NCBI RefSeq assembly: GCF_000429925.1
Contig: NZ_AUCU01000013.1
Span: 1-64,000, forward strand
Source: Desulfatirhabdium butyrativorans DSM 18734
GTDB taxonomy: Bacteria; Desulfobacterota; Desulfobacteria; Desulfobacterales; Desulfatirhabdiaceae
DNA: 64,000 bases
Reading direction: 5' to 3'
This document shows, piece after piece, positions 1-64,000 of this stretch. The first letter of the stretch is position 1. Each line of letters starts with the position of its first letter. A model generated the notes under the pieces. That model made no database searches. It was given only the letters and a program-made list of their open reading frames with translations, and had not been told where the DNA came from. The position numbers and the translations under genes are program-made.

Positions 1-173
1 CCGTCGGACTCCGTCACGCGAAGCGGAAAATCACTCGTACGCACAGAAGCCGTCTCCTGAGGAAGCCCTTCGATCAGACTGGATTCGGTGACATCGATCT
101 GCAGAAACCGCCGCAGAATCTCATCCCGACAATTGTCGATCAACACCTTGGCAGCAATATCATAGTGGTGCAT
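1..173 (-). CDS. Rpn/PD-(D/E)XK family protein, N-terminal part (cut by window start)
   Basis: This is the first ~57 codons of a protein almost identical to the N-terminus of the gene at 246-1112. The ATG at 171-173 opens with the same MHHYDIAAKVLID stretch. The remainder lies outside the window. Positions 1 to about 217 are a near-perfect direct repeat of 942-1159, so the two genes are a recent tandem duplication. The function is inferred only from the neighbour. Nothing catalytic is visible in the part shown. Confidence 0.7.
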   Translation of the reverse strand, partial: MHHYDIAAKVLIDNCRDEILRRFLQIDVTESSLIEGLPQETASVRTSDFPLRVTESD

Positions 174-245
174 CCCATCACCTATTCGAACATTTCCTTG
201 AAAAAGATCAAGCCCCCTGAGATTTACAGGATAGGAGCCGAGCAA

Positions 246-1112
246 TCAAGCGAGCTTCTTTAGATGGGTGGCAAAGGAGCGCATCGAGGAGGCAGTCATG
301 GCCTGTTTCCATAATGCCTGCAGTATCGGCAACTCCTGAATTGCCATAACCTGTTGAGTCAGACGCTTCGATGGGGCGCCGAAACGTACTGTCAACAAAT
401 CGATGAGGTGTTCGCGCATCGCTTCGACCTTACCCTGGGTGCTCCCAAGCAGAACTCCCTGTTGGATACCCTCCTGTTTGATGATGTCGTATGCGGCAGA
501 TTCGATCATGAGGTCCCTCCTTCTGGAAAGAATGTCCTGAGCCAGCCGATCGGAAATCAGTCCGCTCAGAATGGTCATCGATGTCAACATGTCCGCCCGC
601 TGCACGGACGGCAGATCGGAACGGTAAATGGTTTCTTCCACCTGACGAACGGCATCCGTCCCGCCTTTCATCAGCGGCACAAACGGCAGCAGGCACGTAG
701 GCAAGCTCTTTACGGCCGCTTTTGCATCCATTTCATAGAGCCGGATCAACCGAAACCGGTAATGGACCTCGGCATCCTCGAAGTGATCCACCGCCCGATT
801 GTCCGGCCTCAGCAGCAGCACCGCCGAAACGGCCGGAAGATCCTCCGACATCATATGCCGAATCCGATACTCCAGCAGTCTCAGCGGAAGGCGATTTTCC
901 CATCGGCTCTGGATTTCCAGCACCACCAACAGCTGCCTGCCGTCGGACTCCGTCACGCGAAGCGGAAAATCACTCGTACGCACAGAAGCCGTCTCCTGTG
1001 GAAGCCCTTCGATCAGGCAGGATTCGGTGACATCGATCTGCAGAAACCGCCGCAGAATCTCATCCCGACAATTGTCGATCAATACCTTGGCAGCAATATC
1101 GTAGTGGTGCAT
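246..1112 (-). CDS. PD-(D/E)XK nuclease-like protein of the Rpn/DUF4351 type
   Basis: A 288-residue protein with the layout of the large transposase-associated nuclease family related to RpnA (recombination-promoting nuclease). The core region around residues 60-70 carries an LVVLEIQ strand, giving the E-x-Q (variant E-x-K) of a PD-(D/E)XK fold. The C-terminal third is helical, with a short GIQQG segment followed by an amphipathic tail, as in this family. It starts at the ATG at 1110-1112 and is transcribed toward the window start. An almost identical 5' end lies at 1-173, so it belongs to a tandem pair. It is only distantly related to the two Rpn genes at 25117 and 26217. Nuclease activity is inferred from the fold. 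Whether it acts in recombination or as a defence or selfish element is not known. Confidence 0.65.
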   Translation of the reverse strand: MHHYDIAAKVLIDNCRDEILRRFLQIDVTESCLIEGLPQETASVRTSDFPLRVTESDGRQLLVVLEIQSRWENRLPLRLLEYRIRHMMSEDLPAVSAVLLLRPDNRAVDHFEDAEVHYRFRLIRLYEMDAKAAVKSLPTCLLPFVPLMKGGTDAVRQVEETIYRSDLPSVQRADMLTSMTILSGLISDRLAQDILSRRRDLMIESAAYDIIKQEGIQQGVLLGSTQGKVEAMREHLIDLLTVRFGAPSKRLTQQVMAIQELPILQALWKQAMTASSMRSFATHLKKLA

Positions 1113-1274
1113 CCCATCACCTATCCGAACATTTCCTTGAAAAAGATCAAGCCCCCTGATAATGATATGATAGAAAGTGATTTCCGTTAAGCCCCTCTAC
1201 CTGCAGGATATAGGCCCAGGACGAAGGCTATAAAAGCCCAGATGGTGGTCGCTTAAAGTATAGAAAGACATCCC

Positions 1275-2000
1275 ATGCTCCAAGAGCTTAAAGCATGCAT
1301 CGAAAAAGCGCAACATCTGACCGTGTTGACGGGAGCGGGCGTTTCTGCGGAGAGCGGCATCCCCACGTTTCGGGGCGGGGACGGATTGTGGAACCGTTAC
1401 CGGCCGGAGGAGCTGGCCACTCCGGAAGCCTTTTCAAGGGATCCGGAAACGGTCTGGCGATGGTATGCCTGGCGGATGGAACGGGTGTTTTCGGCCCAGC
1501 CCAACCCGGCCCACCTCGGGTTTGCGAAGCTTCAGGAAATGGGACGGTTGGCCTGCCTCATCACCCAGAATGTGGACGATCTGCACGAACGGGCCGGAAG
1601 CCGGGATGTGCTGCACCTGCATGGCACCCTGCGGCAGATGCGCTGTGTAGCCTGCGGCAGCCGCATCCCCGTTCATCGTCCGCCCGAGGTGCCGCCGCTT
1701 CCGGTGTGCGCCTGTGGCGGCCTGCTGCGGCCGGATGTGGTGTGGTTCGGAGAATCCCTTTCGCCGGATGTGCTGCAGCTGGCCTTCGATGAGGCTTCCC
1801 GAAGCGACGTGATGATCGTTGCCGGCACTTCCGCCGTCGTCCACCCCGCGGCAAGCCTTCCGCTCGAAGTGAAACGCCACGGCGGCACCGTCATCGAGAT
1901 CAACCCCGATGCCACACCGCTCTCGTCAATGGCCGATCTTTCCATCCGGATGCCTGCCGGAATGGCGATTACTGAAAATCTGGGCTTAGGCCAGTCGTGA
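1275..2000 (+). CDS. cobB: NAD-dependent protein deacylase (sirtuin, CobB-like)
   Basis: A 241-residue sirtuin. The sequence shows GAGVSAESGIPTFRG (residues ~20-34) for NAD binding, TQNVDDLHERAG (~97-108), the catalytic histidine in LHLHG (His116), and four zinc cysteines (124, 127, 145, 147). Residues 64-67 read YAWR, matching the Tyr-x-x-Arg signature of CobB/SIRT5 class enzymes that remove succinyl or malonyl groups as well as acetyl. In bacteria such enzymes reactivate acetylated acyl-CoA synthetases. An acyl-CoA ligase lies in this window, but far away, so no link is claimed. The gene stands alone between the Rpn pair and the convergent gene at 2090-4345. It starts at the ATG at 1275. 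Confidence 0.93.
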   Translation: MLQELKACIEKAQHLTVLTGAGVSAESGIPTFRGGDGLWNRYRPEELATPEAFSRDPETVWRWYAWRMERVFSAQPNPAHLGFAKLQEMGRLACLITQNVDDLHERAGSRDVLHLHGTLRQMRCVACGSRIPVHRPPEVPPLPVCACGGLLRPDVVWFGESLSPDVLQLAFDEASRSDVMIVAGTSAVVHPAASLPLEVKRHGGTVIEINPDATPLSSMADLSIRMPAGMAITENLGLGQS

Positions 2001-2089
2001 AGGGTATTTTTGATATGGCGGCTGACAGGGGTATCGGTTCTTACCCTTTACCGTCGTTCATTGAATTGACCTTCCGGTTTTAAGCAGAA

Positions 2090-4345
2090 TCATCGACCCA
2101 CAATTGATTGAAAACATTCGTTTTCCCGTATCGGATCAAAATTGAGATCGCTCTTGATTTTATCGTCATTTGGATATCCCATCTCAATAGCCTTTCCGAG
2201 GCTTTTGCAAGCAGCATCTGCATCTTTCATTCGGGCTTGAACTGTTGCAATCCTGTAAATCCACTGAGGTTGACCGGGATTCATCGTTGCAAGTTTCTTA
2301 AAGACGTTAACCGCATCAACAAATCGAGATCGTTCCGCGTAGGCAATTCCCAATTGAACAAGTGCATTCTGCAATTCCGGATTTTTTCGCACAGCGGTTT
2401 CAAGGTTCTGGAGTTCTTTTTTCCTGTGCTGGAGTATCCGGTATATCATTGCAAGCTCATAAAATCCTTTCGCATCCCCCGGATTTTCTTGCAGCCTATC
2501 TTCCAGTTCCAATGCTCTTTGTCGCAACTTTTTCCGTTCCTGTAGCACACCCCGCAATTGAATTAAATATTGGGCATTGCCGGGGTCAATCGCCAGTGCA
2601 TTCCCGAAATGAGCGATCGCATCTTCCAAACGATCCATGTTTTTGTAGCTTATCCCCAAATTACTTTGTATTCGAGGATTGCCGGGCTGCAGACTTTCAG
2701 CATGTCGAAGATAGAACAGTCCTTCATGATTTCTGTCCAATCGGCTAAGAGAAACCCCAAGGCAATTGTATGATGTTGCATCTGCCTTGTTGTAGGCAAC
2801 AGCTCCATGACACAACTGGGAGGCTTTTTCATAATTTCCATTTTCCAGTTCGACAAGTCCTATTTTGCCCTGAAATGGTCCACCCGATATATGCATCCTA
2901 CTCAATTTTCCATAAAATTCCTGTGCTTGTTGATTGTTACCCTCATCTCGATAAACGCCGTACAAATACAGATAAATCATAGGGTCATTCGGCGAATATT
3001 GCATCGCTTGATAATAATTTTCTCTGGCCTTGGTGTATTGCCGGACAGCGTAATAATGGGTTGCCAGTGAAAAATAGGCCAACGCGTTGTCTGTGGTATT
3101 CTGAATTGCCTGTTCGAAAAGAGTCCCGCTGTCCTTCCATCTGGAAACTTGTCTGTAACATATATAGCTAAGGTTCATAACAACCGAACACATCATCGCG
3201 GCAATCAATATTTTGTTGACTGAAAAGCGATGGAAAAGTTTTTCAGCCCCAAACGTCACCAGGATCAAGATACCCGTCATTGGGATGTACATATATCGGT
3301 CTGCGTGCGACTGCATCCCCACCTGAACTATGCCAATAACAGGAACCAATGTGCCCAAAAACCAGAACCACCCCACAAAGCCATATGGACAGCTTTTTCG
3401 ATAATGCCAGACGAGGAAGGATACGCCAGAAACGAGGAGTGCTGAACCAGCGTAAGCTATGAACCTGAATTGGGCTGGATATGGATAAAAGACAGATAGG
3501 TCGACAGGAAGGAAAGTCTGTTTGATATAGATCACATACGAAACTGCCATATTTGCTGCCCTGACAAACCATGGCATTGCCTCAAGGCTCGAAACAGAGC
3601 CCGTCAATTTCTGAATGAAGTAGGTAATGAAACTGAAAACCACGGTTATCAAAAGCAGAGGCAATTTCTCATAAATCGCTTTAATTCGCTGCTTCGTATT
3701 TTTTGAAAACCTTTCGAGAGGCCAATAATCGATTAATAACAAAACAAACGGCAGAGTGACCAGCATCGGCTTGGCCAATAACCCAAGCATGAAGGAAACC
3801 AGCATGAGCCAGTAACTCAACCGGGATGAACTTTTGATGTATGCCGAATAACTTAACATGGTCAGTAGCCAGAAACATGCGCTCAGCACGTCTTTTCTTT
3901 CGGATACCCATGCTACGGATTCGACATGAAGGGGATGAACTGCAAACACTGCCGCAATGAAAGCGGATTTCCACAAGCCTCCAAAAAGGTTAAAGCATAC
4001 AAGAAACATGAGCAGTGTGTTCACTGCATGAATCTGGACGTTGGTCAAGTGATGCGCGCCCGCATTCATCCCATACAAGGCGACATCCAGCATATGGGTC
4101 AGCATTGTAAGCGGGTGCCAATTCGATGCGACATCACTTAACAGAACCCAATTCAGGGATTCTTTTGTGAATCCCTGAAGAACGTAACTGTTGCTGGTGA
4201 CGTAAGCATGGTCGTCAAAATTGATGAACTGAAAATGCCGAACCTGATAATAAATTGAGAGGACAAGAAACATTAATGAAATGCAAATCCAGTAGGATGT
4301 CTGTGCTCCACCATATCGGTTAATGTGTTCTTTAGAATGATTCAC
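2090..4345 (-). CDS. TMTC-like polytopic membrane protein with C-terminal TPR repeats
   Basis: 751 residues. The N-terminal ~400 residues contain about ten hydrophobic segments and loops typical of the PMT/TMTC-like glycosyltransferase superfamily. These include an acidic NFDDHAY motif in the first extracytoplasmic loop (~residues 38-44), WHPLTMLTH, and HPLHVESVAWVSERKDVL. The remaining ~350 residues are tandem tetratricopeptide repeats with typical spacing (for example AYFSLATHYYAVRQYTKARENY and later units). Such proteins are thought to use polyprenyl-phosphate sugars and to bind proteins through the TPR part, but bacterial members are mostly uncharacterised. It lies downstream of the pilin genes on the same strand, so pilin glycosylation is a tempting but unproven role. 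The G+C content looks lower than in neighbouring genes. Confidence 0.8.
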   Translation of the reverse strand: MNHSKEHINRYGGAQTSYWICISLMFLVLSIYYQVRHFQFINFDDHAYVTSNSYVLQGFTKESLNWVLLSDVASNWHPLTMLTHMLDVALYGMNAGAHHLTNVQIHAVNTLLMFLVCFNLFGGLWKSAFIAAVFAVHPLHVESVAWVSERKDVLSACFWLLTMLSYSAYIKSSSRLSYWLMLVSFMLGLLAKPMLVTLPFVLLLIDYWPLERFSKNTKQRIKAIYEKLPLLLITVVFSFITYFIQKLTGSVSSLEAMPWFVRAANMAVSYVIYIKQTFLPVDLSVFYPYPAQFRFIAYAGSALLVSGVSFLVWHYRKSCPYGFVGWFWFLGTLVPVIGIVQVGMQSHADRYMYIPMTGILILVTFGAEKLFHRFSVNKILIAAMMCSVVMNLSYICYRQVSRWKDSGTLFEQAIQNTTDNALAYFSLATHYYAVRQYTKARENYYQAMQYSPNDPMIYLYLYGVYRDEGNNQQAQEFYGKLSRMHISGGPFQGKIGLVELENGNYEKASQLCHGAVAYNKADATSYNCLGVSLSRLDRNHEGLFYLRHAESLQPGNPRIQSNLGISYKNMDRLEDAIAHFGNALAIDPGNAQYLIQLRGVLQERKKLRQRALELEDRLQENPGDAKGFYELAMIYRILQHRKKELQNLETAVRKNPELQNALVQLGIAYAERSRFVDAVNVFKKLATMNPGQPQWIYRIATVQARMKDADAACKSLGKAIEMGYPNDDKIKSDLNFDPIRENECFQSIVGR

Positions 4346-4802
4346 TATGGGTTGCTCTTATATTTCGCGTATAAATTCTCAGGTACTTCTGATAATTACC
4401 TATAAGCATACAATTGCCGATAGAGCAACATTTGGCGGTGATTATCGTTTTGGCCACTTGCTGGGAAAACCCGCGGAGAAAGGCTGTAGGAGCGGCTTCC
4501 AGTCGCGACTTGGGCAGGCTTTGGAAAGCTGCCTTTCGGCAGGAAGCCGCTCCTGCAAAACAGGATGGCTGAAACGATGATCAAGGCCCAACCGTTGCTC
4601 TGTTGATTGAAGGCAACCGCGGAAATATCAAGATGGAAAAACATCATTGGATACATGTTATGAGCTCGTGAATTGCTGGATAGGCGAAGCAGGCGATGGG
4701 TCAGGGCAGGGAAAAAGGTCGTTGGAAAATCCAACGGGATTATGGATGGATTACGATACAAACAGTCGAATCATCGTCACCAATGCTTTTGCATATTCTT
4801 TG
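4346..4802. other. Intergenic region with one REP-like hairpin and no supported gene
   Basis: This 457-bp gap between two minus-strand genes holds the palindromic repeat listed at 4489-4553. A 121-codon frame on the minus strand runs through the palindrome, has no recognisable domain and has unlikely composition, so it is not called. Nothing else is seen. Confidence 0.5.
4489..4553. repeat. REP-like palindromic element
   Basis: Perfect 12-bp inverted arms (GGAGCGGCTTCC at 4489-4500 and its complement at 4542-4553) enclose ~41 bp that contain a further small palindrome (AGTCGCGACT). This GTAGGAGCGGCTTCC type of repeat is familiar as a dispersed REP-like element in several proteobacteria. It may form a stable hairpin in the transcript upstream of the TMTC-like gene. 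Confidence 0.7.
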
Positions 4803-5204
4803 TTATCTTCCGCAACCTTTGTTGATATTGGAAAAAACCTTATCCTGGTTTACACTCCATGCATCTCCTTTGGGTCCATTCGAAGCGGTTGCAGTAAATG
4901 TTTGATCGTTGCCGCCGGCATCATACTGATACCACCCCGAATTGGTTGCTTTGAAAGTAAAGCCGATATCGCTCAAGGCAGTGGCATATTCATCGTGCTC
5001 GACATAATACGCCGTTTGACCATCATAAATTACGGAGAGATTTTTTTGGGCTTCGGCCTGTTTTGTTTTGCAATCATAACCGGAAAATATGGAAACTGCC
5101 ATGGCGCTGAGCAGGCCGATTAAGGCAACAACAAGCATGAGTTCAATGAGAGTGAACCCATGATGTTCATTTAAATAAATTTTGTTATGCCTTAACTTCA
5201 TCAA
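4803..5204 (-). CDS. Type IV pilin-like protein (prepilin with N-methylation site)
   Basis: 133 residues. Positions ~15-40 hold the class III prepilin signal: a basic leader ending in HHG, then FTLIELMLVVALIGLLSAMA. Cleavage is predicted after the Gly by PilD, with the +5 Glu present. The short C-terminal domain (ends in NKGCGR) has two cysteines that could form the D-loop disulfide. It lies 75 bp downstream of the better-conserved pilin at 5280-5687 on the same strand and is shaped like it (both have DIGF and DAWS/DVWTINQ-like segments), so it is a diverged duplicate or minor pilin co-transcribed with it. Confidence 0.85.
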   Translation of the reverse strand: MMKLRHNKIYLNEHHGFTLIELMLVVALIGLLSAMAVSIFSGYDCKTKQAEAQKNLSVIYDGQTAYYVEHDEYATALSDIGFTFKATNSGWYQYDAGGNDQTFTATASNGPKGDAWSVNQDKVFSNINKGCGR

Positions 5205-5279
5205 TGGATTTCAAATTTTCTCTGGTACAAGTCAACTGCAGCAATATGGATTGAAGCAGTTGACTTGCAATCGAAATTG

Positions 5280-5687
5280 CTATTGGCATTTGTTCGTCGT
5301 GTTGGTCAATGCACCTTCTTGATTGATCGTCCAAACATCACCCACGAGTTTTCCCCCGGCGGTGGCGCCAGCGGTCGCAGTAAACGCAGCAGTCGTACCC
5401 GTGCCACTAGCGGCTAAACCATAGCTGTAGCTTTGTTTATCCGTACCTTTTACCGAAAATCCAATATCACCCAATGTTGCACCGTAAGAATCTTTTTCAG
5501 CATAATAGGCTTCTTCAGCAGTCCTAATGTTTCCCAGATTGGATTTGGCCTCGCTTTGTTTTGCCTTGCACTGATAGTTCATGAAATTGGGGATGGCGAT
5601 GGCCGCCAGGATGCCGATGATGGCAACGACGATCATCAGCTCGATGAGGGTAAAACCTGTTTCCTTCCTGCGAATCCTGCTCAACAT
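5280..5687 (-). CDS. pilA: Type IV major pilin (PilA-like)
   Basis: 135 residues from the ATG at 5685-5687. This start is chosen over an upstream in-frame ATG because a strong AAAGGAGG ribosome-binding site lies just ahead of it, and because it gives the usual short basic leader ([11 protein letters not shown]) before [22 protein letters not shown]. Cleavage is expected at G/F and Glu5 is present. The C-terminal globular part is small, with two cysteines (one in YQCKAKQ, one at the C-terminal end, NKCQ). The length and helix are typical of the main pilin of deltaproteobacteria. A -24/-12 promoter candidate lies ~75 bp upstream. Confidence 0.92.
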
Positions 5688-5759
5688 AAAAACCTCCTTT
5701 GAAAAATGTGAATGATGATGATGATGCATCAGGCCCACATAGCCTTGGCTTGCGTCTTT

Positions 5760-5775
5760 TGCAAATCATTTGCCA
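5760..5775 (-). promoter_or_regulatory. Candidate sigma-54 (-24/-12) promoter of the pilin gene
   Basis: Read on the minus strand the site is TGGCAAATGATTTGCA. It keeps the GG and GC dinucleotides of the TGGCAC-N5-TTGCW consensus at exact spacing. The predicted start lies roughly 60 bp upstream of the pilin ATG. Pilin genes in this phylum are commonly RpoN-dependent. No activator site was identified. Confidence 0.55.
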
Positions 5776-5989
5776 TAGAAGGCAAATTGGAGCCGGACAT
5801 CGTCGATCTGGAAATATCAATCTCATTCTATTTCTTTTTCCAAAAGGTTATGCGAGTTGATTCCAAAATTAAAGATGGCGGTTCCCCCCCAACAAACCAC
5901 CTCGAGTCGAAAAGTAGTAGCATAATTTGGCCACTTTTTGGAATATTTGCCAAAATGCGCCTTATCCAGATGGAAAATCGTGGCACAGA

Positions 5990-8566
5990 TTATCGACTTG
6001 CGGATCCACATCTCAGCCTTCTGCAACATTCCGCATATCCCGTCAGTGAAATCAAATATCCAAATAGCGTCAAACCGAGAGCGAAATTTTGGGGTTTTGA
6101 AGTGAACTGCCAAATCAGATGATGACGCCCTTTCGGCAATCGAATAGCCATGATGCTGCCATTGGCACATTCGATTTTGAGCGGTTGTCCATCACAAAAA
6201 GCTTCCCAGGAAGGGTTCCAGATGTTGGATAGAACCATCCAACCGTCAGCAACCGATTCCGTCTCCATAGCGATTCGATCGGCCGTATACTGGGTGATCC
6301 GCACGAAATCCCCAGGGCCATCCGGAGGATTCGACTTGTCCGGAGCAAAATTCGATAAGGGCATTTCAAAAACGACTTCTGCGGAAGGGTCAAATTCCTC
6401 CCTTGCCATATAGGCCAACACATCCTGAGTTTCTTGCCTGGCTATCGCTTTGTGAACGATATAGGCTCGTTGAAGAAAGGATTTGTTTTCGAAGATGGAA
6501 ACCTCGTTTCGATAGACCGGTTTGAGGAATTTCAGATCGGGTTCCATGCCCTTTGAAGAAAGGATGAAGCGAACATTCATCATGTTGTAGAATCGCCATT
6601 GGCGATGCCTGCGAAACTGTACCCATCGATCGAAACGATTGGTTCCCGTTGCATCACCGGTCTCGATAAAAGACAAGAGACGATTCGCACGCATCGTATA
6701 GGCATTGGCATAACCGCCCAGCTCTTCAATACCAAAAGGCCCCAAAATGTTGTTGGTAAACCCCTGGCTGCAATCCAGCACGACACGAAAAACCCCTTCC
6801 TGCCTTTTCAAGAATTCAATGGCCGGGGTAGGCGTGTAAATGGTATTCGCAGGAACAGTCGTGTTGTAGTACCTGCCGAACGAAAGCAAATCAAAACAAA
6901 GAAGGCCGAAAATGACCATCAAAGAAAAGGATTTCAGCAATGTACGGTGGGTCAGTAGATAGAGAGAAAAGGCCAAAAAGGCGAGCAACACGAACAGAAA
7001 CGGCTGAAGCAGAACGATCTGATCCGGCGATCGGAATCGGGCCAACCAATAGAGAATCGCTTTTCCGGAAGCGGACTGAACATGTTCCTGATTGAAAAAA
7101 GCGATCATCTCGGGTGTGTGGCTGAATCGCCAGATCACGAAGGCCAGAACAAGGATCGCAGATGACATGGCGATAAACATCTTTTTCCGGGATAGGTCGA
7201 GCGCATCCAGGCGCGCCATGCCGATTCCGGAACAAATGCTCATCGCAAGCGTAAAAAGAAAAATGATTCGGAGGGGGTTTAGCTTTCCCAAACCGGGAAC
7301 AAAACGATATAGCGGATAGTACGTATAGCCGCCTACCATCATGGATCCGAATAAAAAAGCCATTGCAAGCCAGAAAACGGAATAGCGGTCCTTTTTTCCA
7401 AGGATTGCGGCAAGGAAGGCAAACAACGTAGCAATGCCCAGGTAAATGCACAACTCGTTGTAATTCATATATTCATGTTCTGGTCGCGATGGAATCCAAT
7501 TGAAACCGCGAACAGGGCTTCCAAAGTAATCCGGGAAGATCAGCGTCACGAGATATCGCAAATACACCCTGCCGAAGACATTGAACACTTCGATAAAAGA
7601 AAGATTGCGGTTTCCGCGGAACGAATCCTGAATGAGCTCGTACATGGGATAGATTTCCGCAATTCCAATCAGAATGGCAAGGCCAAACATCAGGCAAAAG
7701 CAGGAAATCAGGTGAAGGTATTCCTGTCGATCGGATTGTTGCCGTATGAGACGAATCCATAAAAAGCAGCCGTAGAAAAAGGCAATCACGAAGAAATACA
7801 TCAAATACTGTATATGCATAGCCAGGATATAGGTTCCCAGGCTCAGGGCTCCAAGGAACGCGTACCGATAGCGCTTGGGACCCGCAAAATGCTCCAGTAT
7901 GAACAGCATGAGCGGACAGAAGGTAAATGCGATCAAAAGGCCCAAAAACTCGAACCAGACCATCGCACACCCACTGAACATCCATACGATGGCTCCAAAA
8001 AGCGCCCCCTTCAGTGGAAGGTCGATGCAGCTTAGATAGGCGTACATGAAACATCCGCTCAACCAAAGGTGCACAAATAAAAGCAGCATCAAGGCGGTTT
8101 CGGTGTCGAAAAACCGATGCGCAAGCACGTTGGGAAGATAATAACGTGCAAAACCGGCAAACGGTGAATTGATGGCAGGAAGCCCGCCCAGAATGGCTGG
8201 ATTCCAGTGGTTCATGCGGCCAGACTTGATCTGTTCATTGTAGAGGGAGGGGTAACCCAGGGTGACGGGGTCCGAGATGAGCGGATTGTGCGGACGAAAA
8301 TCGTTGGGTACGGAATCGGACCAGGGAAGTGATGTATACAGAAAGTCTGCGGCGATGAAAATTTTCCCCTGCAATAGCCAGGGCGATAAGAATAGGGACG
8401 TCAACGCAAAAAAGAAAAGGGCAACGAAGAGATGTTGTCTGTCACGAAAAAATGGGAGTGGAGGTATACCTGATGGCTCGAACGGAGTAGTGACCTTTGG
8501 GCTGGAGGGCTTGGAAGCCAATGAATCCATGCTTTCGTTTTCCAACGGCATTTCTGTGCGGGTCAT
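5990..8566 (-). CDS. YfhO-family polytopic membrane protein
   Basis: 858 residues with about a dozen predicted transmembrane helices followed by a soluble C-terminal domain of ~250 residues. The early loop with a D-x-x-x-x-x-x-P-W pattern (AADFLYTSLPW), SGRMNHWNPAILGG, and the phrase GAIVWMFSGCAM are characteristic of the bacterial YfhO family. Its members act as GT-C-like enzymes or partners that glycosylate surface polymers from lipid-linked sugars. It overlaps gtrA by 4 bp (ATGA), and the gtrB-like stump lies just before gtrA. This is the classic order of a lipid-linked glucosylation module: GtrB makes the lipid-linked sugar, GtrA flips it, and a polytopic protein transfers it. With gtrB broken here, the module may depend on the glycosyltransferase at 9938. 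Confidence 0.82.
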   Translation of the reverse strand: MTRTEMPLENESMDSLASKPSSPKVTTPFEPSGIPPLPFFRDRQHLFVALFFFALTSLFLSPWLLQGKIFIAADFLYTSLPWSDSVPNDFRPHNPLISDPVTLGYPSLYNEQIKSGRMNHWNPAILGGLPAINSPFAGFARYYLPNVLAHRFFDTETALMLLLFVHLWLSGCFMYAYLSCIDLPLKGALFGAIVWMFSGCAMVWFEFLGLLIAFTFCPLMLFILEHFAGPKRYRYAFLGALSLGTYILAMHIQYLMYFFVIAFFYGCFLWIRLIRQQSDRQEYLHLISCFCLMFGLAILIGIAEIYPMYELIQDSFRGNRNLSFIEVFNVFGRVYLRYLVTLIFPDYFGSPVRGFNWIPSRPEHEYMNYNELCIYLGIATLFAFLAAILGKKDRYSVFWLAMAFLFGSMMVGGYTYYPLYRFVPGLGKLNPLRIIFLFTLAMSICSGIGMARLDALDLSRKKMFIAMSSAILVLAFVIWRFSHTPEMIAFFNQEHVQSASGKAILYWLARFRSPDQIVLLQPFLFVLLAFLAFSLYLLTHRTLLKSFSLMVIFGLLCFDLLSFGRYYNTTVPANTIYTPTPAIEFLKRQEGVFRVVLDCSQGFTNNILGPFGIEELGGYANAYTMRANRLLSFIETGDATGTNRFDRWVQFRRHRQWRFYNMMNVRFILSSKGMEPDLKFLKPVYRNEVSIFENKSFLQRAYIVHKAIARQETQDVLAYMAREEFDPSAEVVFEMPLSNFAPDKSNPPDGPGDFVRITQYTADRIAMETESVADGWMVLSNIWNPSWEAFCDGQPLKIECANGSIMAIRLPKGRHHLIWQFTSKPQNFALGLTLFGYLISLTGYAECCRRLRCGSASR

Positions 8567-8997
8567 CGATTCCCTCGATTTTTAAAAGAGAATCTCGAAT
8601 GCCCGACATAACTGATGAAGGTACAGCAGCCAATGACCAGCGCTCCAGCAACCCTGGGTGAAACATGGACGACTTCCACAAAGAAAGGCAGTAGGATCAG
8701 GTTGATAGCGAATGTGATCAGATATGTCGATGAAAACCGAGCGAACTCGAAGATCATGCCGATACCGCCCGTGGTGGACTTGAAGGTAATGGTCTTATGG
8801 AAGATATACGCATTAATGATAGCCAGGACATTTGATACAACGGCCGCAGTCATATAGGCGACATAGCGCTTTGAAAACAGCAGGGCAAAAAGCGAATCCA
8901 TTCCAATGAAAACCAGATAACCGAATATGGTATTCCATATCCCAACCAGAAGAAAACGGACCTGCTGCCGTCTCAGCATGTTTGAGGCCATGTTCAT
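8563..8997 (-). CDS. GtrA-family membrane protein (putative lipid-linked sugar flippase)
   Basis: 144 residues with four hydrophobic helices. It begins with QVRFLLVGIWNTIFGYLVF and contains NAYIFHKTITF and a final SYVGHSRFSF segment, all typical of GtrA. The ATG at 8995-8997 lies 4 bp after the stop codon of the glycosyltransferase remnant, and the stop overlaps the YfhO-like start, so it is the middle gene of a gtrB-gtrA-yfhO-like operon. An alternative start lies 6 bp further in. It is proposed to move undecaprenyl-phosphate-linked sugar across the inner membrane. Confidence 0.88.
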   Translation of the reverse strand: MNMASNMLRRQQVRFLLVGIWNTIFGYLVFIGMDSLFALLFSKRYVAYMTAAVVSNVLAIINAYIFHKTITFKSTTGGIGMIFEFARFSSTYLITFAINLILLPFFVEVVHVSPRVAGALVIGCCTFISYVGHSRFSFKNRGNR

Positions 8998-9001
8998 ATA
9001 C

Positions 9002-9231
9002 CTAATCGAAATTGATCCGTTCCTTTTCCACGACAAGTGGTCGTTTCAATACCTGTGTATGGATCGCTCCGATGTATTCGCCGATGATCCCGATAAAGAA
9101 AAGCTGAATCGCACCGAAAAAAATAACCCGATCGCCAGTGGGGCAATGCCAACAGTGAAGCTTTTCCAGTAAATGAGCTTGATTGATACTATAACAAAGC
9201 TACATCCCACATTCCACAACCTTTTAAGCCG
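9002..9231 (-). pseudogene. Remnant of a gtrB-like family 2 glycosyltransferase (C-terminal end only)
   Basis: Read on the minus strand, this stretch encodes the last ~75 residues of a DPM1/GtrB-type glycosyltransferase: two membrane helices (FVIVSIKLIYW..., PLAIGLFFFG), then GIIGEYIGAIHTQVLKRPLVVEKERINF and a stop at 9002-9004. The frame is broken once, at a run of seven A residues (9117-9123, plus strand) where eight would keep the frame. The catalytic N-terminal domain is absent and the fragment ends abruptly near 9231. The C-terminus resembles that of the intact plus-strand enzyme at 9938-10888 but is not identical. The pairing with gtrA fixes its identity. Confidence 0.8.
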
Positions 9232-9299
9232 TTATCCGGTAGAATTTTCGTGTGAGGGAGGCAGTTGGCAGGATATCAAGATATTCTCTGTAAAGCCAA

Positions 9300-9640
9300 T
9301 GGGTTGGAGATAGAGCAGTTAAACTAATTTGAGCGGCTTCTCGATCATCCGTATATTCCCGCAGCGGATGATCAGGACATTACGGAATCTGGTGGTCAAC
9401 CCTCAAGAAGGGGCGGTTGGTTATCAGTATGAAACAACCGGCCTCTGTATGTTTTTGTTCAATTGCCTCGGTTTGATCGGTCACATTGGCGAGGACTGTG
9501 CCATCGGCGTTTGGGAATTGAACGAACGCCGTCTTTTCTTGGCCTATCGGCGGCATAAATGATCTGCTCTTCGACGCTGCGTTCCAGTGTAAGCAAAGGT
9601 GTGACAAATTGATCTTTACTTCCTGCCATGATTTATCGTA
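9300..9640 (-). pseudogene. Probable decayed transposase fragment (IS4/IS1634-like)
   Basis: On the minus strand, pieces such as GCFILITN, then (in another frame) RNVLIIRCGNIRMIEKPLKL, resemble the C-terminal catalytic part of IS1634/IS4-type transposases (a G-x-F-x-L-x-T-N segment, then an I-E-K-x-F-K motif). At least one frameshift separates the pieces and no complete open frame exists. It lies exactly where the gtrB-like gene is truncated, so an insertion and later decay is a reasonable history. The family assignment rests on short motifs only. Confidence 0.35.
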
Positions 9641-9937
9641 AATTTAACCATATTCCATATCTTGAGCTGTTTTTGCTTGGGTACGGAATAGCGGAATGTG
9701 CATTATTACCCTTTATGAATCAGGTCTCCTGAAAGCAATTTCTTATCATCTTATCATCATCATCTATCATCTAATCTATTATCTGCTGATGGCCTTGGCT
9801 TCCTGCGGGTGAGAGAAGGGCAATGCGGCAAAAAGGCCAAGGGAGCCGGGGTGTGATGGAAGATTGGCCTGAAACGGGGAAGCTTATGGTGGGAATAGGT
9901 GGCAAGCGGAGACAAGGGGCGTTGGACCGCGGCTGAT
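9641..9937. other. Intergenic region upstream of the plus-strand glycosyltransferase
   Basis: No gene is seen here. Positions ~9741-9786 hold a degenerate run of TATCATC/TCATCAT words, a short low-complexity tract. The promoter of the 9938 gene must lie here, but no convincing -35/-10 pair was picked. Confidence 0.4.
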
Positions 9938-10888
9938 ATGGGCAAAAAACTGATCAGTATCATGAGTAATTGCTTTAATGAAGCCCTCAATGTTGAGGAG
10001 CTCCATCGGCAGGTAGTGGAGCAGCTCCGGCAGTTTCCCCAGTATGAATATGAGCTCATCTTCGTTGATAATTGCTCGACGGACGGTACCGTGGACAGAA
10101 TTCGCAGCATCATAGCTGTCGATCCCAATGTTAGGTGCATCGTCAATGCCAGAAACTTCGGACAGGTGCGTTCACCCTTTCATGGCTTGCTGCAGACCAG
10201 AGGCGCAGCCGTCATCAGCATGGCTGCGGACCTTCAAGATCCGCCAGCGCTTCTTGGCGATTTCATTCGCAAGTGGGAAGAGGGATACGCCGTAGTCGTG
10301 GGGGTGAAGGAGAAAACCCGGGAGAACTTCCTGATGGACTGGGCGCGACGGCTGTACTACCGCTTGCTCGCGACGCTCTCGGAGTCCCCCCAGATCGAAA
10401 ACTTTACAGGATTCGGCCTCTACGATCGCTCCTTCATCGAGGTTCTTCGCCAGCTCGATGAGACGAATCCCTATTTCCGCGGGCTGGTTGCTGAGCTCGG
10501 CTGGCGGATAGCACAGGTTTCTTACACCCAGCCCCTTCGCTGCAAGGGCAAGAGCAGTAATTCGCTCCTCACCCTTTATGATCTAGCCATGCTCGGGTTC
10601 GTCAACCACTCCCGGCTCCCTCTGCGCTTGGCCAGCATCTTCGGGTTTCTGGTGGCTACCTTTGCCCTGTTAACCGCTCTTGGCTATCTTATCTACAAGT
10701 TGTTCTACTGGGACACCTTTCAGCTCGGCATGGCGCCCCTGCTCATAGGTATCTTTCTGTTCGGCGGGCTTCAGCTCTTCTTCCTTGGCCTCATCGGTGA
10801 ATACATCGGCGTGATCTATTCCCGGGTGCGCAGGCGGCCCCTCGTTATCGAACAGGAACGATTGAATTTCCCCTCACAGGAAGAATAG
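9938..10888 (+). CDS. Family 2 glycosyltransferase, polyprenyl-phosphate type (DPM1/GtrB-like)
   Basis: 316 residues from the ATG at 9938. A GTG 39 bp upstream would add 13 unconserved residues. The N-terminal GT-A domain shows DNCSTDGTVDRI and the metal-binding AADLQDPP motif. Residues after ~230 form two transmembrane helices, ending in LIGEYIGVIYSRVRRRPLVIEQERLNF. Enzymes of this type make polyprenyl-phosphate sugars on the inner face of the membrane. It is separated from the radical SAM gene by only 3 bp, so the two are co-transcribed. It may functionally replace the broken gtrB-like gene at 9002-9231, but this is an inference. Confidence 0.88.
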   Translation: MGKKLISIMSNCFNEALNVEELHRQVVEQLRQFPQYEYELIFVDNCSTDGTVDRIRSIIAVDPNVRCIVNARNFGQVRSPFHGLLQTRGAAVISMAADLQDPPALLGDFIRKWEEGYAVVVGVKEKTRENFLMDWARRLYYRLLATLSESPQIENFTGFGLYDRSFIEVLRQLDETNPYFRGLVAELGWRIAQVSYTQPLRCKGKSSNSLLTLYDLAMLGFVNHSRLPLRLASIFGFLVATFALLTALGYLIYKLFYWDTFQLGMAPLLIGIFLFGGLQLFFLGLIGEYIGVIYSRVRRRPLVIEQERLNFPSQEE

Positions 10889-10891
10889 GAG

Positions 10892-12760
10892 ATGCAAAAG
10901 CTCAAGTCTCGAAAGACCTTCCTGCTTGTTATTCCGAGGCTCGTTCAGAGAATTGGCGATGGGTACTCCTTTCCTCTCGGTATCCCTTACGTCTCCGCTA
11001 GCCTGAAGCAAGCAGGCTATAACGTTGTGACATTGAACCTCAATCATCATGAGGGAACGGTTGAGGCAATCATGAGGGAGTTCATCTTTACGCACGGTGT
11101 GGATGTGGTCGCTACCGGGGGGCTGTCTTTTCAATACAACACGATTCGCGAGGTCATTGAGACAGCCAAGCGAATATCCCCATCAGTCATCACGGTCGTT
11201 GGTGGTGGAATCATTACCAGCGATCCAGAGACGGCGATGCTCGCCCTGGAGCACGCAGACTTCGGCGTGATCGGCGAAGGAGAGCACACAATTCGAGAGT
11301 TTGCCGCGACGCTGGAGAGAGACGGGGCGTTCGAAGGCGTGAATGGCCTCATCTATGATAGGGAGGGGAAGCTCCACAAGACCGACCCTCGCAAGGAAGA
11401 GGAAAACATCGATATTTTCCCCTGGCCGGACTATGTTGGCTTTGATCTGGACAAGTACCTGGCTACATCACCAAGCATCAGCGGGCTCAATGAGAGCCAC
11501 ACCGTATTCATGATCGCGAGTCGATCTTGCCCCTACAACTGCACATTCTGCTTTCACACTACCGGCCGTCACTATCGCATGCGCTCTTTGGACGATTTTT
11601 TCCAAGAGCTCGAGCATATGATCGCGACCTACAAGATCAACTTCATCACACTGGCCGATGAATTATTCGGTATTCATAGCGAGCGAATGAAGGAGTTTTG
11701 TAGCCGCATCAAAGGCTACGGGGTCCGCTGGTGGGCTCAGTTTCGAGTCGACCGCATCTCCGAAGAGCTGATGCCGCTGTTAAAGGAAGCAGGCTGTGCC
11801 GTGATGTCCTTTGGATTAGAGAGTGCGGACAATCGTGTTCTTAAAAGCATGCGCAAGGGTACCACCATTGAGCAGATAGAGACCGCGCTACAGATTGTCT
11901 ATGATTCTGGAATCTCCTTGGAGGGCGCATTCATCTTCGGGGACATAGCAGAAACCTGGGAGACCGCCAACAACACAATGAAATGGTGGAGGGAGCACGC
12001 ACATTACAAAATCAACCTGAACCTGATCACCGTTTTCCCCGGCTCTGCCCTCTACCAGGAAGCCTGCCGAAGGGGTGTCATCGCAGATCGGGTCAAGTAC
12101 CTGAGGGACGGTTGTCCTCAAGTGAACATCTCTCAGCTCACCAACCAACAGTATGCAAAGCTGGTGCGAATGATCATGGAGGCTCCCATGGAGATGGTGA
12201 AGACGCTTGACGATCTTACGCTCGTTGGCACGAACCATCGAGCTGGGCGCGTCGATTTGGCTGGGACGTGCGTGGTGTGTGGGCATCAAGCTCAGTGGAC
12301 CCAGGTCAAGCTCTTTTCCACCAATTTCTTAGGGTGCCCCTCCTGTGGGCAGCGATACAACATTGGCTTGCCTGCCGAGCTTCGAAAGATCATTGACGAA
12401 AACGTCAAAAGCTTGATAGCTTGTTACGGGAAGATTGCGGCTTGGGGAATCAACTATCACTCGGCAGATCTCTTTCGAAACTCCAGCGTTTTGCTCGGAC
12501 AGAACGTCTTGCCCGTGGACATCTCCACCACTAAACAGATGATGGATCTTTATGGTCGGCCCGTTTGGGGACCTGAGATCTTAAGCACGGAACAGGTGGC
12601 TGCCGTTGTCGTGCTGATCCCTGCCTACTTCAACCAGATCGATGCTCGGATACGCAAAGAGTTCCCAGGGGTTCAGACAGTGATTGACATCTGTGACCTG
12701 CTGTTGCCGGGTGCCGCAAAGCGCCTCGGACACTACACACCCATACTTACGCCGATGTGA
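10892..12760 (+). CDS. B12-binding radical SAM protein with zinc-ribbon C-terminal extension
   Basis: 622 residues. An N-terminal cobalamin-binding-like domain (residues ~1-150) carries GDGYSFPLGIPYVSASLKQAGY and IGEGEHTIREF. The radical SAM core has the [4Fe-4S] motif CPYNCTFC (Cys213, 217, 220), followed by FITLADELFG and SFGLESADNRVLKSMRKG. After ~residue 450 there is a CxxC...CxxC zinc-ribbon-like region and a ~150-residue tail with an AAWGINYHSADLF segment that resembles the nucleotide-like C-terminal domains of sugar C-methyltransferases. The core is typical of the large B12/radical SAM family (methylases, ring rearrangers). The substrate is unknown, but the neighbouring glycosyltransferase and polysaccharide operon suggest a sugar or lipid. 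It follows the glycosyltransferase with a 3-bp gap. Confidence 0.85.
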   Translation: MQKLKSRKTFLLVIPRLVQRIGDGYSFPLGIPYVSASLKQAGYNVVTLNLNHHEGTVEAIMREFIFTHGVDVVATGGLSFQYNTIREVIETAKRISPSVITVVGGGIITSDPETAMLALEHADFGVIGEGEHTIREFAATLERDGAFEGVNGLIYDREGKLHKTDPRKEEENIDIFPWPDYVGFDLDKYLATSPSISGLNESHTVFMIASRSCPYNCTFCFHTTGRHYRMRSLDDFFQELEHMIATYKINFITLADELFGIHSERMKEFCSRIKGYGVRWWAQFRVDRISEELMPLLKEAGCAVMSFGLESADNRVLKSMRKGTTIEQIETALQIVYDSGISLEGAFIFGDIAETWETANNTMKWWREHAHYKINLNLITVFPGSALYQEACRRGVIADRVKYLRDGCPQVNISQLTNQQYAKLVRMIMEAPMEMVKTLDDLTLVGTNHRAGRVDLAGTCVVCGHQAQWTQVKLFSTNFLGCPSCGQRYNIGLPAELRKIIDENVKSLIACYGKIAAWGINYHSADLFRNSSVLLGQNVLPVDISTTKQMMDLYGRPVWGPEILSTEQVAAVVVLIPAYFNQIDARIRKEFPGVQTVIDICDLLLPGAAKRLGHYTPILTPM

Positions 12761-12924
12761 TCGGGCAACCCAAGGTAATTGAACGAAAACGTACAGAGCT
12801 GGTTGTTTTATTCTGCCATAACACCGCTCCACCTATTATGCGCTGACAACCAATCGCCTTCATTGAAGCATGCGTTGATAATATTGATAATTTTCATGAT
12901 GGTTGATGGATATTATCTTCCTTA

Positions 12925-13989
12925 TCACGATTCGTAAGATTCGGCATAGAATCTGATTGTGCGCCGAATAGACTCTTGCAGACTTGTGTATTGTTCCAAG
13001 GCCAATTCGCTTCGAGCCCGAAATGTACACGGAATATAACGATTTATTGGTTGCGTATTTTCCTGATTCCCTTGAATCTCGATGTTGATGTCATTTGTTA
13101 AATATTGGGCTACAATTTGAGCGAGTTGCAATATGGTTACGGGATATTCTGAACCCACATTGTATGGTCGGCAACTGGCCCCACAAAGCAAAATCTTCCA
13201 CAACCAGACCGCTAAATCACCTGCATACAGATAGGATCGGAGCGATGAGCCGTCACCTTTTATCACGATCGGCCCGCCTGCAAGAGCATCTCGAATAAAA
13301 TTACCAACGGCATAATGCAGGTTCAGTTGCAGGTAAGGCCCTACAAAAGTGAAGCAACGAGCGATCTTGGTCTCAATACCAAACTTCTGAGAATAGGAAC
13401 AGCAGAGAAACTCTGCCGCTCTTTTCCCAAAACCCAACGCCGCATTTGATTCATCCAGATCCGGACAGCCGCTAAAATCCTCAGGCACATGGGTAATCGT
13501 GTCAGGTTGCCTTCCGTAGACATTGCCGGAGCTGACATATAAAAACTTTCTCGCATTGCAGTGAACAGCAAAATCGAGCGTTCTTCTTGTTCCCATAACA
13601 ATCGTATCATATCGCTCTAATGGCTCCTGAACGGCTTTTTCAAAAGCAGAGGCGCTCGCAAGATGGATTAGGTGGGAGAATTGTCCTTCCGGGTAATCGA
13701 AACCCCGAATGTCGCCAATATGCCAATGGATACAGGGAAACGATGCCAGATAGGGAGCTTTTTTCTGGATGGATACAACGTCTCTCGTCAAGACAACGAT
13801 CTCAATATCCAGTTTTTTGAGGAAATTTACCCATACAAGACTTTCGAGAAGCCAAATTCCAAAAAATCCGGTGCCACCCGTGACAAAGATTCGGCTATTT
13901 TGCAGTTCCTTCCAAAACCGATCGTCAATTCGATTGCCAATTTCTTCCAACTCATTGATCGGAAGATCGAAATAAGTCCTATTTTCCAT
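12925..13989 (-). CDS. NAD-dependent sugar epimerase/dehydratase (extended SDR)
   Basis: 354 residues from the ATG at 13987-13989. A longer frame upstream would lie inside the neighbouring gene and is not used. The Rossmann motif is FVTGGTGFFGIW (~residues 35-46), and SSGNVYG supplies the serine of the catalytic triad. The usual YxxxK is not obvious at its expected spacing: the sequence reads GFGKRAAEFLC where Y-x-x-x-K is expected, so activity may be altered. It overlaps the end of the radical SAM/SPASM gene by 11 bp and is the last gene of the polysaccharide operon. It probably reduces or epimerises a nucleotide-linked deoxysugar. Confidence 0.82.
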   Translation of the reverse strand: MENRTYFDLPINELEEIGNRIDDRFWKELQNSRIFVTGGTGFFGIWLLESLVWVNFLKKLDIEIVVLTRDVVSIQKKAPYLASFPCIHWHIGDIRGFDYPEGQFSHLIHLASASAFEKAVQEPLERYDTIVMGTRRTLDFAVHCNARKFLYVSSGNVYGRQPDTITHVPEDFSGCPDLDESNAALGFGKRAAEFLCCSYSQKFGIETKIARCFTFVGPYLQLNLHYAVGNFIRDALAGGPIVIKGDGSSLRSYLYAGDLAVWLWKILLCGASCRPYNVGSEYPVTILQLAQIVAQYLTNDINIEIQGNQENTQPINRYIPCTFRARSELALEQYTSLQESIRRTIRFYAESYES

Positions 13990-15103
13990 GATTGGCTGTG
14001 GCGTTTTCTTTACAGAGACATCTTTGACTTTTTGAAATGAAATCGAGTTCGGAAAAAACCTCGGTGTAAGAAACCGGAAGGGTCTTTCCATAAATCTTTT
14101 TTTCGACGTACTCATGAATAAATTTTCTGTTCTCGGCGATCCAGCAACTATTGAAATATTTTCCAAAAAATTTGATATTGAGTCCTCTTTCAATAATTTC
14201 CTGTAATGATTCTTCAAAAACATTTCCCAGGGAGACATAGATATAAGGGCAAGGCATCACATCTCCATATTTCGTTATGGAGATCATCCGTTTTACGGCA
14301 ATGCAGCCCAAATCCAATCCATATGCTGGTGTCAAGTGCGTAAACACTTGATATCGCTTCTCCAATTCTTCCATGTAACGCATATCTTCTCGATTGACGA
14401 GAACATCAAAATTGCCTTCCCAGTCTCCTACCGGTTTTGCATAGGTTACAAAAACACCGACACCTTTACCGTTGATCCGTTCAAGGAAGCGTAAAAACTC
14501 CTCAGACCGAACCCTCTGCTTGGATACAACGGTTTGAACGATGATATTGAGATCCGCTTCCAATGCCGCATCGATTGCCCGCATAGCTCTCTCATAAGCA
14601 CCCTTTTTCCCTCTGAATTGGTCATGGTCTTCAGGATTCAGACTATCCAGGCTCAATTGAATCTTATCAACCCCGATCTTTTTCAAATGTTTTGCTCTTT
14701 CCAAGTTGAGAAACCAACCATTTGTGTCTGAACTGATATAAAATTTGTCTGGATCTATAGCTTCAATGATTTTGTCATATTCAGGAAAGAGAAGGGGCTC
14801 CCCACCGGTTAGTACAAAGTGAGCCAACCCCATTTCATCAGCTTGCTTGGATAGCTCTCTCACATCGGAGACAGTAAAGGCGTGCCCGCCCTTCTTTGAT
14901 ATCGTTGCTTCTGAACAGTGTTGGCAATGGAAATTGCAGGTATAATCGTAAACAAGGCGGACAATGGCAATGCTCTCCCCTTTTAGAATTTTTGCACGGT
15001 ATTTCTGCACCTTTTCAAATACATAAGGCTTATCACGTTGTAATTGATTCCTTTTTCGCAGTTCCATCTCGTTGAGATGAGACGATTGATGTGTAGAAGC
15101 CAT
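13979..15103 (-). CDS. Radical SAM protein with SPASM-like C-terminal region
   Basis: 374 residues from an ATG preceded by GAAAGGAATC. A longer frame reaches 15214 but would overlap the Nudix gene by more. The iron-sulfur motif is CNFHCQHC (CxxxCxxC), followed by FVLTGGEPLLFPEY. A cysteine-bearing C-terminal region (CIAVKR...MPCPYIYVSLGN, then SCWI and RCLC) fits an auxiliary-cluster twitch/SPASM domain. It overlaps the Nudix gene by 71 bp and the epimerase gene by 11 bp, so it is within the polysaccharide operon. Family members modify peptides or sugars by hydrogen abstraction. The substrate is not predictable here. Confidence 0.82.
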   Translation of the reverse strand: MASTHQSSHLNEMELRKRNQLQRDKPYVFEKVQKYRAKILKGESIAIVRLVYDYTCNFHCQHCSEATISKKGGHAFTVSDVRELSKQADEMGLAHFVLTGGEPLLFPEYDKIIEAIDPDKFYISSDTNGWFLNLERAKHLKKIGVDKIQLSLDSLNPEDHDQFRGKKGAYERAMRAIDAALEADLNIIVQTVVSKQRVRSEEFLRFLERINGKGVGVFVTYAKPVGDWEGNFDVLVNREDMRYMEELEKRYQVFTHLTPAYGLDLGCIAVKRMISITKYGDVMPCPYIYVSLGNVFEESLQEIIERGLNIKFFGKYFNSCWIAENRKFIHEYVEKKIYGKTLPVSYTEVFSELDFISKSQRCLCKENATANHGK

Positions 15104-15617
15104 TTCGATTCCTTTCAGCTTCGATAAATTTATCATAAATGCGATGTATCGGAAGGATGTTTTGGGGGCAGCTTTCGTGCCAACACCATTGCCCATTTTG
15201 GGGAACTCCATCATGGTATTGCCGATCAGCCGGAAGTTGGTTTAATAATTCGCAGGAATAGAGAAATGAGATAAAATGCCCTCGATTTCGTTGAGAAGGC
15301 CGGATGATTTCATGGATGGCAATTGCGGGTTCCCTATAGGAAACTTCTACGCCCAACTCTTGTTTAGCGACAAGTTGGATCCTTTGGCCAATGGTTTCCT
15401 GAAATCGTACAATTCCACCCGGAACATGCCAGCCTGTCCCACATTGTTCATCATTCCGCCAAGTTAACAGTGTTTTTCCCCCCTCGTTTCGGATAAGAAG
15501 ATCGACGTTGACAAGCGGCGTGATTCTGCTGACAAATAAAAAGATTTCTTCCGGCAATCCTGTTCGCGCATCTAATATACGGGATTCGAGTATTTCTATC
15601 CCTTCGAGTATGTTCAT
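15033..15617 (-). CDS. Nudix hydrolase, GDP-mannose mannosyl hydrolase-like
   Basis: 194 residues from the ATG at 15615-15617, which overlaps the preceding methyltransferase stop (ATGA). The Nudix box region reads GGIVRFQETIGQRI then QLVAKQELGVEV. It is degenerate relative to GX5EX7REUXEEXGU in the same way as Gmm (GDP-mannose mannosyl hydrolase), which also lacks the classic REUXEE and cleaves the sugar-phosphate carbon-oxygen bond. The N-terminal region (TPLVNVDLLIRNEGGKTLLTWRNDE) also fits Gmm. In a polysaccharide operon it could tune NDP-sugar pools. The nucleotide sugar is unknown. Confidence 0.78.
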   Translation of the reverse strand: MNILEGIEILESRILDARTGLPEEIFLFVSRITPLVNVDLLIRNEGGKTLLTWRNDEQCGTGWHVPGGIVRFQETIGQRIQLVAKQELGVEVSYREPAIAIHEIIRPSQRNRGHFISFLYSCELLNQLPADRQYHDGVPQNGQWCWHESCPQNILPIHRIYDKFIEAERNRNGFYTSIVSSQRDGTAKKESITT

Positions 15618-16789
15618 TGGGATTCCCGGATGATCGTTAACCCGTTGGAAGTGATTGCCGCAATATTGTTGCACGGGTAGTGGTTTTTCAAAATCGTCAC
15701 CACTTCCTCCGAATAGCTTCCAGCCATGACGACAACAGCATCGACGGGGTCATTTTTCAGAAAACTTGGATTAACGATCGGGATATGGGTTGCGGGCGAA
15801 TATTTGCCCTGTTTGAAAGGCGCTGAATCCACGATGTATTTGATATGACATGCTGTTTCGGTAAGCGCCAGTAAAGCAAGCGCCTGATGACCAGCCCCCC
15901 AGACAGCCACTCTCCTTTTTGAAAATTTGCTTACGTAGGATTGGAGTTCTTTCTTGATCCGATTTTGTTCTTCGATGAACAGATGGGCATCTTGCTTCGG
16001 ACTTTTTTCGATCACAACTGAGATAATGTAATCATGCCATACCGTGTCACAGCTCAGGAGATCAAAACCGTTCAATTCAAGCACAAGACGGATGGTCTTT
16101 CGTGTGAAATAACTCAAATGATCCGGTATGAATTCTGAAAACAATCGCTTCTTGCAAATCATGTCATAGTCGGGCACCTCGATCATACCGACCGCCTTCT
16201 CGGATAGATTGTTGTAAATTCCGCGAAGTGTGGCATTCGGGTTTGGCAGGTGTTCGAGAAAACTCATCATGATAAAGGAATCGAACGGTGCCCCTTCAAT
16301 AATATCATCTGCATGATCGATGAAACCCTTGGCAACCTTCAAGCCGGTATGATTGCAGAATGCCACGGAAGAATCTGACCATTCTAACCCCTGGACACAT
16401 AGATTGAATTGGTTCAGCAATTTCAAGTACTCACCCCTGCCGCAACCGATTTCGATCAATTTTTTATCAGACCGATTCAATTCAAAACGATTCAGAAACG
16501 AGCTAAATTGCTTTTCCCTAAACTGGGTCATTTCCTTGGAAAATGCAGTTGCCCGAATGACCTCCTTGTAATACGGAACAGGTTCCCTGCATAGCTGAAT
16601 CAGCCCGCAACCGGAACATTGATAAACTTCCAGATCGATTCCACAGTCCTCTTCTACCGAATTTATGTCCGGTAGCCACTGGGCTGATTTGGGCATGTTC
16701 TCAAAACGCAGTAACGCATCATCGAATAGTGCATTTCCACATATTCTGCAACGCAAGCTACCAAGATCATGATTGATAGAAGTGGCCAT
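15614..16789 (-). CDS. Class I SAM-dependent C-methyltransferase of deoxysugar type
   Basis: 391 residues with the three-part layout of TylC3/NovU-type sugar C-methyltransferases. There is an N-terminal zinc-binding region (CRICG... CSGCGLIQL, residues ~15-70), a Rossmann SAM domain with LIEIGCGRGEYLKLL (~115-128), and a C-terminal nucleotide-binding-like domain with VAVWGAGHQALALLAL and a VVVMAGSYSEEV strand. Enzymes of this type methylate C-3 (or another ring carbon) of NDP-4-keto-deoxysugars. In this operon, after the rfbFGH-type genes, it suggests a methyl-branched 3,6-dideoxyhexose or a related sugar. It overlaps the Nudix gene by 4 bp. Confidence 0.85.
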   Translation of the reverse strand: MATSINHDLGSLRCRICGNALFDDALLRFENMPKSAQWLPDINSVEEDCGIDLEVYQCSGCGLIQLCREPVPYYKEVIRATAFSKEMTQFREKQFSSFLNRFELNRSDKKLIEIGCGRGEYLKLLNQFNLCVQGLEWSDSSVAFCNHTGLKVAKGFIDHADDIIEGAPFDSFIMMSFLEHLPNPNATLRGIYNNLSEKAVGMIEVPDYDMICKKRLFSEFIPDHLSYFTRKTIRLVLELNGFDLLSCDTVWHDYIISVVIEKSPKQDAHLFIEEQNRIKKELQSYVSKFSKRRVAVWGAGHQALALLALTETACHIKYIVDSAPFKQGKYSPATHIPIVNPSFLKNDPVDAVVVMAGSYSEEVVTILKNHYPCNNIAAITSNGLTIIRESQ

Positions 16790-16817
16790 TTTCTATGGAG
16801 GTCCGAAGGAGTTTCAA

Positions 16818-18659
16818 TCACAAGGCCTTTCTAATTGAACTCATTGAATGAAGATGCAATTTCCCTTCCATCTCAGCATTGAGAATATCCAATGATAATA
16901 ACGGTGACATATCCTCCAACGGCATGGACATCATGCCACCATCTTCACGGACGGTTGCTGTCACCTTCGGCAGCAGACTTTCATCGCTTTTCAGCCGGAT
17001 ATCCACCAGAGAGGGCCTTGAAAGAGTCAACGCCTGACTCAACTGATTGCCAAGATCATTCGAATGCTCAATGCACATGAACTCCAGTCCGTAGGCGTGA
17101 GCCACCTTTCTGAGATCGGGCATCCATACGCCTGCTTCAGGCCCTGTTCCAATGAATTGTCCATTGAAATAATGGCGCTGTGTATTTCGGATGGAAGCAT
17201 ATCCTCGATTGTTCATTACCAATAGGCAAATCGGCAGATTGTTTCCGCGGATCGTAGCAAGCTCCTGAATGTTGAGTTGGAGGCTGCCATCGCTTTCTAC
17301 GGCGATTGTCGGGCAGCGGTTGTTCGCAAGGCACACACCGATTGCTGCTGGAACACCATAACCCATCGCGCCAAGCCCGGCTGTCAAAAAGATACGCTGT
17401 CCGGGTTTGTTACGAAAGATCGAATAGAATACCTCGATAGCCAATCCTGAACTGCCCGTTGCGATCGGGGTATTTTCCGGAATAAGATCCGAAAGCGCCG
17501 AAACGAATCGATAATGGCTGATTTCAGCGCCTGACGTCATAAACGGTTCGCATTCTATTGAATAGCGTTTTTTCCAATCAATACACCGTTCGTTCCAATC
17601 CTTCCATTGTGGCACAAAACGGACTTTGCGGATGCGATCCTGAAAATTTTCGATGAAAAGCCCAGCATCTGCAGTAATCCGCAACGAAATTTCCATGTCC
17701 AGCTTGTCAATCTCGTTTGAATCGACATCCACGATCACCTTCGTTGCATTACGAGCAAAATCCCCTGGATTGTAGGCAGTGACAATATTTTCCAGCCTGC
17801 AACCTATCGAGATCAGTAGATCGCAGTTTTGGATTGCGAAATTCGGTGCCCTCAAAGCTACGACACCAGGTCTACCAACACAAAGGGGATGATCGTAAGG
17901 GAGAATATCCAGTGCATTCCACGTAGTGGTGACGGGTATATTCAGTAGTTCCGCCAACCGTAGAAAACCGTTTGCAGCCCCGGAAAGCCTCACCCCATGT
18001 CCAGCAAGAAACAAGGGCCGTCTCGATTGTCTCAGTAAAGACAGCATATTATCCATCAACCCGGTGTCGATGGATGGACTTTCCTCTGATGTAGCGGGAG
18101 GCTCGAAGGGCTGTAAATCTTCCGGGATGATGTGGCTTGCCTGAACATCCAACGGAATGTCCAACCACACCGGGCCGGGCCTGCCCGATCGCATTTCAAA
18201 CAGCGCCCGTTCCAGATGATATCGAATCAGGTTTGGGTTGTCGATTGTGACGGCGTATTTGGTGATGCCGCGAACCATCGGGATGATCTCAACCTCTTGT
18301 ACGCCGCACTGTCTTAACGGTCGGCCATTGATCAGATCGGAACGTTTTACCTGACCCGAAATGACCATCATTGGAATGGAATCGATCCAAGCCCCAGTAA
18401 CAGGCGTAATGATATTGGTTGCTCCCGGCCCGGTTGTGACCATTGCCACACCGAATGTGCCTTTCGCACGCCCCCAAGCCTCTGCTGCAATACCGCATGC
18501 CTGCTCGTGATGGCAATGAATTTTCACGAGACGGGATTCACATGCAAGACCGTCATTCAGGTGCATGGCCCCTCCTCCAGGCAGGAAAAAAACGTCTCGG
18601 CATCCTTGATCGGCCAGAAAGCGGGCGATGTAATCGGCGACACGCATCTCTTGCGGCAT
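16818..18659 (-). CDS. Thiamine-diphosphate-dependent enzyme, acetolactate synthase-like (possible YerE type)
   Basis: 613 residues. The start at 18657-18659 has AAAGGGA six bases ahead; a frame extension to 18683 is possible. Three TPP-enzyme domains are visible: an N-terminal PYR domain with the catalytic Glu in HCHHEQACG, a central domain (PLFLAGHGVRL...), and a C-terminal PP domain with ESDGSLQLNIQEL then LLVMNNRGY (the metal/TPP motif, with E-S-D-G for the usual G-D-G). In Yersinia, YerE is such an enzyme and adds a two-carbon unit from pyruvate to CDP-3,6-dideoxy-4-ketoglucose, the RfbH product, to give yersiniose. The rfbF, rfbG and rfbH-type genes are in the same operon, so a YerE-like role is more likely than branched-chain amino acid synthesis. 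The assignment is inferred. Confidence 0.8.
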   Translation of the reverse strand: MPQEMRVADYIARFLADQGCRDVFFLPGGGAMHLNDGLACESRLVKIHCHHEQACGIAAEAWGRAKGTFGVAMVTTGPGATNIITPVTGAWIDSIPMMVISGQVKRSDLINGRPLRQCGVQEVEIIPMVRGITKYAVTIDNPNLIRYHLERALFEMRSGRPGPVWLDIPLDVQASHIIPEDLQPFEPPATSEESPSIDTGLMDNMLSLLRQSRRPLFLAGHGVRLSGAANGFLRLAELLNIPVTTTWNALDILPYDHPLCVGRPGVVALRAPNFAIQNCDLLISIGCRLENIVTAYNPGDFARNATKVIVDVDSNEIDKLDMEISLRITADAGLFIENFQDRIRKVRFVPQWKDWNERCIDWKKRYSIECEPFMTSGAEISHYRFVSALSDLIPENTPIATGSSGLAIEVFYSIFRNKPGQRIFLTAGLGAMGYGVPAAIGVCLANNRCPTIAVESDGSLQLNIQELATIRGNNLPICLLVMNNRGYASIRNTQRHYFNGQFIGTGPEAGVWMPDLRKVAHAYGLEFMCIEHSNDLGNQLSQALTLSRPSLVDIRLKSDESLLPKVTATVREDGGMMSMPLEDMSPLLSLDILNAEMEGKLHLHSMSSIRKAL

Positions 18660-18670
18660 CGGTTTCCCTT

Positions 18671-20179
18671 TCAAACCATCCAATATGTAAGCAATGTCTT
18701 ACGGTTTCGATTCTGCTGAATCATTGAGTCCGTGTAAAAAGAGTCATCCTTGAAATGAGTCGAGGAAATTTCCTCGATGATGGCTCCTCCTTCACTCCTG
18801 AACGCATGTTTCACCCCAGGTTCCACCGTGATGATTTCTCCCGGAAGAAGACGGTGGCTTCGACCGTCAAGCTCCAGTTGCACATCGCCAGCCAGCAATT
18901 GAAATGTCTCCTCTTTTTTTAAATGGAATTGTTCGGGATGACACTGACCAGGCAAAAGCACCAATAATTTTTTGCAATAACCGCGATTGACAATGGTCAG
19001 CATCGTAAGACCGGTTTCATCGAATCTTTCAATGCCATAATGGTGTGAAATTTCAAGATCGATTCCGCCGGGAACCGAAATGTTATGCGATTTGAGAAGA
19101 TGATGAACCCGTTTGCAAATGCTCCATACCTTCTCATGCATATCCCTGCAGACACTATTGTGGGAAGAAATTGGATGATCTGGAAGGATGTCCATTGTGG
19201 CTTTGAATTGGGTGTATTTCGAAAAATCGTTTGCCGTAAATTGATCATCGGATGGAGGAAAGGCAAAATAAACGTCAGCGAATTCGATTGGTTCCCCGGC
19301 TTTGATTGTTTTCTTGGCAAACATGCCTCGACGGAGGGACCGAAGGCTTGCGGCCTCAGAAGCATTGACCGGGTGGCGCTCAGCTCCAACACCGCATACC
19401 GTATAGGCGTATTGAGCCGCATCGAGCCAGGCTTCAATCTGGGCCGGTGTAGCGGAATAGGCATTCAGCGGGAAAATATCGGTTGGTACACCGACATGCT
19501 TTTCGAAAATACTCGCTCCTTTGGCAATCGCCATTTTAATGTTTTCGGTATTGTCCGGAGACTCGTGTGTTGAAAAGCCAATCCGCACACCGGGATACCG
19601 TGTTTTTAGAAAATCGATTTGGGAAAGGTGCATTTCGGCATCGGGTGTCGGATAGGCGCCAACACAATGCAGAATGGCGAAGTCCTTGTTTCGATGCGAA
19701 AAAAAACTGATGACCCGATCCATGGTTTCGACGCTCGCTCCTGCAGTCGAGGCGACAAGCGGTTTATTGGAATGTACGATCCTTTCAAGAAGCGGCCAGT
19801 CTCCGAATGAACAACTGGCAATTTTGATCACATCGATATCTTGGCTTTCGATGAGATCGACCGAGTTTTCATCAAAAGGCGTACACATGGTCAAAAAGCC
19901 CCACGTTCGCATCTCCATGATCAAGGCATCGAATTCATTTTTCGATAACCGGGTTTCGGAAAATCTCTTGACGTACTTGATATCGCCTCGACCCCTAACG
20001 GCAGGATGAATGAACGTATCTAAGTCACGGTATTGCAGTTTGAACGCGAAATGGAACTGTGGATACTTGGAGCAAACCTGGCCAAACTGTCGAATGATCT
20101 CAAGGCCATGCAGAATATTCCCCATGTGGTTGTTGGCCATTTCCAGAACGAACAATTTATCCGGTATGTCTGAAGCCAT
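18671..20179 (-). CDS. NeuB/SpsE-like sialic-acid-type synthase fused to a cupin domain
   Basis: 502 residues. Residues ~1-270 form the NeuB TIM barrel, with LEMANNHMGN near the start, FAFKLQYRDLDTF, KIASCSF, and GFSTHESPDN. A SAF-like antifreeze domain follows (RRGMFAKKTIKAGEPI...). Unlike ordinary NeuB (~340-350 residues), it carries ~110 more residues with a double-stranded beta-helix cupin signature (HPEQFHLKKEETFQLLAGDV... GEIITVEPGVKHAF). The barrel condenses PEP with a C6 sugar, and the cupin may isomerise or epimerise the substrate. No NeuA (CMP transferase) or NeuC is visible, so the product may not be a usual nonulosonic acid. It starts 11 bp upstream of the TPP enzyme. A decayed copy of 19016-19468 lies at 27391-27842. 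Confidence 0.82.
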   Translation of the reverse strand: MASDIPDKLFVLEMANNHMGNILHGLEIIRQFGQVCSKYPQFHFAFKLQYRDLDTFIHPAVRGRGDIKYVKRFSETRLSKNEFDALIMEMRTWGFLTMCTPFDENSVDLIESQDIDVIKIASCSFGDWPLLERIVHSNKPLVASTAGASVETMDRVISFFSHRNKDFAILHCVGAYPTPDAEMHLSQIDFLKTRYPGVRIGFSTHESPDNTENIKMAIAKGASIFEKHVGVPTDIFPLNAYSATPAQIEAWLDAAQYAYTVCGVGAERHPVNASEAASLRSLRRGMFAKKTIKAGEPIEFADVYFAFPPSDDQFTANDFSKYTQFKATMDILPDHPISSHNSVCRDMHEKVWSICKRVHHLLKSHNISVPGGIDLEISHHYGIERFDETGLTMLTIVNRGYCKKLLVLLPGQCHPEQFHLKKEETFQLLAGDVQLELDGRSHRLLPGEIITVEPGVKHAFRSEGGAIIEEISSTHFKDDSFYTDSMIQQNRNRKTLLTYWMV

Positions 20180-20203
20180 TGACGTTCCCTCTTTTGTAGG
20201 TTT

Positions 20204-20323
20204 TTAAGAACTTGCTTTTTCGAGGACATTGACGGCCAGATTCAATAGGGCGTCGCAGCCATTCCCGAAGCGTATCCGAACATCAGGCAATACCCAGGTG
20301 AACGCCCCATCGCTAACATCCAT
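20204..20323 (-). other. Short 39-codon open frame between rfbH-like and neuB-like genes (unknown)
   Basis: After the rfbH stop the same frame stays open for 48 codons. With the ATG at 20321-20323 it encodes a compact 39-residue peptide that includes GAFTWVLPDVRIRFGNGCDA. It is not recognised. It may be a small gene or the tail of a lost gene. The gap between the two operon genes (167 bp) is otherwise featureless. Confidence 0.25.
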
Positions 20324-20347
20324 AAATGGATCTTTTTGAATATGTGA

Positions 20348-22006
20348 TCATGTTTTTGTATGGATAAATCCTCTGATCTCGGAAAGCATAAATGCGATCA
20401 TATCTTCGCTCAGCCCCGGATAAACGCCTACCCAAAACGTATCTCGCATGATCCTGTCGGTGTTGGCCAGGTCGCCTACAACTCGGTAACCGGTATGGGC
20501 CTTTCGCATGTCATCGAAGCAGGGTTGCTTGATCAGGTTTCCGGCAAAGAGCATCCGGGTCTGGATCCCGCGCGATTCCAGATGATTGACGATATCTTCC
20601 CGCGTGAAGCTGGCGTTTTCCCGAACGGTCAGCAAAAGCCCGAACCATGACGGATCGCTGTTGGGCGTGGGTTCCGGCAGGATAAACCGGTCCTCCATAT
20701 CGGCAAGACCCTCCCGCAGAAGCCGCCAGTTTCGCCTGCGCGCTTCGATAAAGGACGGAAGCTTTTCCAACTGAGCGCAGCCAATGGCGGCTTGCATGTC
20801 GGTTATCTTGAGGTTATATCCGAAATGAGAGTAGACATATTTATGATCGTATCCTTTGGGCAACTCCCCGAACTGCTGGGTAAAACGGTGCTTACAGGTA
20901 TTGTCCTTCCCGGGTGGACACCAGCAGTCCCGCCCCCAGTCCCGGAACGATTCGATCAGTCGTTTCAGCGTGATATCATCGGTACAGACGGCCCCACCTT
21001 CCCCCATGGTCATATGGTGCGGCGGATAAAACGAAAACGTGGATATGTCTCCGAACGTTCCGGTCATTCGGGTGGAGCCATTCAGTGCATACGTTGAACC
21101 CAGCGCATCACAATTATCCTCGATCAGCCAGAGGTGATGCTTTTGACAAAACGCCTGGATACGGGCAACATCGAAGGGATTGCCCAGCGTATGGGCCAGC
21201 ATCACAGCTTTCGTTTTTTCGGAAGGAGCCGTCTCGAGCTGATCGACGTCAACATTGTAGGTAGGCAAGGTTACGTCCACAAATACCGGTACCGCTCCGA
21301 ATTGAACGATAGGCGCAACCGTCGTCGGAAAACCGGCTGCGACCGTAATGACTTCATCTCCCCGTTTGATGCGGCGATCCATCAACTTGGGAGAAGTAAG
21401 CGCCATAAACGCCAGCAGATTGGCGGATGACCCCGAATTGGTCAGCGAGCAATGCTTGACTCCCAGAAAATCGGCGAATTTCGCTTCGAACTGACTGGCA
21501 TATCGGCCTGAGGTCAGCCAGAAATCCAGGGAGGCATCCATGAGATGAATCATTTCCTTTTCATCATAGACCCTTCCGGCATAAGGAATTCGAGATTTTC
21601 CGGGTAGAAACGGCTTGTCCAATTCCGCCTGTCGACACCCCTGAAAGTAATTCGTCATCAGCCCACTGAAGCAAAGCCGCATCAACCGATCCAAATCTTC
21701 TATGGAAATTCGACCGATATGGGCATGAATCAACGATGCCTGCACCAGGACCTGCTTGCTCGCAGGAAAGATCGTCGGTTGATGAAGATTTCCCTGAATC
21801 AGCGATTCCGGATGGATCAGAACGTGAGGCTCTGAAATCCACTGCTGAATCTTGGAAGAGCCCGCTATGGCCAGAAAATCACCTTTCGAATTGGGGGAGG
21901 ACAACACAATCAGCGGGCGCGTTTTCGCCTTTGAAATCCCATCCGATGTACGGTAAGCCACCCGTGCGATCACGAGATCACCGATGCGGTATACCCCGGG
22001 CATCAT
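20348..22006 (-). CDS. MazF/PemK-like toxin domain fused to RfbH (CDP-4-keto-6-deoxyglucose 3-dehydratase)
   Basis: 552 residues in one uninterrupted frame. Residues ~1-115 look like a PemK/MazF domain: [13 protein letters not shown], then KTRPLIVLS with the conserved Arg, and LAIAGSSK. From ~residue 125 onward the protein is an almost full-length RfbH/E1 enzyme: [57 protein letters not shown]. The PLP-lysine position is His ([13 protein letters not shown]), as in E1, and the iron-sulfur cysteines follow the C-x-C-x7-C pattern in [13 protein letters not shown] plus the upstream Cys in EDNCD. E1-type enzymes use PMP and a [2Fe-2S] cluster to remove the C-3 hydroxyl of CDP-4-keto-6-deoxyglucose. 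The start used overlaps the antitoxin-like stop (ATGA); an alternative start lies 18 bp upstream. The toxin domain replaces the usual ~30-residue N-terminus. The fusion is a direct sequence observation; its activity is unknown. Confidence 0.85.
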
Positions 22007-22359
22007 TGCAAGTACTTCTCCCATACGGCATCTTCCGTTTCATCGTCTTCCAATGCAGACAGAAAAAAGGCTGTATCGACCTGCGACTCGTCCTCGCTGT
22101 CCGACTGGTTTCCGGCAGACACTGGATCCCGTTCGGTCCAGGATGTGGATACTGTTTGATGCCGATGGATAGCCTTTTGAAGAAGTTCTTGTTGATATAC
22201 GGCCACTGTTTCAGCGGTACATGGATCGATGTCGGCCCCATCTTTTGAGCTGGATAGCGGAATTACAGTGATACGAAGCTCGGCATTGGTTATATCGAAT
22301 GGTATCGGGTCGATCCATCTGATTCTCCCATGATTGTACAATGCTTTTGCGGTGATCAT
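22003..22359 (-). CDS. Small antitoxin-like protein preceding the MazF-RfbH fusion
   Basis: 118 residues. The N-terminus ([19 protein letters not shown]... LRITVIP) resembles the DUF104/AF2212 antitoxin family, which begins with a short beta hairpin of this type. The C-terminal half is acidic and low in hydrophobics ([18 protein letters not shown]), a common antitoxin tail. Both ends are translationally coupled: its ATG overlaps the rfbG stop by 4 bp, and its stop overlaps the start of the toxin-domain fusion. That is the arrangement of a toxin-antitoxin pair, here inserted between rfbG and rfbH. The role is inferred from position and weak similarity. Confidence 0.6.
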
Positions 22360-23486
22360 TTTCTGCCTCCATCATCTCGTGATCGGGGCTGATATGGGGA
22401 GGACAATTCATAGGCTTCGATCTGCTGCACGCAGAGCCGCCTCGGATCCTGTCCGGTTCGATAAAGCGCTGTCCATTCAACTACTGCGTCGAGGGCCATT
22501 TCAATATTCCATCTCGGCGCCCATCCCAGAGCCATCCTGGCCTTGCTACAATCCAGTTTCAGGATCGAAGCTTCGGCCGGATGACGATCCGGATCGATTT
22601 CATAGGCAGCGCCTTTTCCCCATTTTTCACACAATCTTTGAACCACCCATTCAACGGTTCTTGTATCTCGATCTTCCGGTCCGAAATTCCAGGCCTCCGC
22701 AAATTGCCGACCTTTTCGGTATAGCTGTTGCGCAAGGCAGAGATAACCGGAGAGTGGCTCCAAAACGTGTTGCCAGGGACGGATGGCTTGTGGGTTGCGG
22801 ATTCGTACTTTTTCTCCGTTCAGAAACGATCGAAGACAATCAGGAACGAGCCGATATTTTCCCCAATCCCCTCCACCGATCACATTGCCCGAGCGTGCAG
22901 AAGCTACGGCTGGGGCATTCGAATCCTGCACGAAAAAAGAATGCCGATAAGCCATGGTCACCAACTCGGCGCAGGCTTTGCTGCTTGCATACGGATCGTG
23001 CCCACCCAAAGGATCCGTTTCACGATACCCCCAGAACCATTCACGATTTTCATAGCATTTGTCTGTAGTCACATTGACAACGGCTCGGGCGCTGCTACAG
23101 TTTCTCACGGCTTCAAGCAGGTGAACCGTACCCAGGACGTTGATGTGATAGGTTTCCATTGGCGCCTTGTATGAATCAAACACGAGGGGCTGCGCTGCAA
23201 GATGAAAGACGATCTCGGGCTGGGCATCGATCAGTGCCGCTTTCAGGGATTCGAAATCCCGGATATCCGCAATATGGGAAGTTACCAGTTCTTCCAAGTG
23301 GCAAAGTTCATACAAGCTTGGGCTTGTTGGGGGTGAGAGGGCGTATCCGGTTACATTCGCCCCCATTTTGGTTAGCCATAGCGATAGCCATGCTCCCTTG
23401 AAGCCTGTATGACCCGTCAAAAAAACGCGCCGATCTTTCCAAAAATGTTCATCCGGTTCAATGTGTTTCACAGGCATTTCTATCAT
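22356..23486 (-). CDS. rfbG: CDP-glucose 4,6-dehydratase
   Basis: 376 residues. The start is placed at 23484-23486, and the next Met is 9 bp further in. An upstream extension falls inside rfbF and is not used. It shows the Rossmann motif [41 protein letters not shown] and [12 protein letters not shown] (YxxxK), all diagnostic of RfbG rather than dTDP-glucose dehydratase. It converts CDP-glucose to CDP-4-keto-6-deoxyglucose, the substrate of the RfbH domain. It overlaps rfbF by 29 bp and the antitoxin-like gene by 4 bp, in the expected rfbF-G-H order. Confidence 0.93.
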
Positions 23487-24252
23487 CCCATGTTTTCCAT
23501 GGTGCGCGACCGCTTTGCCAGAGCTCTTCCAATAGATTTTTATCTCGCAGCGTATCCATCGGCTGCCAGAAACCCTTGTGCAAATACACCGAAAGCTGTC
23601 CTTCCCGGGTGAGTCGTTCCATGGGCTCTCTTTCCCAAGGATATTCATCTCCATCAATATAATCGATTACTCTCGGAGACAAGACAAAGAATCCACCGTT
23701 GATCCAGCCGCCATCGCCGTTGGGTTTTTCCTTGAACCCGGAAACAAGCATTCCTGAAATTTTCAGGCTACCAAATCGTCCCGGCGGTTTGACGGCCGTT
23801 ACGGTTGCCAGAGTACCCTGAGCTTTGTGAAATGCGATTAAGGCGGTAATGTCGATATTTCCCACCCCATCCCCATACGTGAAGCAGAAATCGGCGTCGC
23901 CCATATAGGGCCGAACGCGTCGTAACCGTCCCCCTGTCTGCGTATGTTCACCGGTATCTACCAGCGTAACCCGCCAAGGCTCTGCATGGCGCTGATGGAC
24001 TTCCATCCGGTGCTTCTCCATATCGAAGGTCACGTCGGACATGTGCAGAAAATAGTTGGCAAAGTATTCCTTGATGACATATCCCTTAAACCCGCAGCAG
24101 ATAATGAATTCGTTTACGCCGTGGGCTGAATAGATCTTCATGATGTGCCACAAGATGGGCTTGCCCCCAATTTCCACCATTGGTTTTGGGCGAGTGGATG
24201 TTTCTTCGCTCAGCCTTGTTCCAAGCCCTCCTGCCAGAATGACCGCTTTCAT
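23458..24252 (-). CDS. rfbF: Glucose-1-phosphate cytidylyltransferase
   Basis: 264 residues from the ATG at 24250-24252, chosen because it gives the canonical [18 protein letters not shown] start and has AGGGTAA upstream. The nucleotidyltransferase signature is followed by [33 protein letters not shown] and [10 protein letters not shown]. It makes CDP-glucose from CTP and glucose-1-phosphate, the first step toward CDP-3,6-dideoxyhexoses. It is the first gene of the minus-strand polysaccharide operon, so the operon promoter should lie just above 24252, in or beside the dispersed repeat at 24289-24470. Confidence 0.95.
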
Positions 24253-25116
24253 TGGGTTACCCTGCCTCCCTGAAGTCCATATTCTGTGACGGCTTCGAAA
24301 AAAGGCCGCATGCTGTCCTTCGACAAGCTCAGGGTGACATCGTCGTGCTGCATCCATCGTCCTTGCGGCTACGTCTAAGTACACCGCACTTTTCGGGATT
24401 TGCACCCCTTGCCTGCGGCCCTTTTTCGAAGCTGTCCATATAGTAAACTTTTTGCGAGTTCATATTTTTGAATACTCGAACAAGGATGAAAGTGATGAAA
24501 GCAAAATAGTTGCCATATAATGATGCACTTAAAAAAAGTCCGATAAAACCCACCCTTGCCACTTCCGATGAAGCATGAATCCTAAAAAGGACGATTCGTT
24601 ACCCTTATTGGGGTCAGCAACGGCGGCCGGCGGGTGAGGACCTTTTATGACACCACCATAAATGGGTGAAGCCGAAAAAAGTCAAGAAAAGCCTGAATCT
24701 GTCATTACGACGAAAGTCGGAAATGAGGGGTTAGATGTCATGAAAAAAGCAGATGGTTCCTGCTCTTTCGAAAGTTACCCATACGACTTTCCTCTACAGG
24801 GTGTAGGGTGCAATGTTGAATCCGGCCGCTACATGGGCGATTTATAATGAAGTCGCCATTTCCCTCACCCTCACGTTCGTGGCAGAGAGGTCCGGGATAA
24901 AAGAAACATCAAAAGAGCCCCTCTCACCGCCTTGATAGGAGAGGAAATCACATAGCCCCTTTCTGCCGACCTTTTGCGAGTCTATCTTGATGTTGCCTTA
25001 TCACAGCTTACTGGATCGATCAATTGATCTTTCCATTCATTCTGGTAGTATCCGGATATCGACGGCGATAACGCACCGACAACCATCAACCCATCTGCAA
25101 TCGAAGGAATAGCTCG
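24253..25116. other. Gene-free region upstream of rfbF
   Basis: An 864-bp gap between divergent genes. It contains the dispersed repeat at 24289-24470 and otherwise only short frames without recognisable domains. The rfbF promoter is presumably here. No clear promoter, RNA gene or further repeat was identified. Confidence 0.5.
24289..24470. repeat. Dispersed palindromic element (copy 1)
   Basis: The arms GGCTTCGAAAAAAGGCCGC (24289-24307 region) and the near-complement GCGGCCCTTTTTCGAAGC (24416-24433 region) enclose ~110 bp. The outer end carries ACTTTTTGCGAGTTCAT (24454-24470), related to the ends of the MITE at 32073-32386. A second copy in inverse orientation lies at 40984-41075. It is likely non-autonomous, with no coding capacity. 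Confidence 0.6.
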
Positions 25117-26124
25117 ATGGAAATGCCCAATCCCCATGACCGCCTGTTCAAAGCCGTCTGGAACGATCGGAGTACGGCCCGAAGCTTTTTCCAACACTAC
25201 CTGCCTTGCGATCTGCTGCGGCTGATCGATCTGGATGCGCTGCAGCTCTGTACGGAAAGTTTCATCGAAGAAGAACTTCGGGAATACCGGTGCGATCTGC
25301 TCTACCAGACGACGATCAATGGCAGGCCCGGATACCTGTATTTCCTGTTCGAGCACAAGAGCCATGCGGATCCGGATGTCGCCCTGCAGCTCTTGGGCTA
25401 CATGCGGGCCATCTGGCATCTTTACCGAAAACAGGAAGCTGGAGGTGCCAAGGCACCGCTGCCCGTCATCGTTCCGCTGGTGCTCTATCACGGCCGGAAT
25501 GCATGGACCTGCGGAGATGATCTGCTGAGCCGTTTCGAGCAGCCGGCCACCTTCCTTCTGCGATATATCCCGAATTTTCAGTTCGTTCTGATCGACCTGT
25601 CTCGATTCAGCGATGCGGAAATCCAGGGGGAAGCACTGCTTCGTGCCTCCCTGCTGCTGTTCAAATATGTGTTCACACCCGAATACCGGGATCGTCTGCC
25701 CGGAATCTTCGCACTTCTCAAAAGCCTCGTTGAAAGTACGACGGGAATGCAATACATTGAGACCATCATCCGGTACGTGCTCTCGACATTGGAAGACGCC
25801 GGCGGCACCGGCACATTGAAGAAGGTAGTTGAAGAAAGCCTTTCCGAAGACAAGGGGGACATGGTCATGACCATTGCGGAAAAATTGTACAACGAAGGGT
25901 TGGAGCGGGGAATTCAACAGGGAAGGCAGCAGGGTATCCAGCAGGGATTGCTCAATGCCATCGAGCTGGGCCTCGAGATCAAATTCGGTGCTCAGGCATC
26001 GTATCTATTGGCTGCCATTCGTCAAGTGACCGATATCGATCGGTTAAAGGCCATTCGAGAAGCGATCCGAATCGGGGCAAGTCTGAAGGATATCGAAGAA
26101 ATGATCATAGCTCACCAAGCATGA
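25117..26124 (+). CDS. Rpn/YhgA-family recombination-promoting nuclease (copy 1)
   Basis: 335 residues of the PF04754-like (Transposase_31/RpnA) family. The N-terminal HDRLFKAVW...FFQHYLP motif and the PD-(D/E)XK core D60...E79-x-K81 (RCDLLY..., FLFEHKSH) are present, followed by LLGYMRAIWHLY and VIVPLVLYHG. After a helical middle, a glutamine-rich GIQQG repeat (residues ~268-280) leads into a C-terminal amphipathic helix. RpnA-type enzymes are DNA endonucleases that stimulate RecA-independent recombination. The gene is a near-identical tandem neighbour of 26217-27248, and a third fragment lies at 27869-28039. The ATG at 25117 has GAAGGAAT upstream. Confidence 0.88.
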   Translation: MEMPNPHDRLFKAVWNDRSTARSFFQHYLPCDLLRLIDLDALQLCTESFIEEELREYRCDLLYQTTINGRPGYLYFLFEHKSHADPDVALQLLGYMRAIWHLYRKQEAGGAKAPLPVIVPLVLYHGRNAWTCGDDLLSRFEQPATFLLRYIPNFQFVLIDLSRFSDAEIQGEALLRASLLLFKYVFTPEYRDRLPGIFALLKSLVESTTGMQYIETIIRYVLSTLEDAGGTGTLKKVVEESLSEDKGDMVMTIAEKLYNEGLERGIQQGRQQGIQQGLLNAIELGLEIKFGAQASYLLAAIRQVTDIDRLKAIREAIRIGASLKDIEEMIIAHQA

Positions 26125-26216
26125 CCAATGCATGGTGCAGTTCCAAGGCCTTTTGTCAAGGTTGCCTGGGATGCTGAAGATATGAACATCCTGATGGAGT
26201 CGATAGGATTTCTTCG

Positions 26217-27248
26217 ATGGACATGCACAATCCCCATGACCGCCTGTTTAAAACCACATGGAGCGATCGGAACTCGGCCCGAAACTTTTTCCAACACTAC
26301 CTGCCACCCGATCTGCTAAAGCTGATCGATCTGGATACGCTGCAGCTATGCACGGAAAGCTTCATCGAGGAAGATCTGCAAGAGTACCGATGCGACCTTC
26401 TTTACAAAACGACGATCGACGGCAGACCCGGATACCTGTATTTTCTGTTCGAGCACAAGAGCCATGCGGATCCGGATGTCGCCCTGCAGCTCTTGGGCTA
26501 CATGCGGGCCATCTGGCATCTTTACCGAAAACAGGAAGCCGGAGGTGCCAGGGCACCGCTGCCTGTCATCGTTCCGCTGGTGCTCTATCACGGCCGGAAT
26601 GCATGGACTTGCGGAGATGATCTGCTGAGCCGTTTCGAGCAGCCCGCCACATGCCTTCTGCGACATATCCCGAATTTCCAGTTCGTTTTGATCGACCTGT
26701 CCCGGTATAGCGATGCGGAAATCCAGGGGGAAGCACTGCTTCGTGCCTCCCTGCTGTTGTTCAAATATGTATTCACACCCGAATACCGGGATCGTCTTCC
26801 CGGAATTTTCGCACTTCTCAAAAGCCTCGTTGAAAGTACGACGGGAATGCAATACATTGAGACCATCATCCGGTACGTGCTCTCCACATTGGAAGACGCC
26901 GGCGGCACCGGCACATTGAAGAAGGTAGTTGAAGAAAGCCTCTCCAAAGACAAGGGGGATATGGTCATGACCATTGCGGAAACATTATATAAAGAAGGGT
27001 TGGAAAGAGGAATTCAACAAGGTATTCAACAGGGAATCCAACAAGGTATCCAGCAGGGAATTCATCAGGGATTGGTCAATGCCATCGAGCTGGGGCTCGA
27101 GATCAAATTCGGTGCTCAGGCATCGTATCTATTTGCTTCCATTCGCCAACTAACCGATGTTGACCGCCTAAAGGCCATTCGAGAAGCGATCCGAATCGGG
27201 GCAAGTCTGAAGGATATCGAAGAAATGATCATAGCTCACCAAGCATGA
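26217..27248 (+). CDS. Rpn/YhgA-family recombination-promoting nuclease (copy 2)
   Basis: 343 residues, the same family and nearly the same sequence as copy 1, with catalytic residues conserved (RCDLLY, FLFEHKSH). The main difference is the 12-bp repeat encoding G-I-Q-Q. Copy 2 has about four to five units (GIQQGIQQGIQQGIQQGIHQG) against about three in copy 1, which explains the eight extra residues. The 92-bp gap between the two genes has no terminator. It lies in a zone of duplicated scraps downstream. Confidence 0.88.
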   Translation: MDMHNPHDRLFKTTWSDRNSARNFFQHYLPPDLLKLIDLDTLQLCTESFIEEDLQEYRCDLLYKTTIDGRPGYLYFLFEHKSHADPDVALQLLGYMRAIWHLYRKQEAGGARAPLPVIVPLVLYHGRNAWTCGDDLLSRFEQPATCLLRHIPNFQFVLIDLSRYSDAEIQGEALLRASLLLFKYVFTPEYRDRLPGIFALLKSLVESTTGMQYIETIIRYVLSTLEDAGGTGTLKKVVEESLSKDKGDMVMTIAETLYKEGLERGIQQGIQQGIQQGIQQGIHQGLVNAIELGLEIKFGAQASYLFASIRQLTDVDRLKAIREAIRIGASLKDIEEMIIAHQA

Positions 27249-27390
27249 CCCATGCTGGGTAGCAGGTTGTTGCCGGTCCAGAAGTAGCCCATTTTTCCGG
27301 TTTTGATAGAACCGGTTGATGCAGTGAGCCGATTTTGGGTACAAGTGTGCGTCGGTTTCGAAAAGAAGACACGATCGACGGAAGATTTTT

Positions 27391-27842
27391 TTCATCGAAT
27401 CTTTCGATGCCATAATGATGTGAAATTTCAAGATCGATTCTGCTGGGGACCGAAATGTTGCGCGATTGAAGAAGATGATGAACCCGTTTGCAAAGGTCCC
27501 ATACCTTCTCATGCATGCCCCTGCAGGCACTATTGTGGGATGGGATTGGATGATCGGAAAGGATGTCCGTTGTGGCTTTGAATTGGTTGTATTTCGAAAA
27601 CTCGTTTGCCGTAACTTGATCATCGGATGGGGGAATGCAAAATAAACATCCGCTGATTCAATGGGTTCACCGGCTCTGATCGTTTTCTTGGCAAACATGC
27701 CTCGACGGAGGGATTGGAGACTTGCGGTCTCGGAAGCGTTGACCGGTTGATGCTCAGCTCCAGCACCGCATACCGTGTAGGCGTATTGAGCCGCATCGAG
27801 CCTGGCTTCAATCTGGGCGGGTGAAGCGGAATAGGCATTCAG
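27391..27842 (-). pseudogene. Decayed partial copy of the neuB-like gene (barrel end, SAF domain, linker)
   Basis: This stretch matches 19016-19468 over ~450 bp, by eye close to 90 percent identical. It includes the segments coding for LNAYSA..PAQIEA.LDAAQYAYTVCG and RRGMFAKKTI.AGEPIE. A missing base near 27637 shifts the frame relative to the intact gene, and neither end of the gene is present. It is bounded abruptly by the Rpn fragment on its right. It is orphaned DNA rather than a working gene. Confidence 0.85.
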
Positions 27843-27868
27843 AGGAGCCAATTGCAAAACTCCTCTCT

Positions 27869-28039
27869 TTGCGACATATCCCGAACTTCCAGCTCGTTTT
27901 GATCGACCTGTCTCGATTCAGCGATGCGGAAATCCAGGGGGAAGCACTGCTGCGCGCTTCCCTGCTGCTGTTCAAATATGTGTTCACACCCGAATACCGG
28001 GATCGTCTGCCCGGAATCTTCGCACTTCTCAAAAGCCTC
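27869..28039 (+). pseudogene. Third, fragmentary copy of the Rpn nuclease gene
   Basis: Positions 27869-28039 match 25560-25729 almost exactly and code for RHIPNFQLVLIDLSRFSDAE...FALLKSL. The nuclease core and the C-terminus are missing. The fragment joins the neuB scrap at its left and unrelated sequence at its right (28040-28126). It shows that Rpn sequence has been copied or rearranged locally more than once. Confidence 0.85.
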
Positions 28040-28126
28040 TCCATTGCAGTACAGTCAGCGCTATTTGTCCCGCTCGCTCGGATTTCCGGAAAAACAGGCT
28101 GAAACCATTCCTTGTCCGTTTGTCCG

Positions 28127-29662
28127 TTATGGCATTCTGCTGCGGGTGCAGCAATACCTGGCGAAATCCTCGGACCCGTTCTGATGATCTCTGCCCAAAT
28201 GGAAATTGAGCCAGGAAGATGTGCGATCGAGTTCCCAGTTGCGCGGGGGAATGCAGCCGTCAACCATTTCCGAAAGCTTCCCGTCATAGGCGAAACGCCG
28301 ATAGGCTTGACGCCAGATGCACCAGCGATCCGGATGCACCTCGCATCTGCCGTTTCGGCTGCCGCCGCAGGCGCCGTTCCGGGTATGCTTGGGACAGCCC
28401 GACTCCGGGCATTGAAAGCCCACATGCTGAATGGCGCAGTCCCCGCACTGGCGGCAATCGAGCATCACATATTTGCCCGCATTTTCTGCCATGTGCAGCA
28501 GACGTGTCGGGAGGTGTCGCTCGTCGATCCAGCGGCTTGCAGCGCGAAGCGGTTGGTCGATGGGAGAAGTCGCATCGAAAAATAATTCATGGACGGCTTT
28601 GAGCGTATGGTAATGAACGCACTCGAGCAGGCCGAGACCCTTCGATTTCCGATCGGGAAATCCCGTCCAGCAGCCGTCCGGAGATACGGCATAAAAAGCG
28701 TTGTCCGGTGCATCGGAGACATCCGGAATGAAGGAGCGCCAATCGGATTCGATCTGGGCCATGCGATCCAGAATCCGGGCCACAATGCCGAATGATTTAT
28801 GGACCCCGCCGATATGGATGCCCTTGTACCCCAACCCTTTCAATACGACGCCGAGCCGGGCCGTCCGTTCGATGGCGGCCTGTCTGCCTTTCTCCGGATT
28901 TTCCCATTCCTGGAGGACTTTTCGCAGCAAAGCGTCCGGCACGATCGCTCCGGGTACTTTTCCAGCGTTCATGAGCGCTGCCACTTTGGGTGTGAGCACA
29001 TACACGGAACCCAGAACGGGCGGATGCACGCCGATATGATCGAGGTAGGCCAGCAATTCCCTGTATTTCCGGCTATCATAACCCAGTTGGGTGATGATGA
29101 AATCCGCTCCGCCGCACAGCTTTCTCGATAGCTTGGCATACTGGGAAAAGCTTTCGGGTTCGGTATATTTGAAGGGGCTTACGGCGCACCCGGTGAAAAA
29201 ACCGTCCGGATCGCCGGTTGCGTTCATCCTTTCCGAAAGCATGGCCAGCAGACACTGCAGGCTCACCGAATCGAGATCGAAAACGGGCGCCCCCTGACCG
29301 GCGAACCCTTTTCCCGCATAGTCTCCGGTCAGGGCCAGAATGTTTTTCATGCCCATCATGGCGAGCTGCAGGGCCCGGCTTTCCATTCCCACGCGATTGG
29401 TGTCCCGGCAGGTGAAATGGACGATAACGTCCATGCCGATCTTGAAAATTTCGGAGCCGATACCATCCGGGCTCAAGGCAGGGTTCCCTCCCGGATTGTC
29501 GGTCATGGAAACGGCGCTAATCCGGCCGTCGGCGAAGGCATCCCGGGCAATTGCAATGACCGTCTCGACGGACTTGCCGATGTGCTCCCTGCCGGGAATG
29601 AGTTCCAGCGTAATGACGAATCGCTCCGGATCCGTCATGTCGTTTCGAAATACGCGAAGCAT
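28127..29662 (-). CDS. Methylenetetrahydrofolate reductase-like protein with zinc-rich C-terminal domain
   Basis: 511 residues. The first ~290 residues are a MetF TIM barrel: FVITLELIPGREHIGKSVETV at the start, SMTDNPGGNPAL, ALTGDYAGKG, GADFIITQLGYDSRKY. The C-terminal ~150 residues are the MTHFR_C domain rich in cysteine (CRQCGDCAIQHVGFQCPESGCPK, then NGACGG). In acetogens and sulfate reducers the second part corresponds to MetV, normally a separate subunit, so this is a MetF-MetV-like fusion. It would reduce methylene-H4folate in C1 metabolism, possibly in the Wood-Ljungdahl pathway. It is transcribed divergently from the TetR gene. The last ~15 residues before the stop look unconserved. 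Confidence 0.88.
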   Translation of the reverse strand: MLRVFRNDMTDPERFVITLELIPGREHIGKSVETVIAIARDAFADGRISAVSMTDNPGGNPALSPDGIGSEIFKIGMDVIVHFTCRDTNRVGMESRALQLAMMGMKNILALTGDYAGKGFAGQGAPVFDLDSVSLQCLLAMLSERMNATGDPDGFFTGCAVSPFKYTEPESFSQYAKLSRKLCGGADFIITQLGYDSRKYRELLAYLDHIGVHPPVLGSVYVLTPKVAALMNAGKVPGAIVPDALLRKVLQEWENPEKGRQAAIERTARLGVVLKGLGYKGIHIGGVHKSFGIVARILDRMAQIESDWRSFIPDVSDAPDNAFYAVSPDGCWTGFPDRKSKGLGLLECVHYHTLKAVHELFFDATSPIDQPLRAASRWIDERHLPTRLLHMAENAGKYVMLDCRQCGDCAIQHVGFQCPESGCPKHTRNGACGGSRNGRCEVHPDRWCIWRQAYRRFAYDGKLSEMVDGCIPPRNWELDRTSSWLNFHLGRDHQNGSEDFARYCCTRSRMP

Positions 29663-30030
29663 CGTGTTTTCCTGATGAGAAAGGGTTTACATTCGGGGTG
29701 GCGGGTACGAAGAAGCCCGTTTCATGTGTGTTCTTGTATGGAAAGTTCGAAGAATACGTTAACACAAATGGCTCGAAGCATAAAGGTGTTCATGTCGATT
29801 CAGGGCATAGCCCATGGGTTTCCGGTGCGATTTCATTTCCGGGGCGGCCCCTCATAAGCGCCAACTGAACAGGCAACCTCCCGGGCTTCAGTCTGAGACG
29901 CGCGCTTGCCTTCTTGGTCTCCGTTCGAATGCTTGCTGGAATATCGAATCGATAGCGACATCGAATCGGTAGTGCCGTCTTTTCATCGAATGAACTATCT
30001 TCATTTGAAAATCTCCAGTCAAAAAATTTC

Positions 30031-30059
30031 TTGACAGCGTTTGTTGTATTCGGATAAAA
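30031..30059 (+). promoter_or_regulatory. Sigma-70-type promoter of the TetR gene
   Basis: TTGACA (30031-30036) is followed by exactly 17 bp and ATAAAA (30054-30059). Both hexamers and the spacer fit sigma-70. The expected start falls near 30066, right at the palindrome at 30069-30092. Confidence 0.6.
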
Positions 30060-30068
30060 GCCAGACAG

Positions 30069-30092
30069 TCGGTTTTTATACCGACCGTTCGG
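30069..30092. promoter_or_regulatory. Candidate TetR operator
   Basis: Two overlapping dyads lie at the expected transcription start: TCGGT-N6-ACCGA (30069-30084) and CCGA-N4-TCGG (30081-30092). A TetR repressor bound here would block the promoter at 30031, the usual autoregulatory layout. The site is predicted only from symmetry and position. Confidence 0.45.
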
Positions 30093-30197
30093 CTTGTTTT
30101 TCCTGCTGATCAAGGCGGTATTCGGATCGGGACGTTTCGCTGCTTTCATCGGCTGGTCGCCAACTTGCTGAATGGATCCAACTTCATGAGGTACCTT

Positions 30198-30794
30198 ATG
30201 GCAACACTATCCAAAATAGACGACATTCGCCGGAAACAGATTCTGCAGGCTGCCATGCTCACGCTGGCAAAATCTGGAAGCGCCAATGTGACTATGGAGG
30301 ACATTGCCGTGGCTTGCGGCCTGTCCAAGGGCGGTCTGGCTCATTACTATCCGTCGAAAAGCGAGCTTTTCATGGCGGTATTCGTGTCCTTTTTTGACCG
30401 CATTTTCGAAAGGTCCTGCACCCACTTGAACGAGGCCGGGAATCCCATGGAAAAACTTCTGTCCTTCGAATGGCTCTTTGATCGTGACGATCCGGATTGC
30501 CAGCTCGGCTATCCGCTGCTCTTCGATTGCATGGCCTTGGCTGTTCACGATGAGGCCTATCGCGATCTGCTGGCTGACTGGTTTTCCAAATGGGTGGGGA
30601 TGCTGCAGGCGGTGATTGAAGAAGGCCAGACGACCGGATTGTTTCCCGGCATCGTCCCGGAGTTTGCCGGCCGCGCCATCTCGGCCGTTTATCAGGGGAT
30701 CGCAACGCGCTGGTATTTCGCCCCCGATGTTCACAGCACCCAATGGGCCATTGACGCGTATCGTAAAGCGATCCGGGGAATCATGGCGGGGTAG
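30198..30794 (+). CDS. TetR/AcrR-family transcriptional regulator
   Basis: 198 residues from the ATG at 30198, which has GAGGT 6 bp upstream; an in-frame ATG 33 bp earlier is rejected for lack of such a site. The N-terminal helix-turn-helix is clear: RKQILQAAMLTLAKSG...VTMEDIAVACGLSKGGLAHYYPSKSELF. The C-terminal ligand domain is variable. It is the first gene before the SCP2/DUF2148/acyl-CoA run and probably represses it in response to a CoA thioester or lipid ligand, which is an inference from position. Confidence 0.9.
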   Translation: MATLSKIDDIRRKQILQAAMLTLAKSGSANVTMEDIAVACGLSKGGLAHYYPSKSELFMAVFVSFFDRIFERSCTHLNEAGNPMEKLLSFEWLFDRDDPDCQLGYPLLFDCMALAVHDEAYRDLLADWFSKWVGMLQAVIEEGQTTGLFPGIVPEFAGRAISAVYQGIATRWYFAPDVHSTQWAIDAYRKAIRGIMAG

Positions 30795-30813
30795 GCGAGC
30801 GATGAAGGTTAAA

Positions 30814-30911
30814 GGCTATGGGCAATAGGCTATAGGCTATAGGTTATGGGCTATGGGCTATAGGTTATAGGCGATGGGCAATAGGCTATGGGTTATAGGT
30901 TATAGGTGATT
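30814..30911 (+). repeat. Heptanucleotide tandem array, family A (GGCTATG-type)
   Basis: Fourteen consecutive 7-bp units follow the consensus GG(C/T)NAT(A/G), for example GGCTATG, GGCTATA, GGTTATA, GGCAATA. The array starts 20 bp after the tetR stop and ends ~80 bp before the SCP2 gene. The unit equals the complement of the main unit of the array at 62808-63059. No coding role is apparent. Confidence 0.9.
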
Positions 30912-30990
30912 GGGCGTGAGGCTATTGCTGATCCGTTCAGGCGGATGGGTGTTGGAGTGGAGGCGGTGAACCAGGGAAAGGAGCAAACGT

Positions 30991-31389
30991 ATGCCGGTCT
31001 TCAAAGATACGCAGCACATGTATGACGTACTGGGGAAACTCTTTCGGACGCTGATGGCCGATCCGGAAATGGGGCAGAAATTCCAGGAGGCCAACATCGT
31101 CATCAAATTCACCATTCATGAGCCGAACGGGCAGATCTGGCTCAATTCGGACAGGGCTGTGATCTGCGGGGAGGCGGATCTGAAACCGACGATCGAGATG
31201 AGCCTGAGCGGGGATTCCTGCCATCAGTTCTGGCTGAAGGAGCTGACCCTGCCGTTGGCGCTTGCCAAGGGCAAGATCAAGGCCAAGGGTCCGATGCCCA
31301 AGGTGTTGAAGCTGCTTCCCATGCTGAAACCGGCCTACGAGGCCTATCCGGCAATCGCCCGGGAGAACGGGCTTCCGATTCAGTCGTGA
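30991..31389 (+). CDS. SCP2 sterol-binding-domain protein
   Basis: 132 residues with the SCP2 fold pattern: an N-terminal helix, IVIKFTIHEPNGQIWLNSDRAVICGEADLKPTIEMSLSG strands, and LPLALAKGKIKAKGPMPKVLKLLPML, which contains the K-x-x-G-x near-signature of the family. GGAAAGGAGC precedes the ATG. Such proteins hold lipid or acyl-CoA substrates and are common in steroid and long-chain CoA pathways. It leads a run of CoA-pathway genes and probably presents a hydrophobic substrate to them. Confidence 0.85.
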   Translation: MPVFKDTQHMYDVLGKLFRTLMADPEMGQKFQEANIVIKFTIHEPNGQIWLNSDRAVICGEADLKPTIEMSLSGDSCHQFWLKELTLPLALAKGKIKAKGPMPKVLKLLPMLKPAYEAYPAIARENGLPIQS

Positions 31390-31402
31390 CGGAGGAACCA
31401 CC

Positions 31403-32074
31403 ATGGAACGATGCATCAAACAATACGAAGCCGATCGGAAACAGGCTGTCCGTACCGCCTGCGAACTGATCCTGGCCTCCGGCGTCACCAGTCCCCGTGT
31501 CGGCGGGGTGGGGGAGTGCACCATCCATATTCTCGATGACGATGCCGACATCGAAGACCTGTGCCAGCAGATGGAAAAGATGGCGGATGTCCAGAAGGCG
31601 TGGGCGTTTTTCCGTCGCGATGCAGCCATCCTGCGCGATGCCGATGCCCTGTTGATTGCCACCTCGCTTCGATGCCTGAAGGATCCGGCGGATATCAACT
31701 GCAACATGTGCGGGAAGCTGACCTGCGAATACTTGAAGCAGGAACCGAAGCTTCCGGCCGATCCGGATGTGGCCTTCCGAGGTCCCCTGTGCATTTTCCG
31801 GGCGAACAACCTGGCCTATGCCATCGACGGGATGATGTCGCAGGCCAGAAACCTCGGCATCGACTATGGGGTGTATTGGTCTGCAGGGGCTGCTGCCATG
31901 CGGATGGGCATCCTTCCGAAGGATACGGGGTTTGCCATCGGTGTCGCCGTGTCCGTTACGGAAAAAAGCCCATTCCGCGACATTCCGAAACGGTATGCGG
32001 AAATCAACCCGAGAACCATGAACGATCGGATGATTCAGCGTCTGTGGCCGCAATTCAGGTCCATCTATAGTTGA
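31403..32074 (+). CDS. DUF2148 ferredoxin-domain protein (copy 1)
   Basis: 223 residues. The DUF2148 cysteine set CNMCGKLTC (Cys100, 103, 108) plus Cys130 in GPLC likely binds a [4Fe-4S] cluster. The rest is an alpha/beta fold with SPRVGGVGECTIHIL at the start and a helical, Ala-rich C-terminal half. The family is common in anaerobes and its function is not established. It has a paralogue 350 bp downstream. The stop TGA (32072-32074) is half inside the terminal repeat of the MITE at 32073, so the final bases come from that insertion. Confidence 0.85.
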   Translation: MERCIKQYEADRKQAVRTACELILASGVTSPRVGGVGECTIHILDDDADIEDLCQQMEKMADVQKAWAFFRRDAAILRDADALLIATSLRCLKDPADINCNMCGKLTCEYLKQEPKLPADPDVAFRGPLCIFRANNLAYAIDGMMSQARNLGIDYGVYWSAGAAAMRMGILPKDTGFAIGVAVSVTEKSPFRDIPKRYAEINPRTMNDRMIQRLWPQFRSIYS

Positions 32075-32386
32075 TGGACTCGCAAAAAGTCGATCTATCC
32101 TCGATTTTCGGGTAGTTCCGGGCCTGAGCATGGGGGCGGGTACGCCTTTTGATGCTGCAGCGGAAACTTGTTTGAAGCCGCCGGAGATCGTTGGGCCGGG
32201 CATGCAACACGCTTCGGCTTGTGTTTGAAAAGCTTGCCATTTCAATGAGATGTTCTTTCCTGAAGCGTCTGGCTACATGCCCGGCCCTTACGAGATCGGG
32301 CGGCTGAGTTTTTCCGATGCAGCGAAAAAGGTGTGCCCGCTCCCATGCGGCTCGCTAAAGACTCGCTGACTTTTTGCGAGTCCATC
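32073..32386. mobile_element. MITE-like element with 19-bp perfect terminal inverted repeats
   Basis: The ends are GATGGACTCGCAAAAAGTC (32073-32091) and its exact complement (32368-32386). Flanking ATAGTT at 32067-32072 and 32387-32392 is a 6-bp direct repeat, consistent with a target-site duplication. The 314-bp interior has no convincing reading frame. Related terminal words (ACTTTTTGCGAGT/ACTCGCAAAAAGT) recur at ~24454, 42929 and 49043. It is non-autonomous and presumably mobilised by a transposase elsewhere. It lies between two co-oriented genes and could add a hairpin or terminator to their transcript. Confidence 0.8.
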
Positions 32387-32423
32387 ATAGTTGACATGAT
32401 CCCTGTTTCTTCTGGAGGCAAAT

Positions 32424-33071
32424 ATGGCAGTTCTTCAAATGACGGAGCTGATCGAAAACGGCCTGGAACGGGCGATGGAGCTGATGGCTCTTGCGGCGCA
32501 CAACAGTTTTCGTTTCGGCAACCGCAACACCATTCGAATGATCGCTGTGGGCAAGGAAGAACTCGAGCAGATCGCCGAATTCTGTTTTTCCCTGGGGGAC
32601 ATGTCCCCGCTGGCGGCCCGGGACGGCAGGCATGTGCTTCAATTGATCAAGGAACCCTGCAGCCTGCTGCTGATCGGTGACAAGCGCAAATCCGATTTCG
32701 GCTTCAATTGCGGGGCCTGTGGGTACCGGACATGCGCGGAAATGAACGCCGCCGAGGAAGTCGAGTCGCTGACGGCCCGGGGCCCCAGTTGTCAATTCAA
32801 GAACCTGAACCTGAACATCGCCGCCAATGCCGCAGCAGCCATGGCCCATCGGCTGGGGCTCCACTGCCGGGTGTTCAGCACGCTGGCTTTCGGTGCCCTC
32901 GCCCTGAACCTCATCGAAGATGTCGATCTGTGTATCAGCGTCTCGGTGAGCGCCGCAAAGGTCAACCCTTATTTCGACCGCCACATGTTCTGGACAAAGG
33001 AACACTGGGACGAGATTTTCAACCAGGAATTCCCGACCTACAACCGCGGCTTCATCGGGGCGGTGGAGTAA
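32424..33071 (+). CDS. DUF2148 ferredoxin-domain protein (copy 2)
   Basis: 215 residues, a paralogue of the protein at 31403 with the motif CGACGYRTC (Cys96, 99, 104) and Cys123 in GPSC. The C-terminal half (IAANAAAAMAHRLGLHCRVFSTLAFGALALNL) is similar in layout. CTGGAGGC lies ahead of the ATG. Two paralogous single-cluster proteins side by side could form a heterodimer that transfers electrons for the acyl-CoA dehydrogenase of this operon, but this is speculation. Function unknown. Confidence 0.85.
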   Translation: MAVLQMTELIENGLERAMELMALAAHNSFRFGNRNTIRMIAVGKEELEQIAEFCFSLGDMSPLAARDGRHVLQLIKEPCSLLLIGDKRKSDFGFNCGACGYRTCAEMNAAEEVESLTARGPSCQFKNLNLNIAANAAAAMAHRLGLHCRVFSTLAFGALALNLIEDVDLCISVSVSAAKVNPYFDRHMFWTKEHWDEIFNQEFPTYNRGFIGAVE

Positions 33072-33183
33072 GAACATAGGGAAGAGGGAAGAGGGGGAGG
33101 GCAGAAGTGCGGTCTGATGCATCCACTTATCGATTCGCGCGGCCCCATCACGTATCCCGATTTTCGAAATGGAGTACACCATC

Positions 33184-34782
33184 ATGTCGAATAAAGCCCA
33201 TCTGAATCCGGCGATCGTGTCCCATTTGATCGAGCTCAAGGCGGATGAATCGCCGGACAAACCGATCATGACCTTCGAGGCCGGAGACCTTCCGGCCGAG
33301 GTTCTCACCTATCGGCATCTGTACGAAAACTCGAACAAGTTGGCGCGGATGCTGCTGCAGAACGGGATCGGCAAGGGGGATGTTTTTGGTGTGTTCATGC
33401 GGAACCATCCGGAATTCGCCTATTCGCTGCTGGCAGGTCCCGTGATCGGTGCCGTTCTCGTGCCCATCGATCCCCGGAGCAGCGGTGATCGGCTGATTTA
33501 TCTTCTTCGGCACAGCAAGGCCAAGCTCGTGATCCTGACTTCTGACAAGCTCGATGCCGTCCGGGCCATTCGGGACGCCGTTCCGGACATCCGGTTCGTC
33601 GTCTCCTACAGAAAAGGGTATCCGGCGGAGATCGATCCTGCTTTTCCCACCTTGAACGAAGTGCTGGAGGCCGATTCCTGGCAGCGCGTCGATCAGCAGA
33701 TCATGGATGTCCGACATCCCATGCAGGTCATTTATACCTCGGGGACGACCGGGGATCCCAAGGGGGTGATGATCCGAAACAACCGGATCGGGTTGTTCAA
33801 CATCGTCACCAAACTGGTTTGGAAATACCGAAGCGACGACATCCTGTACACCGGTCTTTCGCTCAGTCACGGCAACGCCCAGGCCGTCACTTTTTTCCCG
33901 TCCATCATGGCCGGGATCCGTTCCGTATTCAGTCCGGGGTTTACCAAAAGCCGGATTTGGGATATTTGCAGAACCTACGGCTGTACGAGCTTCTCGCTTC
34001 TGGGCGGCATGATGGCCGGCATTTTCAACGAACCGCCCAAACCCAACGATGCCGACAATCCCGTGAAGGTGGTCATTTCCGCAGGCACACCGCCTGCCAT
34101 CTGGGAAGACTTCGAAAAACGTTTCAACGTGAAGATTCTCGAATGGTACGGGGCCGTTGAAGGCGGATTCGCCTACAAGCCGCCGGGAGTCGGCCCCATC
34201 GGTTCCTTCGGGAAACCGCTTCCCGGAATGATGGAGTTTAAGGTCGTGGATGAGAACGATCGGGAAGTTCCTCCAGGAACGGTCGGCGAGCTCATCGTCC
34301 GGATGACCAAGGGAGAAACCCGGGTCGATTATCTCGACAATGCAGCGGCCTCGGAAGAAAAGACCCGTGGTGGATGGCTTCGCACCGGAGACATGGTGCA
34401 TCGGGACAAGGACGGGTGGTATTTCTTCCATCACCGGAAGGGGAGCGAGCTTCGCCGTGCAGGCGACTTCATCCAACCGGATCAGATCGAGCGGGTGATC
34501 GGAGAGCATCCGGATGTGAGCGAGGTATGCGTGTACGGGATTCCCGCCCAATCCGGGGCTCCCGGAGAAAGCGACATCGTTGCGGCTGTCGTTCCTTTCG
34601 AAGGGCGCAGCATCGATCCTGCGGCGGTGTTCGCCTGGTGTGCCGAACGCCTGTCTCCCAATTTCGTGCCTTCCTGGCTGCAGGTCGTAGACGCTATCCC
34701 CAAGACCATCTCGGAAAAGGCCCTCGATCGGGTGCTTCGGGAGGCGTTTCGGGTGGATGGGGCGAATGTGTATAAGAGATAG
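33184..34782 (+). CDS. Acyl-CoA synthetase (AMP-forming), CaiC/FadD-like
   Basis: 532 residues from the ATG at 33184 (GGAG 9 bp upstream); an ATG 15 bp earlier is less likely. The adenylation motif reads VIYTSGTTGDPKGVM, then EWYGAVEGG, GWLRTGDMVHRDKDGWYFFHHRKG, and the C-terminal catalytic lysine lies in TISEKALDR. It activates a carboxylic acid to its CoA thioester through an acyl-adenylate. The closest-looking relatives are the crotonobetaine/carnitine-type ligases, but the neighbouring genes (SCP2, dehydrogenase, thiolase) suggest a bulkier acid. It belongs to the 30198-38506 run. Confidence 0.9.
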   Translation: MSNKAHLNPAIVSHLIELKADESPDKPIMTFEAGDLPAEVLTYRHLYENSNKLARMLLQNGIGKGDVFGVFMRNHPEFAYSLLAGPVIGAVLVPIDPRSSGDRLIYLLRHSKAKLVILTSDKLDAVRAIRDAVPDIRFVVSYRKGYPAEIDPAFPTLNEVLEADSWQRVDQQIMDVRHPMQVIYTSGTTGDPKGVMIRNNRIGLFNIVTKLVWKYRSDDILYTGLSLSHGNAQAVTFFPSIMAGIRSVFSPGFTKSRIWDICRTYGCTSFSLLGGMMAGIFNEPPKPNDADNPVKVVISAGTPPAIWEDFEKRFNVKILEWYGAVEGGFAYKPPGVGPIGSFGKPLPGMMEFKVVDENDREVPPGTVGELIVRMTKGETRVDYLDNAAASEEKTRGGWLRTGDMVHRDKDGWYFFHHRKGSELRRAGDFIQPDQIERVIGEHPDVSEVCVYGIPAQSGAPGESDIVAAVVPFEGRSIDPAAVFAWCAERLSPNFVPSWLQVVDAIPKTISEKALDRVLREAFRVDGANVYKR

Positions 34783-34890
34783 TGGGCAGTGGGCAGGGTG
34801 TCACCCTGAGCCTGTCGAAGGGTGACTGGAAGCTGTCATGGTTCGACAGGCTCACCATGACTGTGGGCAGTCGGCAGTGGGCAGTGGGTG
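34782..34890 (+). repeat. Heptanucleotide arrays, family B (GTGGGCA), around a 13-bp hairpin
   Basis: Two GTGGGCA units (34782-34795) directly follow the ligase stop codon. Four more units (GTGGGCA, GTCGGCA, GTGGGCA, GTGGGTG; 34863-34890) lie ~70 bp on. Between them is a perfect inverted repeat, TGAGCCTGTCGAA at 34807-34819 and its complement at 34842-34854, of the type often seen as a dispersed hairpin. The layout looks like a hairpin element set into a heptamer array. It might act as an intra-operon attenuator. Confidence 0.8.
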
Positions 34891-35094
34891 GGATGGGGCT
34901 TGAGGTTGCAGGGTGTCGGCGATGGGTGATGAGCCCAGGGGGATGAAAAAAACGGAGTTGCTGCAACGCACGTACACCAGGTCGGATGCAAGCCCAGGCG
35001 TGCCGACCCGTTCCTGTTTCCCGCAAGGCGTGGAGAATGGCGCCGATCGGTCATGAAAGATGGTGTTTACGATACACGGAGGGGATATCTTCTT

Positions 35095-36315
35095 ATGTAT
35101 ACCGAACTGCATTTGTCGTTGACGGATGAACAGATCGCCATCCGGGAAGAAACGCATCGTTTTGCCCGGGATGTGCTTCGACCGGCAAGCATCGAGCTCG
35201 ACAAGTTCGCAAATCCCGAAGATGTCATTCAGAGCCCCCTGTTCTGGAACGTCATGAAAAAGGGATACGAGCTGGCCTATCACACCATTTTCATCCCCGA
35301 TTCCTGGGGTGGGCTTGGGTTGGATCCGCTCGAGGTGCACATCGTTCTGGAGGAATTGGGATGGGGGAGTGCGGATTTCGCCATCGGTCTGGGAGTGTCG
35401 TGTTTTCCGGCCTTCTTTGCATCGATGGTGCCTACCGATCGGCTGGCCGAAGAGATCATCACCCCGTTCTGCAGCGATACCGAAGCTCGGATGATCGGGT
35501 GTTGGGCGATTACGGAGCCCGATCACGGAACGGATACGCTTTGCCCCAACACCCCGGCCTTTCGGGATCCGGCCATCAGTGGTCAGGTGACCGCCCGAAA
35601 AGAGGGCTCCGAATGGGTGATCACCGGACAGAAATCGGCCTGGGTTTCCAATGGAACGATCGCCACCCATGCCCTTGTGTACCTGACCATCGATCCGTCG
35701 ATGGGGATGGCTGGCGGCGGCATTGGTATCGTTCCGCTCGACCTGCCGGGCGTTCGAAAAGGCCGACCGCTCGACAAACTGGGGCAGCGGGCGCTCAATC
35801 AGGGGGAAATCTTTTTCGATGGGGTTCGTATTCCCGAAGAATACATGCTGGTGGAGCCCGACAGCTACGAGGCCATGCTCGACGTGACCCTGGCAACAGC
35901 CAATGCCGGAATGGCGGCAACTTTTACGGGGGTCGCCCGTGCGGCGTACGAGGCTGCACTCGACTACGCCAAGAACCATCGGGTGCAGGGCGGAAAATAT
36001 CTTTTCGAGCACCAGATGATCAAGCACCGCCTTTTCGAGATGTTCATGAAGATCGAGGCGGCCCGAGCCCTGTCCAGAGCGGCAATGATCTACAATTTCA
36101 ACAACACCCCGCCGCTTACCCAGTATTCCATTGCAGCCAAGGTCTTCTGCACGAATACGGCCTTCGAAGTGGCCCATGCCGCCGTACAGATGTTCGGGGG
36201 GCTTGGGGTCAGCAAGGAATATCCGGTGGAGAAGTTTTTCCGGGATGCCCGTGCCGCCCTGATCGAAGACGGCGCAAACGATTCGCTGATGATTACTGCG
36301 GCGCATAGCCTCTGA
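35095..36315 (+). CDS. Acyl-CoA dehydrogenase
   Basis: 406 residues from the ATG at 35095 (GGAGGGG upstream); a frame starting 42 bp earlier is less likely. FAD-binding and substrate segments are seen: LGLDPLEVHIVLEELGWGSADFA, CWAITEPDHGTDT, KSAWVSNGTIATHALVYL, QMFGGLGVSKEYPVEKFFRDARA. Near the C-terminus, where most family members have the catalytic Glu in an E-G-T motif, it reads LIEDGAND, so the catalytic base may be placed differently or this may be a non-canonical member. It follows the ligase and precedes the thiolase, which fits alpha,beta-desaturation of an acyl-CoA. Confidence 0.88.
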   Translation: MYTELHLSLTDEQIAIREETHRFARDVLRPASIELDKFANPEDVIQSPLFWNVMKKGYELAYHTIFIPDSWGGLGLDPLEVHIVLEELGWGSADFAIGLGVSCFPAFFASMVPTDRLAEEIITPFCSDTEARMIGCWAITEPDHGTDTLCPNTPAFRDPAISGQVTARKEGSEWVITGQKSAWVSNGTIATHALVYLTIDPSMGMAGGGIGIVPLDLPGVRKGRPLDKLGQRALNQGEIFFDGVRIPEEYMLVEPDSYEAMLDVTLATANAGMAATFTGVARAAYEAALDYAKNHRVQGGKYLFEHQMIKHRLFEMFMKIEAARALSRAAMIYNFNNTPPLTQYSIAAKVFCTNTAFEVAHAAVQMFGGLGVSKEYPVEKFFRDARAALIEDGANDSLMITAAHSL

Positions 36316-36373
36316 TGGAGTTAAGGAGAATGTCCTTGAAATCAGTGGAGATCGGGCTTGGATAGATGTTGGC

Positions 36374-36391
36374 CCCCGGCTTTGGCCGGGG
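36374..36391 (+). terminator. GC-rich hairpin between acyl-CoA dehydrogenase and thiolase genes
   Basis: CCCCGGC-TTTG-GCCGGGG forms a perfect 7-bp GC stem with a 4-base loop, followed by TGAATTT, which is a poor U-tract. It could terminate part of the transcripts or merely stabilise an mRNA end. The gene spacing (137 bp) is otherwise filled by the heptamer array at 36404. Confidence 0.4.
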
Positions 36392-36403
36392 TGAATTTCC
36401 AAA

Positions 36404-36431
36404 CTGCCGACTGCCCACTGCCCACTGCCGA
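36404..36431 (-). repeat. Heptanucleotide array, family B, inverse orientation
   Basis: Four units, CTGCCGA, CTGCCCA, CTGCCCA, CTGCCGA, are the complement of the GTGGGCA units at 34782-34890. The array lies ~20 bp upstream of the thiolase ATG. Confidence 0.8.
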
Positions 36432-36452
36432 CTAATAGCGAAAGGATCCACC

Positions 36453-37694
36453 ATGAGCCAGGACGTTTACATCATCGGTTTGGGAATGATCCGTTTCAAC
36501 AAGTATCCGGATCGGGACGTGCGCGACATGGCCCACGAGGTGACCCGGATAGCCCTCGCCGATGCCGGTCTCGATGCGGATGCACTCGAGGCCGCCTTCT
36601 TTTCCAATACCTTTTGGGGGATGTTCTCCAACCAGCATTCCATCCGGGGGCAGGTGATTCTTCGATCGATGGGTATCCAGAAGATTCCGGTCACCAACGT
36701 GGAGAACGCCTGTGCCGGTGGCTCAACGGCGCTGCATCTGGCCTGGATGACGGTGAAGGCCGGAATGGCCGATGTGGTGCTGGCCCTGGGTGCCGAAAAA
36801 ATCTCGAATCCCAACAAGATGCTGTCTCTGGGAGCCTATGCGTCCTGCATGGATGTGGGCAATTTTCAGAAGCATCTCGAGATGATGCAGGAAATCTCCA
36901 AATCCTTCACTGTGGACATTCCGCCGGATCAGGCGCCACCTGGCGACGGCAGAAGCATTTTCATGGATGCCTATGCCATGGGTGCCAAATGGCACATGAG
37001 CCGCTTCGGTACCACCCAGCGGCATCTTGCCGTCATTGCCTCCAAGAACCATTTCCATGCATCGCTCAATCCGCTGGCACAGTATCAGCAGCCGATGTCC
37101 GTCGAAGAGGTGCTGGCCGACAAGCCGGTGGCCTATCCGCTTACCCGTGCCATGTGTTCACCGGTAGGTGACGGGGCTGCTGCGGCCATCGTGTGTTCGG
37201 ATCGATTTCTCCGGAAGCGATCGTCCTCTCGAGCGCTGAGGATCCGGGCATCCGTTCTGGGATCGGGCTCGGATCGGAACCTCGACGGCGAAGATATCGG
37301 GGAGCGGCTCGCCCGTCAGGCCTACGAGATGGCGGGTGTCGGGCCGTCGGACATCAGTTGTGCCGAGCTGCACGATGCAACGGCATATGGCGAGCTGCAT
37401 CAGACGGAAGCCATGGGATTCTGCCCGATCGGAGAAGGAGGACCCTATGCCGAAACCTTCGCGACGAGGCTCGGCGGAAAGCAGCCGGTGAATACCAGCG
37501 GTGGGCTCGAGTGCCGCGGGCATCCCATCGGAGCCTCCGGGCTTGCCCAGATTTACGAGATTGGGCTGCAACTGCGCGGCGAGGCCGGAAGCCGCCAGGT
37601 GGAGGGGGCGCGGCTGGCGCTGGCCGAAAATGGCGGCGGGAACATCGGCGTGGAAGAGGCGGCCATGTGCATCCATATCCTGGAGCGGGTATGA
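36453..37694 (+). CDS. Thiolase-family protein, SCP-x/lipid-transfer type
   Basis: 413 residues from the ATG at 36453 (AAAGGA upstream). The acylated cysteine lies in VENACAGGS (Cys87). The SCP-x-type motifs CAELHDATAYGELHQTEAMGF and GGLECRGHPIGASGLAQ follow. This group differs from FadA thiolases and is typical of steroid side-chain and branched-lipid catabolism, where it cleaves beta-ketoacyl-CoA. With the SCP2 protein, acyl-CoA ligase and dehydrogenase of the same run it completes a beta-oxidation-like set, except that no enoyl-CoA hydratase is visible. It overlaps the SDR gene by 4 bp. Confidence 0.88.
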   Translation: MSQDVYIIGLGMIRFNKYPDRDVRDMAHEVTRIALADAGLDADALEAAFFSNTFWGMFSNQHSIRGQVILRSMGIQKIPVTNVENACAGGSTALHLAWMTVKAGMADVVLALGAEKISNPNKMLSLGAYASCMDVGNFQKHLEMMQEISKSFTVDIPPDQAPPGDGRSIFMDAYAMGAKWHMSRFGTTQRHLAVIASKNHFHASLNPLAQYQQPMSVEEVLADKPVAYPLTRAMCSPVGDGAAAAIVCSDRFLRKRSSSRALRIRASVLGSGSDRNLDGEDIGERLARQAYEMAGVGPSDISCAELHDATAYGELHQTEAMGFCPIGEGGPYAETFATRLGGKQPVNTSGGLECRGHPIGASGLAQIYEIGLQLRGEAGSRQVEGARLALAENGGGNIGVEEAAMCIHILERV

Positions 37695-38506
37695 CCCAGA
37701 TGAAAACCTATTCCCTGCGAGGCAGAAACGCAGTCGTGACGGGCGCCTCCTCCGGAATCGGCTTGGAAATCGCTCGGCAGCTGGCTGGAAAGGGGGTACA
37801 TCTCTTCTTGGGAGCCCACCCCGCCGAGCGAGACGCCCTGGATCGGATCGCCGTTGAACTTCAGGAGACTTACAGAATCAAAGCCTGGGCGGTCGCCTGC
37901 GATTTGGGGGCTGCGGACGGGCCGCAGTCCCTGTTCGAGGAGGCTTGCCGGCGGTTTTCCCAGATTGACATTCTCATCAACAATGCCGGCATCATGGCCT
38001 ACGGCCGTTTCGATGAGATCCCCCTCGAGCGGATGGATGCCCTGTTGCAGATCAATGCCCGGTCCTATCTCGTGTTGATGCGGCTGTTTTTGCCGGGAAT
38101 GATCCGTCGGGGGCAAGGGCGGATCCTCAACGTGTCGTCGGTTGCCGCCTTCCAGCCGACACCGATGCACGCGGCTTATGGTGCAGCCAAGGCCCTGGTG
38201 CAGAGCCTCAGCGAGGCGGTGGCCGAAGAGGTTCGGCATACCGGGGTCGTCATCAGTACCCTCAATCCGCCGTATACAGCCACCCCGATGATCTGCGGGG
38301 GCGCATTTCCGGACCGACTTCCCTGGATCCGGATATGGGGGTTGTGGGATCCTGCCAAGGTCGCGCTTTCAGCTCTAAATGTTTTGGAAACCGGAAAATC
38401 GGTTCATATCCCCGGGGTTTTCCCCCGCCTCGTTCATACGCTGTTGCCAAGGCTCCTGCCAAGACGCCTGTCTTGCCGCATCGGATACCGGATGCTCCAA
38501 TCGTGA
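37691..38506 (+). CDS. Short-chain dehydrogenase/reductase
   Basis: 271 residues. A longer frame to 37193 lies inside the thiolase gene and is not used. The start ATG at 37691 overlaps the thiolase stop (ATGA). Cofactor motif VTGASSGIGLEIARQL, DILINNAGIMAYG, and the catalytic Ser with YGAAK (SSVAAF... AAYGAAKALV) are all present. It probably oxidises a beta-hydroxyacyl-CoA or a hydroxylated ring of the substrate handled by this run. It is the last gene before a 270-bp gap. Confidence 0.88.
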   Translation: MTQMKTYSLRGRNAVVTGASSGIGLEIARQLAGKGVHLFLGAHPAERDALDRIAVELQETYRIKAWAVACDLGAADGPQSLFEEACRRFSQIDILINNAGIMAYGRFDEIPLERMDALLQINARSYLVLMRLFLPGMIRRGQGRILNVSSVAAFQPTPMHAAYGAAKALVQSLSEAVAEEVRHTGVVISTLNPPYTATPMICGGAFPDRLPWIRIWGLWDPAKVALSALNVLETGKSVHIPGVFPRLVHTLLPRLLPRRLSCRIGYRMLQS

Positions 38507-38776
38507 CGACGCCATCCAGGATCCCAATGTCCAGCATTTCGATGGATCTTGTCATATCCTTCCTCATTGAGGCGTACGAATCGGTGCGCCTCAACCCTCG
38601 TTTGTCACTTCCGCAGCCGCCCGATAATACGACGCCGACTGTCCCTCTTACAGAAGCGGCTGATCGCTTTCTCGATTGGACATTTTGACGAATTCCGATT
38701 GCCGAAACCTGTGGACTCGAAAAGGGAACCTGTTCTATAGTGTGGCTGGAATCCACAATCGCTACGGAGGGGGGAC

Positions 38777-39574
38777 ATGGGCAAGCCAGATCATCGTTGG
38801 GCCAAGCTTGGCGATGCATGCGGTCTATCCGACGCCATGGACAACATTCTGCTGGATCAACTCGAATATCTTGCCGTCATGGATGACGATCGCGTGCAGA
38901 AGCGCTTTCTCAAGGATCTGATCCGGGAATATGTCCGTCTGGAAAAGCAGGTGAAATCGCTGCTGAACAATACGCTGCCTGCGCCCGTCGCAGATGAAAT
39001 CCAATTCGAAGGACGCTTTTCACCCAGAGCCTATTTCTGTACGATTCTGTTCTCCGATTTTGCATCCTTTACATTGCTTGCCGAAAAGCTCTCGATGGAT
39101 CAATTGATCGAAACGATTCATGTGATTTTTTCGCACTTCGACGATGTGGTTTCCCGGCATAGGGGTACCAAGATCAAGACCATCGGAGACGCCTATATGG
39201 CCGTTTTTGGCGCTCCCGAGACGTACAGCGATCATCCGCTGGAAGCGATTCGAACGGCGCGTGAAATGATAGAATGGCTCGAAGCGTTCAATCGGGAAAG
39301 GGATTATCCCTTCCGGATGCGGATCGGCATTCACACAGGAGAGGTTATGGCCGGGGTGGTCGGCAGGGACAGAATGCAATTTGACGTATTCGGCGATCAG
39401 GTCAACATCGCATCCCGCATGGAATCTTCCGGAGAGCCGGGCCGTATCAATGTGTCGGAAACGACCTATATGTTGACGCGGGATCGCTTCGACTTCGAGC
39501 CGAGGGGGAAAATCGCCGTTAAAAACAAGCCCGATATGAACGCCTATTTCGTTCGATCGGAAAAATCCGTTTGA
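38777..39574 (+). CDS. Class III adenylate/guanylate cyclase
   Basis: 265 residues. A short N-terminal helical region (~90 residues) with a coiled-coil look is followed by one cyclase homology domain: TILFSDFASFT (metal Asp), KTIGDAYMAVFG (second Asp), and FDVFGDQVNIASRMES (the transition-state N-x3-R). The substrate position reads D in VFGDQVN, which is closer to adenylate cyclases. No sensor domain is fused, but a di-iron MBL protein begins 22 bp downstream and could supply an oxygen signal. CGGAGGGGG precedes the ATG. Confidence 0.9.
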   Translation: MGKPDHRWAKLGDACGLSDAMDNILLDQLEYLAVMDDDRVQKRFLKDLIREYVRLEKQVKSLLNNTLPAPVADEIQFEGRFSPRAYFCTILFSDFASFTLLAEKLSMDQLIETIHVIFSHFDDVVSRHRGTKIKTIGDAYMAVFGAPETYSDHPLEAIRTAREMIEWLEAFNRERDYPFRMRIGIHTGEVMAGVVGRDRMQFDVFGDQVNIASRMESSGEPGRINVSETTYMLTRDRFDFEPRGKIAVKNKPDMNAYFVRSEKSV

Positions 39575-39596
39575 TCTGGTTGGAGGGGTCGAAGCG

Positions 39597-40406
39597 ATGC
39601 AGCAGGGTAGAACACATGTCAGACCGATTCAGGTCGCAGAGGGGATTTACTGGGTAGGGGTCCGAAAATCGGGATGCGGACTATCATGCAATCCCTATTT
39701 GATCGTAGAAGGAGACAAGGCCGTTCTCATCGATGCCGGAAGCCGGTCTGATTTTGCTTTTGTGATGATGAATATTCTGCAGGTCGGAATCGATCCCGCC
39801 CAAATTGTTGCATTGATTTACCAGCACTATGACCCCGATTTGTGCGGATCTATGTCGAATTTGATCGACATGTGCGAAAACCCCGCCCTGCAGGTGATTT
39901 CCGAATCGTCGAACAACACGTTCATCTCCTATTATATTCCTTCGGAAAAGACATCGCTGATCACATCCATCGATACCCAGAATTTTCGCTATGACGTGAA
40001 CGGCAGAATCCTTCGGTTCATTCTGACGCCCTATGCCCACAATCCCGGAAGCTTCGTCACCTATGACGAGACTACCCGCACCCTGTTCAGCAGCGATCTG
40101 TTCGGTTGCTTCGGGTTTTCCGAAAGCCTGTTCCTGGAATTCGATCAGAAATGTCATGCATGTACCGCATTCGACAACTGCCCGCAGGGCAATCCGCTGT
40201 GTCCGATGCAGGAGATTCTTTCGTTTCATCGGCGCACCATGCCCTCGTGCAAATCGCTCCGCTATGCCATGCGCAACATCAAGGAGCTTGACATTCAGTG
40301 TGTCGCTTCTCAGCATGGTGGTATTTTGCGAAAACGGGAAGATATCGCCTTTGTGATCAACCAGTTGGAATTGCTGGAAGAGGTCGGTATCGATGGAATT
40401 GCATGA
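39597..40406 (+). CDS. Di-iron metallo-beta-lactamase-fold protein (ODP/flavodiiron-like) with four-cysteine insertion
   Basis: 269 residues. The MBL metal motif is atypical, as in flavodiiron proteins: H77-x-D79-x-D81 (QHYDPDL, where typical flavodiiron proteins have HxExDH), then H148 (YAHNPGS), D167 (FSSDLFG) and H240 (SQHGGI). There is no flavodoxin domain, so it resembles the stand-alone ODP oxygen-binding domain. Between D167 and H240 lies an insertion, C186-x2-C189-x5-C195-x6-C202, not seen in ordinary flavodiiron proteins and likely to bind a metal or a cluster. The paralogue at 59035 has the same insertion. Location beside the cyclase and the rubrerythrin-like gene suggests oxygen or NO sensing. 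Confidence 0.82.
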   Translation: MQQGRTHVRPIQVAEGIYWVGVRKSGCGLSCNPYLIVEGDKAVLIDAGSRSDFAFVMMNILQVGIDPAQIVALIYQHYDPDLCGSMSNLIDMCENPALQVISESSNNTFISYYIPSEKTSLITSIDTQNFRYDVNGRILRFILTPYAHNPGSFVTYDETTRTLFSSDLFGCFGFSESLFLEFDQKCHACTAFDNCPQGNPLCPMQEILSFHRRTMPSCKSLRYAMRNIKELDIQCVASQHGGILRKREDIAFVINQLELLEEVGIDGIA

Positions 40407-40507
40407 GCGGCTTTCGGCTGTTGCGGTGACGAAGACATAGGGATGCCGATCCGATCGTTTGGGGGTGCAGCCATCCAATCCACAGCCGTCCGATTCGAGG
40501 AGGTTTC

Positions 40508-40966
40508 ATGGTCGACGAATCTCAGCGGGAAATCATTGCTCTGTTGTACAAACAGGAAATGCTTCTGGCGAAACTCTATCAGCTGTTTGCCGGTCAATTC
40601 CCGGAACAAACCGCCTTTTGGGAAAGCCTTTCCAAAGAAGAACTTACCCATGCTTCCTGGATCAAACAACTGTTGGAAGCGGAGCAAAAAGGGATCGTTT
40701 CTTTTCAGAACGACAAGCTGAATGCGAAGGCGTTGAAAACCTATATCGCCCATTTGGAAAAGGCCTTTGAAAAAGCCAATGCAGGCGGGTTTACGGCCAG
40801 AAGCGCCCTGGCATATACCTTGGACTTCGAGCGCTCGCTTGTCGAAAAGAAGGCTTTTACGGGTTTCAAAGGAATTACGACGAAGGCTGATGCCGTTTTG
40901 GATCGGTTGCACCAGGAAACCCAGCGCCATGCCCAAAAGGTCGAGGAAATGATGAAACAAGGATGA
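40508..40966 (+). CDS. Rubrerythrin-like ferritin-fold protein
   Basis: 152 residues, all helical. The N-terminal helix has an E-x-L-L-A-K-L-Y pattern and the next has EELTHASW (E-x-x-H); a later helix contains ALDF..SLVEKKAF and Glu/His-rich ends (ETQRHAQKVEEM). This fits a minimal rubrerythrin/ferritin four-helix di-iron fold without the rubredoxin tail. It has an AGGAGG site before the ATG. It lies in the cyclase-MBL-hemerythrin group and could bind or remove peroxide. Specific activity is not predictable. Confidence 0.75.
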   Translation: MVDESQREIIALLYKQEMLLAKLYQLFAGQFPEQTAFWESLSKEELTHASWIKQLLEAEQKGIVSFQNDKLNAKALKTYIAHLEKAFEKANAGGFTARSALAYTLDFERSLVEKKAFTGFKGITTKADAVLDRLHQETQRHAQKVEEMMKQG

Positions 40967-40983
40967 ACAGATCATTGATGGAT

Positions 40984-41075
40984 GATGGCTTCGCAAAAAG
41001 TCCAACATATGGACAGCTTTGAAAAAAGGCCGCGGGCAAGGAGTGCCAATCCCGAGGAGTGCGGTATTGAGCGTT
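40984..41075. repeat. Dispersed palindromic element (copy 2, truncated)
   Basis: From TTCGCAAAAAGTCC through GGACAGCTTTGAAAAAAGGCCGCGGGCAAGG to GAGTGCGGT it matches the inverse of 24380-24470. The matching ends where the histidine-kinase fragment begins near 41064-41075, so this element marks the breakpoint of that gene. Confidence 0.7.
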
Positions 41076-41419
41076 CTGGATGAAGGCCAAGGGATTCCTG
41101 AAACAGATCTCCAGCATATTTTCGAGCCCTTTTACACCACCAAAGTCATGGGGAGAAGCGGTACCGGATTGGGATTGTCCGTTGTTTGGGGTACGGTGAA
41201 AGATCATGACGGCTACATCCATGTCCGAAGCACCCCCGGTCAAGGCACGGTTTTTACCTTGTCAGCGTCTATGCAGAATCGGAACGTGTCAAAAAGGCTT
41301 TGGAGTTGGGGGTGGTGGCTGCCATTCAAAAGCCTTACCGCATGAATCAGCTCTCAGAAGTCGTGGGCATGGCCCTGAAAACCGAAGCGGCGAAAAATCT
41401 GGCCGCCAACCTCGCATGA
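41064..41419 (+). pseudogene. Fragment of a hybrid sensor histidine kinase
   Basis: The first part encodes the HATPase end: VLDEGQGIPETDLQHIFEPFYTTK (N/G1/F region) and GTGLGLSVVWGTV (G2). Then, in a different frame from ~41281, it encodes VKKALELGVVAAIQKPYRMNQLSEVV, which is the tail of a response-regulator receiver domain. The HisKA, phospho-acceptor and most of the receiver are absent. It is a broken gene truncated at the dispersed repeat at 40984. Confidence 0.8.
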
Positions 41420-41619
41420 GAGACGGTATTCAGCATATCCGTGTCATTTATGAGGCTGCCAGAGATTCGAAATCCGAGCATTCCCGCTTATTGACAGGAT
41501 GCATGGATCGTTATAATGAAGCAGGTAATATGGAATGGCGGGTACGCATTGCGATTTGCAAGCAAGGGCGCCTGGCGCAGGAAAAGTGAAGATGAATCCG
41601 TGATGGAAAGGAAAACCCC

Positions 41620-42027
41620 ATGGCTCTTCTGGAATGGAACGATTCACTCAAGGTAAACGTGGCGGTTATCGATCGGCAGCATCAACGTTTGGTGCAGATG
41701 ATCAACGATCTGAACGATGCCATGAGAAAAGGAAAAGGCAAGGATGCATTAGGCAAGATTCTAGACGAGATGGTGCGTTATGCCATGACCCATTTCTCGA
41801 CGGAAGAGACGTATTTCGATCGGTACCAGTATCCGGAAACGGCACCCCACAAAGCCGAGCATGCAGCCTTCGTAAGCAAGGTCAAACAGTTCAAGGCCGA
41901 TTACGAGAAGAACAGGGTGGGTCTCACCATCGAACTGATGAATTTTCTCAGTGATTGGCTGGTCAAGCACATCAAGGGCACGGACAAGAAATACGGGCCA
42001 TTTTTCAACGAGAAAGGGCTTCAATAG
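41620..42027 (+). CDS. Bacteriohemerythrin
   Basis: 135 residues with the full set of di-iron ligands: H21 (DRQHQRL), H58 and E62 (HFSTEE), H77 and H81 (HKAEH), H117 and D122 (KHIKGTD). It binds oxygen reversibly and in anaerobes serves to store, carry or sense oxygen. GGAAAGGAAAAC precedes the ATG. It is one of three oxygen-related proteins within 2.5 kb here, and may be co-regulated with the cyclase. Confidence 0.95.
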   Translation: MALLEWNDSLKVNVAVIDRQHQRLVQMINDLNDAMRKGKGKDALGKILDEMVRYAMTHFSTEETYFDRYQYPETAPHKAEHAAFVSKVKQFKADYEKNRVGLTIELMNFLSDWLVKHIKGTDKKYGPFFNEKGLQ

Positions 42028-42035
42028 CCAAGCAG

Positions 42036-42734
42036 GTGATCGATCTGCGTCAACCGCCCCAAGAAGGCTTCACGCTGCTCGAGCTTCTGGTAGCCGTCGC
42101 CATGACGGCGGTGCTGACACTCGCCGTCTATGGCACGTACCGGGCCGTTTCCTCTTCTGCGGAAATCTACGGAAAAACGATCCATTATCATGAAATGGCC
42201 ATGGCCTGCATAGAGCGGATGAGCGCTGATCTGCAATCCATCGCTATCCGTTCTCAAAGCGAATACGTGTCATCGAAAGATCCGAAAAAGAGCGATCCCC
42301 TGATGATCCGCATCCACCCGGCATCCCCGGATACGGGAACACCCCCTGAAACGCCGATTCTCCAGTTGACTTCACGAAACAGTCTGCCGCTTTCCCCATC
42401 GGATTTGCCTGGCATTGTGGCAATTCGCTACGACATGGTCCAGGATGAAACCGGTGGATGGGCGTTGCGGCGTTCCCAGAGCAATGTGCCTTTTTCCAGA
42501 ATCCCCGAGATGAAAACGGAACCGGTGGTGTGCCGCGATGTGCGATCCATCGAAATTGTGGCGGTGGATGCAGAAGGCAACCGCCTGAAGCAATGGGATT
42601 CCAATGCGAAGGAACAGCGTTATGAAACACCGGTTGCCGTGATGATCCGGCTTGGGGTGGGGCAGGGTGCTTTCCGGGTCAACGCAGAGACGCTGGTGAG
42701 GCTTTCCGTGAACCGATCGGCCGGGAAATTCTGA
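42036..42734 (+). CDS. Prepilin-type protein, GspJ/PilW-like
   Basis: 232 residues from a GTG start at 42036. The open frame reaches back to 41955 inside the hemerythrin gene, but this GTG gives a normal short leader. The leader ends in PPQEG and is followed by FTLLELLVAVAMTAVLTLAVYGTYRAV, a class III signal with Glu5, for PilD cleavage. The long globular part lacks cysteines and resembles pseudopilin GspJ, which tops type II secretion pseudopili. No other secretion genes are near, so it may be a lone minor pilin. Confidence 0.78.
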   Translation: MIDLRQPPQEGFTLLELLVAVAMTAVLTLAVYGTYRAVSSSAEIYGKTIHYHEMAMACIERMSADLQSIAIRSQSEYVSSKDPKKSDPLMIRIHPASPDTGTPPETPILQLTSRNSLPLSPSDLPGIVAIRYDMVQDETGGWALRRSQSNVPFSRIPEMKTEPVVCRDVRSIEIVAVDAEGNRLKQWDSNAKEQRYETPVAVMIRLGVGQGAFRVNAETLVRLSVNRSAGKF

Positions 42735-42837
42735 TGGGCCTGCCGAGAGTCGAATGGCAGGCCGTCGCTTCTGCTACGTGAATCCAAGGGGACGTAGGGC
42801 CGGATTTTATATGCGGCCGGACCTGCATGGGCGATTC

Positions 42838-42927
42838 AGGCGTAATCCCGCCTTTGGCGGGAGGAATGCAGTTTTTTAGAACATTCCGGACCCCTCCTGC
42901 CAGAGGCAGGATTTCGCCAGGGTGACG
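42838..42927. repeat. Dispersed palindromic repeat (CCCGCCTTTGGCGGG / CCTGCCAGAGGCAGG type, copy 1)
   Basis: Two short hairpins, CCCGCCTTTGGCGGG and CCTGCCAGAGGCAGG, are joined by ~35 bp and end in GGATTTCGCCAGGGTGA. Copies at 55281-55390 and 61044-61127 share the second hairpin almost exactly. The element ends just before ACTTTTTGCGA (42929), related to the MITE termini, and the restriction-modification genes follow. Confidence 0.8.
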
Positions 42928-42950
42928 ACTTTTTGCGAAGGTATCAAATA

Positions 42951-44411
42951 ATGACGGATTCGCAACAAGTCGTTTCAACTCCGATTTTTGTTCAGGCACT
43001 ACCAGGGAAATTTTACACAAATGCTCATGAGGTGTTGTACATGATAGCCAAGCCTTTGCAGCTCCAATTGCCTTGTCGCCCATTCATTGTTACGCCGAAT
43101 ATCGAGAAAGCGTCCGATGATGGAATGCAACATCAAAAAAATAAGATCAATCCGCGAGATAGAGCAATTCACGATTGGTATCGTTTCGTCTTGTCGTTTC
43201 CACCACATCTTGTTCGGAAATATATTCAGGAATTTCAATTGGATAATCGTCATACCCTTCTTGACCCGTTTTGCGGAACGGGGACAACTCTGGTTGAAGC
43301 GAAATTCAATATGATTCGAGCAATCGGTTTAGAGGCCAACCCATTTCCATATTTTGCATCAACTGTCAAAACAGATTGGACGATCGATCCGGAGGCATTG
43401 GCCTCTCAATCTCACAGGATTGCAGATAAGGTTATGAATCAGCTTCTTGCACAGGGGATCAACGATAATCGGCCCTATACCGGGAAGATTCATGACTTGT
43501 CACTGAGGAATCTGAACCCTGAAGCGGCTTCTTTAATCATTAAAAACTCAATCAGTCCTCTGCCGCTACATAAAGTACTGGTTCTGCTGGAATGCCTCGA
43601 AAAACACAAAAATGAGCCATATTATCGGCATGCATTACTTGGGCTTGCCAATGCGCTATTGTACGCAATCAGCAACCTTCGCTTCGGCCCCGAGGTTGGC
43701 GTCGGAAAGGAAAAAGATGATGTTGCCGTCATCCCATCCTGGCTGCTTGAAGTGAACAAGATTGCTGAAGATATTTCTTCATTAAATGCGAAAGACTATG
43801 CGCAGACACAAGTCTATTTCGCGGATGCTCGACGAATTGCAGATGTGATAGAGCCAAATTCCATTGACGCTGTGATTACTTCACCTCCTTATCCGAACGA
43901 AAAAGACTACACCAGAACGACACGACTCGAATCGGTTATTTTGGGTTTTATTCGGAATAAGAACGAATTAAGGGGATTCAAGAAGGGATTGATACGTTCA
44001 AATACACGCGGAATTTATACAGCCGATGATGATGATCAGTGGGTGGCGCAGCATGCTGAAATTCAACGTGTTGCAGAGCAAATCGAACAGCGCAGACTTG
44101 AACTCGGCAAGACTTCCGGTTTCGAGAAACTTTATCAGAAGGTCACTCGGTTGTATTTTGGCGGGATGGCGTTGCATCTGGCTCAATTGCGTCCGCTTCT
44201 TCGGCCCGGGGCTCAACTGGCTTATGTTGTCGGCGATCAAGCTTCTTATTTGCGAGTCATGATACGCACAGGTCAGTTACTGGCGGATATAGCGACACAT
44301 CTGGGATATGAACTGATGCGAATCGATTTGTTTCGCACCAGATTTGCTACGGCAACAAGAGTTGAATTAAGGGAAGAAGTTGTGTTGTTGCGATGGCCGG
44401 GTCAAAAATGA
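42951..44411 (+). CDS. DNA methyltransferase of a restriction-modification system
   Basis: 486 residues. The start could be 42951 or 43041; the first 30 residues are poorly supported. The SAM motif LLDPFCGTGTTLVEAK and the catalytic motif VITSPPYPNEKDYTR mark an exocyclic amino methyltransferase (N4-cytosine or N6-adenine). Motif I precedes motif IV. A helical region between them (~residues 150-290) probably recognises DNA. The base composition is lower in G+C than in the flanks, as in many mobile modification genes. The likely cognate endonuclease begins 13 bp downstream. Confidence 0.88.
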   Translation: MTDSQQVVSTPIFVQALPGKFYTNAHEVLYMIAKPLQLQLPCRPFIVTPNIEKASDDGMQHQKNKINPRDRAIHDWYRFVLSFPPHLVRKYIQEFQLDNRHTLLDPFCGTGTTLVEAKFNMIRAIGLEANPFPYFASTVKTDWTIDPEALASQSHRIADKVMNQLLAQGINDNRPYTGKIHDLSLRNLNPEAASLIIKNSISPLPLHKVLVLLECLEKHKNEPYYRHALLGLANALLYAISNLRFGPEVGVGKEKDDVAVIPSWLLEVNKIAEDISSLNAKDYAQTQVYFADARRIADVIEPNSIDAVITSPPYPNEKDYTRTTRLESVILGFIRNKNELRGFKKGLIRSNTRGIYTADDDDQWVAQHAEIQRVAEQIEQRRLELGKTSGFEKLYQKVTRLYFGGMALHLAQLRPLLRPGAQLAYVVGDQASYLRVMIRTGQLLADIATHLGYELMRIDLFRTRFATATRVELREEVVLLRWPGQK

Positions 44412-44424
44412 CAAAGGAATTGAG

Positions 44425-45216
44425 ATGAGAACCAATCGTTATGGCAAAATCATCGAATCCATATTTCTAAAATATTATCAGGCAGGTGCAACGGAGGTCT
44501 CTTTTGAAAGATCGGATATCATCGATAGCGCCCGGGAATTGGATATCAATCTGCCCAAAAATTTAGGAGATGTCCTGTATTCTTTTCGGTACCGGGCAGA
44601 TTTGCCGGAAACCATTCGTGAAAAAGCCCCGGAGGGTTCCGTGTGGATTATTCGCTCTGTGGGTAGATCACACTACAAGTTTGTCTTGACCGTTCAGGCG
44701 AAAATCATTCCTTCTGGAATGCTCGTTCGTACGAAAATATTGGATGCTACGCCGGGCGTTATCGAAAAATATGCTTTGAATGACGAACAGGCGCTCCTTG
44801 CAAAAATTCGATACAACAGGTTGATTGATATTTTTACAGGCCTGACTTGTTATTCTCTTCAAAATCATTTGCGCACGGCAGTTAAGGGAATTGGTCAGAT
44901 TGAAATTGATGAATTATATGTTGGTATCGATAAACGTGGTGTATTGTATATCTTACCCATCCAAGCAAAAGGGAAAGCGGACCAAATAGGCGTCGTTCAG
45001 ATCGAGCAAGACTTTGCAGCATGTGCGGCAAAATTTCCAGAACTCCCATGTCGATCCATTGCGGCTCAGTTTATGGATCACAGGACGATTGCATTGCTTG
45101 AACTCGAACAAACGGATCAGGGAATCCTCCTTACTTCTGAAAAGCATTATTCGCTCGTGAACCCCGGCGATTTATCGGCAGAGGAACTGAAAGTCTACGG
45201 ACAACGCGCTATCTGA
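44425..45216 (+). CDS. Putative type II restriction endonuclease partner of the methyltransferase
   Basis: 263 residues from the ATG at 44425. No named family is recognised by eye. The C-terminal half has QIEIDELYVGIDKRGVLYILPIQAKGKADQIG, which fits a PD-(D/E)XK nuclease core (D, then Q-x-K). The close gap to the methylase, the low G+C and the shared orientation all support a two-gene type II system. The N-terminal half may recognise DNA. Cleavage site unknown. Confidence 0.65.
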   Translation: MRTNRYGKIIESIFLKYYQAGATEVSFERSDIIDSARELDINLPKNLGDVLYSFRYRADLPETIREKAPEGSVWIIRSVGRSHYKFVLTVQAKIIPSGMLVRTKILDATPGVIEKYALNDEQALLAKIRYNRLIDIFTGLTCYSLQNHLRTAVKGIGQIEIDELYVGIDKRGVLYILPIQAKGKADQIGVVQIEQDFAACAAKFPELPCRSIAAQFMDHRTIALLELEQTDQGILLTSEKHYSLVNPGDLSAEELKVYGQRAI

Positions 45217-45221
45217 AGGGC

Positions 45222-45683
45222 TCATGCCAGGAGGCGTTGCAGGCGCTGAAGAATCTCTTTTTTGGGTAATGCGCCAACCAGTGTCTCCTTGAGTTCTCCG
45301 GCATCGAAGATCAAGAGCGTCGGGATGCTCATGATATGAAAATTGGATGAAATCCAGGGGTTTTCATCCACGTTCACCTTGGCCACACGGATGCGGCCGC
45401 GGTATTCGGATGCGATGTCATGCACGACGGGTGAAATAACCTTGCATGCGCTGCACCAGGGCGCCCAGCAATCCAGGATGACGGGCAGAGGAGAATTCAG
45501 AACGGTTTCGGTAAATGTCGCATCGGTCACGGCGACGGGCGTTGCCACGTTCAGTGAGGCGGTAACGAGATTTTTCCCGCATTTTCCGCATTTTCCGATG
45601 GCGCCGATTCGATTTTGGGGAATCCGGTTGCGGGTTCTGCAGGATGGGCAACGAAACATGAAATAATCCGATTGTTGAGGCAT
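45222..45683 (-). CDS. trxC: Thioredoxin 2-like protein with CSAC active site
   Basis: 153 residues. An N-terminal zinc ribbon (CPSCRTRN...CGKCGK, Cys pairs) is followed by a thioredoxin fold with LDCWAPWCSACKVISPV. The active site is C-S-A-C rather than the usual C-G-P-C, which should change its redox potential. A cis-Pro occurs in IMSIPTLLIF. The start used (45681-45683) has AAAGGA upstream; a second Met is 24 bp in. It converges with the endonuclease gene with a 5-bp gap and lies 4 bp downstream of the NtrC-like gene. Confidence 0.9.
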   Translation of the reverse strand: MPQQSDYFMFRCPSCRTRNRIPQNRIGAIGKCGKCGKNLVTASLNVATPVAVTDATFTETVLNSPLPVILDCWAPWCSACKVISPVVHDIASEYRGRIRVAKVNVDENPWISSNFHIMSIPTLLIFDAGELKETLVGALPKKEILQRLQRLLA

Positions 45684-45687
45684 GGGC

Positions 45688-47076
45688 TTATCCTTTTTCG
45701 GTCATGCCGAAGGCTTTGAGTTTGTTCTGAAGCGTTTTCCGGGTGATCCCCAGAACTCTGGCCGCCTTGCTCTTGTTGCCGCCGGTTTCCGCAAGCGTTT
45801 TGACGATGGCCTCTCTTTCGATCTCCGCCAGGCGGTTTTCCGGAAAAAGATGGGGCGTCGGATTGGCCCTGTCAAGGCTTGGGGCTGGAGCGGATGGGAA
45901 AAGCGCCAGATCGGCATCGTCGATGGTCTCGGCCTGTGCCAGCACGACGGCGCGTTCCACGGCGTTCATGAGCTCCCGGATGTTGCCCGGCCAGGAATAT
46001 CGGACCAGGCGGTCCATGGCTCTCGCCGTAAATCCCTTGACCGATTTCCGGTTTTGTTCGGCAAAGCGGCTCAAAAAATGCTGCGCCAGAATAGGGATGT
46101 CTTCCTGCCGCTCCCGGAGCGGAGGCAGGGTGAGTGAGACGACGTTGAGCCGGTAGTACAGGTCTTCCCGGAAACTTCCGGACTGTACCAGCGGAGCCAG
46201 CGGGCGGTTGGTGGCGGCGATCAGCCGGACATCGATCGGGATGACCTGCTCCCCGCCCACCCGGATCACCTCCCGCTCCTGGATCACCCGAAGCAGTTTC
46301 ACCTGCATCATCAGGGACATTTCACTCACCTCATCCAGGAAAATGCTTCCGCCGGATGCCTGAACGAATTTTCCGTCTTTTCGCCGATCCGCACCGGTGA
46401 AAGCCCCTTTTTCATGGCCGAAAAGCTCGGATTCGAGGAGCGTTTCCGTGATGGCCGCGCAATTGATCTTGATGAAAGGGCCGTTTTTCCGATGGCTGTT
46501 GTGGTGGATGGCGCCCGCGATCAATTCCTTTCCCGTTCCCGACTCCCCGTTGATCAGCACGGTCGCCTCCGATGGAGCGACCAGGGATACGGTGTCCAGC
46601 AGCTTTTTCAGGGCCGGGCTGTTGCCGACGATCGTACGCTTGTCGAAACGTTCGCTGAGGCGATCCTTCAGCCGCTGATTTTCCACCTGCAAGAATGCGT
46701 GCTCCAGGGCCCGATCGATGGTGATCCGCAGCTTTTCGAAATCGAGCGGCTTCGTCAGATAGTCGTACGCACCGGATTTGAGGGCGCTGATGGCGGTATC
46801 GACGGAAGCAAAGGCCGTCATGATCACCACCGGGATGGCCGGATTGAAGGCCTTGATGGATGCGAGCGCTTCCAGACCGCTCATCTTGATCATGCGAATA
46901 TCCATCAGGACCAGATCGTATGGCCTGGCCTGAATTTCGGCAACCGCCGTTCCGCCGTCGTCGGCAACGCTGGCGGCATACCCCCACGAACCGATCAACG
47001 CCTTGAGCATCGTACGGTGCGCCGGATCGTCATCGACGATCAGAATGTTCCTGCTTTCCTGAACTGGTTTTTTCAT
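45688..47076 (-). CDS. Sigma-54-dependent response regulator (NtrC/ZraR-like)
   Basis: 462 residues. The start is placed at the ATG at 47074-47076, since upstream GTG/ATG options lack a clear site. A receiver domain (ILIVDDDPAHRTML, phosphorylated Asp in DLVLMDIR) is followed by the AAA+ domain with Walker A GESGTGKE, the GAFTGA sigma-54 contact loop and SLDEVSEMS-like Walker B (FLDEVSEM). A C-terminal Fis-type helix-turn-helix reads GNKSKAARVLGITRKTLQNKLK. It activates RpoN promoters; the candidate -24/-12 site at 5760 would need such an activator, but no link is shown. The cognate kinase lies just upstream at 47245. Confidence 0.93.
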   Translation of the reverse strand: MKKPVQESRNILIVDDDPAHRTMLKALIGSWGYAASVADDGGTAVAEIQARPYDLVLMDIRMIKMSGLEALASIKAFNPAIPVVIMTAFASVDTAISALKSGAYDYLTKPLDFEKLRITIDRALEHAFLQVENQRLKDRLSERFDKRTIVGNSPALKKLLDTVSLVAPSEATVLINGESGTGKELIAGAIHHNSHRKNGPFIKINCAAITETLLESELFGHEKGAFTGADRRKDGKFVQASGGSIFLDEVSEMSLMMQVKLLRVIQEREVIRVGGEQVIPIDVRLIAATNRPLAPLVQSGSFREDLYYRLNVVSLTLPPLRERQEDIPILAQHFLSRFAEQNRKSVKGFTARAMDRLVRYSWPGNIRELMNAVERAVVLAQAETIDDADLALFPSAPAPSLDRANPTPHLFPENRLAEIEREAIVKTLAETGGNKSKAARVLGITRKTLQNKLKAFGMTEKG

Positions 47077-47180
47077 GGTTTTCCGATAACTCTTCATGGC
47101 GAAGGGCACCGCCCCCCGAGATGAAAATGCAGGGGCAAGGTTACTTTACCACTTCGACATCAAACCGTTCCCATCCAACC

Positions 47181-47250
47181 CTTAACATTTAACCCTTAAA
47201 ACTTAAAACTTAACCCTTAAAACTTAAAACTTAACCCTTAAAACTTAAAT
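47181..47250 (-). repeat. Heptanucleotide array, family C (CTTAAAA/CTTAACC)
   Basis: Ten consecutive 7-bp units, mainly CTTAAAA and CTTAACC, in the intergenic region between the two genes of the two-component system. The last unit contains the stop codon of the histidine-kinase gene (TAA read from 47245-47247). Units on the complement, TTTTAAG/GGTTAAG, match the array at 62371-62433. Confidence 0.85.
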
Positions 47251-49026
47251 CGATACATCATTGGCCTGCATTTGGCCAGCGGATTGTTCCTCCGACTGGG
47301 GGATGCGGATGCATACCGTCGTTCCGATGCCGCCATCACTGAATACCTCGATTTCCCCCTGGTGGGCTTCGATGATCTGATGAACGATCGCCAGTCCCAA
47401 GCCGGTTCCCGTGGACTTGGTGGTGTAATACGGATCGAAGATCCGGCTCAGATGTTCGGCCGGTATCCCATCGCCCGTATCCCGGACGCGGACAACGATG
47501 TTTTGCAGCTTTTTGTCCCGTTCGATCGACAGGGTGATGGTGCCGCCGGACGGCATGGCTTCCATGGCATTCAACAACAGATTGAGCAAGACCTGATTCA
47601 TGCGATCCGGATCCGCCTGGATGGTCGGCAGGGGCGCCTCGTGACGGATATCGATATGGATGCCTTTTCCCTCGGCCTGTCTTTCGACAAGCGCCACCGC
47701 CTTTTTGACGAGATCCAGGGGGGCACAGGGGCGGGTGGCCAGCGCAACGGGTTTGGAAAAATCGATCAACTGGGTGACGACCCGGTTCAGGCGCTCGACT
47801 TCCTGGATCATCAATGTGGCAAGCTCGTTGTCTTCGGGTATATCGCCATAGCGCTGGCGAAAATACGTGGCAAACCCCTTGATGGAGCTCAGCGGGTTCC
47901 GGATTTCATGGGCCACACCCGCTGCAAGGCTACCGATTGCCGCCAGACGTCTGCTTCTGGCCAGGGCTTTGCGCAGGGATTCGACTTCCCGGAGGTCTTT
48001 CAGCAGAATGACATGGCCGATGACGGCCTGCGTATCATCGACAAGCCTTGCGGCTGCAGCTTCGATGGGAATGGGTTCCGCATCGCCGATCCGGCATTCG
48101 AGGGTCTTTACAACGGGCCCGCTCTGAATTCCGGGATCATCCAGCAGGGCGAGCAGGGATGGGGGGAAGGCATTCGCAGGGACTGGACCGTTATCCCATG
48201 AAAACAGCGATCGGGCCGCCGGATTTTGCATGACCATCCGGTTGGCGGTATCGAGTGCGATGACCCCAAGGGGCATGTTCTGAACCAGGGTGTCCGAAAG
48301 TGCCTTGATTCGGGAAAGCGATTGACGGGCGGATCGATACCCTTGAACCAGAAAGAGCAGCAATACGCCGCTGATGCCGATCATCAACAAGACGATACTC
48401 ATGACAATGGTGTGCCGCATGTCCATTTTCATGGCTTCTTCAACCGGGCTCGTGTCCAGACCGATGAAAATGATCCGATTTTTGGGCTCATCGGCTTCCG
48501 GAAAGGGAAAGATCGGCGGCATCGGACGGTTGGACTTAAAACGGTTTCTGTGAAAACGGTCGGCCGGTTCCGTCGGCGTAAACCGCCGATACACCTCGCA
48601 GACCGAAATCCCGTGGGGCAGGGTGATCATCCGCCATCTCAAGGTCTTGTCCTTGATCAGGGCATGCAGATCGAGATCGAGCCCATAGGATTGACCGATC
48701 TGGGATGGATCGCTGCTGGCCAGCACCGTCCCGTTGACATCGGTCACGATCAAATGCACGATATCGGGCTGAAGAGCCGTTTCCATGAGCAGTTTCTGGA
48801 GCTGGAACTCGCCCATCCTGCCCATCATGCCGGTCCGGGTGCCGGCTTCGAAAGCCCGAATGAGCGACGCCCCTTTTTCCCTCAGCAAATGGAGACTTCT
48901 TTCCCGCTGCTGATGGATCGTTTCGAAGGTCATGTAGGAAAAAATGGGGAACAGGACCACCACGGCTCCAATGAGGATCCACGGTGGAATGCCTATCCAG
49001 GATTTGATGGCGGGTTTGATGGGCAT
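47245..49026 (-). CDS. Sensor histidine kinase (ZraS/HydH-like)
   Basis: 593 residues. Transmembrane helices at ~15-35 and ~215-240 flank a periplasmic sensor region. A PAS domain (SDTLVQNMPLGVIALDT..., ~280-370) follows, then HisKA with the phospho-acceptor His in AAGVAHEIRNPLSSIKGF. The HATPase has N (NQVLLNLLLNAMEAM), G1 (VRDTGDGIP) and G2 (TGTGLGLAIVHQI) boxes. This layout matches the metal- or envelope-stress kinase ZraS. It pairs with the NtrC-type regulator downstream. The stop codon lies inside a heptamer array. Confidence 0.92.
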   Translation of the reverse strand: MPIKPAIKSWIGIPPWILIGAVVVLFPIFSYMTFETIHQQRERSLHLLREKGASLIRAFEAGTRTGMMGRMGEFQLQKLLMETALQPDIVHLIVTDVNGTVLASSDPSQIGQSYGLDLDLHALIKDKTLRWRMITLPHGISVCEVYRRFTPTEPADRFHRNRFKSNRPMPPIFPFPEADEPKNRIIFIGLDTSPVEEAMKMDMRHTIVMSIVLLMIGISGVLLLFLVQGYRSARQSLSRIKALSDTLVQNMPLGVIALDTANRMVMQNPAARSLFSWDNGPVPANAFPPSLLALLDDPGIQSGPVVKTLECRIGDAEPIPIEAAAARLVDDTQAVIGHVILLKDLREVESLRKALARSRRLAAIGSLAAGVAHEIRNPLSSIKGFATYFRQRYGDIPEDNELATLMIQEVERLNRVVTQLIDFSKPVALATRPCAPLDLVKKAVALVERQAEGKGIHIDIRHEAPLPTIQADPDRMNQVLLNLLLNAMEAMPSGGTITLSIERDKKLQNIVVRVRDTGDGIPAEHLSRIFDPYYTTKSTGTGLGLAIVHQIIEAHQGEIEVFSDGGIGTTVCIRIPQSEEQSAGQMQANDVSI

Positions 49027-49320
49027 GCGCTTTCCGGCAAAATTGACGACTTTTTACGAGCTCATCAAAATGGGTGAACCGCAAAAAGAACAGCGAAACG
49101 AGGCCGATGGATGGAAACGGGTTTCCGCTGCATCGCAAAACAGACTGCCCTCCGGCTCGAATCGGGCCAAAACGGGTTTTTTTCAGGAACTATATCGACT
49201 TTGTCCATGGAATTCAAACGGCAATGCACTGCCGTTGTCCGGTTCCATCGGCATTGACCTCGAGGCTTCAATCGGTGTATGAAAAGGACCGATTGGAACA
49301 ATGGTTGAAAGGAAGATTGC

Positions 49321-51261
49321 ATGCACAAGGATAGCCGTTTCTGTCCGCTTCGATGGTTTGGGGTTGCGATATTGTTGATTACGCTGGTTTGGTCCGGATG
49401 TGCGCCCCCGCCTCGGGTGGCCATGCCCGAGCGTCCACCCGTCGAGCGGCCTGTTGCAAAACCGCCTGTTCAGCCGCCCAAGCCGGCGGACGTCGGCGAC
49501 GATGTGTTTACGGCGGCGGAAAATTTCTACCGTCAAAAACAATACGACAAGGCACTCGATACGTATACGGCATACCTCAGCCGGTATCCGAACGGCTCCT
49601 GGGTTGCCGACAGCCTGCTCAAGATTGGCATGATCCATCGGGAAAAAGGTCGATTGGCGCAGGCGCTGAGTTCATTTCAGAAATTGTCGCTGGATTTTCC
49701 CAACAGCGCTCTGGCGGCCGAGGCGGAAGTCGCCTCGTTTCCGATCTATTACCAGATGAAAAACTATGGGGGGGTCATCCAGCGGGCGACAAGCCTGCTC
49801 AAACAGCGGCTGGCCCCGGACATCTACCGCCAGACCGTGGACTGGCTGGCCCAGGCCTATTTTGCATCGGGGAGGGCGGCCGATGCGCTCCTTGTCTATG
49901 CACAGGCCATGGGCAATGTCGATGCAACCACGCAGTTGGCGTTTCGCAAGAACATGGAATCGATGGCCGCAAAAACAGACCCGGACGAGTTGATGCGCCT
50001 GGTCAACCGGATCGGCCAGCCGGAGATGCAGGGTGAAATCGTCTATTTTGCGGCCGCCGGCTATTTCCAGAAAGAGGACTATGACAAAGCGCATGCGGCA
50101 ATCGATCTGTTCAGGAAGGATTATCCACAGAACCCCAAACGGTCCCAGATCGATGCGCTGGCGCTTCAAATCAAGCAGCAGGCGGAATACGAAAAGCATA
50201 CGATCGGATGCATCCTGCCTCTTTCCGGCACGTATGAAGCTTACGGCAAACGGGCGCTTCGGGGCATCGAGATGGCTCAGTACATGTTCGGCGCCACCCG
50301 GCCATCGGAGCCGGTAACGGTTCTCGTCAAAGACAGCCAGTCCACACCGGAAGGATCGGCCGCTGCGGTCAGGGAACTGGCCGATGCCAAGGTGGCGGCA
50401 ATCCTGGGGCCGATCGGCTCGGCCGATAGCGCCGCCGAAACGTCTCAAAGCCTCGGTATTCCCATCCTGGTGCTGACGCAAAAAGATCGGATTACCCAGA
50501 TCGGCAATCAGGTGTTCCGGCATTTCATTACACCGGAGATGCAGGCGGAAAAGCTGGTATCCTATGCTGTCACCAGTAAGGGATTGCGGCGATTTGCCGT
50601 CCTGTATCCCAAAGACAGCTATGGGACGGGAATGATGAATGCCTTTTGGGACAGGGTGCAGGCAGCCGGTGGCACCATGGTCGGAGCGGAAGGATACGAT
50701 CCGGCCAGCGCCGATTTCGGTCTTCCCATTCAGAAGCTGACAGGGGCATTTTTTCAGGGACAACCTTCGGGCACGCCGCCGAATGCGGATATCGATGTCC
50801 TGTTCATCCCGGAATCACCGGCGAGGGTGAGCCAAATCCTTCCCCAGCTTGTATACTACAACCTCAAACCGCGGTTGATTCTCGGGACCAACCTCTGGCA
50901 TACCCCCGCCATGATGCCGCTTGCAGGGGGGCTGGATGCGGAGCTTGTCTGTACGGATGCCTTCGACCCGGATATCGAAAAGGCTCCGGTGCCGGAATTT
51001 GTGAAACTGTGCACGGAAACCTATAACGAAAAACCGGGATTGATCGAGGCCATCACCTACGATTCCGCATCCATTTTGTTTGAATCCGTGCTCAAGCCCA
51101 AGATCCGCTTCCGTTCCGACATCCGCAAGGAATTGCTCGCCATGCCCTCTTGGATCGGGGTCACCGGAAAGACCCGCTTTTTGCCGAACCGGGATTGCCA
51201 AAAAGAGCTGCTCATCTTTCGGATTCAGACAGACCGCTTCCTCGACATGACGGGATTCTGA
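49321..51261 (+). CDS. LpoA-like lipoprotein: TPR region plus periplasmic-binding-protein-like domain
   Basis: 646 residues. An N-terminal signal with lipobox (LVWSGC, modified Cys ~27) is followed by a proline-rich stretch. Next come TPR-like repeats (residues ~60-280: AAENFYRQKQYDKALDTYTAYL, PNGSWVADSLLKIG), and then a type I periplasmic-binding domain from ~298 (IGCILPLSGTYEAYGKRALRGIEMAQ, KDSQSTPEG, AILGPIGSADS). This order is that of LpoA, the outer-membrane activator of PBP1A. It begins divergently from the histidine-kinase gene and is followed with a 3-bp gap by waaA. Confidence 0.82.
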   Translation: MHKDSRFCPLRWFGVAILLITLVWSGCAPPPRVAMPERPPVERPVAKPPVQPPKPADVGDDVFTAAENFYRQKQYDKALDTYTAYLSRYPNGSWVADSLLKIGMIHREKGRLAQALSSFQKLSLDFPNSALAAEAEVASFPIYYQMKNYGGVIQRATSLLKQRLAPDIYRQTVDWLAQAYFASGRAADALLVYAQAMGNVDATTQLAFRKNMESMAAKTDPDELMRLVNRIGQPEMQGEIVYFAAAGYFQKEDYDKAHAAIDLFRKDYPQNPKRSQIDALALQIKQQAEYEKHTIGCILPLSGTYEAYGKRALRGIEMAQYMFGATRPSEPVTVLVKDSQSTPEGSAAAVRELADAKVAAILGPIGSADSAAETSQSLGIPILVLTQKDRITQIGNQVFRHFITPEMQAEKLVSYAVTSKGLRRFAVLYPKDSYGTGMMNAFWDRVQAAGGTMVGAEGYDPASADFGLPIQKLTGAFFQGQPSGTPPNADIDVLFIPESPARVSQILPQLVYYNLKPRLILGTNLWHTPAMMPLAGGLDAELVCTDAFDPDIEKAPVPEFVKLCTETYNEKPGLIEAITYDSASILFESVLKPKIRFRSDIRKELLAMPSWIGVTGKTRFLPNRDCQKELLIFRIQTDRFLDMTGF

Positions 51262-51264
51262 AAC

Positions 51265-52620
51265 TTGTCATCCTGGTACACCATTTACCGTTGGGCAAGT
51301 GCCGCAATCTTCGGATTTGGCTTTGTTCCGCTGGCAGGCTACAGCCTGATCGACGCGGATGCACGGAAACGTCTGGCTGACCGATTGGGTATCTACCGGA
51401 TTGCCCGATCCGATGGCTGCTGTCCGCGCATCTGGCTGCATGCAGCCTCCATGGGCGAGGTGACGGTTGCCGAATCCATCATCGCCGCCATCCGCTCGAA
51501 GCTGCCGGAGGCGCAGATCGTTCTTTCCGCAATGACCCCCCACGGCTTTCGTCACGGTGTGGCGAGGATGCCCGCTGATGTCGATTTGATCCAGGCCCCG
51601 CTGGATGTCGCCCCCTTGCTGTCTCATGCATTGAACGACATCCGACCGGATCTGCTTGTGTTGCTCGAAACGGAAATTTGGCCAAACTGGATCATGGAAA
51701 CCGCTCGCAGGAAAATTCCCATCGCCATGGTCAACGGCAGAATTTCTTCCCGCTCCATCGGCCGTTACCGGTTGTTGCGACCGTTGATGGCGGAAATCCT
51801 GCCCAAGATCGGTTGGTTCAGCATGATCCATGAAGCGGATGCCGAGCGGATCGCCTCCATCGGAGCGCCTGCCGAGCGGATCGTGGTGAATGGCAATGCG
51901 AAATTCGATATGCTGTGTCGAAGGGCGGATCCGGGCAGAATCCGAACCATCCGCGCTTCCTTCGGGGTCGATGGGGACGATCCGGTCTTTCTGGCCGGAA
52001 GCCTTCGGGGCCGGGAGTCCGTCCGCATCCTGGATGTGTACCGGCTCCTGAAAGAGCGGCTGCCGGAGTTGCGGTTGATTCTGGCGCCGAGACATCTGCA
52101 GCGGATCGGGGAAATCGTTTCCGCATTGCACGAGCGAAAGATGCCTTTTGTGCTCAAAACCCGGCTCGCATCGTCATCCGGAACGGCGTTTGGCGGATGG
52201 GATGTTCTGGTGCTCGATACCATGGGGGAACTCTTCGATGCCTATGCGCTGGCCGATGTCGTGTTTTGCGGCGGAAGCCTCGTCCCGAAGGGCGGTCAAA
52301 ATATCATGGAACCCGCCTCCTGGGGCAAACCGGTTTTGTACGGGCCGCATATGGAAGATTTTCAGGATGCGCGGCTTGTTCTGGAGCGGGAGGGCGGGGG
52401 GGGCGCCGTACGGGATGATCAGGAGCTGTATCGGCAAGTCTTGCGGCTTCTCCAGTTTCCAGACGAAGCGCTGCGGATGGGGCAGAAGGCAAGAACGGCC
52501 CTGGTGCGGCACGAGGGCGCTTCAGAGCGTCATGCGGAAGGGTTGTTGGGGATGCTGGGCCATGCAACCTGCAACCAAAAACGATTTTTACGACAGCATC
52601 AATCGAATGGAAAATATTGA
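51265..52620 (+). CDS. waaA: 3-deoxy-D-manno-octulosonate (Kdo) transferase
   Basis: 451 residues from a TTG start at 51265. It opens with a hydrophobic segment, then IWLHAASMGEV holds the catalytic Glu region, LLVLLETEIWPN, and MVNGRISSRSI. The C-terminal GT-B half has VFLAGSLRGRE and LILAPRHLQR, and FCGGSLVPKGGQNIMEPASWGKPVLYGP, typical of Kdo transferase. It adds Kdo to lipid A precursor at the inner membrane, proof of a Gram-negative lipopolysaccharide. Its 3' end overlaps the decarboxylase gene by 59 bp. Confidence 0.93.
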   Translation: MSSWYTIYRWASAAIFGFGFVPLAGYSLIDADARKRLADRLGIYRIARSDGCCPRIWLHAASMGEVTVAESIIAAIRSKLPEAQIVLSAMTPHGFRHGVARMPADVDLIQAPLDVAPLLSHALNDIRPDLLVLLETEIWPNWIMETARRKIPIAMVNGRISSRSIGRYRLLRPLMAEILPKIGWFSMIHEADAERIASIGAPAERIVVNGNAKFDMLCRRADPGRIRTIRASFGVDGDDPVFLAGSLRGRESVRILDVYRLLKERLPELRLILAPRHLQRIGEIVSALHERKMPFVLKTRLASSSGTAFGGWDVLVLDTMGELFDAYALADVVFCGGSLVPKGGQNIMEPASWGKPVLYGPHMEDFQDARLVLEREGGGGAVRDDQELYRQVLRLLQFPDEALRMGQKARTALVRHEGASERHAEGLLGMLGHATCNQKRFLRQHQSNGKY

Positions 52621-53902
52621 AGCATTGAAACGCAGCCGGATCGACGAACACCAGATGAGCCGGGTGTTCGCTCTGGCTATGAAGACGCCGGGGCTGATCC
52701 AGGAAGAAGATACTACGCTCGTTTTCATCGATCTGAGTTACCTTTCCGAGCGGATCCGGCATTTGATTTCGCTGTTTCCGCCGGGAACCCTGCATACCGT
52801 CGCCGTCAAGGCCAACCCGCTGCCTTCGATTCTTGCCCATATCCGGGACACGGGTGTGGGGCTCGAAGCCGCTTCGATCGGGGAGCTTTTTCTGGCGAAA
52901 CAGGCGGGGCTCGTTCCCGGGCGGATCGTGTACGACTCTCCGGTGAAAACCCGGCCGGAAATTCGTACAGCCCTCCAATCCCATATTCATATCAACGCCG
53001 ATTCCATCCTGGAACTGGATCGTATCGCCCAATTGATCGATTTGACCGATTTTCGGGGCAGCGTGGGCATCCGCATCAATCCACAGGTCGGTCAAGGGCA
53101 GATCGCCATGACGAGTGTAGCGGGGGTATACTCCAAATTCGGCGAGCCGCTCCTCGAATCCAGAGAGGCGCTGATGGATCGGTTTTCCCGCTATCCCTGG
53201 CTCACGGGTGTCCATGTTCATGTCGGCTCTCAGGGATGCGGCCCCGAGCTCCTGCTCAACGGCGTGAAACGGGTGCTCGAATTCGCCGGGGATCTCCGGG
53301 GGCGCATACCCAAAGACCAGGTCAGGACGTTCGATATCGGCGGCGGACTTCCCGTATCCTATCATCGGGACGGGGTCGTGATCGACATGGAAGGGTACAG
53401 CCGTATGCTTCTGGAGCGGTTCCCGGAATTGGGGGAATATCGGATGATCACCGAATTCGGCAGATGGGTACATGCCAACACGGCCTGGGCGGCCAGCCGC
53501 ATCGAATATGTCAAAACCTCCGGCGCAGTCCGAACGGCCATGATTCACGTGGGTGCCGACATGTTTCTGCGCAAATGTTATCGATCCGATGAATGGCATC
53601 ACGAGTTGACGGTGGTCGATGATACCGGAAGGATCAAGACCGGCGGGGATCAAACGCCCTGTGTCGTGGCAGGCCCCCTGTGCTTCGCTGGGGATGTGCT
53701 TGCACGCGACATATGCCTGCCGAACATGGTTGAAGGCGACTACCTGCTGATTCATGATGTCGGTGCTTACACGTTCAGCATGTGGTCCCGGTACAACAGC
53801 CGTCAATTGCCCAAATTCATCGGATACGAGGAGGAAGGAAGCAGATTTCGGATTCTGAAACCCAGAGAGCGCATCGAAGACGTCTGCCGTTTCTGGAATT
53901 AG
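52562..53902 (+). CDS. PLP-dependent decarboxylase (diaminopimelate/ornithine decarboxylase family, fold III)
   Basis: 446 residues from the ATG at 52562, with an alternative at 52607. The PLP lysine lies in HTVAVKANPLPSIL. VGIRINPQVG, GVHVHVGSQGC, the phosphate-binding DIGGGLPVSYH, and DVGAYTFSMWSRYNSR complete the alanine-racemase-like barrel and C-terminal beta domain. The decarboxylase type (lysA, carboxynorspermidine, or a secondary-metabolite variant) is not clear. It overlaps waaA and is followed 11 bp later by an unknown gene, so it may belong to cell-envelope work rather than lysine synthesis. Confidence 0.85.
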   Translation: MQPATKNDFYDSINRMENIEALKRSRIDEHQMSRVFALAMKTPGLIQEEDTTLVFIDLSYLSERIRHLISLFPPGTLHTVAVKANPLPSILAHIRDTGVGLEAASIGELFLAKQAGLVPGRIVYDSPVKTRPEIRTALQSHIHINADSILELDRIAQLIDLTDFRGSVGIRINPQVGQGQIAMTSVAGVYSKFGEPLLESREALMDRFSRYPWLTGVHVHVGSQGCGPELLLNGVKRVLEFAGDLRGRIPKDQVRTFDIGGGLPVSYHRDGVVIDMEGYSRMLLERFPELGEYRMITEFGRWVHANTAWAASRIEYVKTSGAVRTAMIHVGADMFLRKCYRSDEWHHELTVVDDTGRIKTGGDQTPCVVAGPLCFAGDVLARDICLPNMVEGDYLLIHDVGAYTFSMWSRYNSRQLPKFIGYEEEGSRFRILKPRERIEDVCRFWN

Positions 53903-53913
53903 GAGATTCATCC

Positions 53914-54354
53914 ATGATCGTTTTTGACGGGACCTATCGCTGGGGCCCATCCGGGCTCAGATCTCGGCGGCGGCGCAGGTGGATGCTTTCCTGTGATTTG
54001 CTGGTTATCGATCTTTCTCTGGCCATGCCGGATGTTGTCCATTTGAAGCGGTATCTGGTGGTCGCAAACCTGTTGACCCCTTCTCCGATGAAAACCAGTG
54101 TCGCCGAGACGCTCGGAAAGCGGATCTTTCGGGATTTTGGTCTCAACAGCCGCAACGTGCTCTGGGTTGAAACCGCATGGGACCGGGAAGAACATCTGCT
54201 GGTGGCCGCATTCAAAGCCATCGATTTGTATGCCGACGAAACGGATTTTGAATTGCTTTGGCGGGATGCGATGCCCAACGAGAAGAAGCTCGTTGACAGG
54301 TTTTTACCCAGTGGCTGGTTTCTGAGCCGCAGTCAACGTGAAACTGTTTCGTGA
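53914..54354 (+). CDS. Conserved-looking protein of unknown function
   Basis: 146 residues from an ATG with TAGGAGATTC upstream. No domain is recognised. The sequence is soluble, rich in Leu and Arg, with a middle segment LLVIDLSLAMPDVVHLKRYLVVANLLTPSP that may be a beta-alpha pair, and a conserved-seeming WETAWDREEHLL. It lies 11 bp after the decarboxylase and is probably co-transcribed with it. A longer upstream frame in the same phase falls inside the decarboxylase gene. Confidence 0.7.
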   Translation: MIVFDGTYRWGPSGLRSRRRRRWMLSCDLLVIDLSLAMPDVVHLKRYLVVANLLTPSPMKTSVAETLGKRIFRDFGLNSRNVLWVETAWDREEHLLVAAFKAIDLYADETDFELLWRDAMPNEKKLVDRFLPSGWFLSRSQRETVS

Positions 54355-54519
54355 TCCGCATGCCAAAGAGTTTGCGGTTTGACTCCGATCAGCGGGATCG
54401 GAGATTATCGCCGCATGATGTTGGAACGAAAACGCTTCGTACACAACATTCCCCTGCTGGACGGGGTTGGCTGGAAATCGGGGCGTTCGTTCGAAAACCA
54501 CACAGAAAGGAGTGGATGT

Positions 54520-55278
54520 ATGCAATCCCTATGGAAAACCGTTCGTTTGCTCGGGGTCTGGATGGCGCTTTTGTTGAGTCTGAGCTCTTCGGCCATGGCC
54601 GATCTGTACTGGGAATCCACCCAGGAAACCAAAGGAATGCCGGGGAAGCCCGATCAGGTCGGCATCATGAAAAACTACCTTTCCAATACAGCTTCCCGCA
54701 TCGAACATGATAACGGGATCACCATCATGGATTTTAAATCCAAAATGATTTACCAACTCGATCCGGCTACAAAAACCTATCAGCAGATCAACCTTGCCGA
54801 GGTGGGGCAGCCGCCGGCAGACATGAAGGGTGAGGAAGGCCAGGCGGCTCAGAAAATGATGAAAAGCATGATGAGCGAAATCCAGGTGACGCCGACACAG
54901 GAAAAGAAACAGATTGCCGGATATGATTGCCAGAAATATCTGGTGTCCGGCATGATGATGAATAGCGACTATTGGCTGTCCAAATCCGTTCCGGGATATT
55001 CGGAAATCAAGGCAATCGGCCAGAAGATGAAATCACTGTTTGAAAACAACCCGATGATGAAACAGATGAATGTTGCAGGCATGGTGGACAAGCTGGACGG
55101 GTTTCCGGTGCAGACGGTGATGCATGTCATGAATGGCACCGTCATCACGACCCTGAAAACGATCGAAACCAAAAAGCTTGATCCTTCCTTGTTCAAGATT
55201 CCGGCCGGATATACGCTTACCGAAAGTGGCATGCCGGCAGGCGGCATGCCGAAAGGCCGGATGATGAAGAAGCCATAG
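54520..55278 (+). CDS. Secreted DUF4412-like protein
   Basis: 252 residues from the ATG at 54520 (GAAAGGAGTGG upstream). An N-terminal signal peptide ends near SSSAMADLYWES, with cleavage likely after AMA. The mature part reads KNYLSNTASRIEHDNGITIMDFKSKMIYQLDPATKTYQQIN and IAGYDCQKYLVSGMMMNSDYWLSKSVPGYSE, which is the pattern of the DUF4412 family of periplasmic proteins of unknown function. A run of methionines (MKSMMSE, NNPMMKQMN) is notable. It ends just before the repeat cluster at 55281. Confidence 0.72.
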   Translation: MQSLWKTVRLLGVWMALLLSLSSSAMADLYWESTQETKGMPGKPDQVGIMKNYLSNTASRIEHDNGITIMDFKSKMIYQLDPATKTYQQINLAEVGQPPADMKGEEGQAAQKMMKSMMSEIQVTPTQEKKQIAGYDCQKYLVSGMMMNSDYWLSKSVPGYSEIKAIGQKMKSLFENNPMMKQMNVAGMVDKLDGFPVQTVMHVMNGTVITTLKTIETKKLDPSLFKIPAGYTLTESGMPAGGMPKGRMMKKP

Positions 55279-55280
55279 GT

Positions 55281-55390
55281 CGTCATTCCGGCGCAATCCC
55301 GCCTTTGGCGGGAGGAATCCAATTCTGTGATTGCGGGCCTTCGACCTGTTCTGGACCCCTCCTGCCAGAGGCAGGATTTCGCCGGGGTGG
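55281..55390. repeat. Dispersed palindromic repeat (CCCGCCTTTGGCGGG / CCTGCCAGAGGCAGG type, copy 2)
   Basis: Same family as 42838-42927: both hairpins and the closing GGATTTCGCCGGGGTG are nearly identical. It lies immediately after the DUF4412-like gene and could terminate its transcription. Confidence 0.8.
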
Positions 55391-55407
55391 AGGGCCAAGG
55401 GAATTTC

Positions 55408-55509
55408 GATTACGACAACGATAACGATGACGATAACGACAACGACAACGATGACGACAACGATAACGACAACGATGACGACAACGACAACGATAACGGC
55501 AACGACAAC
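55408..55509 (+). repeat. Hexanucleotide tandem array (GACAAC/GATAAC/GATGAC)
   Basis: Seventeen consecutive 6-bp units mostly of the form GA(C/T)(A/G)AC (GATTAC and GGCAAC are the exceptions) lie between the repeat at 55281 and the uvrC end. In one frame it would encode an Asp/Asn ladder, but no gene extends through it with a start and normal composition, so it is treated as non-coding. Confidence 0.85.
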
Positions 55510-55583
55510 GATTCTGCCCCGCGTTGAGGAGAGGGGGATTTTCACAATAACCGCACGGACGACAAGGTCCGCTCCGTGGCCCG

Positions 55584-57416
55584 TTATCCGGGCTGGCCAT
55601 CCAAAGCCGATTTGACGTTTTCCGCCGCCTTTCGGCTCATTCCCGGCAGTGATGCCATCTGCTCGATCGTCACCTGCCGGATCGTCTGAAGATCTCCAAA
55701 TTGCTCCAGTAGAAGCTTTTTCCGTTTTGGGCCGACCCCGGCGATGCCATCCAGGAGAGAGCGAAGATTGGTCGCGCGTTTTCGCTTCCGATGGAAGCCA
55801 ACCGCCGTGCGATGCGCCTCATCGCGAATCCGTTGAAAGAGGAGCAGTACGTCCCTGTCTTTGTCGAGATCGATCGGCTCGGGTCGATCCGGCAGGAAAA
55901 TCCGGTCTTCCTGCAGCGGCTCTTCCGGTTTGGCAATTGCTGCCAGAGTGGGCGTCTGATCGAGTCCAAGAAGCGCAAGAACCTGCTGGGCCGCATGCAG
56001 TTGGCCTTTTCCGCCGTCTACCAGCAGCAGATCCGGGAAAGGCGCCTTGGGAGATGGTTTCGAGAAGCGCCGTTGCAGAATTTCCGACATGGCTGCGTAA
56101 TCATCGGATGGGGCCGCCGAACGGATGCGATATTTGCGGTATTCGGCTGGACAGGGTTTTCCCGATAAAAACACCACGATGCTCGAAACCGGCTCTTCTC
56201 CCTGCCAGTGGGAATTGTCGATACAGGCAATCCGTTCCGGGATATGGGACATTCCCAGTTTTTCCTGAATTCGCCGCAGGATATCCATCTGATGCTCCCT
56301 GCGGGCTACACGGGCGGCAAGCTCGCTTTGGGCGTTTTGCTGCGCCAGCATCATGAGCTGTTTGGACACCGAATCGGAGGCTTTTCGAATGGCCGTTTTC
56401 CGGTTACCCATTTGGCGCAAATGCTGTTGCAAAATGGAGGCGCTTTCCGGTTTTTCCGGGACGAGAACTGCATCCGGCGGCGCCTGGCTGCGCTGATAAT
56501 ATTGAAAGATGAAGTTTCCCAACATCACCGATACAGAGCCTGCGGTCTCCGAAAAATGGAAATGCAGGTTTTCCACCAACTGTCCTTTTCGGATCTTCAT
56601 CAGGTTGAGCACGCTCTGATCGCCTTCCTCCGCAAGTGCGATGACATCCCTGTCTACAAAATCCGTCGTCACGACCACCTGCTTTTCCACCACTTTCCGT
56701 ATGGCGGATAATTTGTCACGCAGCAGGATGGCTTGTTCATAATCCTGGTGTTGGGCCGCATCCTGCATATCCGCCTCGATTTTCCGGATCAACTCCCGTG
56801 TTTCGCCCCGCAAAAACAGGACCACCTCCGATACGATTTCCTGATATTGTCCTGACGTTACCGGAAGGCAGCACGGTCCGAGACATCTGCCGATCTGATA
56901 TTGCAGGCAGGGCCTTTTCCGGGATCGGAAAACCGTATCGTGGCATTTTCTCAGTCGAAATACCCGGTGAATGAGATGCAGGGTTTGGTGCATCGCAGAT
57001 GGTGAGGAAAAGGGGCCAAAGTACAATGCGCCATCATCCTCGATCCGTCTAACGATGGCAAGACGAGGGTAGGTCTCTCTTGTATCGAGCCTCAAAGAGG
57101 GATACCGCTTGTCGTCTTTCAGGATGACGTTGTATCTGGGCCGATGCCGTTTGATCAGCGTCGATTCCAGAATGAGCGCCTCGTTTTCGGTCGATGTGAG
57201 GATGGTTTCGATATCCTGAATTTTCTGTACGAGCGCCCGGGTCTTGGGCTCCGGATGCGGATACCGCTGAATGTAGGATAGAAGCCTCTTTTTCAGGTTC
57301 GTTGCTTTGCCGACATATATGATTTGGCCGGTTGCATCTTTCATCAGATAGACACCTGGAGAGGATGCAACCGATTCGATTCGGGTTTTCAGATGGGATA
57401 GGGATTCCGGTGTCAT
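55584..57416 (-). CDS. uvrC: UvrABC excinuclease subunit C
   Basis: 610 residues. The start is placed at 57414-57416 (a second ATG is at 57440). The N-terminal GIY-YIG nuclease (GVYLMKDATGQIIYVGKATNLKKRL, then ENEALILES) makes the 3' incision. The UVR motif region (EQAILLRDKLSAIRKV) binds UvrB. The RNase-H-like C-terminal nuclease shows SHWQGEEPVSSIVVF and DLLLVDGGKGQL. Helix-hairpin-helix motifs (LDGIAGVGPKRKKLLLEQFG, MASLPGMSRKAAENV) end the protein. Confidence 0.95.
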   Translation of the reverse strand: MTPESLSHLKTRIESVASSPGVYLMKDATGQIIYVGKATNLKKRLLSYIQRYPHPEPKTRALVQKIQDIETILTSTENEALILESTLIKRHRPRYNVILKDDKRYPSLRLDTRETYPRLAIVRRIEDDGALYFGPFSSPSAMHQTLHLIHRVFRLRKCHDTVFRSRKRPCLQYQIGRCLGPCCLPVTSGQYQEIVSEVVLFLRGETRELIRKIEADMQDAAQHQDYEQAILLRDKLSAIRKVVEKQVVVTTDFVDRDVIALAEEGDQSVLNLMKIRKGQLVENLHFHFSETAGSVSVMLGNFIFQYYQRSQAPPDAVLVPEKPESASILQQHLRQMGNRKTAIRKASDSVSKQLMMLAQQNAQSELAARVARREHQMDILRRIQEKLGMSHIPERIACIDNSHWQGEEPVSSIVVFLSGKPCPAEYRKYRIRSAAPSDDYAAMSEILQRRFSKPSPKAPFPDLLLVDGGKGQLHAAQQVLALLGLDQTPTLAAIAKPEEPLQEDRIFLPDRPEPIDLDKDRDVLLLFQRIRDEAHRTAVGFHRKRKRATNLRSLLDGIAGVGPKRKKLLLEQFGDLQTIRQVTIEQMASLPGMSRKAAENVKSALDGQPG

Positions 57417-57562
57417 CAACGATCCATCTTGACATTTCAAGAAAACTGGTTAGTTTACTGATCGAAAATGAAAATATATACTAAGGAATCAATTGGATAG
57501 AATCCGATTGATTCGAGTGCATCCCGATATTCAATTCAACAAACTGTATGAGGAGGTGCGTT

Positions 57563-58009
57563 ATGGCAATTGTCAGATGGCAGCCCTACGGTGCAGTGGC
57601 CAGTTTGCAGAACAGCATCAACAAACTGTTCAACGACGCTTTTGCCAGGACAAACGTCGATGAGGATTTTGCGTTGAGCGCATGGAAACCGGTGGTCGAT
57701 ATCTTCGACAAAGATGATGCCATCGTGATTCATGCGGAACTTCCCGGCGTGAAAAAAGAAGACGTTGCCATCGAGGTGAAGGACAACGTGCTGACACTTC
57801 GCGGAGAGCGATCTGAAAGCAAGGAAATCAAGGAGGACAAATACTACCGAAAAGAAAGAACGTTCGGATCCTTCCATCGGGCCTTCTCGCTGCCTTCGGC
57901 CATCAATCCGGACACCATCAAGGCGACGTTCAAGGACGGTATTCTGGAAATCGAGATTCCGAAACCTGAAGAACAAAAACCCAAACAGGTCAAGATCTCC
58001 ATTGATTGA
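57563..58009 (+). CDS. Small heat shock protein, Hsp20 family
   Basis: 148 residues from the ATG at 57563, which has GAGGAGGTG ahead of it; an ATG 15 bp earlier is not used. The alpha-crystallin domain spans ~residues 40-135 (KPVVDIFDKDDAIVIHAELPGVKKEDVAIEVKDNVLTLRGER) and the C-terminal anchoring motif is I-E-I (ILEIEIPKP). It is an ATP-independent chaperone that holds unfolding proteins. It faces the uvrC gene divergently. Confidence 0.95.
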   Translation: MAIVRWQPYGAVASLQNSINKLFNDAFARTNVDEDFALSAWKPVVDIFDKDDAIVIHAELPGVKKEDVAIEVKDNVLTLRGERSESKEIKEDKYYRKERTFGSFHRAFSLPSAINPDTIKATFKDGILEIEIPKPEEQKPKQVKISID

Positions 58010-58020
58010 GAATTCCAGGG

Positions 58021-58054
58021 TCTATCCCCCGCCTGCGATCAGACGGGGGGTAGA
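58021..58054. terminator. Hairpin between convergent hsp20 and phosphatase genes
   Basis: TCTATCCCCCG (58021-58031) pairs with CGGGGGGTAGA (58044-58054), 11 bp with one G-U pair and a 12-base loop. There is no U-tract in either direction, so it may act as a bidirectional stop only with help, or as an mRNA 3'-end stabiliser. It lies between two convergent genes, the usual place for it. Confidence 0.4.
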
Positions 58055-58057
58055 CCG

Positions 58058-59029
58058 TTATCCCCGCCACTCCAGCCCCAGCAAACTGATATCATCCTGA
58101 ACAGGTCTTTTCCCGCCAAAAGCCATCATGTCCTGGAACAGGAATTTCAACCATTCCTCCACCGGTTTTTCGACATGTTTTTTCATGGAAAATACGAGGC
58201 GATCCAAACCGAACTGCTCCCCCGAAGGATTCTGATACTCCGTAATTCCATCCGTGTACAACAGGAGCCTATCCCCGAGTTGAAGCGCATTTTCTCCCTC
58301 CTCAAATGGCAGGATACCTTCGAGCCCGATCAATGGCCCGCCTACATCCAGTTTTTCGATGGTGCCGCTTGCCCGAAGCAGAATTGCGGGAACATGGCCG
58401 GCATTGCAGTAATTGAGTTTTCCTGAATCCAGATCGAGAACCAGATAAATCACCGTGATGAACTTGTCGAAACGCTCGACGGGGTATTCACGATCCAGCG
58501 CCTGGATCACCTCGAGGGGAGAAACGATTGGGGTTTCGGCGGATTCCGACTTGTTGCGCAAGAGGGCATATCCCGAAAACGGCTGGAAAAACTGGGATAC
58601 GGATACCGTCACCAGTGCCGCGGGCACCCCGTGGCCGCTGACATCGAGCATGTACATGCCCAGATGTCTCGAATTGAGGGGGAAAACGTGAAAGATATCG
58701 CCGCCAATCACCTCGGATGGCGTAAAATGCCAGGCCACCGTAACGGCATCCTGCTCCGGAATTCGCTGGGGCAAAAGGCTTTTCTGAATTCCGGCTGCGG
58801 CCTTCAGGTCGTCTTCCAACCTGGACTGCTTGCTTGCAAGCTCGATCGCCTGCTCCCGCAGCCGGCGATGAACCCCGGTGTATTTACGGATCAGCTCTTT
58901 GAGCAGTGCATTGCCAATGGCCCTGTCCGATTTTTCGACCCGATAGGACATCCATTCGCGTGTCAGGTTCGATACGCGTTTCTGCAGTAAATCGCTTTGA
59001 TGAAGGGCGCTGTCGAAAACCGTTTCCAT
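58058..59029 (-). CDS. PP2C-type (RsbU/SpoIIE-like) serine phosphatase
   Basis: 323 residues from the ATG at 59027-59029; a longer frame upstream runs inside the MBL gene in another reading frame and is not used. An N-terminal helical, coiled-coil region (LLKELIRKYTGVHRRLREQAIELASKQSRLEDDLKAAAGIQKSLLP) leads to the PP2C domain: metal Asp in SEVIGGDIFHVF, MLDVSGHGVPAALVT, LYCNAGHVPAIL-like, and LLLYTDGITEYQN and QDDISLLGLEW. Such phosphatases act on anti-sigma antagonists in partner-switching. It begins 5 bp after a di-iron MBL gene, so an oxygen signal may feed it. Confidence 0.9.
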   Translation of the reverse strand: METVFDSALHQSDLLQKRVSNLTREWMSYRVEKSDRAIGNALLKELIRKYTGVHRRLREQAIELASKQSRLEDDLKAAAGIQKSLLPQRIPEQDAVTVAWHFTPSEVIGGDIFHVFPLNSRHLGMYMLDVSGHGVPAALVTVSVSQFFQPFSGYALLRNKSESAETPIVSPLEVIQALDREYPVERFDKFITVIYLVLDLDSGKLNYCNAGHVPAILLRASGTIEKLDVGGPLIGLEGILPFEEGENALQLGDRLLLYTDGITEYQNPSGEQFGLDRLVFSMKKHVEKPVEEWLKFLFQDMMAFGGKRPVQDDISLLGLEWRG

Positions 59030-59034
59030 CGGGG

Positions 59035-59880
59035 TTACAGTCCGAAAAATACATCGTTGTTCTTGGATTTCAGGCCATCGATACCGACATGATCCAGAGT
59101 GAGCAGTTTGTCCGTGATCAATTGAATGTCCTGAGACTGGGTCAGAACACCGCCATGCTGGGGTGCGATGATGAGGGCGGGAATCTCCTGAATCAGATGG
59201 ACGGCATGGCGCAACGCCCGGTTGGATGTCATCACGGTTCGATGGAAGGAGAGGATATGATCGACCGGGCAGTCGGGAAGATTGCACGAAAGTGTGCGGG
59301 TGCAGCCCTGGCATTGTGGATTCAAGCTCAGGAAAAGCTTCCAGTCTTCTCCTGAGCTGCCGAAAAGATCTCCGGTAAAGAGTACGCCTGTTTTCAGGTC
59401 GTAGGTCATGAAGCTGCCCGCCGAATGGGCATAGGGAGTCGGGATGAATTGGAGGGTTCTGCCGGAGGAAAACGGATAGCGGTGATTCAGGGTTTCGGTT
59501 TCGACAATATCCATTCGGACGCCGTAATGGCGGATGAACGATACATTGGGTTTCGAAGTGAGAATCTGAACATTTCCGGGCAGGAGCAGGTCCTCGAAAT
59601 GGGGGAGTGCGGCGCACAGATCGGGGTCGTAATGCTGGCAGATGATCGCCCGGATGGAAGCGAGTTCCACACCCGTTTCGAGAATCTTGGTCATGACGGC
59701 AGGAAAGTCGAGCCTGCTTCCTCCGTCGATGATGACCGCTTCCCCGCCATCGACAATCAGATAGGGATTGGCGTGCAGCGGAGTCTCCCGCTCGCTCCCC
59801 ACCCAGTATACATCCCGGGCGATTCGAACCGGACCGCTCATATCAAGGTTCAATTCCAGAATATCGGCCATCTCGGTCAA
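59035..59880 (-). CDS. Di-iron metallo-beta-lactamase-fold protein (ODP/flavodiiron-like), paralogue of 39597
   Basis: 281 residues. The ligand pattern is the same atypical one as in the protein at 39597: H83-x-D85-x-D87 (QHYDPDL), H152 (YAHSAGS), D171 (FTGDLFG) and the late His in PQHGGV. The four-cysteine insertion is again present, C190-x2-C193-x5-C199-x4-C204 (CQGCTRTLSCNLPDC). There is no flavodoxin domain. It ends 5 bp before the PP2C phosphatase ATG, so the two are co-transcribed and a sensor role is likely. A second Met 9 bp in is an alternative start. Confidence 0.85.
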   Translation of the reverse strand: MTEMADILELNLDMSGPVRIARDVYWVGSERETPLHANPYLIVDGGEAVIIDGGSRLDFPAVMTKILETGVELASIRAIICQHYDPDLCAALPHFEDLLLPGNVQILTSKPNVSFIRHYGVRMDIVETETLNHRYPFSSGRTLQFIPTPYAHSAGSFMTYDLKTGVLFTGDLFGSSGEDWKLFLSLNPQCQGCTRTLSCNLPDCPVDHILSFHRTVMTSNRALRHAVHLIQEIPALIIAPQHGGVLTQSQDIQLITDKLLTLDHVGIDGLKSKNNDVFFGL

Positions 59881-59900
59881 TCGCCCTTTCCTTCAGAATC

Positions 59901-59945
59901 GTGCCTGAACGGAAACCCTACTCCTGCGCAGCGCGTCGCTGGCAG
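59901..59945. repeat. Half copy of the GCCTGAACGGAAAACC palindromic repeat
   Basis: GTGCCTGAACGGAAACCCTACTCCTGCGCAGCGCGTCGCTGGC matches the left arm of 62677-62762; the right arm is missing. It lies in the gap between the MBL and RmlA genes. Confidence 0.6.
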
Positions 59946-59966
59946 TCGGACAGATTCGAGGGATTC

Positions 59967-60842
59967 TCATCCGTCTTCGCCATCGATGATTTCCATGAGG
60001 TATCTTCCATAATCATTTTTCAACATATCCGCAGCGATTTTGCGAATCTGATCTTTTCCGATGTACCCTTTCCGGTAGGCGATTTCCTCGATACAGGAAA
60101 TTTTCAATCCCTGCCTGGCCTGGATTGCCTCGACGAAGCTTGCGGCCTGCTGCAGGGCTTCATGGGTCCCGGTATCGAGCCAGGCAAAGCCCCTTCCCAA
60201 CAGCTCTACCCGCAATTTGCCCATGTTGAGGTAGCTCAGATTGACGTCGGTGATTTCCAGCTCTCCCCGCGCGGAGGGTTTGAGCTCTCTGGCGATCCGG
60301 ATCACTTCGTTGTCATACACGTACAACCCGGGAACGGCGTAGGAAGACTTCGGTTTCCGGGGTTTTTCCTCGATCCCGATCACTTTGCCGTTTTCGTCGA
60401 ATTCCACGACCCCGTAACGTTCGGGATCCTTGACCAGATAGCCGAAGATCAGCCCCCCATCCGTGGACTGGACCGCACGCTTGAGAATTTCCGAAAGATG
60501 GTGCCCGTAAAAAATGTTGTCCCCGAGAATCAGGCACACCGAATCGTTTCCGATGAAGGTTTCTCCGATAATAAACGCCTGGGCAAGTCCTTCCGGTTTG
60601 GGCTGAACCGCATAGGAAATTCGAAGACCGACATGGTCGCCATTTCCAAGAAGCTTTTCGAAAAGCGGGGTGTCTTCCGGGGTGGAAATGATGAGGATAT
60701 CCCGAATCCCTGCCAGCATGAGCACCGACAGCGGATAGTAAATCATGGGTTTGTCGTAAATGGGAAGCAATTGTTTGCTGATGACCCGGGTGATCGGATA
60801 TAACCGCGTTCCCGAACCACCGGCGAGGATGATGCCTTTCAC
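59967..60842 (-). CDS. rfbA: Glucose-1-phosphate thymidylyltransferase
   Basis: 291 residues. The start [38 protein letters not shown] is that of RmlA/RfbA, and DNIFYG, YVVEF-like [11 protein letters not shown] and ITDVNLSYL complete the family. It makes dTDP-glucose from dTTP and glucose-1-phosphate, the entry to dTDP-rhamnose and related sugars. No rmlB, C or D lies beside it here, so the partners must be elsewhere. It is independent of the rfbF-dependent CDP route at 23458. Confidence 0.94.
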
Positions 60843-60928
60843 GAAAGAGGTTCTCCCTGATTGTGCGATGTTGATGAAAATCGGGCTTTCTGTATGGTTG
60901 TCAATGGCATTGACTTAAGCTGTTTTGT

Positions 60929-61012
60929 GCCTGGCCGGGAATCCCCTGTTCGGAGCAGCACCAAGCCTGCCCTCCGGCTCAGGTTGACCCCAAAACGGGG
61001 TTTCCTTTCAGG
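60929..61012. repeat. Palindromic repeat of the GCCTGAACGGAAAACC family (copy 1, diverged)
   Basis: The arms TGCCTGGCCGGGAATCCCC and the complementary GGGGTTTCCTTTCAGGC bracket TTCGGAGCAGC and CTGCCCTCCGGCTCAGGTTGACCC. A better-conserved copy lies at 62677-62762 and a half copy at 59901-59945. Confidence 0.7.
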
Positions 61013-61043
61013 CGCTCATGATGCGATAGTTTTGGGTTTCACT

Positions 61044-61127
61044 CGTCATTCTGGCGAAAGCCGGAATCCAGTTCTTTCCGGTACATTCTGGCCCCTCCTG
61101 CCAGAGGCAGGATTTCGCCGGGGTGAC
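61044..61127. repeat. Dispersed palindromic repeat (CCTGCCAGAGGCAGG type, copy 3)
   Basis: CATTCTGGCGAAAGCCGGAATCCAG followed by the CCCCTCCTGCCAGAGGCAGGATTTCGCCGGGGTGA block seen at 42838 and 55281. It lies between the rmlA start side and the dapA end. Confidence 0.8.
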
Positions 61128-61180
61128 AAGTATACTGGTTTTGCAATTGACTCACATTGATTTCCGCCTTGCAGCGCTTT

Positions 61181-62215
61181 TCAATAGGTGTCGTAGCACA
61201 GGTGCCGCCATCGTTCAAAAGAAGCCAGTCTTTCGGCCACGTTGACCTGGAATGCGGATTCAATGGGTGCAAAAAAATCTGGATGGTTGTCAAATACCTG
61301 CTTCATGCTGTCGAAAGCGATTCGCAGTGCTTTTACAGTCATTTTGCCCATCGGTCTGCGACAGCCTCCGGATGGCATGCCCAAAATCGACATCATGGCC
61401 TTGATGGCCAGCGGGTTTCGGGCACGGAAAACGACGTCTCCAAAGGGTGTCGACTCCATTGTCTTGACCGTAACCAGATTGAACAGCGGATCGAGTGCCT
61501 TTTTTAAAGCCAGCGCCTTTTCCTGATTGCCTTCCACCGCATGTTTGACCATCGATACGATGGGACCGGGGACGATGTTCGTCATGACGGAAATCACACC
61601 GCTGGCGAGGATGCGGGCATCGCTCATCATCTCGAAGGTCAGGGCATCATCACCGGAGAGAATACGGTAATCCGGCCCGCAGCAGGCCCTGGTTTTGCGC
61701 ATGTTCTCCAGGTTTCCCGTGGCTTCTTTCACCGTGGAAACATTCGGGAACCGTTGATATGCCAATGCCAGATCCTCGGGCAGAAGCTGTGTTCCGGTTC
61801 TTCCCGGAATGACGTAGGGAATGATGGTTGTCTTCGGAAAAGCCGCAGCAATCGGTTCTACGTATTCCCGGCGGATTTCAAGGGAACTTGGGCCATTGTA
61901 ATACGGATCGACCAGGAGTAAAGCATCGGCGCCGACCTGAACCGCATGGGCCGATGCTTCCATGGCTTCCTGGGTGTTGTTGCTACCGGTTCCGGCAATG
62001 CATGTGCATTTCGACTTCGTCAGTCCGGCAATGAAGGCAACCACATCCAAATGCTCTTTCCAGCTCAGGGCAGGGCTTTCCCCAGTCGTGCCGACAGCAA
62101 GTATACCCAAAATGCCGTTTTGAATCTGGAAATCCACCAGTGCCCGCAATCCTTCGTAATCGACCGCTCCATTGCGGAACGGGGTCACCATCGCCGTATA
62201 ACAGATTGCTTCCAT
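61181..62215 (-). CDS. dapA: 4-Hydroxy-tetrahydrodipicolinate synthase-like protein
   Basis: 344 residues from an ATG with GAGAGG upstream (62213-62215); an earlier ATG adds six residues. The aldolase barrel has GTTGESPAL (Thr43, Thr44), the Schiff-base Lys163 in VSTVKEATG, and Tyr134 in IIPYVIPGRTGTQL. It condenses pyruvate with aspartate semialdehyde in lysine and cell-wall precursor synthesis. At 344 residues it is ~50 longer than E. coli DapA, with a C-terminal extension, so another pyruvate aldolase of the same family is possible. Confidence 0.85.
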   Translation of the reverse strand: MEAICYTAMVTPFRNGAVDYEGLRALVDFQIQNGILGILAVGTTGESPALSWKEHLDVVAFIAGLTKSKCTCIAGTGSNNTQEAMEASAHAVQVGADALLLVDPYYNGPSSLEIRREYVEPIAAAFPKTTIIPYVIPGRTGTQLLPEDLALAYQRFPNVSTVKEATGNLENMRKTRACCGPDYRILSGDDALTFEMMSDARILASGVISVMTNIVPGPIVSMVKHAVEGNQEKALALKKALDPLFNLVTVKTMESTPFGDVVFRARNPLAIKAMMSILGMPSGGCRRPMGKMTVKALRIAFDSMKQVFDNHPDFFAPIESAFQVNVAERLASFERWRHLCYDTY

Positions 62216-62370
62216 TTTTCCTCTCCCCATCATGGCATGAAAATATCTTTGGCCGCAGGAAATGCGACAATGAAGGATGATGCTAAAAAAGCTTTACAAG
62301 CAAGTCAAGCCTAAATAGAATTTTCTGCGTTTACAAAAAGCCCCGCATGTGAAAATGTGAATTCAGGGTA

Positions 62371-62433
62371 ACGTTTTACGTTTTACGTTTTACGTTTTAC
62401 GTTTTAAGTTTTAAGGGTTACGTTTTAAGGGTT
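62371..62433 (+). repeat. Heptanucleotide array, family C (ACGTTTT/AAGTTTT/AAGGGTT)
   Basis: Nine consecutive 7-bp units: ACGTTTT five times, then AAGTTTT, AAGGGTT, ACGTTTT, AAGGGTT. The AAGTTTT and AAGGGTT units are the complement of the CTTAAAA/CTTAACC units at 47181-47250. Confidence 0.85.
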
Positions 62434-62520
62434 AAGGGGTGGATGGGAACGTTTTGATTTTGCATGGGTATTGTTTCCACTGACATTTTCATTCGAGGGG
62501 GCGGCGACACCGCCATTAAC

Positions 62521-62672
62521 ATTGACGACTTCGTAAAAAGTCCGGATATCCCGCGCATCGCGGGATTGCGCTGAATCCTTCGTCACTGAGGTGTAGGTTA
62601 ACTACGCCTCATTCCTCAGGATTTGCGCGCCTTGTCCACGACCTTTTTACAACGCCGTCTGAATTTTGACGA
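62521..62672. repeat. MITE-like imperfect palindrome
   Basis: It starts with TTGACGACTTCGTAAAAAGTCC and ends with the near-complement ACGACCTTTTTACAACGCCGTC. Inside is a second imperfect stem around GAGGTGTAGG...AACTACGCCTC and AGGATTTGCGC. This kind of element is common in intergenic regions of sulfate-reducing deltaproteobacteria. It has no coding capacity. Confidence 0.65.
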
Positions 62673-62676
62673 TTTA

Positions 62677-62762
62677 GTGCCTGAACGGAAAACCCCTATT
62701 CGGAGCAGCGCGTCGCCTGCCCTCCGGCTCAGGTTGTACCCAAAACGGGTTTTCCGTTCAGA
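62677..62762. repeat. Palindromic repeat of the GCCTGAACGGAAAACC family (copy 2)
   Basis: CTGAACGGAAAACCCC and GGGTTTTCCGTTCAG form the outer arms around TTCGGAGCAGCG and TGCCCTCCGGCTCAGGTTG. The right arm is followed by ACTCTTTACGAGTTCATCG, related to the ends of the MITE at 32073. Confidence 0.75.
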
Positions 62763-62807
62763 TACTCTTTACGAGTTCATCGACATGTATTCAGAAACAG
62801 ATGACAA

Positions 62808-63059
62808 CCCATAGCCCATAGCCCATAGCCCATAGCCCATAGCCCATAGCCCAAAGCCCAAAGCCCAAAGCCCAAAGCCCAAAGCCCATAGCCCAAAGCC
62901 CATAGCCCATAGCCCATAGCCCATAGCCCAAAGCCCATAGCCCAAAGCCCATAGCCCAAAGCCCATAGCCCAAAGCCCATAGCCCAAAGCCCATAGCCCA
63001 AAGCCCATAGCCCAAAGCCCAAAGCCCAAAGCCCAAAGCCCAAAGCCCAAAGCCCAAAG
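62808..63059 (-). repeat. Heptanucleotide array, family A (CCCATAG/CCCAAAG), 36 units
   Basis: Exactly 36 units of 7 bp in 252 bp. Only two unit types occur, CCCATAG and CCCAAAG, which differ at one base and alternate in blocks. The complement GGCTATG/GGCTTTG is the unit of the array at 30814-30911. The array ends 26 bp before the tsaD start. Open frames exist through it in all three minus frames because 7 is not a multiple of 3, but they are simple artefacts of the repeat. Confidence 0.95.
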
Positions 63060-63085
63060 CCTATTTCCCATCATCCTGATGACCC

Positions 63086-64000
63086 ATGAAAATTCTCGGT
63101 ATTGAAACTTCCTGTGACGAAACCGCGGCGGCTGTCGTGGAAAACGCGACGGTTGTCCGTTCCTCGGTGGTAGCGTCCCAAATTGCCGACCACCATCCAT
63201 ACGGGGGCGTCGTGCCGGAGCTGGCTTCCCGGAAACACCTCGAAGCCATTACGCCGGTGGTGGCAGCGGCGCTCCAGCAGGCGGGCATTGCAGCAACCGG
63301 TCTCGATGCCATCGCTGTCACCCGCGGCCCCGGCCTTGTGGGTGCGCTGCTGGTGGGATTTTCCTTCGCCAAGGCCATGGCCGTATCCCTGAATCTCCCC
63401 TGGATCGGAATCAACCACCTGGAAGGACATATCCAGGCCCTGTTTTTGTCGGAAACGGCCCCATCATTTCCGTTCATCGTCCTGCTTGCCTCAGGGGGGC
63501 ATACCAGCATCTACAAGGCATGCTCACCCATCGAGATGATTCCGATGGGCAGAACGCTGGATGATGCTGCAGGGGAAGCCTTCGACAAGGTGGCCAAACT
63601 GCTCGGTCTCGGATATCCCGGTGGCGCGGTCATCGAAAAGACGGCGCGAAACGGCAACCCCAAATCGATTCCCTTCCCCAGAACCTACCTGGATAAAACC
63701 CGCTTTGATTTCAGCTTCAGCGGCCTGAAAACGGCGGTCCGGAGATATGTGCAGACGCATGGCACATCTTCAGTCGAGGACATTGTTGCCTCGTTTCAGG
63801 AGGCGGCCTGTGAGGTGATGGTCCAAAAGCTCGTTCAGGCGGCAGTTTCGGAAAAGGCATCCCGCATCGCCATCGTCGGTGGTGTCGCAGCAAACAGCCG
63901 CCTGCGGCAGATGGCCAAATCGGAGGCGGAAAAACATGGTCTGGATTTGTTCATTCCGGAGATCGCCTATTGCGGAGACAATGCAGCCATGATCGCATCG
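63086..64000 (+). CDS. tsaD: tRNA N6-threonylcarbamoyladenosine transferase TsaD (cut by window end)
   Basis: 305 codons are visible from the ATG at 63086 and the gene continues past the window. MKILGIETSCDETAAAVVEN is the standard TsaD start. The metal-binding histidines occur in ELASRKHLEAITPV and GINHLEGHI, and LASGGHTSIY, DDAAGEAFDKVAKLLGLGYPGG and GGVAANSRLR follow. It transfers the threonylcarbamoyl group to A37 of ANN-decoding tRNAs. It is normally essential. No ribosome-binding site is obvious, and a 36-unit heptamer array lies immediately upstream. Confidence 0.95.
   Translation, partial: MKILGIETSCDETAAAVVENATVVRSSVVASQIADHHPYGGVVPELASRKHLEAITPVVAAALQQAGIAATGLDAIAVTRGPGLVGALLVGFSFAKAMAVSLNLPWIGINHLEGHIQALFLSETAPSFPFIVLLASGGHTSIYKACSPIEMIPMGRTLDDAAGEAFDKVAKLLGLGYPGGAVIEKTARNGNPKSIPFPRTYLDKTRFDFSFSGLKTAVRRYVQTHGTSSVEDIVASFQEAACEVMVQKLVQAAVSEKASRIAIVGGVAANSRLRQMAKSEAEKHGLDLFIPEIAYCGDNAAMIAS

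Follow-up and report, generated by a model that had tools for sequence, protein, structure and literature searches.

A four-cysteine ODP family paired with adaptor-linked signalling enzymes, and its two representatives in Desulfatirhabdium butyrativorans

Two MBL-fold proteins with an unusual four-cysteine insertion are encoded in the 64,000-nucleotide stretch of Desulfatirhabdium butyrativorans DSM 18734 DNA analysed here (the window), one beside a PP2C phosphatase and the other beside a cyclase. This arrangement raises the question of whether such a protein is functionally tied to its neighbor and, if it is, how one kind of protein could serve different enzymes. We examined the two proteins, their partners and the related loci of other genomes.

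The phosphatase-paired protein (copy B; 59035-59880, minus strand) is a 281-aa open reading frame with a TTG start and an alternative ATG at 59871. It matches the Pfam ODP family PF19583 (E=2.6e-54, 184.5 bits), as does its cyclase-paired paralogue (copy A; 39597-40406, plus strand; E=1e-50, 172.7 bits), against a curated cut-off of 27.2 bits, and the two copies share 43% identity over 260 columns. Copy B had been predicted to carry the ligands of its paralogue, and we found all six di-iron ligands (H83, D85, D87, H152, D171 and H242 in copy B numbering; 59155-59634, minus strand) in both copies; alignment to the solved structures 6qrq and 6qnm places the same residues there, in the H-x-D-x-D, H, D, H set of the ODP family. 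The AlphaFold model of copy B has a pLDDT of 89, and its Foldseek matches in the PDB at ranks 1-10 are crystal structures of Thermotoga maritima and Treponema denticola ODPs (E 2.9e-19 to 3.9e-15). The C-terminal flavodoxin domain and the HxExDH motif of flavodiiron proteins are absent from copy B, which consists of the ODP domain only and reads H-Y-D-P-D-L at the motif. Domain content, motif and fold-match ranks led us to reject a flavodiiron enzyme or a beta-lactamase as the identity of this protein. The genome holds a third ODP-family gene (L011; G000:C2:52167-52742), which lies in a 407-aa open frame and scores 66 bits, well below the four-cysteine group.

The four cysteines are present in both copies as originally predicted, although the insertions do not match in full: copy B reads C190-x2-C193-x5-C199-x4-C204 (59269-59313, minus strand) and copy A reads C-x2-C-x5-C-x6-C. 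The x6 spacing is the family norm (40 of 70 members), and copy B, which otherwise matches, has a two-residue deletion. In alignments to solved ODPs the cysteine stretch falls in a gap, which makes it an insertion between ligand D171 and the next helix. Because copy B combines this shortened loop with a long branch (1.11) in the sensor tree, it may be diverging.

The partner of copy B is a 323-aa SpoIIE/PP2C phosphatase of the RsbU type (58058-59029, minus strand; PF07228, E=1.6e-40). The stop codon of copy B ends at 59035 and the phosphatase ATG stands at 59029, which confirms the 5-bp separation given in the original prediction. Read from 59617, the same frame gives a 519-aa open reading frame that overlaps the gene of the sensor; the family alignment favors the start at 59029. 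The metal-binding aspartate motifs GGD, DVSGHG, YTDG and DDIS are conserved, with D111, D129, D260, D312 and D313 in place as in SpoIIE/RsbU-type PP2C enzymes, and the catalytic site is thus intact as judged from its residues. The best PDB matches to the phosphatase model are RssB, the RsbU domain of Rv1364c and the PP2C structures of SiaA. The RsbT-binding RsbU_N domain had no Pfam match in the phosphatase or in 45 adaptors (described below), and no PDB sequence match; membership in RsbU itself was rejected for want of this domain. No STAS gene was seen beside the window phosphatase, and ten STAS matches lie elsewhere in the genome. A dapA-like gene lies near this locus (61181-62233, minus strand) and directly downstream of the phosphatase in two other loci (L042, L063), a conserved context. 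The window also holds tandem repeats: a 7-bp unit, CCCAAAG, in 36 copies at 62808-63061, read in frame as LWALGFG repeats, together with ACGTTTT repeats at 62371-62427 and ACGACA repeats at 55412-55511.

Copy A is preceded by a class III adenylate/guanylate cyclase (38777-39574, plus strand; PF00211, E=7.2e-53), and the claim that the two subfamily members of the window adjoin different output enzymes is therefore borne out. Downstream of copy A lie genes for a ferritin-like protein of 152 aa without a Pfam match (40508-40966, plus strand) and for a bacteriohemerythrin (41620-42027, plus strand; PF01814, E=1e-19). In L041 what are apparently the same two proteins follow the sensor as one fused protein of 307 aa, and L123 has the ferritin-like one. 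This context suggests an oxygen or iron link of the cyclase-type loci.

Of 194 genomes of the same order that were searched with a profile, 22 hold four-cysteine relatives, and a gap in E-value separates these (1e-50 or better) from other ODP-like genes (1e-34 or worse). A scan of 84,980 species genomes yielded 149 relatives, and 80 of these loci were read. The four-cysteine loci span about 13 phyla, including Thermodesulfobacteriota, Nitrospirota, Pseudomonadota, Bacillota and Synergistota, and also Spirochaetota, Chloroflexota, Fusobacteriota and Rifleibacteriota.

Random neighbors across genomes were the outcome that would have spoken against the original prediction, and they are not what we found. 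Among 90 four-cysteine loci, the neighbor is a signalling enzyme of one of five kinds in 88, and the remaining two loci are cut by contig ends; recurrence on this scale places the adjacency of copy B and its phosphatase far from chance. The partners are SpoIIE/PP2C phosphatases (29 loci), histidine kinases (18), GGDEF proteins (16), HD-GYP proteins with or without PAS (15) and class III cyclases (6). Six loci appeared partnerless in the first pass, and four of them (L069, L108, L130, L132) carry an adaptor-linked partner on closer search. The cyclase is encoded upstream of the sensor, unlike the other classes; in the 78 non-cyclase loci the median gap from sensor stop to partner start is -4 bp, every gap lies within 20 bp and most of the genes overlap. 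Further downstream, genes read by eye fit the outputs, with receiver-only regulators after the kinases of L055, L076, L086 and L095, a STAS-like protein after the PP2C of L080 and an RsbW-like ATPase after that of L091. In three loci of magnetotactic alphaproteobacteria (L090, L092, L096) a conserved gene stands behind the adaptor-linked GGDEF gene and encodes a large protein (1018 aa) with an apparent membrane segment.

The unrelated partner enzymes have one N-terminal helical adaptor of about 50 residues in common. Their first 60-70 or so residues align with the pattern LE..A...D..I...LL..L...Y...E..L..LN at a mean column identity of 35%, and a profile built from one output class finds the N-termini of the other classes with best E-values of 9e-6 to 4e-17. 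Below 1e-3 there were no matches among 420 shuffled sequences and one among 831 background open reading frames (L081_5, 8.7e-5, with the HD-GYP-class profile); the combined profile gave no match to it. No Pfam family covers the adaptor, one of 45 members having a weak match (TPR_TmcB, 6e-4), and no PDB sequence matched up to E=10. Heptad periodicity was not significant in a Fourier test (p=0.40). Since the shuffle and background controls were negative, we rejected the adaptor as a generic coiled coil. Profile A3 finds two adaptors only in the whole D. butyrativorans genome, those of the window phosphatase (58838-58993, minus strand; E=2.1e-14) and the window cyclase (38825-38968, plus strand; E=2.9e-14). 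In the AlphaFold model of the phosphatase (mf477eecf6626, a monomer prediction), adaptor and linker form one continuous helix, assigned by DSSP to residues 13-85 (58775-58993, minus strand; pLDDT mostly 75-88), that leads into the PP2C domain.

Adaptor and four-cysteine sensor also find each other reciprocally. When the order, phylum and 37-genome searches were pooled, 72 of 73 adaptor matches lay on the same strand as a four-cysteine ODP and within 1.5 kb of it; the 37 genomes were chosen as holders of a sensor locus and so speak to adaptor placement rather than overall frequency, while the order and phylum samples were not so chosen. The remaining adaptor (G068:C70) sits at a contig edge and probably continues a gene cut at the end of G068:C112. 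Conversely, 73 of 78 four-cysteine matches have an adaptor, the other five being at contig ends or, in G549, having a partner at a weaker score only. No adaptor lies within 3 kb of any of the 48 other ODP-like matches, and the genes of this kind that we examined are fused to GGDEF or SpoIIE, bear a C-terminal extension or stand beside chemoreceptors. Chemoreceptors (MCPs) were seen only beside ODPs outside the four-cysteine group (e.g. L161, L164), which sets that group apart from the chemotaxis subgroup of ODPs. Natural fusions of an ODP lacking the four cysteines to SpoIIE or GGDEF occur in L034, L035, L036, L037, L153 and L154. Taken together, the reciprocal pairing indicates that adaptor and four-cysteine sensor are one system and not casual neighbors.

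The di-iron ligands are invariant in all 70 aligned members of the main family, and the cysteines are nearly as conserved (C190 in 69, C193 in 65, C199 in 69 and C204 in 70 of 70). Two sensors, L149 and L150 (genomes G549 and G478), have lost most di-iron ligands and keep the four cysteines and an adaptor-linked kinase, so signalling cannot rest on the di-iron site in some members; these two sequences suggest that the cysteines take part in the coupling or form a second site of sensing. Both are encoded after a PilT/PilB-like ATPase gene. It is conceivable, and we judge it a minority prospect, that the four-cysteine site, probably with an iron-sulphur cluster, is the actual input, with the di-iron site in a structural or secondary role. 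The near-invariance of the cysteines, their survival in G549 and G478 and the confinement of the insert, among the loci examined, to the subfamily coupled to adaptors all fit such an input, as does the resemblance of C-x2-C-x5-C to iron-sulphur motifs. Against it, the main family retains its di-iron ligands without exception, C193 is replaced by another residue in five rows and the cysteines could equally bind structural zinc. We infer a metal or a cluster at this site.

Another possibility is that the four-cysteine ODP is itself an enzyme, O2- or NO-reducing or a hydrolytic MBL protein, which makes or removes a small molecule sensed by the adaptor of its neighbor. MBL and flavodiiron relatives are enzymes, and RsbQ, the alpha/beta hydrolase partner of RsbP, is a case of an enzyme fold recruited beside a PP2C phosphatase. 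However, a flavodoxin domain is missing, the prediction for the adaptor is a continuous helical rod with no ligand-binding fold, some members without the metal ligands keep the pairing and the solved ODPs have been described as sensors; we therefore regard an enzymatic role as improbable. That the adjacency is mere co-transcription of unrelated stress genes, with a common N-terminus due to generic coiled-coil similarity, could appeal to the frequency of helical linkers in signalling enzymes and to the low identity of the adaptor, but it seems to us scarcely credible, as neither composition-matched shuffles nor the 831 neighboring open reading frames match, the adaptor is found nowhere else in the searched genomes and in none of 600-odd genomes far from a four-cysteine ODP, and the pairing is kept across about 13 phyla.

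When the output labels are mapped on a tree of 90 sensors, 9 changes suffice, against 49 for shuffled labels, and none of 200 shuffles was as low; this is a quick-type tree with 35 weakly supported inner forks, and the exact number of switches is uncertain. The sensors with HD-GYP and with cyclase partners form one group each (support 97 and 99), the cyclase labels of L130 and L132 having been assigned before a sequence check that confirmed them, and there have been several exchanges among the kinase, PP2C and GGDEF labels. Output class thus tracks sensor lineage with few switches, which shows that sensor and output are inherited together and now and then the output is exchanged. The cyclase clade includes copy A, and copy B groups with Desulfoluna in a PP2C clade. 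As the two copies lie in different supported clades, each with its own output class, they represent old lineages, and a recent duplication with an output swap in this genome was rejected. The proposed modular sensor with interchangeable outputs is well supported at the level of sequence by signalling neighbors of five kinds with one adaptor in common; the window pair itself consists of members of two old subclades.

The explanation that we favor, and consider likely, is a split cytoplasmic sensor of oxygen and Fe(II) that docks on the common adaptor and controls dimeric output domains through a helical linker. Enzymes of all five output types commonly work as dimers whose control passes through helical linkers at the N-terminus. 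In this mechanism the di-iron site of the four-cysteine ODP would bind Fe(II) and O2 as in solved ODPs, and the sensor would act in trans on its partner by docking to the N-terminal adaptor. The adaptor helix would run on into the linker of the enzyme, and a change in docking with metal or oxygen state would rearrange the dimeric output domains. Copy B would in this way control the activity of the PP2C phosphatase, whose likely substrate is a STAS-type anti-sigma antagonist encoded elsewhere, and copy A would control cyclic-nucleotide synthesis. Both the sensor function and oxygen or iron as its signal are drawn by analogy from solved relatives, among which the T. denticola ODP is described as an oxygen sensor genetically coupled to a chemoreceptor without a sensing module (PMC7666581). 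A bolder version, in which the four cysteines carry an iron-sulphur cluster and a new general coupling module plugs one di-iron sensor into five outputs and reads oxygen together with redox or iron status, we offer only tentatively.

The closest known systems share parts of this arrangement. The ODPs of T. denticola (TDE2498) and T. maritima (Muok et al. 2019; PDB 6qrq, 6qwo, 6qnm, 6r9n) belong to the same Pfam family, have the same ligand positions, are the best fold match and likewise have as gene neighbor a signalling partner without a sensor of its own. They have no four-cysteine insert and pair with chemoreceptors, whereas the four-cysteine ODPs pair with an enzyme that carries a dedicated adaptor. 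Operons and fusions that join ODPs to varied signal-transduction genes have been reported previously (Muok 2019, as cited in the TREND 2020 summary, PMC7319448); variable ODP partners are thus known, and a four-cysteine subgroup, a common adaptor and one-to-one pairing do not appear in the excerpt of that summary. In RsbU/RsbT and the stressosome a trans partner likewise controls a PP2C, GGDEF or histidine kinase output through an N-terminal domain and helical linker (PMC12143880); here, by contrast, there is no RsbU_N and no RsbT-like switch, the input is an ODP, and the outputs extend to HD-GYP proteins and class III cyclases. A coiled-coil linker carries the action of RsbT on RsbU, and control through N-terminal helical linkers by shared modules has been described for phosphatases, cyclases of the GGDEF type and kinases (PMC12143880). 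A trans partner with a helical linker serving several output families has already been proposed (PMC12143880). RsbP/RsbQ similarly joins an enzyme-fold protein to a PP2C phosphatase, in a module also coupled to kinases and GGDEF cyclases (PMC12143880), with an alpha/beta hydrolase and a PAS domain in place of the MBL di-iron protein and adaptor helix found here. A literature search beyond the primary ODP paper returned no four-cysteine subfamily, adaptor, strict pairing, or HD-GYP or class III cyclase outputs within the subfamily, and nothing specific on ODPs with GGDEF, HD-GYP or SpoIIE; priority on the four-cysteine subgroup is not certain.

These loci provide a compact natural set for studying the control of five output folds by a single sensor, an issue explicitly posed for coiled-coil linkers (PMC12143880), and the undescribed adaptor domain can be used as a search term. 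They also give about 150 adaptor-linked enzymes (phosphatases, kinases, cyclic-di-GMP enzymes and cyclases) a likely input. Such enzymes occur in anaerobes, sulphate reducers, magnetotactic bacteria and acetogens, and many of them otherwise look sensorless.
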